Source: a virus. From it: a stretch of 42,246 bases of DNA. Below, one piece after another: positions 1 to 42,246 of this stretch. The number at the start of each line of letters is the position of its first letter. The first letter of the stretch is position 1. The position numbers and the translations under genes were made by a program. The stretch spans positions 1 to 42,246 of IMG/VR virus record IMGVR_UViG_3300027917_000009. One strand, 5' to 3'. Under the pieces are notes generated by a model, which saw only the letters and a list, made by a program, of their open reading frames with translations, searched no databases and had not been told where the DNA came from.

Positions 1-99
1 CATACCGCGGATCGATAAGGAGATTATGTGGGCTTCACAGAAGCGCTGGGAAGATGGTATTGACACCGGGAAGAAATTCGGCCGGGAGGAGCTGATGCA
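1..99. repeat. 99-bp terminal direct repeat (left copy)
   Basis: Identical to 42148-42246 at the right end. A gene reads in frame across the join, so this is most simply the overlap left by assembling a circular or circularly permuted genome, giving a unit length of 42,147 bp. A true short terminal repeat cannot be excluded from sequence alone, but it would split a coding gene. Confidence 0.9.
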
Positions 100-328
100 G
101 AATTTCCTGTACAATTCCGAGGAATTCCAGCGCCGGCTACGTGAATATATCGATGGCCGTGACACCTTCCCGTCGCTCAAAAAAGCCGGCCTCATCGTGA
201 AGGATTATCCCGACGCCGTGGTTTATATCAAAATGAAGGACGTCTTCGGAGAGAAGACCGAAGAGAAAGAGGAGGAACCATGCCCGAATTCAACGACTAC
301 GAATACGACCGAGTCAGAGCCTGTGTGA
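1..328 (+). CDS. Unknown phage protein, C-terminal part (gene split by the linear ends)
   Basis: Bases 1-328 continue, without frame change, the gene that begins with GTG at 41948 near the right end; together they encode about 175 residues. The reading frame is open from base 2 and stops at 328. An internal ATG at 26 follows AAGGAG, so a linear caller would start there and truncate the protein. The C-terminal tail is rich in Glu and Thr (EKTEEKEEE) and overlaps the next gene by 49 bases. I recognise no family. It sits in a plus-strand run of small phage genes that leads into the replication initiator. Confidence 0.7.
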   Translation, partial: IPRIDKEIMWASQKRWEDGIDTGKKFGREELMQNFLYNSEEFQRRLREYIDGRDTFPSLKKAGLIVKDYPDAVVYIKMKDVFGEKTEEKEEEPCPNSTTTNTTESEPV

Positions 329-963
329 AGCATCTCTACAGCAGGGAGAACACGGTCACCGGCGAGGACATCCAGGAGGGGATGTGCGCCATCATGCGCG
401 TCGACGCCGAGAAAGAGAAGGAGAAGAAGGCCCTCGGGATCGGCGCCCACATCAGGCTCCTCGAGGACGCCCTGGCCGTCAACGACAATCCAGACGCCTG
501 GGACCATGGCGCCGTCATCGGCCTGTTGAAAGCCGTCAGGGATGGAACGGAGAGGATCTTTGATCAGGAGCTTCAAAATTTCCCATGGCCCACAGGGATT
601 ACGGCACAGAAGGTAAAAAAAATAAAAAAACTCGTCTGCGAGGATCCCGTTGTGGAGAAGGAAGAGGAGAAGCCGGGGGATCCTGACGTCCCGGGACTCA
701 AAGACCGAAATCCCTATCTCCCTCTCAAAATGCAAAAATACCAGGCGTGTTACATCCGCGCCAGCCACAACGCACCAGAAGTCCCGCGCCTGAATACCGT
801 AGAGGAGCTCCTGCAACAGGTCATGGATGGCATCATCGAGATCATCGACGACGAGATCCGGCACAACGCCGGCCACTTCGAGCCCACATGCTACACCCTG
901 AGGACCCTCAAGGACCGCATCTGTGGATATCGCATCGTCGGAGAGCAAAAGGAGAGGCTATGA
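280..963 (+). CDS. Unknown protein, 227 residues
   Basis: ATG at 280 is preceded by AGAGGAGGAACC, a strong ribosome-binding site, and overlaps the end of the upstream gene by 49 bases. The product is charged and largely helical in appearance. It has a Glu/Lys-rich linker around residues 125-135 and a final helical segment with an acidic patch (IIEIIDDEIRH, about residues 186-196). Cysteines are scattered (15, 36, 120, 157, 205, 217) and do not form a clear metal site. No family is recognised. Its stop TGA overlaps the next ATG (ATGA), so the two are probably translated together. Confidence 0.75.
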   Translation: MPEFNDYEYDRVRACVKHLYSRENTVTGEDIQEGMCAIMRVDAEKEKEKKALGIGAHIRLLEDALAVNDNPDAWDHGAVIGLLKAVRDGTERIFDQELQNFPWPTGITAQKVKKIKKLVCEDPVVEKEEEKPGDPDVPGLKDRNPYLPLKMQKYQACYIRASHNAPEVPRLNTVEELLQQVMDGIIEIIDDEIRHNAGHFEPTCYTLRTLKDRICGYRIVGEQKERL

Positions 964-1277
964 GAATTCCTATCACCGCCGTTCGCGAGTTCGGCAAAAA
1001 ACACAAACTCCGCCAGCTGGTAATCTACGGCTGGGATGGGAAACAGGAACACATCGCCACCTGGGGACAGGACACCGAGGACTGCTCCTATGCGGCCTCT
1101 TTCGGAAACCACCTGAAGCGCCGCCTGGGCTGGCCGACAAAATTAAGACAACAGCCGGCACGGATCAGGGCCATTATGAAACGGAAAAAACTCCTGCAAC
1201 AAGAGAATAAGGCCCTCAGGGAAAAATTGAAATCATACGAAGGAACATATGCCCTCCTGGGCGTCCAGAAGAAATAA
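960..1277 (+). CDS. Unknown small protein with C-terminal coiled coil
   Basis: The start ATG (960-962) overlaps the upstream stop in an ATGA arrangement; AGGAGAGGCT lies just before. The 105-residue product has a compact N-terminal half (residues 1-70) with aromatic and charged residues, then a Lys/Glu heptad-like helix (about residues 72-95, KRKKLLQQENKALREKL) typical of a short coiled coil. It could be a small DNA-binding or scaffolding accessory. No family is recognised. It belongs to the operon leading to the replication initiator. Confidence 0.7.
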   Translation: MRIPITAVREFGKKHKLRQLVIYGWDGKQEHIATWGQDTEDCSYAASFGNHLKRRLGWPTKLRQQPARIRAIMKRKKLLQQENKALREKLKSYEGTYALLGVQKK

Positions 1278-1287
1278 GGAAAAAATA

Positions 1288-1476
1288 ATGCCACTATCAG
1301 ATCCAAACGCCGCCATCAAACAGCTTCAGCGCATCGCCCTGCTCCACCAGGAGACCCTGGACATCATGTTTACCCGCCTGGACGACCCGGAAGGCGGAAT
1401 TGAGTGGTCCCGCTGGATGGCAATGAGAGACCGGCTGCTAGAAGCGAGCAAAGAGCTCAGCAGCCTTGAACAATAG
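1288..1476 (+). CDS. Unknown small protein, 62 residues
   Basis: ATG at 1288 follows AAGGAAAAAATA. A longer frame opens at 1249, but that start lies inside the preceding gene without a ribosome-binding site, so 1288 is preferred. The product is helical, with LLHQETLDIMFTRLDD and LLEASKELSSLEQ as two amphipathic segments. No family is recognised. It lies 10 bases after the preceding gene and 9 before a tiny membrane-protein gene. Confidence 0.6.
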   Translation: MPLSDPNAAIKQLQRIALLHQETLDIMFTRLDDPEGGIEWSRWMAMRDRLLEASKELSSLEQ

Positions 1477-1485
1477 GAAAAGTAA

Positions 1486-1584
1486 GTGACAAATCAATTA
1501 ATCGGCTGGGGGACAATCATCGGCCTCATTCTACTCTGTATCGTCCTCTACCTGTTCACAAGGAGTATGGAAGACGGAGGATAA
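1486..1584 (+). CDS. Tiny single-span membrane protein, 32 residues
   Basis: GTG at 1486 is preceded by AGGAAAAGTAA just after the stop of the upstream gene. The frame gives 32 residues: a short polar start, one hydrophobic stretch of about 20 residues (GTIIGLILLCIVLYLF, residues 9-24 at its core), then a basic residue and an acidic tail (RSMEDGG). This is a canonical N-out or N-in single transmembrane peptide. Its 3' end supplies the GGAGG ribosome-binding site of the replication initiator gene 5 bases on. A holin-like or regulatory role is possible, but nothing in the sequence decides it. Confidence 0.5.
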   Translation: MTNQLIGWGTIIGLILLCIVLYLFTRSMEDGG

Positions 1585-1588
1585 CCAC

Positions 1589-2464
1589 ATGGTCCGAGGA
1601 TGGGTACCCCTGCATCGGGCCACGGAACGGTTCCTCAGAACCAGACCAGCCTGGGAATCCAAAGTATTCAACCTCCTCGTATCTAAAATGTACTTCGAAT
1701 GGGGAGAAAAACGACGCGACCAGGATAGGCCCTACCAGAGATTTATTTATTGCAAAAGTCCATGCACTATCACTGTGCCGAAGATTATCAAATTAACGCA
1801 CGAGAAAATCAGCGAGAAACAAGTACGGCGAATGCTCAAAATGTATGTTGAACGTGGTATATTGAAGCTCGCCCGAAAGCCGCATAAAACCGAGATTTGG
1901 CTCTGCGATGTCCAGTCACTTTCCCAAAATATGTCCACTACTATGTCCAGTCAGAAAACAGTACCTACCTCACAGAAAACAAAAGACTTATCTTTTGATA
2001 AAAATAGAGGGATGTCCACTACTATGTCCAGTCACAAATCGAAATCATGTCCAGTCACTACCCGGCAACCCCATGAATCAAAAGAGGTTAAATACCCCTC
2101 TGATCTCTTCTTAAGAGATTATATAGATATTAATATATATTGTGAACAGGAAAAGAGGGACTTTTATAAAAATGTATGGCAGGGGTTTTTAAGAATAATG
2201 GAAGAAAAGTTCGATAGACATTCGTTCAATACTTGGATCAAACCACTTAGACCCATGATAAGAAAAAAAGACCAGGTCCTCATAATCTTCTCTCCTAATC
2301 CATCCTTCCACACATGGATAAAAGAAAACTACGGGGACCTGATCTCAAAAGCCGTCAGTTCGTTAAAATCAAAATATCAGGATTCGATCCAGATACGATT
2401 TCAACCCCTCAATCCTCCTCCGGATCCGCAGCACCAGCGACCTCGCTCCCGGGCCCGTCTGTAG
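1589..2464 (+). CDS. Replication initiator: winged helix plus DnaA domain I-like C-terminus
   Basis: The 291-residue product begins at an ATG 8 bases after GGAGG. Residues about 60-106 form a winged-helix module typical of phage replisome organisers (EKISEKQVRRMLKMYVERG, then a basic wing KPHKTEIWL). Residues 110-175 are a Ser/Thr-rich linker. Residues 196-260 align without gaps longer than one residue to DnaA domain I: W197 corresponds to E. coli W6, SFNTWIKPL to EFSMWIRPL, and FHTWIKENYGDLI to VLDWVRDKYLNNI. In DnaA this domain binds DnaB helicase and DiaA-type partners, so I infer that the protein binds the origin and recruits the host helicase. Six iterons lie inside the linker-coding region. 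The 3' end overlaps the convergent gene 2409-2876 by 56 bases. Confidence 0.8.
   Translation: MVRGWVPLHRATERFLRTRPAWESKVFNLLVSKMYFEWGEKRRDQDRPYQRFIYCKSPCTITVPKIIKLTHEKISEKQVRRMLKMYVERGILKLARKPHKTEIWLCDVQSLSQNMSTTMSSQKTVPTSQKTKDLSFDKNRGMSTTMSSHKSKSCPVTTRQPHESKEVKYPSDLFLRDYIDINIYCEQEKRDFYKNVWQGFLRIMEEKFDRHSFNTWIKPLRPMIRKKDQVLIIFSPNPSFHTWIKENYGDLISKAVSSLKSKYQDSIQIRFQPLNPPPDPQHQRPRSRARL
1908..2057. repeat. Six ATGTCCA iterons: probable replication origin
   Basis: ATGTCCA occurs at 1908, 1931, 1943, 2012, 2024 and 2047. Four copies extend to ATGTCCAGTCA (1908, 1943, 2024, 2047) and two to ATGTCCACTAC (1931, 2012). The spacings are 23, 12, 69, 12 and 23 bp, a mirror-symmetrical pattern close to multiples of one helical turn. 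The copies fall in all three reading frames of the host gene, so the DNA, not the peptide, is conserved. The 58-bp centre (1954-2011) is AT-rich and contains TATCTTTTGATA. An origin lying inside the initiator gene is the arrangement of phage lambda O. Confidence 0.75.
2095..2180. other. AT-rich stretch beside the iterons (candidate unwinding element)
   Basis: Immediately downstream of the last iteron the sequence becomes strongly AT-rich, with ATTATATAGATATTAATATA around 2118-2137 and further A/T to 2180. It stays coding. In iteron origins such a block next to the initiator array is the usual site of first strand opening. The role here is inferred from position and composition only. Confidence 0.5.
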
Positions 2465-2876
2465 GCTCACTCTCAGGATGAGCAGCCTTCGATCCGTAAA
2501 AAGGCGTAGGCTTGTCAAAACCCTCAGGCTTCTCAGGCGTGGGAGCCGTGACCGATGGATCCGTTACCCGTGGACCAGGTACCTCCTGAGGCGCCCCCTG
2601 CTTCTTCTTCAGCTTGAAAATAGCCCTCAGCTTCACCTGGCCCGTCTTCGTCAAAATCGTCGCTTCCCGTACCTTCACCCGGGCAAGCATGAGCTCCTCT
2701 GCATCACCAGAGATCTTCTCCACTACCCCTAAATGATGCTCCACAACCTCCAAAACCTCCGATGGATCCACACCAGGTACTTCACCAGGCGGTAAACCTG
2801 GATCCCCTGGACGCGGAAAAGAAATCTCCTGACCATTACTCAATACGTATACAAAACCAGGAACCTTCGGATGCAT
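2409..2876 (-). CDS. Unknown protein with disordered Pro/Glu-rich tail
   Basis: ATG at 2876 (minus) follows AAAGGAGGTATTGT, an excellent ribosome-binding site, and a promoter lies at 2927-2955. The 155-residue product has an N-terminal half with beta-like segments (FVYVLSNGQEISF; MLARVKVREATILTKTGQVKLRAIFKLKKK) and a C-terminal 50 residues rich in Pro, Glu, Thr and Ala that looks disordered. The gene is convergent with the initiator gene and overlaps it by 56 bases, so the 3' parts are complementary; mutual antisense effects are possible. No family is recognised. It is isolated from other minus-strand genes and has its own promoter. Confidence 0.65.
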   Translation of the reverse strand: MHPKVPGFVYVLSNGQEISFPRPGDPGLPPGEVPGVDPSEVLEVVEHHLGVVEKISGDAEELMLARVKVREATILTKTGQVKLRAIFKLKKKQGAPQEVPGPRVTDPSVTAPTPEKPEGFDKPTPFYGSKAAHPESEPTDGPGSEVAGAADPEED

Positions 2877-2926
2877 ACAATACCTCCTTTTATGAGAAAA
2901 TTATAGGGAAACAGCTAACATCTACC

Positions 2927-2955
2927 ACCATATCACCACGTTCAACTGGTGTCAA
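2927..2955 (-). promoter_or_regulatory. Sigma70-like promoter for 2409-2876
   Basis: On the minus strand TTGACA (2950-2955) and TATGGT (2927-2932) are separated by 17 bp. It lies about 50 bases upstream of the start codon. A TATAAT also occurs nearer the gene (2911-2906 minus, in CCCTATAATTTT) but lacks a good -35 box. Confidence 0.55.
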
Positions 2956-2968
2956 TCAAAAAAAAATC

Positions 2969-3034
2969 GGGGGAGGTAATGGTGGGGGGTGGGGGATTTT
3001 TTCGCGGTCGCATTTTTCACCCCTACCCCCCCCT
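2969..3034. repeat. G-run / C-run inverted repeat
   Basis: The plus strand carries several G-runs (GGGGGAGG, GGTGGGGGGTGGGGG) at 2969-2995, then a T-rich spacer, then CACCCCTACCCCCCCC at 3018-3033. The two halves can pair as a long G/C hairpin, and the G-rich half alone could form a quadruplex. No function is shown. Confidence 0.5.
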
Positions 3035-3254
3035 TATTGTAGGATTCATTCTCTGCCGCCGGTTGGATCCTCTGCCCTGGCCAGGGAAGAGAAGAGAAGG
3101 GATAAGTCATTGTACGGGAAGGGGTTATCTCTGGAAATATCGCCGCGGCCAGGATACGCGCCTGGTTGACATAATACTCCTTATCAGACGTTTATTCCCT
3201 GTAAGTCATTGCATCTAAAGAGAAACGGCGGCGGCGCTTGCAAGATTCATGCCG

Positions 3255-3309
3255 CGGCGGCGGCGGCGGCCGGAAAAAATGAAAAAAACCGCGGCGGCGG
3301 CGGCGGCGG
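3255..3309 (+). repeat. Two (CGG)n microsatellite tracts
   Basis: Five CGG units at 3255-3269 and six at 3292-3309, separated by A6 and A7 tracts; shorter CGG or CCG groups occur at 3228-3238, 3398-3406 and 3538-3544. Perfect trinucleotide tracts are rare in phage genomes and are prone to slippage. Confidence 0.85.
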
Positions 3310-3625
3310 ATAAATCAGAACAAATCCCGGAGTGCCGAAATTTTTCACAAAAGAGACAATTTTTTTCCGTTTTGCCGCATTTTTTGACAATGTCCGCGGC
3401 GGCCGAAATTCGCGCAAGTGATTGAATCCAAACGTCCGCCGTCGATTTTGGCAAAGTGTGGCATGGGATTTGCATCTCTCAATTGATGCCATGAAAAATT
3501 CAATCCGCCGCAAAAAAACAAGATTCACGCCGAAAAACGGCGGCCGTTTCTCGCGCATATACCACGCGCTTGCACACTACATGGCATTCCTTACATTCCA
3601 TAACACCTTTATTATCAACACGTTA

Positions 3626-3656
3626 TATACCATACATGGGGATGTACTGGTATATA
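3626..3656 (+). promoter_or_regulatory. Inverted repeat with extended -10 (candidate operator-promoter)
   Basis: TATACCATACAT and ATGTACTGGTATA flank a GGGG centre and pair with one bulge. The right arm contains TGGTATATA, an extended -10 type element, about 47 bases before the ATG at 3703. The overlap of dyad and promoter suggests a repressor site for the plus-strand cassette. No clear -35 hexamer is seen. Confidence 0.4.
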
Positions 3657-3702
3657 GCATTGTCCGGCTGTGGGTAACAGTACGGATAGAGGAGATTAAA
3701 TC

Positions 3703-4344
3703 ATGGGTAAAGGATACAATGAGATTAGATACTGTTCTGATATCGGCATGTATGCTCTGGACAGAGCGCCGTCAACTTGCAAGTATGCTACAGCATATTG
3801 CAGAAAACATTGCTATAACCTTAAGCTTTATATCTGCTATAAGGATATGCGTAAGAAGGATATACGCAATGAATTGTACTGGGATAACGTCCCTGTAGAT
3901 TATTTTACCATGCATATAAATCAGAAGAGAAAGTTTCAAACGGATAGATTCCGTTTTTGTACACGTGGTGAACAGTTGAGCTCTGCGGCGGACATCGAGA
4001 AGACCGCGGCGCTTGTAAGTACCAGGAAACAAACGACTTTCTGGATTCCGACTCGAGCTTGGAGAGACCCGCAATTGCGGCAACTCATTGAAAACAAACT
4101 ATTTCCGCTCGGAAACGTCCGAGTGCTAGCGTCGATCGATCCGAGCAATTCACTGGAAGAGGTTGAAAACATTGCACTTAGGGGCTGGAGCACGATGTTC
4201 TTCGGGAATGATTCGGTGCATCCCCTTGGAAATAAAGCAGTTAAGTGCCCTAAAACGTGGAAGAAAATTGACGGCGCTTGTGCAACATGTACAATGGGAT
4301 GTTTCAGCGACGAACAAAAGCATGTATGGCTCTCAAAACACTGA
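3703..4344 (+). CDS. GP88-like cysteine-rich phage protein
   Basis: ATG at 3703 follows AGAGGAGATTAAATC. The 213-residue product has an N-terminal cysteine set (C11, C26, C33, C37, in CKYATAYCRKHCY), a middle with FRFCTRGE, then STRKQTTFWIPTRAW and VRVLASIDPSNS, and a C-terminal cluster C-x11-C-x2-C-x3-C. This order matches phage GP88-type proteins, which have a radical-SAM-like barrel layout with an early CxxxxxxCxxxC and a late CxxC. Biochemical function of that family is not established to my knowledge. Codon use and base composition are more AT-rich than in neighbouring genes, consistent with recent acquisition. Its ribosome-binding site is perfectly complementary over 12 nt to a predicted short RNA (16578-16650). 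Confidence 0.6.
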   Translation: MGKGYNEIRYCSDIGMYALDRAPSTCKYATAYCRKHCYNLKLYICYKDMRKKDIRNELYWDNVPVDYFTMHINQKRKFQTDRFRFCTRGEQLSSAADIEKTAALVSTRKQTTFWIPTRAWRDPQLRQLIENKLFPLGNVRVLASIDPSNSLEEVENIALRGWSTMFFGNDSVHPLGNKAVKCPKTWKKIDGACATCTMGCFSDEQKHVWLSKH

Positions 4345-4351
4345 TTATAGA

Positions 4352-4373
4352 CCATTTAGGTCAGAAGAGGAGG
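4352..4373 (+). repeat. Leader repeat, copy 1
   Basis: CCATTTAGGTCAGAAGAGGAGG lies directly before the ATG at 4379. Related copies precede 4715 and 5838, and an orphan lies at 8145-8160. Shared core: TCAGAAG followed by the Shine-Dalgarno purines. Confidence 0.6.
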
Positions 4374-4378
4374 ATATC

Positions 4379-4684
4379 ATGACCGGTAAAAAGAGAACGT
4401 ATCGTAAGGCCTTTTGTTTCAGCATGAAATTAAGCGTGGATGTATTTCTGGAGAGGGCCTCTGCCTTTATACAGCGCTTTCATGTAAAGCGTATCGGCAA
4501 GGATGCCATAATGCAGCTGCTCTGGATGGACTGCCTGGCCCGTGACCGTGGTATGGCCAAGGAATTCATGGCGTACAGGCATGGGGTGCCGCAGTGGATT
4601 TCCTTTAAGTCCAGCGCTGTCAAGAGGATGGAGACCTCTATGGATCATGAGGATGAATCTGTACTGGAGATCATCCTGAAATAA
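4379..4684 (+). CDS. Unknown basic protein, 101 residues
   Basis: ATG at 4379 follows AGAAGAGGAGGATATC. Upstream in-frame ATGs lie within the preceding gene and lack a ribosome-binding site. The product is basic at its N-terminus (MTGKKRTYRKAF), then mostly helical (FLERASAFIQRF, DAIMQLLWMDCLARDRGM) with an acidic end. No family is recognised. It is one of three genes in this cassette led by the same short repeat, suggesting a shared post-transcriptional control or modular gain of genes with their leaders. Confidence 0.65.
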   Translation: MTGKKRTYRKAFCFSMKLSVDVFLERASAFIQRFHVKRIGKDAIMQLLWMDCLARDRGMAKEFMAYRHGVPQWISFKSSAVKRMETSMDHEDESVLEIILK

Positions 4685-4687
4685 TAA

Positions 4688-4710
4688 CCCTTTAGATCAG
4701 AAGGAGATGG
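4688..4710 (+). repeat. Leader repeat, copy 2
   Basis: CCCTTTAGATCAGAAGGAGATGG precedes the ATG at 4715, matching copies at 4352 and 5817 beyond the Shine-Dalgarno bases. Confidence 0.6.
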
Positions 4711-4714
4711 AACG

Positions 4715-5089
4715 ATGATAACTTACACAGGCAAACACGATGTTAAGACGGCGATGCGGATCCTGGTGAACGAAATGCAGTCCACCGAGATTCCGGCATT
4801 CCAGCAGAGCAAGATAGACTATTCTATTGCAGGGATTTACGGCGATACCGAGAGCCGTTGGCACTTCTGGATTCACCCGTTGAATGGTGGTTGCGTATAC
4901 CGCATTGACTCTCGGCAGTTGGTGGCTGCGGTCAAGCTGAACAGGGATCGCAACTTCCCTCTGATTGTACTAAAGCCGTCGGTGATGAAGGACGACCGGA
5001 CGTTTTACGCGCTGGCCAGGCAGGTGATTTTGGATAAAGACGAGCGCCTGACGGACTTCGCAAAGCGTTCTACCATGAAGGTTTACTGA
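4715..5089 (+). CDS. Unknown protein, 124 residues
   Basis: ATG at 4715 follows AAGGAGATGGAACG. The product mixes helices and strands (SIAGIYGDTESRWHFWIHP; YRIDSRQLVAAVKLNRD; NFPLIVLKPSVM) and looks like a small globular domain. It has a single Cys and no recognisable catalytic motif. It is the third gene of the accessory cassette and is preceded by leader repeat copy 2. Confidence 0.65.
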   Translation: MITYTGKHDVKTAMRILVNEMQSTEIPAFQQSKIDYSIAGIYGDTESRWHFWIHPLNGGCVYRIDSRQLVAAVKLNRDRNFPLIVLKPSVMKDDRTFYALARQVILDKDERLTDFAKRSTMKVY

Positions 5090-5125
5090 TTTTGTTGCTC
5101 TACCGTAGCCTCGGGGGTGAGGAGC

Positions 5126-5164
5126 TCCCGGGGCCTCGGCGGGGAAACAAACCAAGCCCCGGGA
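5126..5164 (+). promoter_or_regulatory. Stem-loop abutting the ribosome-binding site of 5179
   Basis: TCCCGGGGC (5126-5134) pairs perfectly with GCCCCGGGA (5156-5164); the loop is 21 nt. The AAGGAG ribosome-binding site starts at 5165, immediately after the stem. Such placement could modulate translation or mark an RNA-processing site. Confidence 0.5.
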
Positions 5165-5178
5165 AAGGAGATTTAGCG

Positions 5179-5808
5179 ATGACTAAATCATTGAAAGACA
5201 AGGGGATGTCGATGGATGAGGTCCTGGATCTGATCCGGGACGACCAGGTTCCGGCGGAGACGGTTCCGGCCGGGTGTTATGCGGTGCTGATCCAGGCATA
5301 TGGCAGTGCCAGCAGGAAGGGCTCTGTGGATGGTGAATTCTATGAGATGCATGAATACCCCTTCATGAGCTCGGATCCGTACCTGGTGGAAGTGGTCGAG
5401 ACTGAGGACGTCGCGCTGGCCAGGGCTGCCGCGAACGGTCTGGCCCATGGGGTGATCGCGGCGGGGCTGCCTGGTGTGCCGGGGTTCCGCTCGATGGGGC
5501 GCCGGGGCTCTGGATGGTGGCTCCAGACTGATGACTTCGGAAAGCTGTCCACGCATGATGTGCCCTATCCTGAAGAGCAGGGTTATTGGTTCGAGATCAC
5601 TGTGCTGCACATCACGAGCACTGGCGGGGAGCCGTACAAAGTCAGCAAGTTCTTCACTGGCAAGGGGTTGCACAAATGTGACCGTTGCCACGAGAATCAG
5701 ATCGGACCGCGGATGCACAAGGTCAAGAAAGCAGACGGCAGTGATGGCCTGGTATGCAACAGCTGTATCCAGGAGCTCTGGGACAGCATTGATGGGACTG
5801 AGATTTAA
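5179..5808 (+). CDS. Unknown protein with C-terminal zinc ribbon
   Basis: ATG at 5179 follows AAAGGAGATTTAGCG; an earlier in-frame start at 5092 would lie in the stem-loop leader and lacks a ribosome-binding site. The 209-residue product has an N-terminal helical region, a glycine-rich middle with aromatic strands (GSGWWLQTDDFG, QGYWFEITVLHI), and a C-terminal CxxC-x(27)-CxxC pair (CDRC and CNSC) typical of a treble-clef or zinc-ribbon fold. It could bind nucleic acid or protein. I do not recognise the family. Confidence 0.7.
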   Translation: MTKSLKDKGMSMDEVLDLIRDDQVPAETVPAGCYAVLIQAYGSASRKGSVDGEFYEMHEYPFMSSDPYLVEVVETEDVALARAAANGLAHGVIAAGLPGVPGFRSMGRRGSGWWLQTDDFGKLSTHDVPYPEEQGYWFEITVLHITSTGGEPYKVSKFFTGKGLHKCDRCHENQIGPRMHKVKKADGSDGLVCNSCIQELWDSIDGTEI

Positions 5809-5816
5809 CCCGTATC

Positions 5817-5831
5817 GATCAGAAGAGGAGG
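5817..5831 (+). repeat. Leader repeat, copy 3
   Basis: GATCAGAAGAGGAGG precedes the ATG at 5838. It shares TCAGAAGAGGAGG with copy 1 and GATCAGAAG with copies 2 and 4. Confidence 0.6.
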
Positions 5832-5837
5832 TCTGAT

Positions 5838-6128
5838 ATGTTTACGAAAGAAACCATGCTTCATGTTCACCTGACCTGTAATCACTATCCGCCGCCAGCT
5901 GGTCCTGCGCTGGGCTTTATCAAAAGCTTATGCACCCAGGCCCTGGAAGCTGCGGCCGATGATGACTGGGAGCGCAAGCTGATCTGCCCCCTGACGAACC
6001 GGAAGCTGGACGCCCTCTCAGTTAGCAAAGTGATTGAGGACTGGCATCTGCATTCATTTTTGGAAGAAGTAGAGGAGCTCGATGAGCTCGGAATGATCGA
6101 GGAGAAAGGAGAAGCCGATGACGACTAG
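5838..6128 (+). CDS. Unknown acidic protein, 96 residues
   Basis: ATG at 5838 lies 6 bases after AGAAGAGGAGG. The product has a short histidine/cysteine-containing N-terminus (HVHLTCNHYPPP), a helical centre, CPLTNRKLDALS, and a strongly acidic C-terminus (FLEEVEELDELGMIEEKGEADDD). It overlaps the next gene by 11 bases, so they are probably translationally coupled. No family is recognised; an acidic DNA-mimic or protein-binding role is only a guess. Confidence 0.6.
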   Translation: MFTKETMLHVHLTCNHYPPPAGPALGFIKSLCTQALEAAADDDWERKLICPLTNRKLDALSVSKVIEDWHLHSFLEEVEELDELGMIEEKGEADDD

Positions 6129-6834
6129 ATTTGAAACCAAGCAACACCAGCTGGAGATGGCCAAGGAGCGCCACCGTCGGGAGAAGCAGGACATGCAGGA
6201 ACTTTTCAATACCCTGGAGGCAGCGCTGTACAAGAAGGCCTATCCCAGGCGGAAGCTGATCCGGCACAAGATCAGCCAGCACAAGCCCTGCCAGGAACTG
6301 TTCCAGGTATTCAAGGGCAAGGCATACGAGCTGGGCAAGCGCCAGCAGGATGAGGTCCAGGATCTCGAGCGCCAGCTGTGCGAGATCGCCCAGAAGGAGC
6401 CCGTTCCCCTGGCCGAGGAGTACACAAAATTCCGACATGTCAGCACTTGGACGTTTTCCACCCAGGGATGGGGCGCCCAGAAGTACGCCAAGGGAGAGGC
6501 CACGGTCAGCGCTCTCGAGATCGCCACGACCCTCCGCCGGGAGCACGGTGACAAGATCGATGCCAAGTACCTGCCGCTCACCCTGGTCGTCCCGGTGCTC
6601 GGCACGGGGGATCACGGCGGCAAGGTCCAGGGCTACGACGTCCTGGTGAAAACCACCAAGGCCGGAGTCAAGCTCCTGAAGAAGAAACCCGGCTTCGACC
6701 TGAAAGAATGGGTCAGACAGTGCTGGGCGAATGGCATCAACCCCCGGGTGATCAATCCATTCCTGCCCCACGGCTTCGAAGCCAAGCACGGGCTGGGCTT
6801 TTTCGGCGGCTACCTGAAAGGAGTCAAGCGGTAG
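6118..6834 (+). CDS. Unknown protein with N-terminal coiled coil, 238 residues
   Basis: ATG at 6118 follows AAAGGAGAAGCCG. Residues 1-100 are highly charged and helical (KQHQLEMAKERHRREKQDMQEL; QDEVQDLERQLCEIAQ), likely coiled coil. The C-terminal half carries beta-like stretches (LPLTLVVPVLGTG; VQGYDVLVKTTKAG) and a Gly/aromatic end (GLGFFGGYLKG). No motif identifies a function. It is in the accessory cassette, overlapping the acidic gene upstream. Confidence 0.65.
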   Translation: MTTRFETKQHQLEMAKERHRREKQDMQELFNTLEAALYKKAYPRRKLIRHKISQHKPCQELFQVFKGKAYELGKRQQDEVQDLERQLCEIAQKEPVPLAEEYTKFRHVSTWTFSTQGWGAQKYAKGEATVSALEIATTLRREHGDKIDAKYLPLTLVVPVLGTGDHGGKVQGYDVLVKTTKAGVKLLKKKPGFDLKEWVRQCWANGINPRVINPFLPHGFEAKHGLGFFGGYLKGVKR

Positions 6835-6845
6835 CTGCCCGGGGC

Positions 6846-6871
6846 CCGGGATCTCGCGGCGGGGATCCCGG
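6846..6871 (+). repeat. Stem-loop in the 6835-6956 gap
   Basis: CCGGGATC (6846-6853) pairs with GATCCCGG (6864-6871) around a 10-nt loop; further GC-rich dyads follow to 6915. There is no T-run, so it is not a standard terminator. It may stabilise or process the polycistronic RNA ahead of the gene at 6957. Confidence 0.4.
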
Positions 6872-6956
6872 CGCTCCCAGGTTCCACGGGGAACATCCTC
6901 TCCGCGGGACCCGGGAGGGCAATGACGCCCCCAACAAAGCCATGAGGAGGTTTACG

Positions 6957-7133
6957 ATGGCGAAAGAGAAAAGAACAATCGATGCAGATATTCTTGGTGA
7001 AATCCAAGGCTACCTGGAAGACCGACTGATCACCCTGGAATGCGAAAAAGATTCCAGCGATGATCCCGACGAGAGTATTGAGCGTGACATCGATGATCTG
7101 AACGCTTGGATCTCGGCGCTGGAGGGGGTGTAA
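6957..7133 (+). CDS. Unknown small acidic protein, 58 residues
   Basis: ATG at 6957 follows GAGGAGGTTTACG, a strong ribosome-binding site; the longer frame from 6708 lies inside the preceding gene in another frame and is rejected. The product is helical and acidic (ILGEIQGYLEDRLITLE; DDPDESIERDIDDLNAWI). No family is recognised. It ends one base before the next ATG. Confidence 0.6.
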   Translation: MAKEKRTIDADILGEIQGYLEDRLITLECEKDSSDDPDESIERDIDDLNAWISALEGV

Positions 7134-7134
7134 C

Positions 7135-7476
7135 ATGGCACAGGAATCAAGGTTCTTATCATCAAAGGAGAGAACCGGCAGCACAACGGAGTTTGGCGGG
7201 TGGAAGGTTATATCTACTCTTACGGGACAGACTACCTGGCCGGAAGTTCCACCGGTTCTCCCGCATCCGATCGAAGAGAACATCCACAAGCCCGTTATAC
7301 TACACTGGCGCCACGATGACAAGGCCTATGCGCTGCCTGGTACGATTAGCCTGGGATCCGTTCCTGGGCTGTATCATTTCGAGTGCGATGATGAGACTGG
7401 CCGCACCGGCTGGACGTTTGCCGAAGAAGAGGTCGCCAAGATCGAGGGCTATAACGTCTACCTGCAAGGATGGTGA
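7135..7476 (+). CDS. Unknown beta-rich protein, 113 residues
   Basis: The start lies one base after the upstream stop (TAACATG), so translation probably depends on coupling; the upstream GGAGGGGGTG can serve as ribosome-binding site. The product has many aromatic residues in strand-like segments (PVILHWRHDDKAYAL; GLYHFECDDETGRTGWTF). No family is recognised. It belongs to the cassette ahead of the deoxyribosyltransferase-like gene. Confidence 0.6.
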   Translation: MAQESRFLSSKERTGSTTEFGGWKVISTLTGQTTWPEVPPVLPHPIEENIHKPVILHWRHDDKAYALPGTISLGSVPGLYHFECDDETGRTGWTFAEEEVAKIEGYNVYLQGW

Positions 7477-7479
7477 GTC

Positions 7480-7860
7480 ATGGCAGAGATAACCTATTTC
7501 GCACACTCTATGCGGATCTACAACACGGAGGAGGAGGAGCAGCTGCTGGCCAGGATCCAGAAAAAATTCGGCGGCGAGGTCCTGAATCCGAATTGTCCCG
7601 AGGTCTCGAAGGCCCGGGACCCCATGGATGCATGCTATCTCATGATCACTGCTTCTCAGCGCCTGGTGTTCAGCGAGCACCAGGGACACCTTGGCCGCGG
7701 CGTGTACTCCGAGATCCTGTTCGCCCGGAAGCGGCAGATGCCGATTTACCTGGTGACCAGGTGGCGGGTGAAGCGGTACAATGGGTACTTCGAAATCGTG
7801 GATCCGAGCGACTGGAAAATCAGGTACGCCAGAAGGCTCAGAAGAGGGGGCCGCAAATGA
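7480..7860 (+). CDS. Nucleoside 2-deoxyribosyltransferase-like protein
   Basis: ATG at 7480 follows AAGGATGGTGAGTC. The 126-residue product starts with a Rossmann-like strand (ITYFAHSMRIY), then a helix and VLNPN, later SQRLVFSEHQ, then GRGVYSEILFARKRQMPIYLV. This order matches the small deoxyribosyltransferase and DUF4406-type proteins, where a YfAhp-type start, a VinP-type turn and a Gly-x-x-x-Glu near a second beta strand form the nucleoside pocket; the Glu in GVYSEI would be the nucleophile. In phages such proteins are linked to nucleotide or NAD-type metabolite handling. Substrate is unknown here. It overlaps the next gene (ATGA). Confidence 0.6.
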   Translation: MAEITYFAHSMRIYNTEEEEQLLARIQKKFGGEVLNPNCPEVSKARDPMDACYLMITASQRLVFSEHQGHLGRGVYSEILFARKRQMPIYLVTRWRVKRYNGYFEIVDPSDWKIRYARRLRRGGRK

Positions 7861-8021
7861 AAACACTGAAGGGATTGTTCCGGTGCCTGTCCTGTGGCTG
7901 CGACAAGTTCGTGCACTATCATGCATATGAATCGCCACTGGATACGGCCTACCTGGCATGTGATGCCTGTGGCCAGCGATACTACCATCTGGAAAAGGAG
8001 AAAATAGATAAGGCAGAATAG
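7857..8021 (+). CDS. Small zinc-ribbon protein, 54 residues
   Basis: ATG at 7857 overlaps the upstream stop (ATGA). The product has two CxxC pairs (CLSCGC and CDACG) separated by about 24 residues, a typical small rubredoxin-like or zinc-ribbon knuckle fold, and a charged tail. It may bind nucleic acid or a partner protein. It is the last gene of the accessory cassette, followed by a GC-rich hairpin. Confidence 0.6.
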   Translation: MKTLKGLFRCLSCGCDKFVHYHAYESPLDTAYLACDACGQRYYHLEKEKIDKAE

Positions 8022-8038
8022 CCCATATAACGCTCTCA

Positions 8039-8074
8039 GGGGGCCTGTAAGCAACTTTCTTGTTTCGGGCCCCC
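8039..8074 (+). terminator. GC-rich hairpin ending the accessory cassette
   Basis: GGGGGCC (8039-8045) pairs with GGCCCCC (8068-8074) with a 22-nt loop. The following bases (GACCTTTG) have no proper T-run, so termination may be weak. Position, directly after the last gene and before a minus-strand gene, supports the call. Confidence 0.4.
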
Positions 8075-8144
8075 GACCTTTGTCTGCCCTCGGCTGCTCT
8101 CGAGGAGCGCCCAGCTCGCCAGAGTGTACTATGATTTCACAAAC

Positions 8145-8160
8145 AGATCAGAAGAGATGG
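8145..8160 (+). repeat. Orphan leader repeat, copy 4
   Basis: AGATCAGAAGAGATGG matches the leader repeats at 4688 and 5817 but no plus-strand gene follows; the next base belongs to the end of the minus-strand gene 8161-8859. It looks like the edge of an exchanged gene. Confidence 0.5.
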
Positions 8161-8859
8161 TCAGTATTTCTTGGGCGGTGGATGTGCGGCCAGGTAGTCT
8201 CGGGCCTCCTGCCCTGTGAGGAAGAGGGCCTCGCCTGTATCCTCGTCGATGATCTGGACCGCCTCTTCGTCCGTGTCCCTCTCAGGCGGCAGCGGAGGCT
8301 TGATTTTCTGGAGCCACCTGGTGGTCAGCTCCATGCGCCAGGCGAACGCCCGGTCCTGGTCGGCGCCGGGCATCATGTTCCGGGCTGCGGTCCGCGCCAG
8401 GTTGAAAGTGATCATCGATTCACCGATGGCCATGCAGCAGAATTCCATGGCCCGGTAAAAATTGGGATCGAAGTTGAACCAGTCGCGCATGGTCCGGTGG
8501 GACCGGCCAATCTTGTCGGCGATCTTCGAGAGGTTCGGGGAGAGATCCTTGACAGCATAATCGATCAGAAGCTCGAGCGCCCAATACTGAACCGGTCTGA
8601 GTTTGGGGCACCGGTTCCGGGTCTTCTGGTCCAGCTTCGCTTTGATCCGCTCCCATGGAGGCAGGACATAATCGGGATCTTCCGCCAGGGGGAGACCGGC
8701 ATCCCACTCCGGCTCCGGGAGATCAGGATCCATCGGCGCCGGCAGCAGGGCCTTTACCTCCTTATCCATCGCGTTCTCATAGGACTGCTTTTTATTCCTG
8801 AGGATATGGTGTCCGATCTCATCGTCTCTGAAGGGTTCTTTCTTGGCCATGATTTTCAT
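8161..8859 (-). CDS. HTH protein, candidate small terminase subunit or regulator
   Basis: The start is uncertain: ATG at 8859 (MKIMAKK) or 8850; neither has a clear ribosome-binding site, and a TTG at 8886 would lie inside the terminator hairpin. The product of about 232 residues has a helix-turn-helix in its centre (NLSKIADKIGRSHRTMRDWF), preceded by LRPVQYWALELLIDYA and followed by DPNFYRAMEFCC, an arrangement seen in small terminase subunits that bind the packaging site. The C-terminal part is helical then acidic. Against terminase: it is 26 kb from the large subunit and is divergently promoted beside the recombination operon, which would also fit a regulator. No other small terminase candidate is obvious in the window. 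Confidence 0.55.
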   Translation of the reverse strand: MKIMAKKEPFRDDEIGHHILRNKKQSYENAMDKEVKALLPAPMDPDLPEPEWDAGLPLAEDPDYVLPPWERIKAKLDQKTRNRCPKLRPVQYWALELLIDYAVKDLSPNLSKIADKIGRSHRTMRDWFNFDPNFYRAMEFCCMAIGESMITFNLARTAARNMMPGADQDRAFAWRMELTTRWLQKIKPPLPPERDTDEEAVQIIDEDTGEALFLTGQEARDYLAAHPPPKKY

Positions 8860-8871
8860 GGTACCACAAAA

Positions 8872-8908
8872 TAAAAACCCGGCCAAGTCCTTTCGGCTCT
8901 CAGCCGGG
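8872..8908 (-). terminator. Intrinsic terminator in the leader of 8161-8859
   Basis: On the minus strand CCCGGC and GCCGGG form the stem (8903-8908 with 8878-8883), followed by TTTTT. It lies between the promoter at 8944-8972 and the start codon, so most transcripts may end after about 65-70 nt. Confidence 0.6.
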
Positions 8909-8943
8909 CGAGATGCAGACGCCTAAGAAAACCACCAGGGAGA

Positions 8944-8972
8944 AGATAACTTACGTGCGACATCGTTGTCAA
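8944..8972 (-). promoter_or_regulatory. Sigma70-like promoter upstream of 8161-8859
   Basis: On the minus strand TTGACA (8967-8972) and TTATCT (8944-8949) are spaced by 17 bp. Transcription would start near 8938 and meet the terminator at 8872-8908 before the gene. Confidence 0.65.
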
Positions 8973-9089
8973 GTCAGAATTTTTACCGAATGTGGGCAAC
9001 TCTTTTCCACTTTTGTTATTTTGGTCGGCTCGCCCGGACAAATCATCTGTTGAGAACAAAGGCCTTATCCTTTATTAAAAGAAAAGGCA

Positions 9090-9118
9090 TTGAATTTGCA
9101 TATTATTAATGATAAAAT
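9090..9118 (+). promoter_or_regulatory. Promoter for the plus-strand recombination operon
   Basis: TTGAAT (9090-9095) and TAAAAT (9113-9118) with a 17-bp AT-rich spacer precede the ribosome-binding site at 9129-9136 and the ATG at 9143. It is divergent from the promoter at 8944-8972, forming a bidirectional control region. Confidence 0.6.
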
Positions 9119-9142
9119 TGGATGCAGAAAGGAGGTGATTCT

Positions 9143-9517
9143 ATGACAGAGAAAAAAGAGAGCAAGACGCCTTTTGAGGTTGAGTTTGAGGAGCTCACAG
9201 CCGCCCCCCCCCTGAAGCCCGGGACTCCGGTTATTGCCTGGAACCCTTACGGGCACTCCCTCACAGACAAGGGAGGAACTTTTCTTAAAAAGGGATTCGT
9301 AGTCCGTAAGAGAGCAGAGAAATATGAAGTCTGCCTCGAGACAGATCCCGGCCACGTCAACCACAGATGCATTTCGAGAGACGATATTTACACCACGGAA
9401 GAAACTTCTGAGCTATCCCGTCGGGTCTTCGACGAGTTCCAGAAAAAGATAGTTCATTTTAATGAGCTGGGGGAAAAGCTCTTCCGGTCGATTACGACCT
9501 GGAGAGAACAAGCGTAA
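9143..9517 (+). CDS. Unknown protein, 124 residues
   Basis: ATG at 9143 follows AAAGGAGGTGATTCT, close to a perfect ribosome-binding site. The product has an SH3-like look in the centre (GTPVIAWNPYG, FLKKGFVVRKRAEKYEVCL) and a helical C-terminus (RRVFDEFQKKIVHFNELGEKLF). No family is recognised. It is the first gene of the plus-strand recombination operon, but the nuclease gene behind it has its own promoter, so the two can be expressed separately. Confidence 0.65.
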   Translation: MTEKKESKTPFEVEFEELTAAPPLKPGTPVIAWNPYGHSLTDKGGTFLKKGFVVRKRAEKYEVCLETDPGHVNHRCISRDDIYTTEETSELSRRVFDEFQKKIVHFNELGEKLFRSITTWREQA

Positions 9518-9527
9518 GATTTAGTGC

Positions 9528-9558
9528 TTGACAAATTTCAACTTTCAACTAATATACC
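9528..9558 (+). promoter_or_regulatory. Promoter with TTTCAAC direct repeat, before the nuclease gene
   Basis: TTGACA (9528-9533) is followed by AATTTCAACTTTCAACTAATATACC; the -10 is TAATAT or AATATA (9550-9556). TTTCAAC occurs twice in tandem (9536-9549). Nearly the same spacer is found in promoters on the minus strand at 16549-16577 and, in part, 16655-16683. Confidence 0.65.
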
Positions 9559-9576
9559 GACATGAAAGGAGGACAA

Positions 9577-10638
9577 ATGAGAAAAGCAGGACGATCTCTC
9601 GAGGTCATCACGGTGACCCAGTCATCGCAGGGATCCGAGAGAAAATGTTTGAGAGATTACAAGCTCTCGAGGATCGATGGTCTGAAGCTGAAGATCGACA
9701 AGCCGTCATTCAAATACGGCAAGGCCTTCCATGATATTCAGGCCAGGTACTTCGGCGGCGCCACCATCGAACAGTGCATCGATTACATGGAGCTGGTCCA
9801 GCTGCCCATGATGCCGGAAGATGACAGGAAGGGTTATGCCGGCCTGATCAAGGGCTACTTTTCCAAGACTGAAGAGGGCAAACCCTACGGGCTGCACCGC
9901 AGGGATCAGAGCCTTTACTTCCCTGAGGTCCGCATCGAAGTCCCGTTCATCGCCGGCCGTAAACAGAAAATGCACGGCGTGATCCTGAAGGGCGTGATCG
10001 ATCTGATCGCCTACGATTACTACGATCGTGAAGGCGAGCGCATGTACTATGCATGCCTGGTCGATCATAAAACCTCCACCAGGAAAATGGACCTGACCTT
10101 GCGGCAGTGGTCCTTCCAGCTGTACTACTACCGGCTGCTATTCACGACAGCAGTGGCGATCTACCGCGACAGGAAGAAGCTCCGCAAACAGTCCTCGTCC
10201 CTGCTGAAGGGATTCTCGATCGATCCACCGGAAGCCATCACCGACGATCTCATCGAGCGGATGATGGAACCCGAACCCCGCCTGGTGTACAACTACGCCA
10301 TCAAGTCCCAGGCCAAGAAGACCGAACCGGTCTACACCCCTGACAAATACCAACTGATCCAGGTCCCCAAACACAACAAGGAGCTCGAGGCCTTCATGAA
10401 CATTCGCATCGAGCGCCATGTCGCACGGATCCGGGAAGCGAAGCGCTTTGATCGCTGGCCGCAGGAACCGCTCAGCTGCTATGACGAAGCCTCCAAATTT
10501 TCCGAGTGCCAGTTCTATTCGAAGTGCGTCATGCACGACGATTCCAAGTACGTGGTCGGCGACCCGTGGGGTGAGCTGCGCCAAGCCCGGGGTGAGTCCG
10601 AAGCCAGCAATTTCTTTTCTGCGGAGAACGGGGGATAA
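9577..10638 (+). CDS. RecB/Cas4-like PD-(D/E)XK nuclease with Fe-S cluster
   Basis: ATG at 9577 is chosen over 9562 because AAAGGAGGA lies between them and the promoter would start transcription near 9563. The 353-residue product shows the RecB-family order: GKAFH (H52), EVPF (E121), GVIDLI (D142), LVDHKT (D163, K165) and QLYYY (Q181). Four cysteines fit a Cas4/AddB-type 4Fe-4S cluster: C24 (KCLRDYKL) and C301, C311, C317 at the C-terminus. Such enzymes resect DNA ends. It stands beside a Sak4-like ATPase, a pairing common in phage recombination modules, and would supply 3' single strands for annealing. Confidence 0.85.
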   Translation: MRKAGRSLEVITVTQSSQGSERKCLRDYKLSRIDGLKLKIDKPSFKYGKAFHDIQARYFGGATIEQCIDYMELVQLPMMPEDDRKGYAGLIKGYFSKTEEGKPYGLHRRDQSLYFPEVRIEVPFIAGRKQKMHGVILKGVIDLIAYDYYDREGERMYYACLVDHKTSTRKMDLTLRQWSFQLYYYRLLFTTAVAIYRDRKKLRKQSSSLLKGFSIDPPEAITDDLIERMMEPEPRLVYNYAIKSQAKKTEPVYTPDKYQLIQVPKHNKELEAFMNIRIERHVARIREAKRFDRWPQEPLSCYDEASKFSECQFYSKCVMHDDSKYVVGDPWGELRQARGESEASNFFSAENGG

Positions 10639-10660
10639 GCCCTGAAAGGAGGAGAAGCAT

Positions 10661-11413
10661 ATGGTAACAACATTACCCGAGAAGCCAGTAGCCAGAGATA
10701 CCACCACCATGCATGAAATCATCTGGCTCTACGCCCAGACGCGGTGGGGCAAGACGCGCTTCCTGTTCACCGTGAACTGTGTCACGGATAAAAATAAATC
10801 CGGGCACAACCTGGTCCTCGATTTCCACCAGGGCAAACAGACCCGGAATGAATCCGGATACAAGCTCACCGTGGAGGATTGGGATCACTATATCGAGATC
10901 GCAAAGGATCTCTACAAGTCGGGCGGCAAACAGTTCAGCTTCGTCAGCTGTGACCAGTTGGACGGCATGTATAACATGGCTGCCGCCTATCTTCTGAAGA
11001 AGCACAACATCACCAGCGGCTTCGCCCATGAGACGGACATCCCGTACAAGGGCACCAAGCTGGTGGTCCAGGAGGTTTACCGCTCACTTCTGAAGATCTC
11101 CAGTTTCGACTGGGTGAAGACAGTCTTCGTCACCAGCCAGGAGACCCTCAAAGATATCCAGCAGCGGAGCGCCTACCAGAAGACCCTGCCGGGTCCTCTG
11201 ACAGGAGCTGCAAACGAGGAGCTCATCAAGAAGCTGACGCCGCATTGCCTCGGGATCCTGTTCGGTGACAAAGAGACCAACGACCAGGGAGAGGAATCCC
11301 GGGTCTTCAGGCTCGACTCTTCCATGTTCCATTATGCAGGATTGAAAGTGGACGACGTTCCCGATACAATACCAGCAGACTGGAAAGAGTTGAGAAAATA
11401 CCTGAAGGTGTAG
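10661..11413 (+). CDS. Sak4-like RecA-fold ATPase (recombination)
   Basis: ATG at 10661 follows AAAGGAGGAGAAGCAT. The 250-residue product has Walker A AQTRWGKT (25-32), a Walker B-like FSFVSCD (D98) and VFVTSQE (156-161), which corresponds to the sensor strand of Sak4 and AAA_24-type proteins. Sak4 proteins are single-strand annealing factors with a RecA core that work with an SSB. The Walker A differs from the usual GxxxxGKT in beginning with Ala. It follows the RecB-like nuclease, supporting a joint role in recombination-dependent replication or repair. No phage SSB gene was recognised, so the host protein may serve. Confidence 0.7.
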   Translation: MVTTLPEKPVARDTTTMHEIIWLYAQTRWGKTRFLFTVNCVTDKNKSGHNLVLDFHQGKQTRNESGYKLTVEDWDHYIEIAKDLYKSGGKQFSFVSCDQLDGMYNMAAAYLLKKHNITSGFAHETDIPYKGTKLVVQEVYRSLLKISSFDWVKTVFVTSQETLKDIQQRSAYQKTLPGPLTGAANEELIKKLTPHCLGILFGDKETNDQGEESRVFRLDSSMFHYAGLKVDDVPDTIPADWKELRKYLKV

Positions 11414-11419
11414 CACACC

Positions 11420-11755
11420 ATGACCGAACCGTGGGTATGCGAAAAATGCGGGAGCTGTTGCCAGGATGTAGGTCTCTGGAAGCCATGGAGGTGGATGGAC
11501 CGCGGTGATGGCGCCTGTATTTTTCTCACCCACAATAACCTTTGTTCCATCTATGAGCGCCGGCCATGGTACTGCCGGGCTGACAAGCGCATGGTCACCC
11601 CAAAATTCCAACGCGCCCTGTGTAAATTCGTACAGCAGGGAGGTATCCGAAAGCACTTCAAAGAGGTCGAGGCCGGCACGTTCGATGTTATAAAGGCAGT
11701 TGAAAAACTGACGGAAAAGGAAGGAGGTGCTGATGAGCGAACTGACCCAGTGTAA
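11420..11755 (+). CDS. YkgJ-family cysteine-cluster protein
   Basis: ATG at 11420 lies 6 bases after the ATPase gene, with only a weak ribosome-binding site, so it is probably coupled. Residues 5-13 (CEKCGSCCQ) give the CxxCxxCC signature of the UPF0153/YkgJ group; later CIFL, CSIYERRPWYCR complete the set, as in that family. These proteins are thought to bind iron or zinc, some as Fe-S clusters; the function is not settled. C-terminal 40 residues are helical. It overlaps the next gene by 23 bases. Location in a recombination operon with an Fe-S nuclease invites the idea of cluster supply, but this is inference. Confidence 0.7.
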   Translation: MTEPWVCEKCGSCCQDVGLWKPWRWMDRGDGACIFLTHNNLCSIYERRPWYCRADKRMVTPKFQRALCKFVQQGGIRKHFKEVEAGTFDVIKAVEKLTEKEGGADERTDPV

Positions 11756-11954
11756 TTGTTGTGATCTCCGGGCAATTAAAGCATCCGCGAAAAAAAAGGG
11801 AGAGAGAACGATTATCCGACCCAGCAAGGATGGAGGCTTTGATATCCTCTGTGTCCCCAAAAATGTTAAGCTGTCTGATCCTATCACCACAGAAGAGCGG
11901 GACACATACTTCGCCGCCTGGATGATGGCCATTACTAATTCCTGTTGTTGCTGA
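11733..11954 (+). CDS. Small cysteine-rich protein, 73 residues
   Basis: ATG at 11733 follows AAGGAGGTGCTG. The product begins with QCNCCDL and ends with NSCCC, placing three cysteines at each end with one more in the middle (ILCVPK); the core is basic then acidic. Such a layout could bind a metal or cluster by bringing the two ends together. It overlaps the YkgJ-like gene, which is also cysteine-rich, so the two may act together. No family is recognised. Confidence 0.6.
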   Translation: MSELTQCNCCDLRAIKASAKKKGERTIIRPSKDGGFDILCVPKNVKLSDPITTEERDTYFAAWMMAITNSCCC

Positions 11955-11968
11955 GAGGGGGTGACAAC

Positions 11969-12625
11969 ATGACCAGAAAACTACCACTGTTCAAGGACTA
12001 TGAAAGGAAGCCACGGAAGCAGGGTCCTCACGGTATGCTCGATGGGATTAAAATCAACATCGGGCTCGGCCGCCTGGTGGACTGGATCCGCAGGAAGAGA
12101 ACGAAGCGGAAACTGAAGAAGGGGTTCAAACGGCTAAAGGGCAAAACCTCCGTGAAGATTTCCAGCCCGTGGAAACCACCGAAAAAAGTCTTCGAACCAG
12201 AGGAAGGATTGAAGGCCAAGCCCATTATGGATCCGCCAAAAAAGATGGATTCCTTCGATCAAATAAAGCAGATCCTGGACGATGGCCGAGTTACTCCCGA
12301 ACTGCTATATACGGAGAAAAACATGCCAGAAGAATATCCAACCGATCCGGCACTGTGGCCGGAGGACAGAAAGCTGGTAAATGCAGATGGCTGTGAAATA
12401 GCCGATCTGATTGATGCAATCAAAGAGGTCGCCAGACGCCAACAGGCAGGGGATTCCCGCGATTACTGGGAAATTTTAAAAGAGGTCTATGATCTCCGAA
12501 AAATTCTCAATCGCTTTATCAACCTGCCTCAGGAACTGTGGGATGAATACGGCATCACGCTGTCATCTCATGGAATTAATGAGCTGATATGGAGGCTCAA
12601 GAAATTCCAGTTCCCGCCCAGCTAA
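11969..12625 (+). CDS. Unknown protein with very basic N-terminal region, 218 residues
   Basis: ATG at 11969 follows GAGAGGGGGTGACAAC. Residues 1-75 are strongly basic (RKPRKQ; IRRKRTKRKLKKGFKRLKGK), suggesting nucleic-acid binding. Residues 95-218 are helical and neutral to acidic (SFDQIKQILDDG; EIADLIDAIKEVARRQQ; EILKEVYDLRKILNRF). No catalytic motif is seen and no family is recognised. It closes the recombination block before the lipoprotein gene. Confidence 0.65.
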   Translation: MTRKLPLFKDYERKPRKQGPHGMLDGIKINIGLGRLVDWIRRKRTKRKLKKGFKRLKGKTSVKISSPWKPPKKVFEPEEGLKAKPIMDPPKKMDSFDQIKQILDDGRVTPELLYTEKNMPEEYPTDPALWPEDRKLVNADGCEIADLIDAIKEVARRQQAGDSRDYWEILKEVYDLRKILNRFINLPQELWDEYGITLSSHGINELIWRLKKFQFPPS

Positions 12626-12759
12626 TGAGCGATCTCTTCGGGGCGCGGCAGGGTTCGTCCCGGGTGGTATGGTAAGCAGTCGCAATCACTTGTTCGTAGC
12701 AGGGAGGAACGCGACAGCCTCTGTGCCGGCGCTGCGTCCTTCATTCAATGGAGGAAAAA

Positions 12760-14220
12760 TTGAAAGCATTGAGTTCTTTCCCCGTGGTTTTAGTAATCGC
12801 CTATTTTTTAGCAATTGGATCCTGTTGGAGTCAGCCGGATCCCGAGGACCCCGGGCAACCACCGCCCCAGGTCCCTGGACAACCACCGCCCCAGGTCCCA
12901 CCGTCTTCTCCTCACTTCTCTGTTGAGATCCCTGTCATCCATCAGACCTATGGTAAGCCATGGGTGGATGCATGTGATATGGATCGCGACGGTGACCTGG
13001 ACATAATATTAACCTATTGGCAGAAGCCGAACCAGCACCAGTACAAGGCTATTGAGGTATGGGAAAATACCGGCACCAGCTTTAAACCGCTCTGGTCAGA
13101 CGCCTGGGAGGATCCACGCCCCTTCACTTATGGCGCCCATGGGCCCTGTGCTGTTGCAGATTTCGGCGGAAAGGAAGGTGCAGAAATTGTTCTTGTTAGG
13201 TTTGAAGCTGGCCGCTACATGCTCCGCTTTTTGGATGCTCTCAATGGGCGTATCAAACGTGAAGTTGCGGTGCCATCTTGGACTGATATCACGAAGGGAC
13301 CGACGGCTGTACATCCTTGCAATATATCTCGGCTACGTGGCGATCATTATTCTGATGTGGTCGTGACCTGGCCAGATAAACAGGCCCTGACTGTACGCCG
13401 GCTTCGGTGTTATCGGGCCAGCAACAATGAGATGTTATGGGAAAATTTTCTCGAAGCTGAAGGTCGACACAATCCCCGCTGGTCCACTGACGAGATCACA
13501 GTCATAAGAAACTGGGCCGACAAGCGGGACGCTTTCTTCTTCGGCTTCGGCGTGATCGGTCCGGAGGGCGACGGATCCCTCGGTCAACCGGTGGGATATC
13601 ACAGCCCTTCGGTCGAATGCCTCAAGTGCAATGGCGAGGACCTGGATACCAGGGATCCTTGGACACAGGCCGTGACATACGGGACGCAGACCTATCCCAT
13701 CATGTTCGCCGCCTCCGGAGGAGAGATCTACTATTATCCAGAGGTCACCACCTGGTGCAAAGATGGCACCCCTGAGGATCCCCGGCTCTGCTATTGGGAA
13801 TATAGGGAGAACGGCATTTTCGTTCCGCCCATCACCGATATGATTATGGATCTCACCAGGCTGAGTCAGGATAAAATCCTCTTTACCATCTGGCGAGGAG
13901 AAGGCACTTATGAGGCCGGCATCTTTAACCGGCGCGTCCTGGAATTTTACGAGCAGCGCGTATTCGAACCCAACCCGGCCAGCATCTTTAACCGCATTGA
14001 ATGGGATGGGGACAAGAAGACCGCGGAGATCCTGGGACGCAAAGGAGTCTACAACGAAGAGTTCGATCTGATCCATAAGCGGATCGGAAATTTCAATCTT
14101 GGTAACCGCTTCTGTTTCGATTTCGATGGGGACGGCCGGCAGGAGTACGGCTTCTTCCAGAGCATCAAAGGGATCGAGAAAAAGAAGGTTATCTTCGTCG
14201 CAAACAAGGAGGACAAATGA
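12760..14220 (+). CDS. Exported FG-GAP-like beta-propeller lipoprotein
   Basis: The TTG at 12760 is preferred: GGAGGAAAAA stands 5-10 bases upstream, and it gives a clean signal sequence; the in-frame ATG at 12748 has no ribosome-binding site. Residues 1-22 form a hydrophobic leader ending IGSC, a lipobox-like site (C22). A Pro/Gln linker follows, encoded by a 24-bp tandem repeat. The rest shows repeated beta blades with calcium-loop motifs: DMDRDGDLD (73-81) and FDFDGDGRQEYG near the C-terminus, as in FG-GAP/VCBS propellers, often adhesive or ligand-binding. About 486 residues. A membrane-anchored surface protein made from a non-late region could alter the infected cell surface, for instance excluding other phages. 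Confidence 0.65.
   Translation: MKALSSFPVVLVIAYFLAIGSCWSQPDPEDPGQPPPQVPGQPPPQVPPSSPHFSVEIPVIHQTYGKPWVDACDMDRDGDLDIILTYWQKPNQHQYKAIEVWENTGTSFKPLWSDAWEDPRPFTYGAHGPCAVADFGGKEGAEIVLVRFEAGRYMLRFLDALNGRIKREVAVPSWTDITKGPTAVHPCNISRLRGDHYSDVVVTWPDKQALTVRRLRCYRASNNEMLWENFLEAEGRHNPRWSTDEITVIRNWADKRDAFFFGFGVIGPEGDGSLGQPVGYHSPSVECLKCNGEDLDTRDPWTQAVTYGTQTYPIMFAASGGEIYYYPEVTTWCKDGTPEDPRLCYWEYRENGIFVPPITDMIMDLTRLSQDKILFTIWRGEGTYEAGIFNRRVLEFYEQRVFEPNPASIFNRIEWDGDKKTAEILGRKGVYNEEFDLIHKRIGNFNLGNRFCFDFDGDGRQEYGFFQSIKGIEKKKVIFVANKEDK
12856..12899 (+). repeat. 24-bp tandem repeat in the lipoprotein linker
   Basis: CAACCACCGCCCCAGGTCCC occurs at 12856-12875 and again at 12880-12899, coding the doubled peptide GQPPPQVP behind the lipid-modified cysteine. 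Repeat number could vary by slippage and change the linker length. Confidence 0.85.
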
Positions 14221-14546
14221 AATTAACCACCGTCAAATATATTGACATCTCGGAGGTCTCTCTGCGGAAACTGGTGAAGGAGCTCGACGCATTACATGAG
14301 CTCCCGAAGCCGCCGGCCACCGCCACGCTCACTACCACTGACACGAACATCTTCTTCCGGGTCCCCCTGGAATTCCAGAAGGTGGACCAGGAGACCCTGT
14401 TCGGAGATGGTAAAGAGGGAGACGTAGGTCTCCAGCCCGTGACCGAGGATACGGTTGATGGTTACGATGAGACCGGACCGCATGGCGAGACATATGGTCC
14501 CACCGAGCCCACGCATGCCGCGGAGATCCCCAGTGAAGATCTATAG
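14217..14546 (+). CDS. Unknown protein with acidic tail, 109 residues
   Basis: The ATG overlaps the lipoprotein stop (ATGA) and is preceded by AAGGAGGACAA, so it is translated with it. Residues 1-70 look like a small alpha/beta domain (TVKYIDISEVSLRKLVKELDAL; TLTTTDTNIFFRVPLEF). The last 35 residues are Glu, Thr and Gly-rich and probably disordered. No family is recognised. It overlaps the resolvase gene by 14 bases. Confidence 0.65.
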   Translation: MKLTTVKYIDISEVSLRKLVKELDALHELPKPPATATLTTTDTNIFFRVPLEFQKVDQETLFGDGKEGDVGLQPVTEDTVDGYDETGPHGETYGPTEPTHAAEIPSEDL

Positions 14547-15381
14547 CATTGTCACATTCGACCCGGGGAATGACGGAGGCGTTGGCCATGCCATTCTCCG
14601 GGTCTATCCTGAGGAGGGACGCGCCGAGATCGATCCCATCAATGTCTGGATCATGCCATATGTCGTCGAGACCGTTGAGCGGAAGACGAATATCCAATGG
14701 AACAAGGCCCATCCGGACAAGAAAAAGAAACCCGAAAGCTACAAGCGCAGATCCACAGACCATCGAGGCCTGACTCTGGCCATGAAAGAAATCGTTAAGC
14801 ACACCAGGCGGCTGGAAGAAAACATGCATAATAACGGACAGCTCAACCGGGCCCTGACAATTCCAATCATAGCGTTTGTTGAGAAAGTGAATCCTTACAG
14901 CTATTTCTTCGGAGGGCAAAAAGCAGCACAGAAAATAGGTCCGAAGCGATCGGACCCTTGGAGCATGCAGGGCGCACCTGGTGACGGCGGAGAGGGCCAG
15001 GCACCACAGCAGGGTAATATCTTCCAGAGCCCCCACCAGGTGTGGGCCTTCGCTGGTTCAGTGCATTCAATAAAGCAGGTCTTGGCGGATTACAACATCA
15101 AAGGGGTCGAGGTCACGCCCCAAGCTTGGCAGAAGCACTGCTTCCCGCACTCCCCGCTCCCGAAGCGGAGTCCGAAAACGGAGGCACAGCGCAACCAAGC
15201 GATGGCCACCAGGCTCACGGCCCTCTTTCCCCTCTTCCCATTCCCAAAGCGTACGCCCCGGGCTAAGACCCTTCATACCGGAGGCGTGGTGGCGGGACTG
15301 CTATTCGATTATGCCAAAACCCATGTTTTGAATCAGGTTCTAACGGCAACCTACAACCAGGAACAGGCAAGATCGATATAA
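14533..15381 (+). CDS. RuvC-like Holliday junction resolvase (RNase H fold)
   Basis: GTG at 14533 follows CGGAGATCCCCA; starts farther upstream lie inside the preceding gene. The 282-residue product opens with FDPGNDGG (D10), the first acidic site of the RuvC fold, then IIAFVEKV (E117), and AGSVHSIKQVLADY with VTPQAWQKH, the usual third part of phage RuvC-like proteins. The C-terminal helix reads HTGGVVAGLLFDYA (248-261); in active enzymes this position normally has HxxADAL, and the catalytic Asp appears replaced by Val. It is longer than cellular RuvC because of inserted segments at 55-105 and 130-170. It would process recombination or replication branches before packaging. Confidence 0.65.
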   Translation: MKIYSIVTFDPGNDGGVGHAILRVYPEEGRAEIDPINVWIMPYVVETVERKTNIQWNKAHPDKKKKPESYKRRSTDHRGLTLAMKEIVKHTRRLEENMHNNGQLNRALTIPIIAFVEKVNPYSYFFGGQKAAQKIGPKRSDPWSMQGAPGDGGEGQAPQQGNIFQSPHQVWAFAGSVHSIKQVLADYNIKGVEVTPQAWQKHCFPHSPLPKRSPKTEAQRNQAMATRLTALFPLFPFPKRTPRAKTLHTGGVVAGLLFDYAKTHVLNQVLTATYNQEQARSI

Positions 15382-15423
15382 AAAAATCCCCGGGGCGGTC
15401 TCAAACCCCGGGGATATTTTTTT
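15379..15423. terminator. Bidirectional intrinsic terminator
   Basis: ATCCCCGGGG (15386-15395) pairs perfectly with CCCCGGGGAT (15406-15415); A7 precedes and T7 follows. It sits between the convergent ends of the plus-strand resolvase gene and the minus-strand gene 15436-16407 and would stop transcription from both sides. Confidence 0.9.
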
Positions 15424-15435
15424 GTCAGGACGCGA

Positions 15436-16407
15436 TTATGCGTTCCAGAGTGCGTCCTGGTCGTCCGGCTGAGCGTTGTCACCCGCTGTGGATCCACTCG
15501 CCACGGACCTTTCGATGAACTTCTGGACCGCGTTGAAGTGTTTCTTCTTGATCTGATCAAAGGCCTCTACATCATCTCCGAATTCTTTTTTGATGAAGGC
15601 GTAGATCTGTTCATTCGAAATCTCGGATTCCATGAGCAGCTTGCTCAGAGTCCCGATGGCGGCTTTCGGGAGAGGATCCTCTCCGTTGGTTTTCTGCGCT
15701 GGAGCTCGCCCGGCTCCTGCTGGCGGTGCGCCAGTGCCGGCCGGCGGAGCTCCTCTATTGGGGGGCCTGGAGGTTTTCTTAGCCTTCTTGCCGTAGAGGT
15801 CCTCACCGATCATGTCCTTCGCCTGTTCAACCGTAACGCCCCAGGCCGTCGCAATGTCCTCCCAGCGGGGATTACCGATCCCCAGCCAGGCAGTGACTGC
15901 ATTATGATATGCGTGGGTCTGGGCGGAAGCCTTCACGTTCCGAGTATCGACCTTGTCCGGATCCAGCTTCTTCATTTTCCAGCGGCCGTCAGATCCCTTG
16001 ATCCAGCGGCCGGAGCTGTCGGTCTCATGGCGAAGGCTGAAAAAAGTATCGTTTGAATCGCGATAACCCCAGGCCTCAACAAAATCTCCGCCAGGGCCCT
16101 CGACTCTGGCCAGGAAACCATAGCGCACATACCCTTCGGGCAGCAGCTCCTGTTCCTGGTCCATGATCTTCATGCTCGCCTGGAAGCGCCTGGCCAGTCG
16201 TACGGCCGCATGCCCCTCGAGGTATGGCTTGCCGCCCTGGTTCGACCAGTCGCCTTCTACAGTGAGCTTAAATAAAATGGAGGGAAGTTCTCTGAAAAAC
16301 TCAACAGCGCGTTCTTCCGCCCTGATGGCTTCGACAACGCTCATGAAGTCGGTCCGCGCCGGCAGGATCTCTCCCGACTTCGCCAGGGCTCTTTCATTCT
16401 CAGTCAT
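15436..16407 (-). CDS. Candidate single-strand annealing (Erf-like) recombination protein
   Basis: ATG at 16407 (minus) follows AAAGGAGTTAACG. The 323-residue product has an N-terminal domain with NQGGKPYLEGHAAVRLARRF, then strands YVRYGFLARVEG and DFVEAWGYRDSN, and a helix VKASAQTHAYHNAVTAWLGI, resembling phage annealing proteins of the Erf/Rad52-like type where a KAxxxA...LGI helix closes the core. Residues 205-240 are a Pro/Ala/Lys linker and the tail is acidic (DDQDALWNA). Identification is by pattern, not by a diagnostic motif. Its promoter resembles that of the RecB-like nuclease operon, supporting a shared recombination role. Confidence 0.5.
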   Translation of the reverse strand: MTENERALAKSGEILPARTDFMSVVEAIRAEERAVEFFRELPSILFKLTVEGDWSNQGGKPYLEGHAAVRLARRFQASMKIMDQEQELLPEGYVRYGFLARVEGPGGDFVEAWGYRDSNDTFFSLRHETDSSGRWIKGSDGRWKMKKLDPDKVDTRNVKASAQTHAYHNAVTAWLGIGNPRWEDIATAWGVTVEQAKDMIGEDLYGKKAKKTSRPPNRGAPPAGTGAPPAGAGRAPAQKTNGEDPLPKAAIGTLSKLLMESEISNEQIYAFIKKEFGDDVEAFDQIKKKHFNAVQKFIERSVASGSTAGDNAQPDDQDALWNA

Positions 16408-16429
16408 CGTTAACTCCTTTCGGTTGGTT

Positions 16430-16455
16430 CCGGGGGACCTCCGGGGATCCCCCGG
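16430..16455 (-). promoter_or_regulatory. Leader hairpin upstream of 15436-16407
   Basis: CCGGGGGA and TCCCCCGG (16448-16455 with 16430-16437) form an 8-bp stem; an alternative stem CCGGGG/CCCCGG uses the same left arm, so two exclusive structures are possible. No T-run follows. It lies between the MKR minigene and the ribosome-binding site. Confidence 0.5.
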
Positions 16456-16486
16456 TGAATTTTGAATCAGTCAGACCCTTTCTGAA

Positions 16487-16498
16487 TCATCTCTTCAT
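16487..16498 (-). CDS. Three-codon minigene (MKR) with strong ribosome-binding site
   Basis: On the minus strand AAAGGAGGCGCCT is followed by ATG AAG AGA TGA. A second ATG inside it opens an eight-codon frame ending at TGA. The ribosome-binding site is among the best in the genome yet leads no longer gene, as in the lambda bar minigenes. It may act as a leader peptide controlling the downstream gene. Confidence 0.4.
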   Translation of the reverse strand: MKR

Positions 16499-16548
16499 AG
16501 GCGCCTCCTTTCTCTTCGCAACTCGCTGAAAATCCGTCTTACTTAATA

Positions 16549-16577
16549 ATGATAGACGGTGAAAGTTGAAATGTCAA
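16549..16577 (-). promoter_or_regulatory. Promoter of 15436-16407, TTTCAAC type
   Basis: Minus strand TTGACA (16572-16577), 17-bp spacer TTTCAACTTTCACCGTC, TATCAT (16549-16554). The spacer shares TTTCAACTTTCAMC with the promoter at 9528. The -35 box starts at the end of the preceding terminator T-run. Confidence 0.75.
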
Positions 16578-16630
16578 TAAAAAAGTGGCCAGCCGATAAG
16601 ACCTTTTGGCCTTGGGGATACCGGCTGGCC
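16578..16630 (-). terminator. Intrinsic terminator of a short transcript
   Basis: GGCCAGCCG and CGGCTGGCC form a 9-bp stem (16622-16630 with 16587-16595), with an inner GGCC/GGTC hairpin, followed on the minus strand by ACTTTTTTATT. It ends transcription started at the promoter 16655-16683. Confidence 0.75.
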
Positions 16631-16648
16631 GAGGAGATTAAACGATTC
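16578..16648 (-). ncRNA. Predicted short RNA of about 70 nt
   Basis: A near-consensus promoter (16655-16683) and an intrinsic terminator (16578-16630) frame a transcript of about 70 nt with no open frame. Its unpaired 5' part contains UUUAAUCUCCUC (16642 to 16631), which is an anti-Shine-Dalgarno-like seed and is perfectly complementary to 3689-3700, the ribosome-binding site of the GP88-like gene. The end points are predicted, not measured; it could also be a simple attenuator. Confidence 0.45.
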
Positions 16649-16654
16649 GATAAA

Positions 16655-16683
16655 AGTATAGACGTTGAAAGCCTATTTGTCAA
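16655..16683 (-). promoter_or_regulatory. Near-consensus promoter for the short RNA
   Basis: Minus strand TTGACA (16678-16683), 17-bp spacer ending CTTTCAACGTC, TATACT (16655-16660). The spacer shares CTTTCAMCGTCTAT with the promoter at 16549-16577. Its -35 lies within the last codons of the gene 16673-17179. Confidence 0.8.
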
Positions 16684-17179
16684 GAGGTTTTTCTACTTTT
16701 TCCGGAGGAGCTGATCCTCGCGGTGGAGGTACTTCAAAATGAACCTCAATCGGAGGCCTCGGGACACAGGCATCGAAGTATTCATTTTCCTGTGTGTCTC
16801 CTGGCTCTTCTCCTGGTTCATCTGGCAACAGTGTGCCTGGTCCAGTCTCGAGACGATCTTCCGGGAGCCCCGATGCGGCCTCGCAAAATGCTGTTACAAC
16901 AAACTTGGCATCTTTATTGCACAGCACTATCATACGCGTCATGTCGCCGGTGGCATCCGGAGGAACTTCCATTTTGAGGTTATAGGTGCCAGAATCATAG
17001 ATGTCGATATCAACTCCGGGGATGCTTGAATAATAAATGTAATATCCATCCGGAGCCGGATGGTTCTCATCGACGAGCCCCTTTGTGGCCTTCAAGGTTT
17101 TCCCTTCAGCCAGGAGCTGGTCCGGAGCGCTCGCCAGGAAACACAGAATCATCACCAGAATTATGGCGAATCTAAACAT
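16673..17179 (-). CDS. Exported protein with signal peptide, 168 residues
   Basis: ATG at 17179 (minus) follows GAGGAGGTAGC; an upstream in-frame start lies in the preceding small gene. Residues 1-24 are a signal peptide (MFRFAIILVMILCFLASAP, cleavage probably after LLA). The mature part has an N-terminal domain with YYIYYSSIPGVDIDIYDSGTY and a Pro/Glu-rich end (PPPRGSAPPEKVEKP). Cysteines in LCNK, FCEA and DACV could form disulfides in the periplasm. It is the last gene of the late block, next to a membrane protein, so an outer spanin-like or other lysis or envelope role is possible; no lipobox is present. No family is recognised. Confidence 0.65.
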   Translation of the reverse strand: MFRFAIILVMILCFLASAPDQLLAEGKTLKATKGLVDENHPAPDGYYIYYSSIPGVDIDIYDSGTYNLKMEVPPDATGDMTRMIVLCNKDAKFVVTAFCEAASGLPEDRLETGPGTLLPDEPGEEPGDTQENEYFDACVPRPPIEVHFEVPPPRGSAPPEKVEKPLDK

Positions 17180-17180
17180 G

Positions 17181-17333
17181 CTACCTCCTCTTTCTTTTCC
17201 GTCCCCGGCGCTTCTGGCTTGCCTTGATGGCCGCATGATGCCTGTGCGCTGCGGGACCGGTTGGATGAGTTTTAATTTTGCGGCCCTTCTTTTTACCATG
17301 ACAATGCCTCACAGTTCTACCAGTAACTGTCAT
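17181..17333 (-). CDS. Very basic 50-residue protein
   Basis: ATG at 17333 overlaps the upstream stop (ATGA) and is preceded by AAGGAGAATTTAAGGTC; the TAG stop lies in the ribosome-binding site of the next gene (GAGGAGGTAGC). The product is about one third Lys/Arg plus six His, with HGKKKGRKIKTH in the middle and KRRGRKRKRR at the end, and one Cys. This composition resembles small nucleic-acid-condensing or ribosomal-type peptides. Both junctions are tight, and the frame is fully open between them, which supports a real gene. Role unknown; packaging with DNA in the capsid or RNA binding are options. Confidence 0.6.
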   Translation of the reverse strand: MTVTGRTVRHCHGKKKGRKIKTHPTGPAAHRHHAAIKASQKRRGRKRKRR

Positions 17334-17635
17334 GACCTTAAATTCTCCTTCATCAGCTGAACAATCTGATCATCGAAGGGACAGGTTCGGACGGTATTGA
17401 TACTGCCATTCAGGCGATCCACAGCCTCGATAACTTTTTCACTCGAGTTGGAGGATTTCTCACAGGCCCTGGTATTGTCTTTCACCACTTCTAAAATAAT
17501 CGCTTCCCTTCCAATGAGACCATCTAGCAGTTTCGTTGTGTTTTTCTGGTGTGCCCTTACGATGAAGAAAACGCTGGTGCCCATGGTCGATGCGAACCCA
17601 ATTACAGCTACAATGATCTCTACCCAGTAGCTCAT
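17330..17635 (-). CDS. Single-span membrane protein with coiled coil (holin- or i-spanin-like)
   Basis: ATG at 17635 (minus) follows GGGAGGAGTACTG and overlaps the stop of the big internal virion gene (TGATG). The 101-residue product has one N-terminal transmembrane segment (WVEIIVAVIGFASTMGTSVFFIV, about residues 4-26 in all) and a long polar helical tail (TTKLLDGLIGREAIILEVVKD, then SSEKVIEAVDRLNGSI). An inner-membrane spanin or a holin regulator would fit, with the exported protein two genes on as a possible partner. Function is not proven by sequence. Confidence 0.6.
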   Translation of the reverse strand: MSYWVEIIVAVIGFASTMGTSVFFIVRAHQKNTTKLLDGLIGREAIILEVVKDNTRACEKSSNSSEKVIEAVDRLNGSINTVRTCPFDDQIVQLMKENLRS

Positions 17636-20600
17636 CAGTACTCCTCCCTCATGCGCTCGTACGAGGACCAAGCCTCTTCGAATTCTCTGTCGACCTCGCC
17701 TTCTTCTACAACGTCCTTCGGGTCTGGCTCGAATCCAAATCGCATGGTCTGATGATCGATGATCCACCAGAATTCCTCCTGGTCCGCTATTTTCCAGTCG
17801 AGAACCCGGTGTTGAAGCCGTCTTCTATTGCGCCAATATATCCGTAAAAGCCGTGGTTCGTTTTGTATCTTCATCCATTCGATGATGGCTCTCTTCGAGG
17901 GGATTCCGGCTTGGGTAGATTCCCACAGCTCCAGAGCTTCATTGTGCAGCTTTTGGGCTTCCTCTGTCCGGCCATGCTGGAGATGCCATTCTCCCTGATT
18001 GTAGGCCTGATATCCCAGCGCCCGGACATAATTCTCGTCATCAAGCCAGGTCGTCATATCCTCCCGGAGCTCGCGTTCTTTTTCTACCCAGCCAGGCGTA
18101 AGATCGAGAACCCGAAGGATCTCATCTTTTGCATTGCTCTGAATAATATTACCTGAAACGGGATGGATATATTGCCAGTTGCTCTCCATGGCATCGAGGA
18201 AATTAAAAACTTTATCATGCAGGATTCTGCCGGCCGGCAGCATCAGCCACAATCCTTTCTTCACGTTTCTGGCATACTGATCCCGCTTCCGCTTTGGACC
18301 GCCATCGATGAGGTTTCCTGCGAGCTTGAAAAAGTTATTAGCCATGTCAGCGAACGGCGAAAGGTGGGGAAGAAAGCCCTTCCCCACGAACGCCGCAAAT
18401 GACAAACCCAGGAGGGGTCGCCCGAAAGCTTTTGCCAGGGGATGGAACGCCAGCATGGCGGCAGACTTTTTCATGCCTCCATAGCGAGCTCCCCGATAGA
18501 TCATCTCGCGATAATAATTCGGAAAGGACCAGAACTGTAGCAGTAGATGTCCGACGATCGGGATCTTGAGGATAGGCGCTGCATCACTGGTGCCATACAG
18601 GAACTGGGTCTTCCCGGTTGATTCCCTGCCGTAGAGATCTGCCAGCTTATGAGTGTATTCCTGCTTCACTTCCGGGACCTTGGTGGCCCGGAGCTCCTTC
18701 TCCCAGGTTTTGGCCAGCCTGTTGACATCGTCTGTGAAGCCCTCTTTTCTCCAGTCGATTTTTCCACGGGCATTCTCGACCCGCTTATATCCACCGATAT
18801 AGATCGAGTTCCTCATCAGGGATTCAGCGAAGGTGAATGGAGAAATCAGGACATTATTGAAAAAAGTCCAGAGCCTCCTGGCGGCACCGGTCATGACATT
18901 CGGCGCCTCGAAATACGGTTGCCTGAACTGCTCTACCACCTGGGCATCTTTAGCCAGGGCTCTCATGCGCCGGCCTTCTTCTGTCGGAGCAATCCATAAG
19001 CCCAAGCCTTTGGCCAGATTCTTCGATCCGATCTGAACGGCCCCGGGATAGAGCGCTGTAAGGTTTCTCACCATGGATCCCACGGCCGCCTGGAGGGCAC
19101 CATAATAGATTCTGCCGGCCACGAGCTGAGAGAAAGATTTCATCCAGCCAGGCATGACATCGTCCCGGACCCCGATATACTCGCGCAAGTACCGGTCCAG
19201 CATCTTCCCTCTGTGCTCGGGCAGGAATTCTCTCTTCGCTCGCATACGCTGGAAGGGTGCCTCGAGCCACCTGGCCTTCTCCATCAGGTAGAGATACATG
19301 GTGAGCGAATCGGCCAAATTTTCTGGATCGATATGAAGTTTTTTTGCCCTGGTCCACGGGCGCCGGAGCATGTGCGGAAGTTTTTTAACGACCACCCCTT
19401 TGGATCTCAGGGTGTCATGGATCCCCGTAACATAATTTTCCTTTATCCGGACTGTTCCATCGGCCATCTTCAGGCCGCCCATGAATGCATAATTATCGTC
19501 CTTGACATAGCCATCCCAGATCTCTCTGGCCACTTCAGCCAGGCGAGCTTCCCGGGGTTTCAATCCGGGGATCGCCGCCTGGGCCTCTTCGAAATTTTTA
19601 AACTCATGGATCCGCTTTAAGTATGCAATGGCTCTTTTATTGTTTATGATCCCCCAGCCTATGGCTTTTGATATCTGTGCAAATTTCTGGGTGATGGCAT
19701 TCTGGAAATTGATCCGGCCCAGCTGGAGATCTGGCCAGCCCACGCCATCTGTTGCGTATCTCTTTGAGGTGAACATATGCGATGAGATCACATCACTGAG
19801 AAGGCCCAGCCTGGCGGCTTCATCCGCCTTCACGAATGCCCGGAAGACAGGCGTCGGCGACAGCTCCCCTGTCTTTTTATTCATGGGATAGAATCCCACT
19901 TGGTACGTGGACTGGTAGGGATCCGCCAGATCCTCGGGCAGACGAACCCACTTCCCTTCCATCTCAAGATCCCGGACCACCCGGTCTGTGAGCTTCTGGA
20001 TTTCTGAATAAGGCATCTCTTTCAGGCTTTCGATACTCTTTCCGCCCAAGTAGCGCTGATTAAAATTCGTGACTTCGGATGGCGTAGGATCTGTCTCGAC
20101 GACCTCTTCAGTGATCTCCTCGATGATCTTTTTGGTTTTCTCTTCCTGGGTGAGGCTCCTCTTTTCATGGACCTTCAGGTAGACCGTTTTCCTAATTTGC
20201 TGGAGCGTCTGGATGGCGCGATATTTTACCGTCTTCGGAGGCTCGATGATTCCCCGCTTGATACCTATGACTTCCGCATATTCAGGAGCGAAGACCTTGG
20301 CCATCCTGTAATGGAAATGGTCGCCGATTTTCGCATGACCTTCTGGCGTCAGGTTCTCGAAATGGGTAATGAGCTCCGGATTTTCTTTCAGCTCCTTCAT
20401 GATCCGCTCGACTTCGGCCAAGCTCTGCTGCCGGGATTTTGGGATTTTCTCCAGCATTTCCTTGGGTATGCGCTCTACTGAGGTCCTCCGGAGATAGCCT
20501 TCAGCCTCGTATTTATAGGCGTGTCTGGCCTCGCTGGCGGTAATGGGGATCATTTCCATAGCCCCGACTAGGGCCATGCCATAAACGTGCTCCTGGAAGC

Positions 20601-21585
20601 TCGCTACGCGTCCATCCAGGGCAGCGCTGACATTGGTTAGGGTTTCCCCTTTTGCGACGATAGGGAGCGCTACACGGCCCAGACGGCCCATATTAGCGGT
20701 GGCCACGGATGAATAGCCGCCGGCCACGCCCATCGCCACTCCTACGGCCCCTCCTTTGAGGCCGGCCTCGACGACATCTCCGAAAGTGGCATCCTCTTCT
20801 GCGCCGGCCTTAATAGCCTCTCCGGTGCTGAAAGTTATCCCTGAATGACCCATGGATTCGGCTACATGTTTCAGAAATTTTCTGACAGCCGGCCCCCCCT
20901 GCGTTTTGATGGCAGAATAAGAGGTCTTCAGCCCTCTGTATATCTGCGGAATGCTCCTGCCCATCGTCTCTTTGGCCAGTCCAGACCCGCCGACATACCC
21001 TGGGAGATCTCCCAGGACGGTCAGGAGGCCGATAGCGAGCGCTTTATGGAATGGCTGAGATGCGGCTGTGAGGGCGGTGTGTCGCTCACCATGTTCGTAA
21101 ATGCGCTGTGTCAGGGACTTCTCCCCTTCTTCGACAGTGAATTCTTTGAGCACGGGGATCCGCTCGAGGATAGGATCAATCCTTTCTGCCGCATCCTGGG
21201 AGATGCGGGTGAGGCTTCCAAGAAGATTATGGCGATAGCTGTAGGAAAAGACCTCGCCCCAGGTCATCTCCGGAGCACCTGGATCCGTTTGTTTTTCTTT
21301 GAACAGAAATCCCGGATCCCCCGGATGAGTCAGCAGCCATGGTTTGGTATAGTCCTTATCATCCTCGCTGATCTTCATCTCGAGCAGTGGCTTAATCCAG
21401 CTCTCCTCGAGGTCCACTTCACTGACCGGCCTGAGGTCGATCCCTTCTTCACCCATGCCGTAGTTGAGCGTGGCCGTCTCGATATCTTCCCTGATGTCGA
21501 TGGGTTCTTCTCCGCCAGGCAGACCCTTCTCCTGGTCCGTCGTGATCAGCAGATCCTCTAGAATATCGTCAAGATCGTCCGGCAT
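17635..21585 (-). CDS. Large internal virion / DNA-ejection protein, 1316 residues
   Basis: The ATG at 21585 shares its A with the upstream TAA (TAATG). The largest gene of the window, it occupies the place of the internal core proteins of T7-like podoviruses, at the end of the structural block. The N-terminal 110 residues are acidic; residues about 185-330 hold several hydrophobic or glycine-rich stretches (ALAIGLLTVLGDLPGYVGG, GAVGVAMGVAGGYSS) that may insert into membrane; the middle is mixed helical; residues 1085-1135 include VGHLLLQFWSFPNYY and LLGLSFAAFVGKGFLP. No lysozyme or transglycosylase motif was recognised. By context it forms part of a channel for DNA ejection. Confidence 0.7.
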   Translation of the reverse strand: MPDDLDDILEDLLITTDQEKGLPGGEEPIDIREDIETATLNYGMGEEGIDLRPVSEVDLEESWIKPLLEMKISEDDKDYTKPWLLTHPGDPGFLFKEKQTDPGAPEMTWGEVFSYSYRHNLLGSLTRISQDAAERIDPILERIPVLKEFTVEEGEKSLTQRIYEHGERHTALTAASQPFHKALAIGLLTVLGDLPGYVGGSGLAKETMGRSIPQIYRGLKTSYSAIKTQGGPAVRKFLKHVAESMGHSGITFSTGEAIKAGAEEDATFGDVVEAGLKGGAVGVAMGVAGGYSSVATANMGRLGRVALPIVAKGETLTNVSAALDGRVASFQEHVYGMALVGAMEMIPITASEARHAYKYEAEGYLRRTSVERIPKEMLEKIPKSRQQSLAEVERIMKELKENPELITHFENLTPEGHAKIGDHFHYRMAKVFAPEYAEVIGIKRGIIEPPKTVKYRAIQTLQQIRKTVYLKVHEKRSLTQEEKTKKIIEEITEEVVETDPTPSEVTNFNQRYLGGKSIESLKEMPYSEIQKLTDRVVRDLEMEGKWVRLPEDLADPYQSTYQVGFYPMNKKTGELSPTPVFRAFVKADEAARLGLLSDVISSHMFTSKRYATDGVGWPDLQLGRINFQNAITQKFAQISKAIGWGIINNKRAIAYLKRIHEFKNFEEAQAAIPGLKPREARLAEVAREIWDGYVKDDNYAFMGGLKMADGTVRIKENYVTGIHDTLRSKGVVVKKLPHMLRRPWTRAKKLHIDPENLADSLTMYLYLMEKARWLEAPFQRMRAKREFLPEHRGKMLDRYLREYIGVRDDVMPGWMKSFSQLVAGRIYYGALQAAVGSMVRNLTALYPGAVQIGSKNLAKGLGLWIAPTEEGRRMRALAKDAQVVEQFRQPYFEAPNVMTGAARRLWTFFNNVLISPFTFAESLMRNSIYIGGYKRVENARGKIDWRKEGFTDDVNRLAKTWEKELRATKVPEVKQEYTHKLADLYGRESTGKTQFLYGTSDAAPILKIPIVGHLLLQFWSFPNYYREMIYRGARYGGMKKSAAMLAFHPLAKAFGRPLLGLSFAAFVGKGFLPHLSPFADMANNFFKLAGNLIDGGPKRKRDQYARNVKKGLWLMLPAGRILHDKVFNFLDAMESNWQYIHPVSGNIIQSNAKDEILRVLDLTPGWVEKERELREDMTTWLDDENYVRALGYQAYNQGEWHLQHGRTEEAQKLHNEALELWESTQAGIPSKRAIIEWMKIQNEPRLLRIYWRNRRRLQHRVLDWKIADQEEFWWIIDHQTMRFGFEPDPKDVVEEGEVDREFEEAWSSYERMREEY

Positions 21586-22469
21586 TATCGTCCCTCGGCG
21601 AACATCTGTTTATAATCTTTCCTGGCTCCCATGTACTTCTTGAAGAGATAGGATTCATTCGACGGCGTTTTCAGCGATCCCATATCGGTTTTGATGAGCC
21701 TCAGGAGCTCCATGTAGATGTCCGGATCATCCCGATAGAGTCTTTCCATCTTTTGGATTGTACTCATCTTGAATCTATCTCCGGTCTTTTTCCCTTCCCA
21801 AACATCCAGAACATCCAATCTTAGCGGCTCGAAAAACCATTCATTATGCATTTCGCGCTTCAGCTTCAGCTTATCCTTCAACACCTTACGCCATTCCGCC
21901 TGGATTACATCTTCGCCCAGGTGCTGATTCCGCATTCTCCACACTTCAAAATCTTCATCCTTGCTATCCCATGCAGCCCTGAGCGCTGAAAGCTGGAGCG
22001 GATCATATTTTTTGACTGCGTTCTTTTCTTCTTCGGCTATTTGCCTCCTGAGATCTAAAACCTCATCCTGCTGTCTCGTCTTTTCTTCTCTCGCTGTGAT
22101 CTGCCCCTGGATGTTTCTGATCTCCTCTCTCAGTTTTTCAATCTGCAATTCATCTTTCATGGGATTCTTGCCGGCTTCGCGATGCTCTCCCATGAGATTG
22201 TATTTTTTCTGAAGAAGAAACAGCCGGTCGGCCAGTTTATCAAGTGCCAGATCTGATCGATATCCATGCTTCACGCCCTCGAGCTGGGCAGGGAAATAAT
22301 ATCCGGTCAGCATTTTTTCATACATCCGCCTGGAGGCTTCTATGTCCTTCTCTTGCCTGGCATATCTGGACATAGTTTCTACTTCCTGCTTCCGGACCAT
22401 GGGCTCAAAAAACTGGGTCATCACATCAAAGAAGCCGCTGACAGCGGCCCCTGAATCATCTCTAGGCAT
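21585..22469 (-). CDS. Coiled-coil internal virion protein candidate, 294 residues
   Basis: ATG at 22469 (minus) follows GGGAGGTTGATGAC; an earlier in-frame start lies inside the upstream gene without a ribosome-binding site. The product is nearly all helical with long charged heptads (MKDELQIEKLREEIRNIQGQ, TAREEKTRQQDEVLDLRRQ), and a C-terminal half with several DPD and MxELL segments. It overlaps the following 1316-residue gene by one base (TAATG). Its place between other structural genes suggests an internal core or ejection protein. No family is recognised. Confidence 0.65.
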   Translation of the reverse strand: MPRDDSGAAVSGFFDVMTQFFEPMVRKQEVETMSRYARQEKDIEASRRMYEKMLTGYYFPAQLEGVKHGYRSDLALDKLADRLFLLQKKYNLMGEHREAGKNPMKDELQIEKLREEIRNIQGQITAREEKTRQQDEVLDLRRQIAEEEKNAVKKYDPLQLSALRAAWDSKDEDFEVWRMRNQHLGEDVIQAEWRKVLKDKLKLKREMHNEWFFEPLRLDVLDVWEGKKTGDRFKMSTIQKMERLYRDDPDIYMELLRLIKTDMGSLKTPSNESYLFKKYMGARKDYKQMFAEGR

Positions 22470-22486
22470 GTCATCAACCTCCCTTC

Positions 22487-23095
22487 TTACATCATACCCA
22501 TGGCCTGAAGTAGCCACTGTCTCATGCTGGCCTCCTGGGATGCCGACAATGCCGCTCCCTGCATATCAAATCCGCGCTCAGCCAGATACCACTGGATGGC
22601 GGACTGGAGCCAGCGCCACATTTCCTCGCGCTCCAACTCGATGTCTGCCTGTTCGATGGCGGTGTTCCGTCTCTGGAGTTCGCCCAGTGCGGCCTCATCG
22701 ATGTCGGCATAATAACCGCTACCGGTTCCGCCATACGTGCGGCCGGTGGCCGGCAGATCTCTCTGGGCTTCGCCGATGAACTTGTCTTTCATGCTCCAGA
22801 TGTAGTCCTCGGCCTCTACCCGGCGAAGAGCCTTCTCTTCGTCAGTCATGCCAAAGCCTTGCTCGGCCCTGTTCTTGAACCAATCGCTGAAGTACTGCGT
22901 CCACCAGCCCATATCGACGCCACCTGGAATGCCTCCTCCCCCGTCGACGTCGCTTTCGTCTTCAGCTGGTGCTCCCGGCGGAGGCGGATTTCGATTGGTC
23001 GTTTCATCCGCTGTATCCCAGAACCACCAGGGAGGATATTGATCTTCCTCGGGAGTGGTAGCGAATTCATCCATGTAATCTTGCCAATCCCTCAT
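22487..23095 (-). CDS. Structural protein candidate, 202 residues, Trp-rich
   Basis: ATG at 23095 (minus) follows GGGAGGATAATATC. The N-terminus is acidic with Pro/Trp (EEDQYPPWWFWD), followed by a glycine-rich acidic linker (ESDVDGGGGIPGG), then helices with several tryptophans (WWTQYFSDWFKN, EEMWRWLQSAIQWYLAERG). The layout, linker then amphipathic helices, is common in ejected internal proteins of short-tailed phages. No family is recognised. It lies 17 bases before the coiled-coil gene. Confidence 0.6.
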   Translation of the reverse strand: MRDWQDYMDEFATTPEEDQYPPWWFWDTADETTNRNPPPPGAPAEDESDVDGGGGIPGGVDMGWWTQYFSDWFKNRAEQGFGMTDEEKALRRVEAEDYIWSMKDKFIGEAQRDLPATGRTYGGTGSGYYADIDEAALGELQRRNTAIEQADIELEREEMWRWLQSAIQWYLAERGFDMQGAALSASQEASMRQWLLQAMGMM

Positions 23096-23099
23096 GATA

Positions 23100-23534
23100 T
23101 TATCCTCCCGCGTAGCTCAGTCCTCCACGCTTCGGTCCTCGATATTCCTTTTCTCTGCGCCGTGGAACTCTCGCTCTCGTTCCCGGACCCTCTTCGATGC
23201 CTTCTCCCGGGCCAATAAATCTACGGCCCCACCAGGTCAGAGGTGGTTGCTCTCTACGCCTGGTCCTGTAACCTGCCTGGCGAGGTCTCATCCGGTTTTC
23301 TCTTAGTGCCTGGCCATACCTGCCGGAGGTCCCGAAATCTCTCGGCGCTCCTCTGTCGACTCTCGGCCGGCCCATCCCTTCTCGCGGAGCTCCTGGAATA
23401 GGGACCCGATAAAAAGGCCCAGGCCGTCTCGGGACTCCGCCGCCAGGGGGACCATAAAGCTCGCGATCAGGCCCGGGGATGATCCCCATCCGGAGGGCTG
23501 CCAAAATCATTGCTCTCATCATTGGATGAATCAT
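23100..23534 (-). CDS. Arg/Gly/Pro-rich disordered protein, 144 residues
   Basis: ATG at 23534 (minus) follows CAGGGAGGTGAAAAGAAA. After a hydrophobic start (MIHPMMRAMILAALRMG) the protein is almost entirely Arg, Gly and Pro, with GPPGGGVPRRPGPF, GAPRDFGTSGR and RVPRRREKEYRGPKRGG. It is predicted disordered and strongly basic, so it could contact DNA inside the capsid or be ejected with it. Tight spacing to both neighbours and a good ribosome-binding site support it. No family is recognised. Confidence 0.6.
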   Translation of the reverse strand: MIHPMMRAMILAALRMGIIPGPDRELYGPPGGGVPRRPGPFYRVPIPGAPREGMGRPRVDRGAPRDFGTSGRYGQALRENRMRPRQAGYRTRRREQPPLTWWGRRFIGPGEGIEEGPGTRARVPRRREKEYRGPKRGGLSYAGG

Positions 23535-23555
23535 TTTCTTTTCACCTCCCTGTTT

Positions 23556-24092
23556 TTAGTATATCTCGTAAGGATCCACACCCTGACCCCTGAAGAATGG
23601 ACCTGCTGATGGATAGGCTGAATATCCATAGCCACCACTATAGGGCGTGACATCCAGGTCTCCTGCCGGGATCACCTCCTCAGGTCCGATATCTTCATCG
23701 AGTCCAAGATCAGGCGGATTAAGGTATCGCATGATCATGTTTGCGGCATTTCCAATGTATGCAGAGGGTGGTGGTGTCGCCGCATCGATTCTATCCGCCG
23801 CCATCTGGGAGCCGGTTGAAATCCCGTAAACATTCGCCAGCTCTCTACGTGCTGTGCCACCGAAAATGTTCTGGAGAAATTCCTCCATCCCCTCCATGTC
23901 GAGACCAGCTTCAGCAAAAAATTCATCAGGAATATCCGGAGGATTATTGTACAGATCGGTGATCCAGTTGTTGAGTTGGGTCTCCCATCGATCCGTATAT
24001 TGCGACCGCCAGGGGCCTGGCCGGCCAGCTCGGTTGGCTACGGCGCCGGCGACCGAGGATGCGATCATTGCCGGAATCATCCACCATCCCAT
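23556..24092 (-). CDS. Virion protein candidate with hydrophobic N-terminus, 178 residues
   Basis: ATG at 24092 (minus) follows AAAGGGAGGTGATTTAAC. Residues 1-22 are hydrophobic with small residues (MIPAMIASSVAGAVANRAG), resembling the membrane-active N-termini of small ejection proteins. The rest is acidic with Pro/Gly/Tyr-rich end (YSGGYGYSAYPSAGPFF). It lies in the block of internal virion genes. No family is recognised. Confidence 0.6.
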   Translation of the reverse strand: MGWWMIPAMIASSVAGAVANRAGRPGPWRSQYTDRWETQLNNWITDLYNNPPDIPDEFFAEAGLDMEGMEEFLQNIFGGTARRELANVYGISTGSQMAADRIDAATPPPSAYIGNAANMIMRYLNPPDLGLDEDIGPEEVIPAGDLDVTPYSGGYGYSAYPSAGPFFRGQGVDPYEIY

Positions 24093-24108
24093 GTTAAATC
24101 ACCTCCCT

Positions 24109-24480
24109 TTAAAATGGAGTTTTGCCCCACCAGACGCGGATCTCCCATATGATATCGTCGACATCCTCAATCACCACGTATACTCCGTTGTTGAAAAAAC
24201 CAAAGGTGTTCCCGACCAGACCCGCTGCGACAATCGCCCCGCCGGCACTGGAAAAGCCGATGCTTGGATCGGTGTCAGCTGACCCATTGTATGCGTGAAT
24301 AACTGCCTGGGCTGCCGGCTCTGTGACTGGAACCATCTGAAGACATCCCATGGTAGGGGGACAGGTTTCCTTCATCGGGTCGGCATCAGAAGTATAAACC
24401 GGCTGCTCTATCACCTGCACCGTGGTGTCGTCGTCCGGATCAAGCACGATGGTGTAATCGGGCTTCCTGTAAGCACCCAT
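24109..24480 (-). CDS. Unknown structural protein, beta-rich, 123 residues
   Basis: ATG at 24480 (minus) follows GAGGAGGTGATTAAT; a start nine bases upstream overlaps that site and is not preferred. The product looks beta-rich (YTIVLDPDDDTTVQVIEQPVY; GVYVVIEDVDDIIWEIRVWW) with a Gly/Ala-rich turn region (GFSSAGGAIVAAGLVG). It may be a small virion or fibre-tip protein. Its position after the nozzle and fibre-like genes supports a structural role. No family is recognised. Confidence 0.6.
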   Translation of the reverse strand: MGAYRKPDYTIVLDPDDDTTVQVIEQPVYTSDADPMKETCPPTMGCLQMVPVTEPAAQAVIHAYNGSADTDPSIGFSSAGGAIVAAGLVGNTFGFFNNGVYVVIEDVDDIIWEIRVWWGKTPF

Positions 24481-24493
24481 ATTAATCACCTCC

Positions 24494-24775
24494 TCAGTCT
24501 GGGAGAGTTACCTCCGTTGAATATTCCTGCCCCCAGAAATCATCCAGGGGAGAAAAGTTTTCTACTTCGAATTTAAAGCGATCTCTCTCTGTTTCCATAT
24601 AGGTCTCGAATTCAACCTGAGTCCAAGAGCCAATAGTGAGATCATACGTATTATCTGAAAGCCATCTTTTGTTTCCCTGATCATTTTCCAGCCAGAATAC
24701 AATACGGCATCGCATCTTCATGAGGGCTTGATCGTACCCTTTGAGTTGAACCGCCGATTTTACCCATGCGATCAT
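24494..24775 (-). CDS. Unknown structural protein, 93 residues
   Basis: ATG at 24775 overlaps the upstream stop (ATGA) and follows GGGGAGGGGGGATGATGGTATC. The product has strand-like segments (CRIVFWLENDQGNKRWLS, YDLTIGSWTQVEFETYM, RFKFEVENFSP) and looks like a small beta domain. Likely a virion component because it is inside the structural operon and coupled to the fibre-like gene. No family is recognised. Confidence 0.6.
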   Translation of the reverse strand: MIAWVKSAVQLKGYDQALMKMRCRIVFWLENDQGNKRWLSDNTYDLTIGSWTQVEFETYMETERDRFKFEVENFSPLDDFWGQEYSTEVTLPD

Positions 24776-25455
24776 GATACCATCATCCCCCCTCCCCAGG
24801 TGGCTTGAAACCACATGCCAGTATTGGTTCTCATTATGTCATTGTAGATAAATAGACAAACTATTCCTGTTGTCGCCGCCGCCCCAAGGTTGACCGTTCC
24901 GGCAATGGTATATCCTCCAATTGCATTGGTATCAATGTACCAATATATGGGAGAACCCGTTGCCCATCCCGCTGGCGTTCCGAGCTGGACATTCACCGTT
25001 ATCAACTCTCCGTATGATTCACCGGCCCACCAGATATTTGCATAAGCGGCGCTGGGCCATACGGGGTTCTGGGCAAAACGAAACTGTAAAGGGAACATGG
25101 CCCCCGCTTTAAATGGTTGCATATATAAATCCGTCACGAAAGGCCGCACCTGCTTGTTAAGATTCTTCGGCTTCAGTCCTTCATACAGCACATGAAGATG
25201 ATTGATCTTCTGCTTTATCCTGCCATCGCGATCGAGGCCTCTTTTGAGCAGTACATTACCGCTCGTGATCGACCGCTCGAGATTCTGCGCGATGAAATTC
25301 ATTCTGGATCTCAGGCGGTCGAGCTCATCCTGGACCTCCTCCACCGTCTCCGGAGGCTTATCCGGGCTGTGGATGATCGGCATATTTACAATCTCGATCA
25401 GCTCCTCATTCGGGAGGTTCTCGAGATTATATTGAATTCCCTGCTTAACTGACAT
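24772..25455 (-). CDS. Fibre-like protein with coiled coil and beta tip, 227 residues
   Basis: ATG at 25455 (minus) lies inside the end of the nozzle gene (11-base overlap), with a weak ribosome-binding site, so it is probably coupled. Residues 35-100 form a long coiled coil (VQDELDRLRSRMNFIAQNLE, KQKINHLHVLYEGLK). Residues 110-227 are beta-rich and aromatic (FPLQFRFAQNPVW, ELITVNVQLGTPAG, YTIAGTVNLGAAATTGI). A trimeric stalk with a beta head would suit a tail fibre or receptor-binding protein; this is inference. It is short for a fibre. Confidence 0.5.
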   Translation of the reverse strand: MSVKQGIQYNLENLPNEELIEIVNMPIIHSPDKPPETVEEVQDELDRLRSRMNFIAQNLERSITSGNVLLKRGLDRDGRIKQKINHLHVLYEGLKPKNLNKQVRPFVTDLYMQPFKAGAMFPLQFRFAQNPVWPSAAYANIWWAGESYGELITVNVQLGTPAGWATGSPIYWYIDTNAIGGYTIAGTVNLGAAATTGIVCLFIYNDIMRTNTGMWFQATWGGGMMVS

Positions 25456-27604
25456 TGGTCGATATCTTTCTGAAGAGAGAGGTCAGCGATCCGTAGAGCT
25501 CTATGGCTACGATCTCAAACGGAATGCCCTCTGCATCATTATGACCGATCTTAAGCTCAATCCAGTGGCCGCGCAGCGCAGCTCCGGAGGCCCTCAGGTT
25601 CACGCCGACATGGACATAGTCGTGGGTGTCACCGGTTAATTTTAATGGCGGCTTCTTTACCACATGGGCTGTACTGAGCTTACTGTTTACCCAGGCTTCT
25701 ACATCCGCATAGGACTCATCATTGGCGTTCGGCATGGCCCTCATGACCAGGAAGACTTTCTCGTATTCTTTCAGGATCCCCGGGAAGCCCTGGTCCAGCC
25801 GGTCGGTCTTGATGTACTTTTCGATCGGCTGGGTGGCATCTGCCCTGTCACAATAATTGGCAGTGATCTGATCACACCGGTAGATAAGGCCATAATTGTC
25901 GGCATCTGTACGGCCATCCCCGAAGTATATCCGCTCAAAATCGCTGGCTGTTTCCACCTCTGCCATGGCGCCGGCATAAAAATTCTTGTACGTGCAGATC
26001 TCGCCGGTCTGATAGTTGAAAACGAGAAGGCTGTCGTTCCAATTATTCGCAGTCGTCGGGAAGGCGAAATAGAGATTCTGATGTTTGAGGTCCGGAGCGG
26101 CACAGACCAGATCCATCTTTGCCAGCTTCGTATGCCCGAGAAGCCCATCTGCCTGTGGCGCTATCGGTTCTACTGCATAACCGTCGAAGCGCACCAGCCG
26201 CTTCTGATAAAACCAGTAAGTCCTGGCCTTATGGTCCTCAACGAATGAACGATGACTGGAGTTGCCGATGTTTCTGGCCACACATCTGATATTGAAGCCG
26301 CCGTATCCGCCGGGATCCCAGCCGCTCAGGGCCCAGGTGGAGTCCTCTGTAGTCGCCAGGAGGTAATTCTCGGCCGCATGGAGGCCGGTCGCACCATCAT
26401 TGTGCCTGGTGCTCAGGGTCCGGATCAGCCTGAAGTCGGCGTAATCTCTCCGGACGGATTCAGGCTTTCCGAAGTCGCTGTATGCCAGCTTGGCCATCTC
26501 TTCGCCGGTTTCCAATGCTGTCGATCCATCCCAGACTCTCCGGCCGAAAAACCACAGCCGGCCACCCCAGCTCCGAATGAATCTCCAGCCGGCCTCAGGC
26601 GGATCCCCGACATTATCAAGACGGTCGGTCAGCTCGTCATCCGGGATATTGTCGACATATTCCGTCGTCCCCGGGTCCAAAACTTTATTCAAGTAGAATG
26701 TAAATCCTCCGCCCTTGGTCCGCCATATCACTAGGTGTGCATTGGCATCATTCGGTAAAACATGATCCCCGGAAGCCGCGCCCAGCTTAACGCTTTCGTT
26801 GTCACAGGTGATGCCATTCTCTGCATATTCACTAGTGGGAGGGAAAACCGCCGATGCCGGCGAATACTGCTGGATATCGTCAGTCTGTTTTCTCGATACC
26901 CAAGTGGCCTTATAAAAAACCCGGCCGTTTAACAACCCAGCACTATTGATTCCTACATCCACCGCAGAGACATCCGGCCTATACCAATCGCCGGCTTCGC
27001 CTACGGGAGGAGCTCCCGGGCCAATGACATATCCCATCTCTTCGAGAGTGCCGGCGGATCCCGCTGAAGGGCTTGACACATCGTATTTCAAGGGGACTGT
27101 GGATCCATTCGTCAGGCACAGCATGTCGCGCAGGGTTCGCGGATTGGTAAAAACAGTCCAGTCCCAAAACAGATCGCGCTTCAGGCCGTCTTGGCCGGTA
27201 TCGGTGCCAGTATAGTAATATGGATCCGGGACTAAATTATCAAACTCTCCATTACTTCGGACCCAGAAGACAGCGCATTTATAATCAACGCCGGTCAGGT
27301 TATTATCCGCTACAACGATCATCATCTGCCGGCTATCATGTTTCCTCTGATAATCAATAACTTGGGTGATTCTGGCATTCGCTCCACCTACCTGCAAGCG
27401 GTTCGCCGTATTAATCTCCGCATAGGGATACCGGCCGGTGTAGCCGCCCACCTGGCCCATGTGCATATTGACCACTTCGGCCATCCGCCCGGGTGCGCGG
27501 GATCCCGGCATACTCAGGTAATCCGCTCCGCCACCGATAGGGATCCGCTCGCGGAACAGCACCTTGTCTTTTGTCCGTTGAAAATCTATTTCTATACTAC
27601 CCAT
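25445..27604 (-). CDS. Tail nozzle-like protein (P22 gp10 / T7 gp12 type), 719 residues
   Basis: The ATG at 27604 overlaps the stop of the adaptor gene (TGATG). The product is long, beta-rich and without obvious enzymatic motifs, with repeated strand-turn units typical of propeller-like tail proteins (RQMMIVVADNNLTG, HLVIWRTKGGGFTFYL, WGGRLWFFGRRVWDG, LYFAFPTTANNWNDSLLVF). Its length and its place directly after the adaptor match the second tail-tube component of short-tailed phages, which forms the distal nozzle. Assignment rests on size and order. Confidence 0.6.
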   Translation of the reverse strand: MGSIEIDFQRTKDKVLFRERIPIGGGADYLSMPGSRAPGRMAEVVNMHMGQVGGYTGRYPYAEINTANRLQVGGANARITQVIDYQRKHDSRQMMIVVADNNLTGVDYKCAVFWVRSNGEFDNLVPDPYYYTGTDTGQDGLKRDLFWDWTVFTNPRTLRDMLCLTNGSTVPLKYDVSSPSAGSAGTLEEMGYVIGPGAPPVGEAGDWYRPDVSAVDVGINSAGLLNGRVFYKATWVSRKQTDDIQQYSPASAVFPPTSEYAENGITCDNESVKLGAASGDHVLPNDANAHLVIWRTKGGGFTFYLNKVLDPGTTEYVDNIPDDELTDRLDNVGDPPEAGWRFIRSWGGRLWFFGRRVWDGSTALETGEEMAKLAYSDFGKPESVRRDYADFRLIRTLSTRHNDGATGLHAAENYLLATTEDSTWALSGWDPGGYGGFNIRCVARNIGNSSHRSFVEDHKARTYWFYQKRLVRFDGYAVEPIAPQADGLLGHTKLAKMDLVCAAPDLKHQNLYFAFPTTANNWNDSLLVFNYQTGEICTYKNFYAGAMAEVETASDFERIYFGDGRTDADNYGLIYRCDQITANYCDRADATQPIEKYIKTDRLDQGFPGILKEYEKVFLVMRAMPNANDESYADVEAWVNSKLSTAHVVKKPPLKLTGDTHDYVHVGVNLRASGAALRGHWIELKIGHNDAEGIPFEIVAIELYGSLTSLFRKISTNVS

Positions 27605-28332
27605 CAGTCTTCATGCCTATCTTCGATAATGACGAGCTGGTCCTTGCTCGCCGGCCTGTAAGCATTCAGGGCTTCTTCGCGGAGCTCCGCGAGATCCTTT
27701 TGCCAGTTCATGTTCTGGAATACCGATTGATCCTTAATGTACAGCCAGTTGATCGCCTCCAGGATGCAGAGGCTCTCCCAGATTGAATCAGGAAGGATGA
27801 TCAGATCTGCATCGTCCATCGTCATGCCTGGCTGCCAGTGGTATGTCCACCGGATGCAGTCCGAGATAGCTGCCTTTGGGATCGGGCGGATCCCGAACTT
27901 GTATGTCGGTGCTGTCGGCGTCGAATTCTCCCAGCCCAGATGATAATAGCGATATGGAGGGATTCCTGAATCTGTGATATAGCCGGAATGATTCTCGTCG
28001 TAATGCTCACGGTCCCTGAAAGGATTGTGGAGCTCGGTCATCCGGATCCACCTGGCGTTATAATAATAATCCATGGCAACCAGGCTGACAAAATCTTCCG
28101 GAGCGGTGATCAGTTCTGTGTCGGCAACCAGGCTGGTGAGATTTGTCTCATCCATCTTGATGCCCCAGCGAGAATCGCGCCGCATGAGCTTTCCCCAGAG
28201 TTTCCGGTAGGCTCTCTTGATAGCGGTTTTCCGTTCAGTGGGACCCCAGAAGTCCGGGCTGTCTGTGTTTTCCCAGAGGAGCGTCACCAGCTCGGAATCC
28301 AGATTCCCTAAACTCAGCATCGGAACCGCCAT
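27604..28332 (-). CDS. Head-to-tail adaptor (P22 gp4 / T7 gp11-like), 242 residues
   Basis: ATG at 28332 (minus) follows AGAGGTGACGAC. The N-terminal third is helical (SELVTLLWENTD, ERKTAIKRAYRKLWGKLM), the middle is beta-rich with aromatic residues (FVSLVAMDYYYNARWIRM, YKFGIRPIPK) and the C-terminus returns to helix (LCILEAINWLYIKDQSV, QKDLAELREEALNAYR). This helix-beta-helix layout and length match adaptor proteins that bind the portal. Gene order (capsid, adaptor, nozzle) supports the call. Confidence 0.65.
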   Translation of the reverse strand: MAVPMLSLGNLDSELVTLLWENTDSPDFWGPTERKTAIKRAYRKLWGKLMRRDSRWGIKMDETNLTSLVADTELITAPEDFVSLVAMDYYYNARWIRMTELHNPFRDREHYDENHSGYITDSGIPPYRYYHLGWENSTPTAPTYKFGIRPIPKAAISDCIRWTYHWQPGMTMDDADLIILPDSIWESLCILEAINWLYIKDQSVFQNMNWQKDLAELREEALNAYRPASKDQLVIIEDRHED

Positions 28333-28336
28333 GTCG

Positions 28337-29092
28337 TCACCTCTTTTCCTTGACTTCTACTACCGGCCATACGCCGTAATCTTTTTTCTTGATTCGCTCG
28401 AAAGCCTTGTGGGAAGCCACTTTCGAAGCATCGTCTTTTTTGATAGCCACGGCGCCCTTTTGAGTCCCGACCAGTACCGGTTTTTTTGCCGCTTGAGCAT
28501 GCTTGCCCACGAGGACCCCGGTCCGCAGCGGGAGGATTTCTCGCTCGATATCCCGCTCGATTTCCTGGTCCTGATATTCGCGTTTGATTTTTTTCTCGTC
28601 CTCCTGGTCCTTCATCTCCTGATCTTCTCTTCGGTCGAGCTCTTCCCGGGCTTGCTTAGCCGCCACAGGATCCTGGGTGCCGCCCCTGACCCCCTGGTGC
28701 TCCCACTTCTTCCCTTCGAGTTGCCAGATCACGCGCATGTCCAGGTGTCGGTATTCGCCCAGGTAAGCTTGTTTGGTATAAAATTTCTTCCCCTCGATTT
28801 CATTTCCAACAGAGATCAGGATCTGAGATGGTGTGAAAACGGTAAAGACTTTATAGTCGTTCCGTACGGCGCCATTCCAGTTCTCTCGCCAGATTTCCCA
28901 GCGTCCGTCCTTCATCACCTTGCCGGCCATGGGCCCCTTCTTGATGATGATTCTCCTCGCGTTGGGATTCCAGATAGGATAGGCGAGCGGATCCCTCTTC
29001 TTCAGCTCACGCAGAAACCAATTCGGAGCTCTCCGCCCACCATTTTCAGGAATGGATGGCCTTTTCCAAATGTACCACCATCCATAATTCAT
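28337..29092 (-). CDS. Unknown head-region protein, 251 residues
   Basis: ATG at 29092 (minus) follows GAGGAGGAGAAGC. The N-terminus is Trp-rich (YGWWYIWKRP), residues 60-130 show strand-like segments (YKVFTVFTPSQILISVG), and residues 140-185 are a highly charged helix (EELDRREDQEMKDQEDEKK). The C-terminus is Lys-rich. No family is recognised. It lies between the decoration candidate and the adaptor, so a head-completion role is possible. Confidence 0.6.
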   Translation of the reverse strand: MNYGWWYIWKRPSIPENGGRRAPNWFLRELKKRDPLAYPIWNPNARRIIIKKGPMAGKVMKDGRWEIWRENWNGAVRNDYKVFTVFTPSQILISVGNEIEGKKFYTKQAYLGEYRHLDMRVIWQLEGKKWEHQGVRGGTQDPVAAKQAREELDRREDQEMKDQEDEKKIKREYQDQEIERDIEREILPLRTGVLVGKHAQAAKKPVLVGTQKGAVAIKKDDASKVASHKAFERIKKKDYGVWPVVEVKEKR

Positions 29093-29109
29093 GCTTCTCC
29101 TCCTCGAAA

Positions 29110-29574
29110 TTATTTGGGCACGTAGACTTCGATCCGTACCCAGATGTCTACCATGTTCGCCGGCGTATTGATGAATTCGTTTGTGATGGAAAAAAGGCCC
29201 TCTCCGCCCAGATATTTATCCTGGTTCGGTCCGAGCTGCGCCTTCTTGTAGGTGTTATCTGCATCGTCCGTGTCAAGCGTCATGATGAGCGTGGTATCAA
29301 TGAGCGCTTCCCAGTCACCGGGATCCGCGGGACTCCCGCCGGCATCCAGCCAGTAGGCATAGAATTTCATCTTGTTGGCGACCGCGGCATCTGAATTCAG
29401 GGTGTGCTTGAAATAGATATTTTTCAGGTAGCCCTTTTCTCCTGGTCCGAGGCTACCGACGATGTATTTTGCGTATTCGCCATCGGTGATGCCGGTATCT
29501 TCGATGTGCTTCTCGATGACGACATACCGCATGGTGCTGTCTTTTGCGACCTGTTTTCTTACAATTCCGTACAT
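29110..29574 (-). CDS. Head decoration protein candidate, 154 residues
   Basis: ATG at 29574 (minus) follows AAGGAGCGTCAGCTC. The product appears beta-rich (MRYVVIEKHIEDTG, EKGYLKNIYFKHTL, KMKFYAYWLD, VDIWVRIEVYVPK) with Gly/Asp turns. It is the first gene after the capsid protein, separated from it by a terminator-like hairpin that could raise capsid mRNA over downstream genes. A cement or head-fibre role is inferred from position only. Confidence 0.5.
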   Translation of the reverse strand: MYGIVRKQVAKDSTMRYVVIEKHIEDTGITDGEYAKYIVGSLGPGEKGYLKNIYFKHTLNSDAAVANKMKFYAYWLDAGGSPADPGDWEALIDTTLIMTLDTDDADNTYKKAQLGPNQDKYLGGEGLFSITNEFINTPANMVDIWVRIEVYVPK

Positions 29575-29588
29575 GAGCTGACGCTCCT

Positions 29589-29622
29589 TAAAAGTGAGGG
29601 AGGGGAGATTTACCCCCCTCCC
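29589..29622 (-). terminator. Hairpin with T-run after the capsid gene
   Basis: On the minus strand GGGAGGGG (29615-29622) pairs with CCCCTCCC (29598-29605) around GGTAAATCT, followed by TCACTTTTAA. It probably terminates or attenuates transcription behind the capsid gene, as in many phages that need excess capsid protein. Confidence 0.6.
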
Positions 29623-29634
29623 CGGGGTTAAAGT

Positions 29635-30930
29635 TTAGCCGACATGCTCGGTCACGGCGTCTCTGTAAGGCTCTTCCAGATCATTAATTCTGCCCCACTT
29701 GGACGGGTCGTCACAAGCGAGATTGCAGAGGTAGATCATGTTTGCCTCCAGGAGAGACGTCCGGGCATAGTCTCCACCGACCTGGCCGAAAACATCCCCG
29801 TTGATTTCGAAGAATCCGAGGGGGGCGACATGGTGGACTTTGATCGTCGATTCATCACCGATGAATGCGGCGTTTCTCACCATGTACATATCGACGAATA
29901 GCGGCAGTCCCTCATAGTCGTAGGCTTTGTAGCCGTCGACAATGGTCACCTTATCGCTGTAGCGCCTTGCTCTGAGCGCATCCTCGACAAGGGCCTGTTT
30001 CAGGGGATAGCCGATATAGCCGGCAGTAACATTCGCACCGTTGACCTCGAGGGTATTGACCATACGTTCAATGACCTCAAAGCCGATCGGACGAAGTGTG
30101 CCGGCGCCGGCGGGATTGTTGTGAACAATGGCGCGGTTCCAGGGCGACGTATCACGGTCGTTCCCCTGGAAGTCGCCGGTCACAGGATCATCAGCACTGA
30201 CAATCCCGTCCATTCCCATACAGTCATAATAGGCTGTAATGGGATCGCCACCGACTGAACTCTCTCTACGGAGAGTATGGCCATCAGCGGGAGTTCCGCC
30301 GAGGTCGGCATCCAGTGTGACTGTATGACCGGTGGTGTTTTCCTGAACTGTTTTCACAGCCCCTGATTCATCGTTCAGGGAAAGATCATAGTGATTGACT
30401 CTCATCCCTGGACGCAGAAAATGCCGATAACTACCATCACCATCCGGCTGGTTGGTCTGACCGTCATCGACCGCAAGGTCTGTTTTGTCAGTATCAGCTG
30501 ACATCAGGTATGCCAGAATACCACTGCCATTCCCCCACCACTGACGCGCAAGCTCCCACTTCATGGAGGCTTCCATGTCTTTCATGGCGTGGGTCAGCAG
30601 CGGCACATAGGCACCGCGCTTATCTTTGCTGACCATCATGGCCGTCCAGGAAATCCGCATCGTGGATCCCTGGAGTTTCATGTAAACGGTCGGCTGTTTA
30701 AAACCAATACTTCCGGGTACTGGAAATTCTCCGCCTTCTGTGCCGACAGGACCAGAGCCCATATTTCTGCTCGTTTGACGACCGATAATCGCGTAGTCAC
30801 CGTAGCAGTACCGGGCGGTCTTTTCGCACCGATGGAATAGAGCGCTGGATTCGTACACATTTACAACGAAGACCGGAAGATAGAAGTGTTTTAAGCACAG
30901 CGAAGCCGTACTAGTATCAATGTTGGGCAC
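29635..30930 (-). CDS. Major capsid protein (HK97-type fold)
   Basis: The GTG at 30930 is the first possible start; an in-frame TAA stands directly upstream, with AAAGGAG ten bases before the GTG. The 431-residue product has the usual capsid order: N-terminal arm, a long helix region (MKDMEASMKWELARQWWGNG), a beta domain (TTGHTVTLDADLGG), a peripheral domain (FEVIERMVNTLEVNG) and a C-terminal strand pair (AYDYEGLPLFVDMYMVRNAAFI, KVHHVAPLGFFEIN). It follows the scaffold gene and precedes a terminator. Family assignment is from length, context and layout. Confidence 0.75.
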   Translation of the reverse strand: MPNIDTSTASLCLKHFYLPVFVVNVYESSALFHRCEKTARYCYGDYAIIGRQTSRNMGSGPVGTEGGEFPVPGSIGFKQPTVYMKLQGSTMRISWTAMMVSKDKRGAYVPLLTHAMKDMEASMKWELARQWWGNGSGILAYLMSADTDKTDLAVDDGQTNQPDGDGSYRHFLRPGMRVNHYDLSLNDESGAVKTVQENTTGHTVTLDADLGGTPADGHTLRRESSVGGDPITAYYDCMGMDGIVSADDPVTGDFQGNDRDTSPWNRAIVHNNPAGAGTLRPIGFEVIERMVNTLEVNGANVTAGYIGYPLKQALVEDALRARRYSDKVTIVDGYKAYDYEGLPLFVDMYMVRNAAFIGDESTIKVHHVAPLGFFEINGDVFGQVGGDYARTSLLEANMIYLCNLACDDPSKWGRINDLEEPYRDAVTEHVG

Positions 30931-30946
30931 TTACCATCAACTCCTT

Positions 30947-32074
30947 TTAAGGTCTCCTTTGTCCCAGCCAGTACAATGCTACCTTTTCAGAATCATTGTA
31001 GTTGTTGATTGGCCTTCGCAAACGGATAGATGGGGCACCACTTCCTCGAGGCGGATTCGGTCCGGCGGTGGCTCTGACCCGATCGGCCTCGGCTTTTGCC
31101 GTCGCTTCCTTGTTCTGCATATAAGCCCTTCCGATCGTTTCGATCATATTTTTCGCCGCCTTTCCTGCCTCCATTTTCTTCTGCCTTGGGAGCATCTGAA
31201 AAAATGCCGGAGTGAGGAATTTGTGAGCATGGGCAAGATCCGTGCCAGGCTTGTATCCACTGGCTCTTTCCGCATCACGCATCATCGTGTCTGCTCCCAT
31301 GCCGACCACGGTCTGGCGAACCTGATGAATTTCATTCGCATGCTGTTCATCACGTGCCGCCTGGACCCTTCCGAATTCCGTCGTGAGGTTGTGGACCACT
31401 GTTAACAATTCCTTCGGCGTGATTTCCTCTTTTTCCATCAACTCTTTTGGGAGAACCTTGTCGGGATTGATCTGGAAGTCTTCTTCCGTCGGACCTCCCG
31501 GAACGGCCGGCTGATAGCCGCCACCGTCACCGCCGGGATGTGGCTCCGCATACGGATCCGCCGGCGCTGCACCGTCCAGGAAATAATCCACCTGACCTTT
31601 CAGGTTTCTCACTTCGTTGGTCACTTCGGTCAGTTTGGCCTCCAGTTCTTTATTGCGCTCTTGTTCTCGCTGCAACCGCTCCTCTTTCCTTCGTAGAATG
31701 TGGCCTGTTGCGTCGTCACCCCGCCCGGATGGCGTCTTTCCGGGCTGAGTTTCCTGCCGCGGTCCAAAGAGTCCCATGGATGAGGGCCCGTCCGGTGATT
31801 CGTCCCCCCTAGGTGGTAGCTCGTCGATCGCGCTTGTCGTCGGTCCACCCGTATCATTTTTCAGCTCCCCGCTACCAAAATCAATCAGATCGGAAAGGTC
31901 TTCCGGCTTCTGAGGATAATTCTGGATCCCGGGAACACCGGTGCCCAGCACTTCATCGTGCTGTTCCTGGAGCATCGTCCCGATTGCCATGGCGGCATTG
32001 GCATCAACAGTCATTCCTGTTGGCCCCACCTTGGCTTCTGGGATTTCGTAAGCTTTTCCGTCCACTTCTGGCAT
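30947..32074 (-). CDS. Scaffolding protein, 375 residues
   Basis: ATG at 32074 (minus) follows AAGGAGCTGTT; an upstream in-frame ATG at 32089 lacks its own site. The product is acidic and disordered in its first 130 residues, then has a coiled coil (KEERLQREQERNKELEAKL, TEVTNEVRNLKGQVD), a Pro/Gly linker, helices and a small basic C-terminus (SIRLRRPINNYND, YWLGQRRP). This matches podovirus scaffolds, whose basic C-terminal helix binds the capsid protein. It lies between portal and capsid genes. Confidence 0.75.
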   Translation of the reverse strand: MPEVDGKAYEIPEAKVGPTGMTVDANAAMAIGTMLQEQHDEVLGTGVPGIQNYPQKPEDLSDLIDFGSGELKNDTGGPTTSAIDELPPRGDESPDGPSSMGLFGPRQETQPGKTPSGRGDDATGHILRRKEERLQREQERNKELEAKLTEVTNEVRNLKGQVDYFLDGAAPADPYAEPHPGGDGGGYQPAVPGGPTEEDFQINPDKVLPKELMEKEEITPKELLTVVHNLTTEFGRVQAARDEQHANEIHQVRQTVVGMGADTMMRDAERASGYKPGTDLAHAHKFLTPAFFQMLPRQKKMEAGKAAKNMIETIGRAYMQNKEATAKAEADRVRATAGPNPPRGSGAPSIRLRRPINNYNDSEKVALYWLGQRRP

Positions 32075-32123
32075 AACAGCTCCTTCCATCGGGTTTTAAG
32101 CATGAGTCCCGTCTCAGTCCGCA

Positions 32124-32297
32124 TTATGCGGTCTCGGTTTTTTTACAAGGGACCGGGGAACCCTGATGCCCGGTATGGGCCTCGCGAAGATCGATTCTGG
32201 TCTTCGCGGAGTAAACCCTCCCGACAATCACGTTCGGCACTGTAAAGTACGCACGGAACACGGGAGAATATATTTTTTTTACTTCATCGTCTGTCAT
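32124..32297 (-). CDS. Small protein between portal and scaffold, 57 residues
   Basis: The ATG at 32297 shares its A with the portal stop (TAATG), so it would be translated by coupling. The product is MTDDEVKKIYSPVFRAYF, then a strand-like region (TVPNVIVGRVYSAKTRID) and a polar end with one Cys. It is too short for most gene finders. The frame is fully open and tightly joined to portal, which supports it; role unknown, perhaps portal or scaffold assembly. Confidence 0.5.
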   Translation of the reverse strand: MTDDEVKKIYSPVFRAYFTVPNVIVGRVYSAKTRIDLREAHTGHQGSPVPCKKTETA

Positions 32298-34456
32298 TAC
32301 ACGCCCTCTGCCATGATCTCCGCCGGCGCTCCGCCACCCATCTCTGGCATGATCGGGCCGCCAGGTCCAGGACCAGGTCCCTGCTCACCACCTGGTCCTG
32401 GTTTCGGCGGGGATCCCATCTTCTCATAGGCGATGCGGTTCTTCATGATTTCCCGCATCTGGAGCTCGTCGCGCTTTTCGAGCGTCGCCTGGATATGCAT
32501 ATCGAGTATCTGCTGTTGTTCAACCGGCGATGCTAGATACTCCCTCTTTTTCGTTTGTTCGATATGGACTTTCAAGTGGACCTCGAGGTCCTCGAATGGA
32601 TACGGCTCGAAGACTCCCTTCTCTTCGTTGAAGCGGTCGTTGATAAAGCCTTCCATGAGCCACATCTGGTTTTCGCTCTCGGCATTCATCCGATCGAGCT
32701 CGAGGTTGCGCTTGACTTCTTTGATCCCGCCGTAATCCAGCACATCCGGAATATGCCTGGCCCACTCCGGAGGAATCAGGCCCTCTCTTTTGGCTTCAAT
32801 CAGCTGCTCGGTTTTCGCAAATGGTGATTCACTGAGGACCGTGGTGGGCTCGACCCTAACATTGTAGCCCACCTTCCGGAAAGATTCATCCAGCGGGAAG
32901 GTATAGATTGTGCCCTGGCCGGTGTACTGCTCAAAATGATCGAGCGGCAGCCCGTCCTCCATCATAGCCAGGGTGAAATTATAGAAGCGGCTGTATTCGT
33001 TCGCGTTCTTTTTCACCAAGGGTTTCAGCCATTTTCCGGAGAGCTCGAGCAACCGGTTGAGCATCTTTCCGGAGGTCACCTCGCTGGGGACGTTGCCCCT
33101 CCGGAGCTCGTCAAAGTTCGCCACCTGGTTGGCCATCTCCATGAAGAAAGTAATCACCTGGAAGATCGACTGCGGGATCCCGGGATGTTTCGATACGTGC
33201 GGATAGTGTCCAGGGGGGAGCTGGCTGGCATCATAAATCAATGGCTTCTTGGAGCTGGCACTGACGCTATCAACTCCGGACTCACTGGGGATGACCCATT
33301 TGTTCATTGCGAAAAACCTGAGGATCTTCTCGATCTCATGAACAAAATCATTCGCGGCATATTGAATCGGCAGGACCTGGGAGATATATGTGTCGCTCCA
33401 GATTGAATTCCCCTTCGGGAAGATCCCGAACTTGAAAAGATTCAACCGCTGGATCCAGGGATAGTTCAGCGGTCCATCATGGAGCGGAAGTTTTCCGGAA
33501 TTCCCCATGACCACCAGCCGGCCGCGGGGATAATCGCGATCAGGCAGCTGGACGTAGTTGTCGATAATCGTATCGTTATATTTCGACTGCTCGAAAAACT
33601 GAAAAAGCGGAGAGTCCGGCATGCCGGCGATTTCAAAGGGTGGCTGTGTGACAGTAAGCAGGTGGCCGTTTTTATAATTTCCCCATTCGGAATAGTGTTC
33701 CTGGGCAACACCCAGCTCCACTCTCTGTCGATGGTTATACCAGCGGGGACCATCCGGCCAGCTGATGGCATTCCTTGGGAGAATGATCTCCCATGGCGTA
33801 CAGACCTCTACCATCGGATATCCTGTACAGTGACAGTCCCGCTCATCATATTCCCGGAATCGCCTTTCGAAGATATCGTTGGCGGCCAGCTCGCTGATCT
33901 CATTTTGCTCCATGAGCTCCCGGATGGCCATCCGCTTTTTGTGCTGCCACTTCTCATAACAGCGGCAATGGGGCTTGTATTCTTTATCCCAGGAGACCTT
34001 AAGGAAGGCGTCTCCGAGGGTCAGCTGAAGGGTATGGAGGAGGAGCTGCTTGGTTTCGATATCGACATCAAAAAAGAAATCATACATCCCTTCCTGTTTG
34101 ATCTGGGAATAGAAAATCGATTTGTAGTCTACTTTTTTGGGGACGATATGCGAAAAGAAGCTCTGGGAGAGGGCGCCGGCATCGGTCCGAACCATGGTGG
34201 ATACCTGGTTGATAATGGGGACCAGGTTCCCCTGCGGATCCCCCCGGCGTTTATCGACGGGAATAACCATCCAGGAGGGAAAAGAGAAAGGCGAGGGCAG
34301 TCCTTCGAAAAGATTGGAGTGGAGGGTGGATTGGTTCAGGCTCCATATACCGTACTGATGTTTCTTCGCATCCTCATGCTCCAGCCTCTCCGTCATCATG
34401 GCGACCAGTTCTCTCGCCCTTGAAGGCGATGGCCGGCTGGTATACGGATTTGGCAT
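32297..34456 (-). CDS. Portal (head-to-tail connector) protein, 719 residues
   Basis: ATG at 34456 (minus) follows GGAGGTAAAACAAA. The length is that of large podovirus portals. It shows the usual signs: an N-terminal clip and wing region with FSFPSWMVIPVDKRRGDPQGNLVPIINQ in that vicinity, long amphipathic helices, QVLPIQYAANDFVHEIEKIL, a stretch VTSGKMLNRLLELSG, and a C-terminal Pro/Gly/Glu-rich tail (GPGGEQGPGPGPGG). It follows the terminase and a membrane protein. It forms the dodecameric DNA entry ring. A Cys cluster (CRCYEK and CHCTGY) at about residues 175-215 may bind a metal. Confidence 0.75.
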   Translation of the reverse strand: MPNPYTSRPSPSRARELVAMMTERLEHEDAKKHQYGIWSLNQSTLHSNLFEGLPSPFSFPSWMVIPVDKRRGDPQGNLVPIINQVSTMVRTDAGALSQSFFSHIVPKKVDYKSIFYSQIKQEGMYDFFFDVDIETKQLLLHTLQLTLGDAFLKVSWDKEYKPHCRCYEKWQHKKRMAIRELMEQNEISELAANDIFERRFREYDERDCHCTGYPMVEVCTPWEIILPRNAISWPDGPRWYNHRQRVELGVAQEHYSEWGNYKNGHLLTVTQPPFEIAGMPDSPLFQFFEQSKYNDTIIDNYVQLPDRDYPRGRLVVMGNSGKLPLHDGPLNYPWIQRLNLFKFGIFPKGNSIWSDTYISQVLPIQYAANDFVHEIEKILRFFAMNKWVIPSESGVDSVSASSKKPLIYDASQLPPGHYPHVSKHPGIPQSIFQVITFFMEMANQVANFDELRRGNVPSEVTSGKMLNRLLELSGKWLKPLVKKNANEYSRFYNFTLAMMEDGLPLDHFEQYTGQGTIYTFPLDESFRKVGYNVRVEPTTVLSESPFAKTEQLIEAKREGLIPPEWARHIPDVLDYGGIKEVKRNLELDRMNAESENQMWLMEGFINDRFNEEKGVFEPYPFEDLEVHLKVHIEQTKKREYLASPVEQQQILDMHIQATLEKRDELQMREIMKNRIAYEKMGSPPKPGPGGEQGPGPGPGGPIMPEMGGGAPAEIMAEGV

Positions 34457-34474
34457 TTTGTTTTACCTCCAAGG

Positions 34475-34900
34475 CTAGTTGACCTCCCGATCTATAAAAG
34501 TACTTAAGAAGCCGCTGCCTTCCGACGCAGCTTCCGGCTTCTCGGCAAAATGTACCGCAGCCTCCTTCATTTTTTGGATCCGCTCCCGGATACCCTCCAC
34601 CGTCGGGAAGGGAGTGGCCGGTTCCGGCTCTGGTTCCGGTTCGCCATTGGTCTCGAGTTTATTAAGAACCTGGCCATATTCGGTGAGATGCTTGGCAGAC
34701 AGGAGCATCAGGAGATGTTTCTTCTCCTCGTCCTTGTACTTATACATCGAGACCAGGCGGTCGCTGTCTCGAGTTCGTTCTGCTGCCAGGAGTTTGCTCC
34801 ATTCTTTATTCATATTGTGGAGCGCGATGGGAAAATAAATTGCGAGGGCCAGGAGCCCCGTTACCAGAAGACTGCACAGGATCAATGATCCGGTAAACAT
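34475..34900 (-). CDS. Membrane-anchored coiled-coil protein, 141 residues
   Basis: ATG at 34900 (minus) follows GAGGAGGAGGTAGAA. Residues 4-27 form a transmembrane segment (SLILCSLLVTGLLALAIYF), followed by a charged helix (NKEWSKLLAAERTRDSDRL, KDEEKKHLLMLLSAK), a GEPEPEPEPATP linker and a helical end. It lies between the large terminase and portal genes, where lysis or packaging accessories are sometimes found. An inner spanin-like or holin-like role is possible; function is not shown. Confidence 0.6.
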   Translation of the reverse strand: MFTGSLILCSLLVTGLLALAIYFPIALHNMNKEWSKLLAAERTRDSDRLVSMYKYKDEEKKHLLMLLSAKHLTEYGQVLNKLETNGEPEPEPEPATPFPTVEGIRERIQKMKEAAVHFAEKPEAASEGSGFLSTFIDREVN

Positions 34901-34946
34901 TTCTACCTCCTCCTCTTAAATTGTTAAATAGGAAAGCTTCTCTTGG

Positions 34947-36476
34947 TTATACCCGCGAGGCCGCATGCTCTATGCGCTGGGCCTCCAGGTACGCCTGGGG
35001 GTCATCTAGGAAGGCATCTGGATCCATCACGTTGTTATAATACAACAAAGACATCAAAAAGTCTCTATTTTTTTCAGAGATCTGCGATTTCATCACTTTG
35101 ATAACTTCTTCGCGGATCTGGGCCCGGGTTTTTATCTTCTGCGCTTCTTTAAGCTGGGCGTCTCTCAGGAGGGTCCGCCCCTTCGGATTCATCTTGCATC
35201 CCTGCCAGAATGCAAGCATCCGCGCATCCAGCACATCGTCGCGGCATCCTTCCGGAGCGCCGTACTTGATGTCCGTCAGAGTGATGTTATATCCATAGCC
35301 CTCGATCTCATCCGTGAATTCCTGATCATCGATCAGACGTACATGGAGCTGGTCGAAGGCGGAGATCATATTCTTTACCAGCGCAGTTTTCCCGGGACGC
35401 TTGCCGGCGAAATCAAACTTGATAGAGCGGATCCCGCGGTCTCTCAGGGGATACCAGTGGACACCTTTTCCGCTGCCACCGGTGTCGTCGTAGATCACCC
35501 GGGCCTTATTCCACTTCAGGTGGAGGGCCTTGATTTTATTCCACTGGTCCGGCCAGGGCGTGTTCGGATCCATGCGGCCGCAGTCTACTTCCTGGAAGGG
35601 CCACACGGAGATATCGATCACGGACCAACCGCTGAAGCTTTTCGATTCCGACTGCGCTGGATCCCAGCCCAGGACATAGATGTGTCGGGGATTAGGGTGA
35701 TGCTTTCTGCTCAAGCAGCAGATCTGTTTGATATTTCTGAAAACCTCGCCATGGCTGTCGATCCAGAAGGCGCCGAATTCCTGCATCCAGAGTCGTTCCG
35801 GCATGGCCTGGCGCATCTCTTCGATGAACTTCAACTCGATGGTCGGGTTCGTCCAGGTGGGCGCCCGGTAGCTCATGTAGGCGGGATGCTGATCTCTGTA
35901 TTTTCCTCTGGGATAATCGTCGTCTCCATCCCATCCCTTGAGCCAGTGCGGGAACAACCAGTTGCCTTTTCCCTTGGGAGTCGTGAAGAGGGAAATGTTT
36001 CCGCGGGTGTGAGAGAGGGTCGTCAGGCAGTTATGGAAGGCAGCCTCGCGCCACATGGCCGGCTCATCGCCGAAGATCTCGTGTACTCCGGAGGCTTTCA
36101 GGGAATCGGGATTCTCGGCACTCATGAAGACGATTCTGGACATAGGCTGTTTCTGCCTGGTCCACCAGTTGAACTGGATCTCGATGGGATCCTTCCCTTT
36201 GGTGATCTCGAAGATTCCCTTGCGATATTCATCGCCTACCGGCCAGATCTTATTCAAGGTCTCGAGCCAGGCGACTTTGCCATAACGATAGGTAGGAGCA
36301 ACCCACCAGATCAGCTGGCCAGGTTTCGCCAGGCATTTATACATGGCATGGCGCAGGAAGCCCCAGGTCTTCCCGTACTTCGTGCCGCAGATAACGATTT
36401 TAATGCGGTGCTTGTCCTTGATGACTTTGCCCTGGTGGGGATGATATTTGGTGGTTTTTACTCTAATTCTGGCCAT
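34947..36476 (-). CDS. Terminase large subunit (packaging ATPase and nuclease)
   Basis: The 509-residue product has an N-terminal ATPase with Walker A GTKYGKT (31-37) and a Walker B region HEIFGDEPAM with the catalytic Glu, then a C-terminal RNase H-type nuclease with acidic sites in LGWDPAQ, VIYDDTGG and DDVLDARML. The Walker A lacks the second Gly of the classical form (GxxxxGKT is satisfied). It packages DNA into the prohead through the portal. The ATG at 36476 lacks a strong ribosome-binding site (AAAAGAAAAACTATT). It is the first gene of the minus-strand late block. Confidence 0.85.
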   Translation of the reverse strand: MARIRVKTTKYHPHQGKVIKDKHRIKIVICGTKYGKTWGFLRHAMYKCLAKPGQLIWWVAPTYRYGKVAWLETLNKIWPVGDEYRKGIFEITKGKDPIEIQFNWWTRQKQPMSRIVFMSAENPDSLKASGVHEIFGDEPAMWREAAFHNCLTTLSHTRGNISLFTTPKGKGNWLFPHWLKGWDGDDDYPRGKYRDQHPAYMSYRAPTWTNPTIELKFIEEMRQAMPERLWMQEFGAFWIDSHGEVFRNIKQICCLSRKHHPNPRHIYVLGWDPAQSESKSFSGWSVIDISVWPFQEVDCGRMDPNTPWPDQWNKIKALHLKWNKARVIYDDTGGSGKGVHWYPLRDRGIRSIKFDFAGKRPGKTALVKNMISAFDQLHVRLIDDQEFTDEIEGYGYNITLTDIKYGAPEGCRDDVLDARMLAFWQGCKMNPKGRTLLRDAQLKEAQKIKTRAQIREEVIKVMKSQISEKNRDFLMSLLYYNNVMDPDAFLDDPQAYLEAQRIEHAASRV

Positions 36477-36537
36477 AATAGTTTTTCTTTTAGCATAGCA
36501 GAAAAAAATATATAATGGAACAGCTTCTCCTGGTTCA

Positions 36538-36578
36538 GGGCCGGTAAGGGCTCCTCCTCGCCCCCCGGCCCATTTTTT
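36538..36578 (+). terminator. Intrinsic terminator, plus direction
   Basis: GGGCCGG (36538-36544) pairs with CCGGCCC (36565-36571), then A and T6. It stops plus-strand transcription ahead of the promoter at 36582, although no plus-strand gene lies upstream for 21 kb; it may shield the region from antisense or round-the-circle transcription. Confidence 0.7.
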
Positions 36579-36581
36579 CCC

Positions 36582-36609
36582 TTGACAGCCTCCGGTTGTA
36601 CGTTGTAAG
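36582..36609 (+). promoter_or_regulatory. Candidate promoter of the plus-strand arc
   Basis: TTGACA (36582-36587) with a poorly matching -10 (TGTAAG at 36604-36609, 16-bp spacing) directly behind the terminator and 30 bases before the ATG at 36639. A good -35 with weak -10 suggests activation by a regulator. Confidence 0.4.
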
Positions 36610-36638
36610 GTGGAAATTACCCTTTAACTGGAGGACAT

Positions 36639-36872
36639 ATGAAAAGACCAACGTCATTGCGAGCCCGGCTGGACTCTATTAAGCCGGACAAACACCCGCT
36701 CCTGGGTGAAATAAAGAAAAGAAATCTTCGTCTCCGCAAATTGGCCCACCATTTGCATGTCCCTCTGAGCACCTTTTCCAATTATCTCAATGGTTACAAC
36801 GCCATGCCGGAGGACCTCCGGAAGCAGATAGAGGAGATCCTCGCTCAGATCGACAAAGAGGACCGTGGATAA
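36639..36872 (+). CDS. XRE-type HTH regulator, 77 residues
   Basis: ATG at 36639 follows ACTGGAGGACAT. The product contains a helix-turn-helix (NLRLRKLAHHLHVPLSTFSNYL) as in small Cro/CI-type proteins, with a basic N-terminus and an acidic helical C-terminus (RKQIEEILAQIDKED). It starts the plus-strand arc and stands beside the divergent late operon, so it may control both. No partner repressor was recognised. Confidence 0.7.
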   Translation: MKRPTSLRARLDSIKPDKHPLLGEIKKRNLRLRKLAHHLHVPLSTFSNYLNGYNAMPEDLRKQIEEILAQIDKEDRG

Positions 36873-36876
36873 TTCT

Positions 36877-36947
36877 GCCCCCGTGTTCTAATGGCAGGAA
36901 AGCGGGTTTTCGACCCGTGAGTGTCGGTTCAATTCCGGCCGGGGGTA
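36877..36947 (+). tRNA. tRNA-Glu (anticodon TTC)
   Basis: The sequence folds as a complete cloverleaf. Acceptor GCCCCCG pairs with CGGGGGT (one terminal G-T); D-stem TTCT/GGAA with GG in the loop; anticodon stem GCGGG/CCCGT with loop TTTTCGA, anticodon TTC for Glu (GAA/GAG); variable loop GAGT; T-stem GTCGG/CCGGC with loop TTCAATT; discriminator A. CCA is not encoded. It begins 4 bases after the HTH gene stop. It may offset host codon limits or replace host tRNA cleaved by a defence nuclease. Confidence 0.85.
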
Positions 36948-36980
36948 TTTTCATCCCAGCCGAAAGGAGGTGATATAGAA

Positions 36981-37241
36981 GTGGGCATTGATCCCAAAGT
37001 TTCCGAGAAGCAGGTTATTCAGCCAGGGGATAAGATCGGCCAGGATAAAATCTCAGGCCACATTGCTCCCCTGTCCTTCCTGGTCAAAGCCAAGAAGGAT
37101 CTCCAGAAACTGAACATTGAAAATGCGGCGGCAGTGCAGACGATTCGCGGCCTTCGGTTCGACAAGGCCGTGATTCACCAGGCGGGGAATGTTAAGAGTT
37201 TCCACTGGGTCTACGTCGGCACCATCGCCATTGACATGTAG
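36981..37241 (+). CDS. Unknown protein, 86 residues
   Basis: GTG at 36981 follows AAAGGAGGTGATATAGAA; an earlier GTG at 36921 lies inside the tRNA and is rejected. The product has a helical centre (SFLVKAKKDLQKLNIENAAAVQTI) and ends VKSFHWVYVGTIAIDM. No motif is recognised. It lies between tRNA-Glu and a Lys-rich gene, in the early plus-strand run. Confidence 0.65.
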   Translation: MGIDPKVSEKQVIQPGDKIGQDKISGHIAPLSFLVKAKKDLQKLNIENAAAVQTIRGLRFDKAVIHQAGNVKSFHWVYVGTIAIDM

Positions 37242-37253
37242 AAAGGAACGACT

Positions 37254-37661
37254 ATGGATGAAATCAAACAGCTCGCTTATCACAACGCTCGCATCCTTCA
37301 GGAAGCCGAGATCCGGCTCGCTGATCATCTCCTGGCGCTCCAGGAGAATATGATCTATGCCATGCGGATGCGTAAACCCGAAGAGCATGACATGCTCGCA
37401 CGTTTGCATGAAGCTCACGAAGCCCACCACGAAAGAATCGAAGCCGGCCATGTCCGTGCTGGCAGGGCATTCGAGGGCCTCAGAAAAATAGCTAAGACAC
37501 CACCGGGGCCACCGCCTCCGGAGCAACCGAAAGAACCTTCCGGCCAGGCGCAGGGGATCGTGGAATCTCTCGGGGAAGACAGCCCGGAAGAACCACCGAA
37601 GAAGGAGGAGCCGCCGAAGTCCACGAAGAAAAAAGACGGCAAGGGCGGCAAGAAAAATTAG
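37254..37661 (+). CDS. Unknown protein, His-rich helix and Lys/Pro tail
   Basis: ATG at 37254 follows AAAGGAACGACT. Residues 1-80 form a charged helix rich in His and Glu (EIKQLAYHNARILQEAE, LHEAHEAHHERIEAGHV). Residues 82-135 are Pro, Glu and Lys-rich and disordered (PPGPPPPEQPKEP, KSTKKKDGKGGKK). No family is recognised. It precedes the kinase-phosphatase gene. Confidence 0.65.
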   Translation: MDEIKQLAYHNARILQEAEIRLADHLLALQENMIYAMRMRKPEEHDMLARLHEAHEAHHERIEAGHVRAGRAFEGLRKIAKTPPGPPPPEQPKEPSGQAQGIVESLGEDSPEEPPKKEEPPKSTKKKDGKGGKKN

Positions 37662-37672
37662 GAGGAGCTTGA

Positions 37673-38530
37673 ATGTCGAAAATGTATTTGATGGTTGGAA
37701 ATGTCGGCGCCGGCAAATCGATTTTAGCACGTAAGCTGGCGCTGAAAAACTGTGTCGTCGTCAGCATGGATGAGATCCAGAAGATGACTGGCGGCGGCAT
37801 CTACGGTCTGTATGACAGCAAGAAGAAGGAATTCTATCGTGCTGTCGAGATGACCGCCGTTGTTGGAGCCCTGAAGTCCGGTCTCGATATCGTGATCGAT
37901 CGCACCTGCATGGGCGCCAAGACACGGGAGACCTTCATCGAGAAGGCTGTCCAGTATAAAGCCGAAGAGATCATCTGCTTTGATTTCGGTCCAGGGGAGG
38001 AAGGGTTCGAGCTCCGCAACCGGTTGAAAGATACTCGCGGGATCCCGGAGCAGACCTGGCGCGAAGTCTTCGCGATGATGAAGGGCCAGTACGAAAAGCC
38101 GGTCCTCGAGGAGGGCATCACGAAGATTTACGAGGGGCCGAAAAAGTTCACCTTTTATGCTTTTGATTTCGACGGCACCCTGGTCAAGAATGCCTTCCCG
38201 GATATCGGAAGGATAAACAAGCCATGGGCAGATCACCTGGTGAGCCTCTGGCAGGACCTGAACAACATCCTCATCATATGGACCTGCCGCACAGGCGACG
38301 AGCTGGTCCAGATGAAAAGTTTTCTCCTGGCCAGCCGGCTTCCTTTTGATTACATCAATGAGAATCCCCTGGTAGATTATGGTGGCCGCAAACTTTTCGC
38401 GCATGTATATTACGACGATCGTGCGGCACAGAATCCATTGCCGGCACAGACACCGGCAGGAGGTGAAAATGAACCCAGAGAGCGAGAGCAAACCCAGGTC
38501 GTTCCGGGATCTCCGGGCAAAAAGAGGTAA
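37673..38530 (+). CDS. Polynucleotide kinase / 3'-phosphatase (T4 Pnkp-like)
   Basis: ATG at 37673 follows GGAGGAGCTTGA. Residues 1-150 are a P-loop kinase with GNVGAGKS (9-16), SMDEIQ (31-36) and DRTCMG (76-81). Residues 160-255 are a HAD phosphatase with DFDGT (165-169), IIWTCRTGDE and VYYDDRA (245-251). This kinase-then-phosphatase order is that of T4 PseT, which heals tRNA broken by host anticodon nucleases. An RNA ligase, which T4 also needs, was not recognised. tRNA-Glu lies about 730 bp upstream. The C-terminal 30 residues are disordered and overlap the next gene. Confidence 0.8.
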   Translation: MSKMYLMVGNVGAGKSILARKLALKNCVVVSMDEIQKMTGGGIYGLYDSKKKEFYRAVEMTAVVGALKSGLDIVIDRTCMGAKTRETFIEKAVQYKAEEIICFDFGPGEEGFELRNRLKDTRGIPEQTWREVFAMMKGQYEKPVLEEGITKIYEGPKKFTFYAFDFDGTLVKNAFPDIGRINKPWADHLVSLWQDLNNILIIWTCRTGDELVQMKSFLLASRLPFDYINENPLVDYGGRKLFAHVYYDDRAAQNPLPAQTPAGGENEPREREQTQVVPGSPGKKR

Positions 38531-38690
38531 GTACTATTCCTGGGTGCTCGTGAAAATTGAAACCGGAGAGGTAGTTACCACGGCCATGGCCCGGGAAGAA
38601 GACTTGAAGGCAAACATCGAGAATCCCGTAGAGGGACAGCAGTGGATGCATGCGGAAGACTATGAGCACAAGTATGGTAAAAAGCTATGA
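38469..38690 (+). CDS. Unknown small protein, 73 residues
   Basis: ATG at 38469 follows GGAGGTGAAA and lies inside the 3' end of the kinase-phosphatase gene (62-base overlap, different frame). The product has a short basic start and a beta-like centre (KYYSWVLVKIETGEVVTTAMA) and a helical end. No family is recognised. The next start overlaps its stop (ATGA). Confidence 0.6.
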   Translation: MNPESESKPRSFRDLRAKRGKYYSWVLVKIETGEVVTTAMAREEDLKANIENPVEGQQWMHAEDYEHKYGKKL

Positions 38691-39172
38691 TCCAGAGGCC
38701 TTCCACGACGCATGGAAAAAAATCCTATAAAAAGCCTGAGATTTACTGGGGCCTGGTCTTTGCCAAGAATCCTGTTCCTGAGAAGCATCGCATGGCTTTT
38801 TTGAATTATGTGGCCACGATCCCCCGGGAGCACAGGCTGAACCCGGGCCGAACAGAGATCGATTACCATGTTATCGAAAGCATGGAGGAGCTCATCGATC
38901 ATGTGAACGATGTTGCTAAAAACGGCGGGACATTCAGGTCCTCCTTCCGAATCTCTGATGGCCGCATGGACGAGAAGGGTGAATCGCCATGCATCGCAAA
39001 ACCATTTAAGAAAAGAGGCCGGTGGCTTGGAAAACGTCCAGAAAATACTCTCAAGATTGTTAGGGACGCTTACCCCGAGGAGTGCAAGGAGATCGACGAT
39101 TACATCAAAAGAGTCGAGGAAGAGGAGATACCACCAACCAGTGATCCTGACGATAGACAGGACGACGATTGA
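38687..39172 (+). CDS. Unknown protein, 161 residues
   Basis: The ATG overlaps the upstream stop (GCTATGATC), implying coupled translation. The product has a basic first part (HGKKSYKKPEIYWGLVF), a helix-rich centre (SMEELIDHVNDVAKNGG), RGRWLGKRPEN, and an acidic end (RVEEEEIPPTSDPDDRQDDD). It has no recognised domain. It overlaps the next small gene by 32 bases. Confidence 0.6.
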   Translation: MIQRPSTTHGKKSYKKPEIYWGLVFAKNPVPEKHRMAFLNYVATIPREHRLNPGRTEIDYHVIESMEELIDHVNDVAKNGGTFRSSFRISDGRMDEKGESPCIAKPFKKRGRWLGKRPENTLKIVRDAYPEECKEIDDYIKRVEEEEIPPTSDPDDRQDDD

Positions 39173-39323
39173 GAATCATTTCCGCGGGACACAGGATTTC
39201 CGCTGGACACACGTAGAAATTTTTTTTAAAAATATGCGGCCGATGTATGACCGCATCAAAAAAGGAATGCGTCTCTACAAGGCGCGGATACGAAAGGAAG
39301 AACATGATCTTCAAAATTTGTGA
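39141..39323 (+). CDS. Possible small basic protein, 60 residues
   Basis: A GTG at 39141, with AGAGGAGATACC upstream, would give a 60-residue product, ending RIKKGMRLYKARIRKEEHDL, that overlaps both neighbours. An ATG-initiated version is not available until residue 42. The reading frame between the neighbours is open and the region 39173-39303 would otherwise be empty, which is the main support. Role unknown; start uncertain. Confidence 0.4.
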   Translation: MILTIDRTTIENHFRGTQDFRWTHVEIFFKNMRPMYDRIKKGMRLYKARIRKEEHDLQNL

Positions 39324-39816
39324 AGACAGGGTGCTCGTGAAGAGAGATGAGCCAGTGAAGCAGGTCGGTAACATTGTCATCCCGGATGTCGCCCAGGCGA
39401 TTCCCCAGCTGGCGACGGTAATCTCTGTCGGTCCGGGCAGAAAACTCGAATCGGGGGAGCTGGTCGTTCCGCGGTTCAAGCCGGGCGATCGTGTCGTGAT
39501 CGGAAAATATTCCGGCACTGACATCGAGGAGCTGATCAAGGGAGAGCATCTCTGCCTGATGAGGGCGGAAGAGGTTCTCATGGTCGTTGAAAACGAAGAG
39601 GTCGAGGGTCTCGAGATCGTCGGCGAGGGTGCTGAGCGATACACTTCTCCCTCGATCGTTGCAACGCTGGAGGATGTCGTTGAAGAGGAAACCAACAAAA
39701 TCGGTGGAGCGTCACGCGAAGATTCAGAAGCTGGAGCGACGGATTCGAAGCGGAAAAAGGATGATGGAGATGGGCGTTCTGCCGTCGGTAAGGGCCCTGC
39801 TGGAGGAGCAGATTAA
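39304..39816 (+). CDS. GroES-like co-chaperonin with C-terminal extension
   Basis: ATG at 39304 follows AAAGGAAGAAC. Residues 1-96 match the Cpn10 fold: EDRVLVKRDEP (7-17), a mobile-loop region with NIVIPD (23-28), ATVISVGPGRKLESGE, FKPGDRVVIGKYSGTDIE (58-75) and LCLMRAEEVLMVV. Phage T4 gp31 is the known parallel, replacing GroES to fold the capsid protein. The normal length is about 97; here 74 extra residues follow, and the last 48 are read over another gene in a different frame. It would work with the host GroEL. Confidence 0.8.
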   Translation: MIFKICEDRVLVKRDEPVKQVGNIVIPDVAQAIPQLATVISVGPGRKLESGELVVPRFKPGDRVVIGKYSGTDIEELIKGEHLCLMRAEEVLMVVENEEVEGLEIVGEGAERYTSPSIVATLEDVVEEETNKIGGASREDSEAGATDSKRKKDDGDGRSAVGKGPAGGAD

Positions 39817-39871
39817 GCAGCTCGAAAAAGAGCTCGAGGAAGTCAGGAAGAGTAGTGGGCGACGGCTTTAA
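39674..39871 (+). CDS. Small basic coiled-coil protein overlapping the GroES tail
   Basis: An ATG at 39674 opens a 65-residue frame that overlaps the GroES-like gene by 143 bases. The product has basic helices (RKPTKSVERHAKIQKLERRIR) and a heptad segment (LLEEQIKQLEKELEEVRKS), a credible coiled coil. The GGAGG site lies directly against this ATG, so a later in-frame ATG at about 39760 could be the true start. Which frame is the functional one in the overlap is discussed under findings. Confidence 0.5.
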   Translation: MSLKRKPTKSVERHAKIQKLERRIRSGKRMMEMGVLPSVRALLEEQIKQLEKELEEVRKSSGRRL

Positions 39872-40157
39872 ACCAGGGGATTATCCGCCGGCGGCGATCT
39901 GGGAGCGCATACCGCACCCACCGCCGGCGTCTGCCCCTGAGGAAATTTACATCAAATATATTATCGTCCGCGATCCGGAAAAGCCTCCAGGTTTAATCGG
40001 CATGCTCGAAGAGCAGGAAGCCATGAGGCGGATGGCAAACCCTGAAGAGTACACCTGCACGGTCGGCCTGGAGAAGCGGAAGGATATCGATGGAAACTAT
40101 TACTGGGAGCTGATGTGCGATAAGGACGAGCACTTCGGGACTCAGCTCCAGACATAA
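39855..40157 (+). CDS. Unknown protein, 100 residues
   Basis: GTG at 39855 follows GGAAGAGTA and overlaps the upstream gene by 17 bases. The product has a Pro-rich start (PPAAIWERIPHPPPAS), a strand IYIKYIIVRD, a helix (GMLEEQEAMRRMAN) and a C-terminal strand-rich end (NYYWELMCDKDEHFG). No domain is recognised. It is one of a tight series of small plus-strand genes. Confidence 0.6.
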   Translation: MGDGFKPGDYPPAAIWERIPHPPPASAPEEIYIKYIIVRDPEKPPGLIGMLEEQEAMRRMANPEEYTCTVGLEKRKDIDGNYYWELMCDKDEHFGTQLQT

Positions 40158-40171
40158 AGAGGGAAGGAGTG

Positions 40172-40807
40172 ATGGGAAAATATCGAAGGCAAACCGTCTC
40201 GCAGGAAGAGATGAATCAGGCCTGGGCCGACATTAAGTGTTTAAGGCAGCTGATCAACAACATCGAGAAGGTCCTGAAGAAACACGATCTGATTTATCAA
40301 AATCTTCCAGAGCGCAAAGAGATCGACAGTTTTTATATCGCGCCCAACCGCACCGCAGAGCTGAAGGGATTGCAAGGCTTGGTTGAAGAGATCATGAAAA
40401 AATTAGGGTTGGAGATAAAACATGTAGCGCCGGAACCGATCAAAATTTTATTGACCCCGGACAGTATGCTCATCCCGCATTTAACCATCACGAAGGAGGA
40501 CCCTGCGGCCACCACAACCGTAAAGAGGGTGCTCGAGAAACGGCAGCAAGTCCAGGAGGAGAGAGACCGGGACCTTCCCGGGGAGATCGCGGGGTTGCAG
40601 CGAGCTGCGGAGATCGTCCGGGCAAACCAGGTGATCAACGACTCTATCGCGACCCAGGATGAAGAGCAGGAGCGGATCAGAGATGAGGTGTCGAACCGGC
40701 TCCTGGGGATCGAGAAGCTGATCTGCGACGAGATCATCGCGAAGTATCATGCCGAGCTCGCGTTGAACCGGCGCTATATGGGGGATTCTAAAGATGCGGA
40801 TTCTTAA
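40172..40807 (+). CDS. Unknown helical protein, 211 residues
   Basis: ATG at 40172 follows GGGAAGGAGT; a GTG three bases upstream is in frame but overlaps that site. The product is almost all helical (IKCLRQLINNIEKVLKKHD, ELKGLQGLVEEIMKKLGLE, VKRVLEKRQQVQEERDRD, LGIEKLICDEIIAKYHAE) with a strand-like break at PEPIKILLTPDSMLIPHL. It overlaps the M15 peptidase gene by 14 bases. No family is recognised. Confidence 0.6.
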   Translation: MGKYRRQTVSQEEMNQAWADIKCLRQLINNIEKVLKKHDLIYQNLPERKEIDSFYIAPNRTAELKGLQGLVEEIMKKLGLEIKHVAPEPIKILLTPDSMLIPHLTITKEDPAATTTVKRVLEKRQQVQEERDRDLPGEIAGLQRAAEIVRANQVINDSIATQDEEQERIRDEVSNRLLGIEKLICDEIIAKYHAELALNRRYMGDSKDADS

Positions 40808-41180
40808 GGGCGTTGTCCTCCACAATCTGAAGCGGCCGATGCGGAAGGCGCTGATGGTCTGCGATGAAGTGTTCGAAAAGGTGGGGCTTGAGTTCGTCGT
40901 CACCAGCGGCCAGGAGGGTCAGCACTGGGCCGGCTCGCTTCACTTCTATGGTTACGCATTCGACGGCCGGCGGTATCCCTACGGGGAGATCATGCTGCCG
41001 GTAGGCGTCTCCATGGAAGAGATCCTTCAGCTCATTCGAGCGAAGCTGGGCCCTGAATACGATGTGATCCTGGAGCCGAACCATTTTCATGTGGAATGGG
41101 ACAAAGCCAAGGAGCTCTTCGATGCCGGGTCCCTGTCGGAAGTTTTTGACTGGCTGGCCCTGCTGGCCCAGAAAGGTTAG
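40794..41180 (+). CDS. M15-family peptidase, probable endolysin
   Basis: ATG at 40794 overlaps the upstream gene by 14 bases; the ribosome-binding site is GGGGGATTCTAAAG. The 128-residue product carries the M15 signature: SLHFYGYAFD (48-57; SxHxxGxAxD with H50 and D57 as zinc ligands) and EPNHFHVEW (94-102; H99 as third ligand, E94 or H97 in catalysis), and VTSGQEGQHW before them. Size and motif match the phage T5 L-alanyl-D-glutamate peptidase. It would cut cell-wall peptide stems at lysis. No signal peptide, so a holin would be needed. It lies on the plus strand, away from the late block. Confidence 0.8.
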   Translation: MRILKGVVLHNLKRPMRKALMVCDEVFEKVGLEFVVTSGQEGQHWAGSLHFYGYAFDGRRYPYGEIMLPVGVSMEEILQLIRAKLGPEYDVILEPNHFHVEWDKAKELFDAGSLSEVFDWLALLAQKG

Positions 41181-41184
41181 ATGC

Positions 41185-41484
41185 ATGAAGAAACTTTTTA
41201 TCAATTCAGAGCAGAGGATTCATGACGAGCGAGAAATTTATTCCTGGTACAATCTCGATTTCACCCAGCTCTGGAAAGGCTGGGGGCAGAAGGGGCGGAT
41301 CCCCTTTACCCCGGACGATGTACTCAGCGGAAAAGAAATCGACATTGATATTTTTGGCAGCCATGACGCCCATATGCGGATTATCATCCGCTACGGAGAG
41401 GAGGAAAATGGGACGGAAGAAGATCCGGAAGGTCAAGAGCAAACGAAAGAAGGAGCGGGAGCGGATCCACCGAGCACTCATTGA
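41185..41484 (+). CDS. Unknown protein with acidic tail, 99 residues
   Basis: ATG at 41185 follows AAAGGTTAGATGC. The product begins MKKLFINSEQRIHDERE, has aromatic residues (WYNLDFTQLWKGWG) and a strand-like part (KEIDIDIFGSHDAHMRIIIRY), and ends in a Glu/Pro-rich tail. No domain is recognised. It overlaps the next gene by 77 bases, and the overlap covers its low-complexity tail. Confidence 0.6.
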   Translation: MKKLFINSEQRIHDEREIYSWYNLDFTQLWKGWGQKGRIPFTPDDVLSGKEIDIDIFGSHDAHMRIIIRYGEEENGTEEDPEGQEQTKEGAGADPPSTH

Positions 41485-41677
41485 GTTCGATGAGGAGTTT
41501 CTGCGGATGCGTCTCGGCCGGCTGGCAGAGCGTGATGGCCACCTCTTCAAGATCCAGATCCACAAATTCCGCGTGAACACAAAAGCCCTGCCGGCTGCCG
41601 TCCGCGCTGAAAGCCGCGAATGGCTTGTCAAGGAGGGCTTCAATGAATACAGAGAGATCACCATCGATGAGGGGTAG
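41408..41677 (+). CDS. Unknown basic protein, 89 residues
   Basis: ATG at 41408 follows GAGAGGAGGAAA. The N-terminus is strongly basic (GRKKIRKVKSKRKKERERIH), then a helix (LIEFDEEFLRMRLGRLAERDG) and a shorter C-terminal part. It could bind nucleic acid. It overlaps the gene upstream by 77 bases and the gene downstream by 35. No family is recognised. Confidence 0.6.
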   Translation: MGRKKIRKVKSKRKKERERIHRALIEFDEEFLRMRLGRLAERDGHLFKIQIHKFRVNTKALPAAVRAESREWLVKEGFNEYREITIDEG

Positions 41678-41951
41678 GCCCCGGGGGATCTATCGGGATC
41701 CCGGCCGGTACGACGGACCACCGTGCACTAAAAAACGTCCCCGGGTCGCCGACCAGGTGGACCAGCTGACCTGGTTCACGCCCGGGGACCGGCTCGAGCA
41801 ACTCTTGTGGATGATGAAGCACAACTGGATCTCGGAGGTTGTGGAGGCCCTGGCGCTGAACAAAGACATCGCATTTTATTTCCGGCTGATCACCGGGGGA
41901 ACCATTTCGGCAAAACCGCCGAAAAAAAGAGGAAGGAGGCGCGGATCGTGA
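41643..41951 (+). CDS. Unknown protein with basic ends, 102 residues
   Basis: ATG at 41643 follows AAGGAGGGCTTCA; a later in-frame ATG at 41667 lacks such a site. The product has a basic, Gly/Pro-rich start (RGRPRGIYRDPGRYDGPP), a helical core (DRLEQLLWMMKHNWISEVVEAL) and a basic end (PPKKRGRRRGS). No domain is recognised. Its stop overlaps the next start (GTGA). Confidence 0.6.
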   Translation: MNTERSPSMRGRPRGIYRDPGRYDGPPCTKKRPRVADQVDQLTWFTPGDRLEQLLWMMKHNWISEVVEALALNKDIAFYFRLITGGTISAKPPKKRGRRRGS

Positions 41952-42246
41952 AATTTAAATTCAAAATGCATTACGTTCTACAGGGGAAGACAGATCTCCC
42001 GTGGTACTATGGGATAGCGCGGTATCAGACCTGGGATAAAAACGGTCATCCAAAGCCGCATATCTTGGTGATGCTGATGCCATTCTGCTTTTTTGTCAGG
42101 CTCTACGAGCGGCTCAAATTCAAAATCGTCTACAATCACATCTGGGCCATACCGCGGATCGATAAGGAGATTATGTGGGCTTCACAGAAGCGCTGGGAAG
42201 ATGGTATTGACACCGGGAAGAAATTCGGCCGGGAGGAGCTGATGCA
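41948..42246 (+). CDS. Unknown phage protein, N-terminal part (continues at base 1)
   Basis: GTG at 41948 overlaps the upstream stop (GTGA) and follows GGAGGCGCGGATC. It encodes VKFKFKMHYVLQG, WYYGIARYQTWDKNG, then HILVMLMPFCFFVRLYERL, and runs off the right end in frame. Through the circular join it continues at 2-328 to a total of about 175 residues. The middle has a hydrophobic stretch too short for a firm membrane segment. No family is recognised. Confidence 0.7.
   Translation, partial: MKFKFKMHYVLQGKTDLPWYYGIARYQTWDKNGHPKPHILVMLMPFCFFVRLYERLKFKIVYNHIWAIPRIDKEIMWASQKRWEDGIDTGKKFGREELM
42148..42246. repeat. 99-bp terminal direct repeat (right copy)
   Basis: Identical to bases 1-99; see the left copy. 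Joining the copies restores one intact gene and closes the genome at 42,147 bp. Confidence 0.9.

What the first reader, a model, noticed from the sequence alone, without database searches (positions are those of the whole stretch)
12760..14220. Phage-encoded lipoprotein with calcium-type beta-propeller motifs
Seen: signal sequence ending IGSC, a repeat-encoded Pro/Gln linker, then a beta-rich body with DxDxDG loops. It is in a non-late plus-strand operon between recombination genes. Known: phage lipoproteins such as T5 Llp block receptors; FG-GAP propellers bind ligands or surfaces. Inferred: it changes the surface of the infected cell, e.g. superinfection exclusion.
Basis: partly seen in the sequence, partly recalled or inferred. 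Interest (0 to 1): 0.65.

Follow-up and report, generated by a model that had tools for sequence, protein, structure and literature searches.

The report
Phage-encoded FG-GAP surface lipoprotein
An uncultivated bacterial virus carries, among its DNA-recombination genes, a gene for a lipid-anchored exported protein built from calcium-loop (FG-GAP) repeats; similar lipoproteins recur on other uncultivated phage contigs, and the protein probably changes the infected cell's surface, although that role is untested.

Summary
Window 12760-14220 (TTG start, GGAGG ribosome site) encodes 486 aa with a lipoprotein signal (…LAIGSC22), a Pro/Gln linker made by a 24-bp tandem repeat, and a body with one Pfam FG-GAP_3 hit above cut-off. 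Two strict DxDxDG loops are the only ones in the window's main proteins, and weaker in-register repeats exceed shuffled controls. A full propeller is likely but not shown: single-sequence AlphaFold2 models failed (pLDDT 36 and 33), and profile similarity vanishes without the first repeat. The gene has native codon usage and lies in a plus-strand operon (exonuclease, Sak4, this gene, RuvC-like resolvase) closed by a bidirectional terminator; structural genes are on the other strand. The contig has a 99-bp end overlap, so it is probably a complete 42.1-kb genome. It is an orphan: best TerL match 31%, and no full-length relative of the lipoprotein was found.

New: on other IMG/VR contigs FG-GAP proteins are often lipoproteins (21 of 45, against 5 of 386 other ORFs), including nine contigs with phage hallmark genes. 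None of nine tested matches a lipoprotein or FG-GAP family in PHROGs, and two tested are absent from 50,697 deposited phages. Surface remodelling, most simply superinfection exclusion, is the best guess (about 0.4).

The parts
9528..9555 (+). Promoter-like site (TTGACA-16-TAATAT) at the head of the operon that holds the lipoprotein gene
   Evidence: consensus scan only; 10 of 12 matches
9562..10638 (+). PD-(D/E)XK exonuclease (start may be ATG 9577, which has a GGAGG site)
   Evidence: PF12705 E=2.4e-10, phrog_1218 E=5e-9
10661..11413 (+). Sak4-like recombinase / AAA_24
   Evidence: phrog_124 E=2e-10, PF13479
11420..11755 (+). CxxCxxCC putative zinc/iron-chelating protein
   Evidence: PF03692 E=1.6e-6
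11945..12625 (+). Basic protein of unknown function, next upstream gene
   Evidence: no family
12750..12754 (+). Ribosome-binding site GGAGG, 5 bases before TTG 12760
12760..14220 (+). FG-GAP lipoprotein gene (486 aa; mature part 53.4 kDa, pI 5.1)
12760..12825 (+). Lipoprotein signal peptide (residues 1-21) and lipidated Cys22; lipobox I19-G20-S21-C22; +2 residue W
   Evidence: only such ORF in the window
12841..12899 (+). 24-bp tandem repeat x2.5 encoding the Pro/Gln tether
   Evidence: TRF score 90
12976..13170 (+). FG-GAP_3 repeat with calcium loop DMDRDGDLD (residues 73-137)
   Evidence: PF13517 above gathering cut-off
13156..13215 (+). Degenerate repeat ADFGGKEGAEIVLV (residue 133)
   Evidence: position-specific score, third-best site p<=0.003 against shuffles
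13327..13386 (+). Degenerate repeat SRLRGDHYSDVVVT (residue 190)
13996..14055 (+). Degenerate repeat IEWDGDKKTAEILG (residue 413)
14116..14175 (+). Second strict calcium loop DFDGDGRQE (residues 454-462)
14217..14546 (+). 109-aa gene whose ATG overlaps the lipoprotein stop (ATGA), own AAGGAGG site: probably co-transcribed and translationally coupled; function unknown
   Evidence: no family
14455..15381 (+). RuvC-like Holliday-junction resolvase (true start lies inside this ORF)
   Evidence: phrog_1770 E=0.006 and visible motif TFDPGNDGG; weak
15386..15415 (.). Bidirectional terminator-like hairpin between the operon and the converging minus-strand genes

Best explanation
The gene makes a phage-encoded lipoprotein, expressed with the DNA-replication and recombination genes before the virion genes. 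It is exported, cleaved before Cys22 and lipid-anchored. Its +2 residue is not Asp, so in a Gram-negative host sorting to the outer membrane is expected. A short Pro/Gln tether holds a globular FG-GAP domain, probably a calcium-binding beta-propeller, away from the membrane. The most likely use is to bind a surface molecule of the infected cell (the phage receptor or a surface glycan) so that further phages do not adsorb or inject: a superinfection-exclusion or surface-remodelling protein. Shown: gene, signal and lipobox pattern, tether, one FG-GAP repeat, degenerate further repeats, operon position, phage origin. Inferred: complete propeller, calcium binding, early timing, outer-membrane location, the ligand and superinfection exclusion.
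For: Unique lipobox ORF in the window; FG-GAP_3 above cut-off; two strict calcium loops and in-register weaker repeats; operon with exonuclease, Sak4 and resolvase, ended by a bidirectional terminator; late genes on the other strand; native codon usage, so a resident phage gene rather than a fresh insertion; 99-bp identical ends, so probably a complete circular assembly. Recurrence: FG-GAP ORFs on other IMG/VR contigs are lipoproteins in 21 of 45 cases against 5 of 386 neighbouring ORFs, Fisher p=7e-19, and nine such contigs carry gp23-type capsid, portal or TerL genes. Principle: phages do express exclusion lipoproteins early (PMC9586334).
Against: No functional data of any kind. Known exclusion lipoproteins are very small and lie next to receptor-binding protein genes; this one is large and does not. 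The fold is not confirmed: AlphaFold2 pLDDT 36 and 33, and profile similarity to viral FG-GAP lipoproteins disappears when the first repeat is removed. No homologue was found to show conservation. Host unknown, so even the presence of an outer membrane is assumed. In one other phage group the FG-GAP lipoprotein gene lies among tail genes, which hints at different uses.
Confidence: 0.4

Rival explanations
1. Surface adhesin or matrix-binding lipoprotein: it alters attachment or aggregation of infected cells, or binds polysaccharide, as a fitness (moron-type) gene, without blocking phage receptors.
For: FG-GAP repeats are common in secreted, adhesive and carbohydrate-associated bacterial proteins (general knowledge; L088 lies next to a glycoside-hydrolase-like gene). 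Some other phage FG-GAP lipoproteins sit in accessory/sugar-gene neighbourhoods: nucleotide-sugar epimerase, glycosyltransferase.
Against: No integrase or convincing repressor seen in the genes scanned, so a lytic phage would gain little from long-term surface change; the gene sits inside a replication/recombination operon.
Confidence: 0.25
2. Inhibitor or decoy in the periplasm or envelope: the domain binds a host envelope protein (protease, envelope-stress sensor, anti-phage defence component) to protect the infection.
For: Lipid anchoring with a tether also fits a periplasm-facing protein; T5 Llp and Rtp45 act from the periplasmic face (PMC9586334, PMC12685063).
Against: No target or homologue known; nothing specific points to it.
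Confidence: 0.15
3. Virion or tail-associated protein that carries a signal-like N-terminus.
For: In L135 a FG-GAP lipoprotein gene neighbours tape-measure, baseplate-hub and portal genes.
Against: Here the gene is on the opposite strand from all recognised virion genes and in an operon with recombination genes; the lipobox is clean.
Confidence: 0.08
4. Lysis protein of the outer-spanin type (lipoprotein with Pro-rich linker).
For: Rz1-type spanins also have a lipobox followed by Pro-rich sequence (general knowledge).
Against: Size 486 aa, FG-GAP body, no partner spanin next to it, no lysis genes recognised in the operon.
Confidence: 0.04
5. Host gene fragment, contamination or assembly artefact.
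For: FG-GAP proteins are typical of cells; 21 of 80 Pseudomonadota genomes have a hit at E<=1e-10.
Against: Codon usage like the other phage genes, intact operon with a stop-start overlap to the next gene, phage genes on both sides, identical contig ends.
Confidence: 0.03

Closest known systems
T5 Llp, Cor and Rtp45 superinfection-exclusion lipoproteins
   Same: Phage-encoded lipoprotein with probable expression before the virion genes; proposed effect on adsorption (PMC9586334, PMC12685063).
   Different: Those are very small (Rtp45 about 6 kDa), have no FG-GAP domain and lie next to the receptor-binding/tail-tip gene; this is a 53-kDa mature protein with a tether and FG-GAP repeats in a recombination operon.
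FG-GAP / VCBS-type calcium-loop repeat proteins (Pfam PF13517; integrin-alpha-like propellers)
   Same: One repeat above the curated cut-off with DxDxDG loop and the N-x-G-x-x-F turn; a second strict loop and degenerate repeats about 40-60 residues apart.
   Different: Most repeats are degenerate and below detection; complete propeller not confirmed.
FG-GAP lipoproteins on other IMG/VR contigs
   Same: Lipobox, low-complexity tether, FG-GAP body, some in contigs with phage hallmark genes.
   Different: Gly-rich rather than Pro/Gln tether, often about 800 aa, many repeats above threshold; only local similarity to this protein (best blastp E=0.001, to L168, which fails the lipobox test).

Membership tests
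Bacterial-type lipoprotein | Signal peptide with n-region charge, hydrophobic core and lipobox Cys | tested here: met
   MKALSSFPVVLVIAYFLAIGSC; (pattern test; no SignalP available)
Bacterial-type lipoprotein | Lipidation and membrane location | not testable with these tools
   needs labelling or fractionation
FG-GAP_3 (PF13517) | Score above the curated cut-off | tested here: met
   27.5 against 26.9 bits, residues 73-137; 30.4 bits on the fragment
FG-GAP beta-propeller | Several repeats in series (blades) | tested here: inconclusive
   degenerate repeats beat shuffles (p<=0.006), but no Pfam hit outside repeat 1 and no profile signal without it
FG-GAP beta-propeller | Predicted propeller fold | tested here: inconclusive
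   AlphaFold2 without relatives, pLDDT 35.6 and 33.1; no fold search made because such models give meaningless matches
Llp/Cor/Rtp45 exclusion lipoproteins | Very small lipoprotein, mature domain of a few kDa | tested here: not met
   mature part 53.4 kDa (size of Rtp45)
Llp/Cor/Rtp45 exclusion lipoproteins | Gene next to the receptor-binding/tail-tip gene | tested here: not met
   operon of recombination genes; recognised virion genes are on the other strand beyond the terminator
Llp/Cor/Rtp45 exclusion lipoproteins | Blocks phage adsorption when expressed | not testable with these tools
   bench test

The most novel reading that the evidence does not exclude
Large FG-GAP lipoproteins form a widespread, so far unrecognised class of phage proteins in uncultivated phages (T4-like, jumbo and orphan lineages) that re-coat the infected cell, excluding competitors by a tethered calcium-dependent propeller instead of the small receptor-jamming lipoproteins known from coliphages. 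The window phage is a member of this class with the gene in a replication/recombination operon.
Probability: 0.2. Interest if true: 0.75.

Novelty: new variant of a known kind. Interest (0 to 1): 0.48.

Why it matters
Exclusion and surface-remodelling proteins are mostly known from a few coliphages and are small. A large, tethered FG-GAP lipoprotein in a replication/recombination operon, with similarly built proteins recurring on uncultivated phage contigs and no matching lipoprotein or FG-GAP family in PHROGs for those tested, would widen the known ways in which phages alter the cell surface, and gives a testable set of genes.

Tried and rejected
Homologue searches that found none: exact-peptide scans of viral contigs and genome contigs; tblastn in phages and plasmids; 399 Pseudomonadota genomes (no positive control); 50 records with related TerL (no positive control). 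A scan with an alignment of this protein and three made-up generic FG-GAP motif fragments found nothing confirmed in viral contigs and one generic FG-GAP protein in a Gilvimarinus genome (L088; 32% over the repeat only). PDB sequence hits are consensus TPR designs matched by chance. Closest phage relatives: TerL 24-31% only, other proteins none or remote. AlphaFold2 twice, low confidence, so no fold search. hhalign against viral FG-GAP lipoproteins: score 36 against 22 or less for controls, but all signal came from repeat 1. Rejected: spanin, virion protein, contamination (see rivals). The 'second match' at 2739-2870 minus was not pursued; it aligns with the signal and Pro/Gln-rich stretch and is probably compositional.

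Full report
Observation. The first 22 residues form a classical lipoprotein signal, and among all ORFs of 50 aa or more on both strands no other passes the same filter. The following 24-bp repeat, 2.5 copies, encodes the Pro/Gln linker. The body contains two strict DxDxDG calcium loops, absent from the other window ORFs checked, and PF13517 is just above its cut-off.

Fold. A profile built here from 124 natural FG-GAP repeats finds the same first repeat and weak sites at 194 and 454. A 20-column score matrix finds further sites at 133, 159, 190, 413 and 453; the second to fifth best sites of the body beat shuffles (p<=0.006), and most other window proteins do not show this (one, 1589-2464, has p of 0.008-0.018 and another, 17635-21585, reaches 0.018, so the test is not perfectly specific). 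Four of these five sites are spaced compatibly with blades of about 40-60 residues. Against: Pfam sees nothing outside repeat 1, profile-profile comparison loses its signal without repeat 1, and AlphaFold2 without relatives gives no usable model. I call the propeller likely, not shown.

Context. The contig's first and last 99 bases are identical, so it is probably a complete circular (or circularly permuted) genome of 42,147 bp. TerL, major head protein and a virion structural protein were recognised on the minus strand. The order, with a 719-aa and a 242-aa protein downstream of the head genes and no clear tail-tube/tape-measure set, looks podovirus-like; that is inference. The plus-strand operon runs from a promoter-like site at 9528 through exonuclease, Sak4, CxxCxxCC protein, two small genes, the lipoprotein, a coupled 109-aa gene and a RuvC-like protein to a bidirectional hairpin terminator at 15386-15415. 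Codon usage of the lipoprotein gene is in the middle of the phage's own range. No integrase was recognised among the proteins scanned, but not every small ORF was scanned.

Relatives. The phage is an orphan. Its TerL has at best 31% identity in IMG/VR and 29% in deposited phages, and no other window protein matches the 80 TerL-bearing loci. No full-length relative of the lipoprotein was found in any collection searched. The two genome-search runs had no positive control, so they show little.

Wider class. Among ORFs whose 5' end is closed, 21 of 45 FG-GAP ORFs pass a lipobox filter, against 5 of 386 other ORFs of the same loci (Fisher p=7e-19). A looser filter flags 30 of 80, a few of them doubtful. 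Caveats: many of these FG-GAP ORFs are related to each other, so they are not independent; bacterial FG-GAP proteins may also often be lipoproteins; and IMG/VR can contain host DNA. So I asked which records carry phage hallmark genes. TerL was found in L134 (344 kb), L165 (374 kb), L177 and, weakly and with one internal stop, L155; gp23-type capsid in L135, L141, L150, L157 and L191; phrog_213 portal in L135, L141, L150, L157, L189 and L191. A second TerL family (PF03237) found nothing in 22 of these records, so most of the remaining contigs are not confirmed as phage by these tests. The control genomes gave no hit for the capsid and portal families. Nine of these ten FG-GAP ORFs pass the strict or the looser lipobox filter; L191 does not. 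Some lie next to tail genes (L135: tape measure, hub, portal), others in accessory-gene neighbourhoods with sugar-nucleotide and glycosyltransferase genes (L149, L190). Of nine FG-GAP proteins tested in PHROGs only one has a (weak) match, to a family of unknown function, and two tested are absent from 50,697 deposited phages. In the open-access literature searched I found no report on phage FG-GAP lipoproteins; that search is limited to open papers and exact words.

Mechanism. Known exclusion lipoproteins (Llp, Rtp45) act at the outer membrane and prevent receptor binding; many phages make such proteins early (PMC9586334, PMC12685063). By analogy a tethered binding domain on the infected cell could mask a receptor or glycan. 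It is not a member of the Llp/Cor class: size and gene position were tested and not met. It could work like one. The lack of homologues, host and structure keeps this at about 0.4.

Verdict. The unexpected part is the recurrence of FG-GAP lipoproteins on phage contigs, which deserves a proper census.

Noticed in passing
window 1-99 and 42148-42246: Identical 99-bp ends: the contig is probably a complete circular assembly of 42,147 bp.
   Followed up: yes
window 1589-2464 +: Replication-initiation-like protein with a C-terminal DnaA N-terminal domain (PF11638, E=4e-12): possibly recruits the host helicase by mimicking DnaA.
   Followed up: no
window 37673-38530 +: Polynucleotide-kinase-like P-loop domain (phrog_505) followed by a second domain that matches phrog_1238 and looks HAD-like: probably a two-domain nucleic-acid end-repair enzyme.
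   Followed up: no
window 39247-39816 +: Phage-encoded GroES co-chaperonin (phrog_3188) with a C-terminal extension.
   Followed up: no
window 16673-17299 -: A second exported-looking protein (MFRFAIILVMILCFLASAPDQLLAEG..., no lipobox) at the end of the late operon, preceded by a small membrane protein (17330-17767): candidate lysis or surface genes with no family match.
   Followed up: partly
L134, L165, L135, L141, L150, L157, L189, L155, L177: FG-GAP lipoprotein genes on contigs with phage hallmark genes, including two contigs above 340 kb.
   Followed up: partly
L135 9976-12459 and L189 439-2862: Similar gene order in two contigs: FG-GAP lipoprotein - oppositely oriented gene of about 290 aa (baseplate hub in L135) - 1340-aa gene (tape-measure-like in L135) - 565-aa portal-size gene.
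   Followed up: partly
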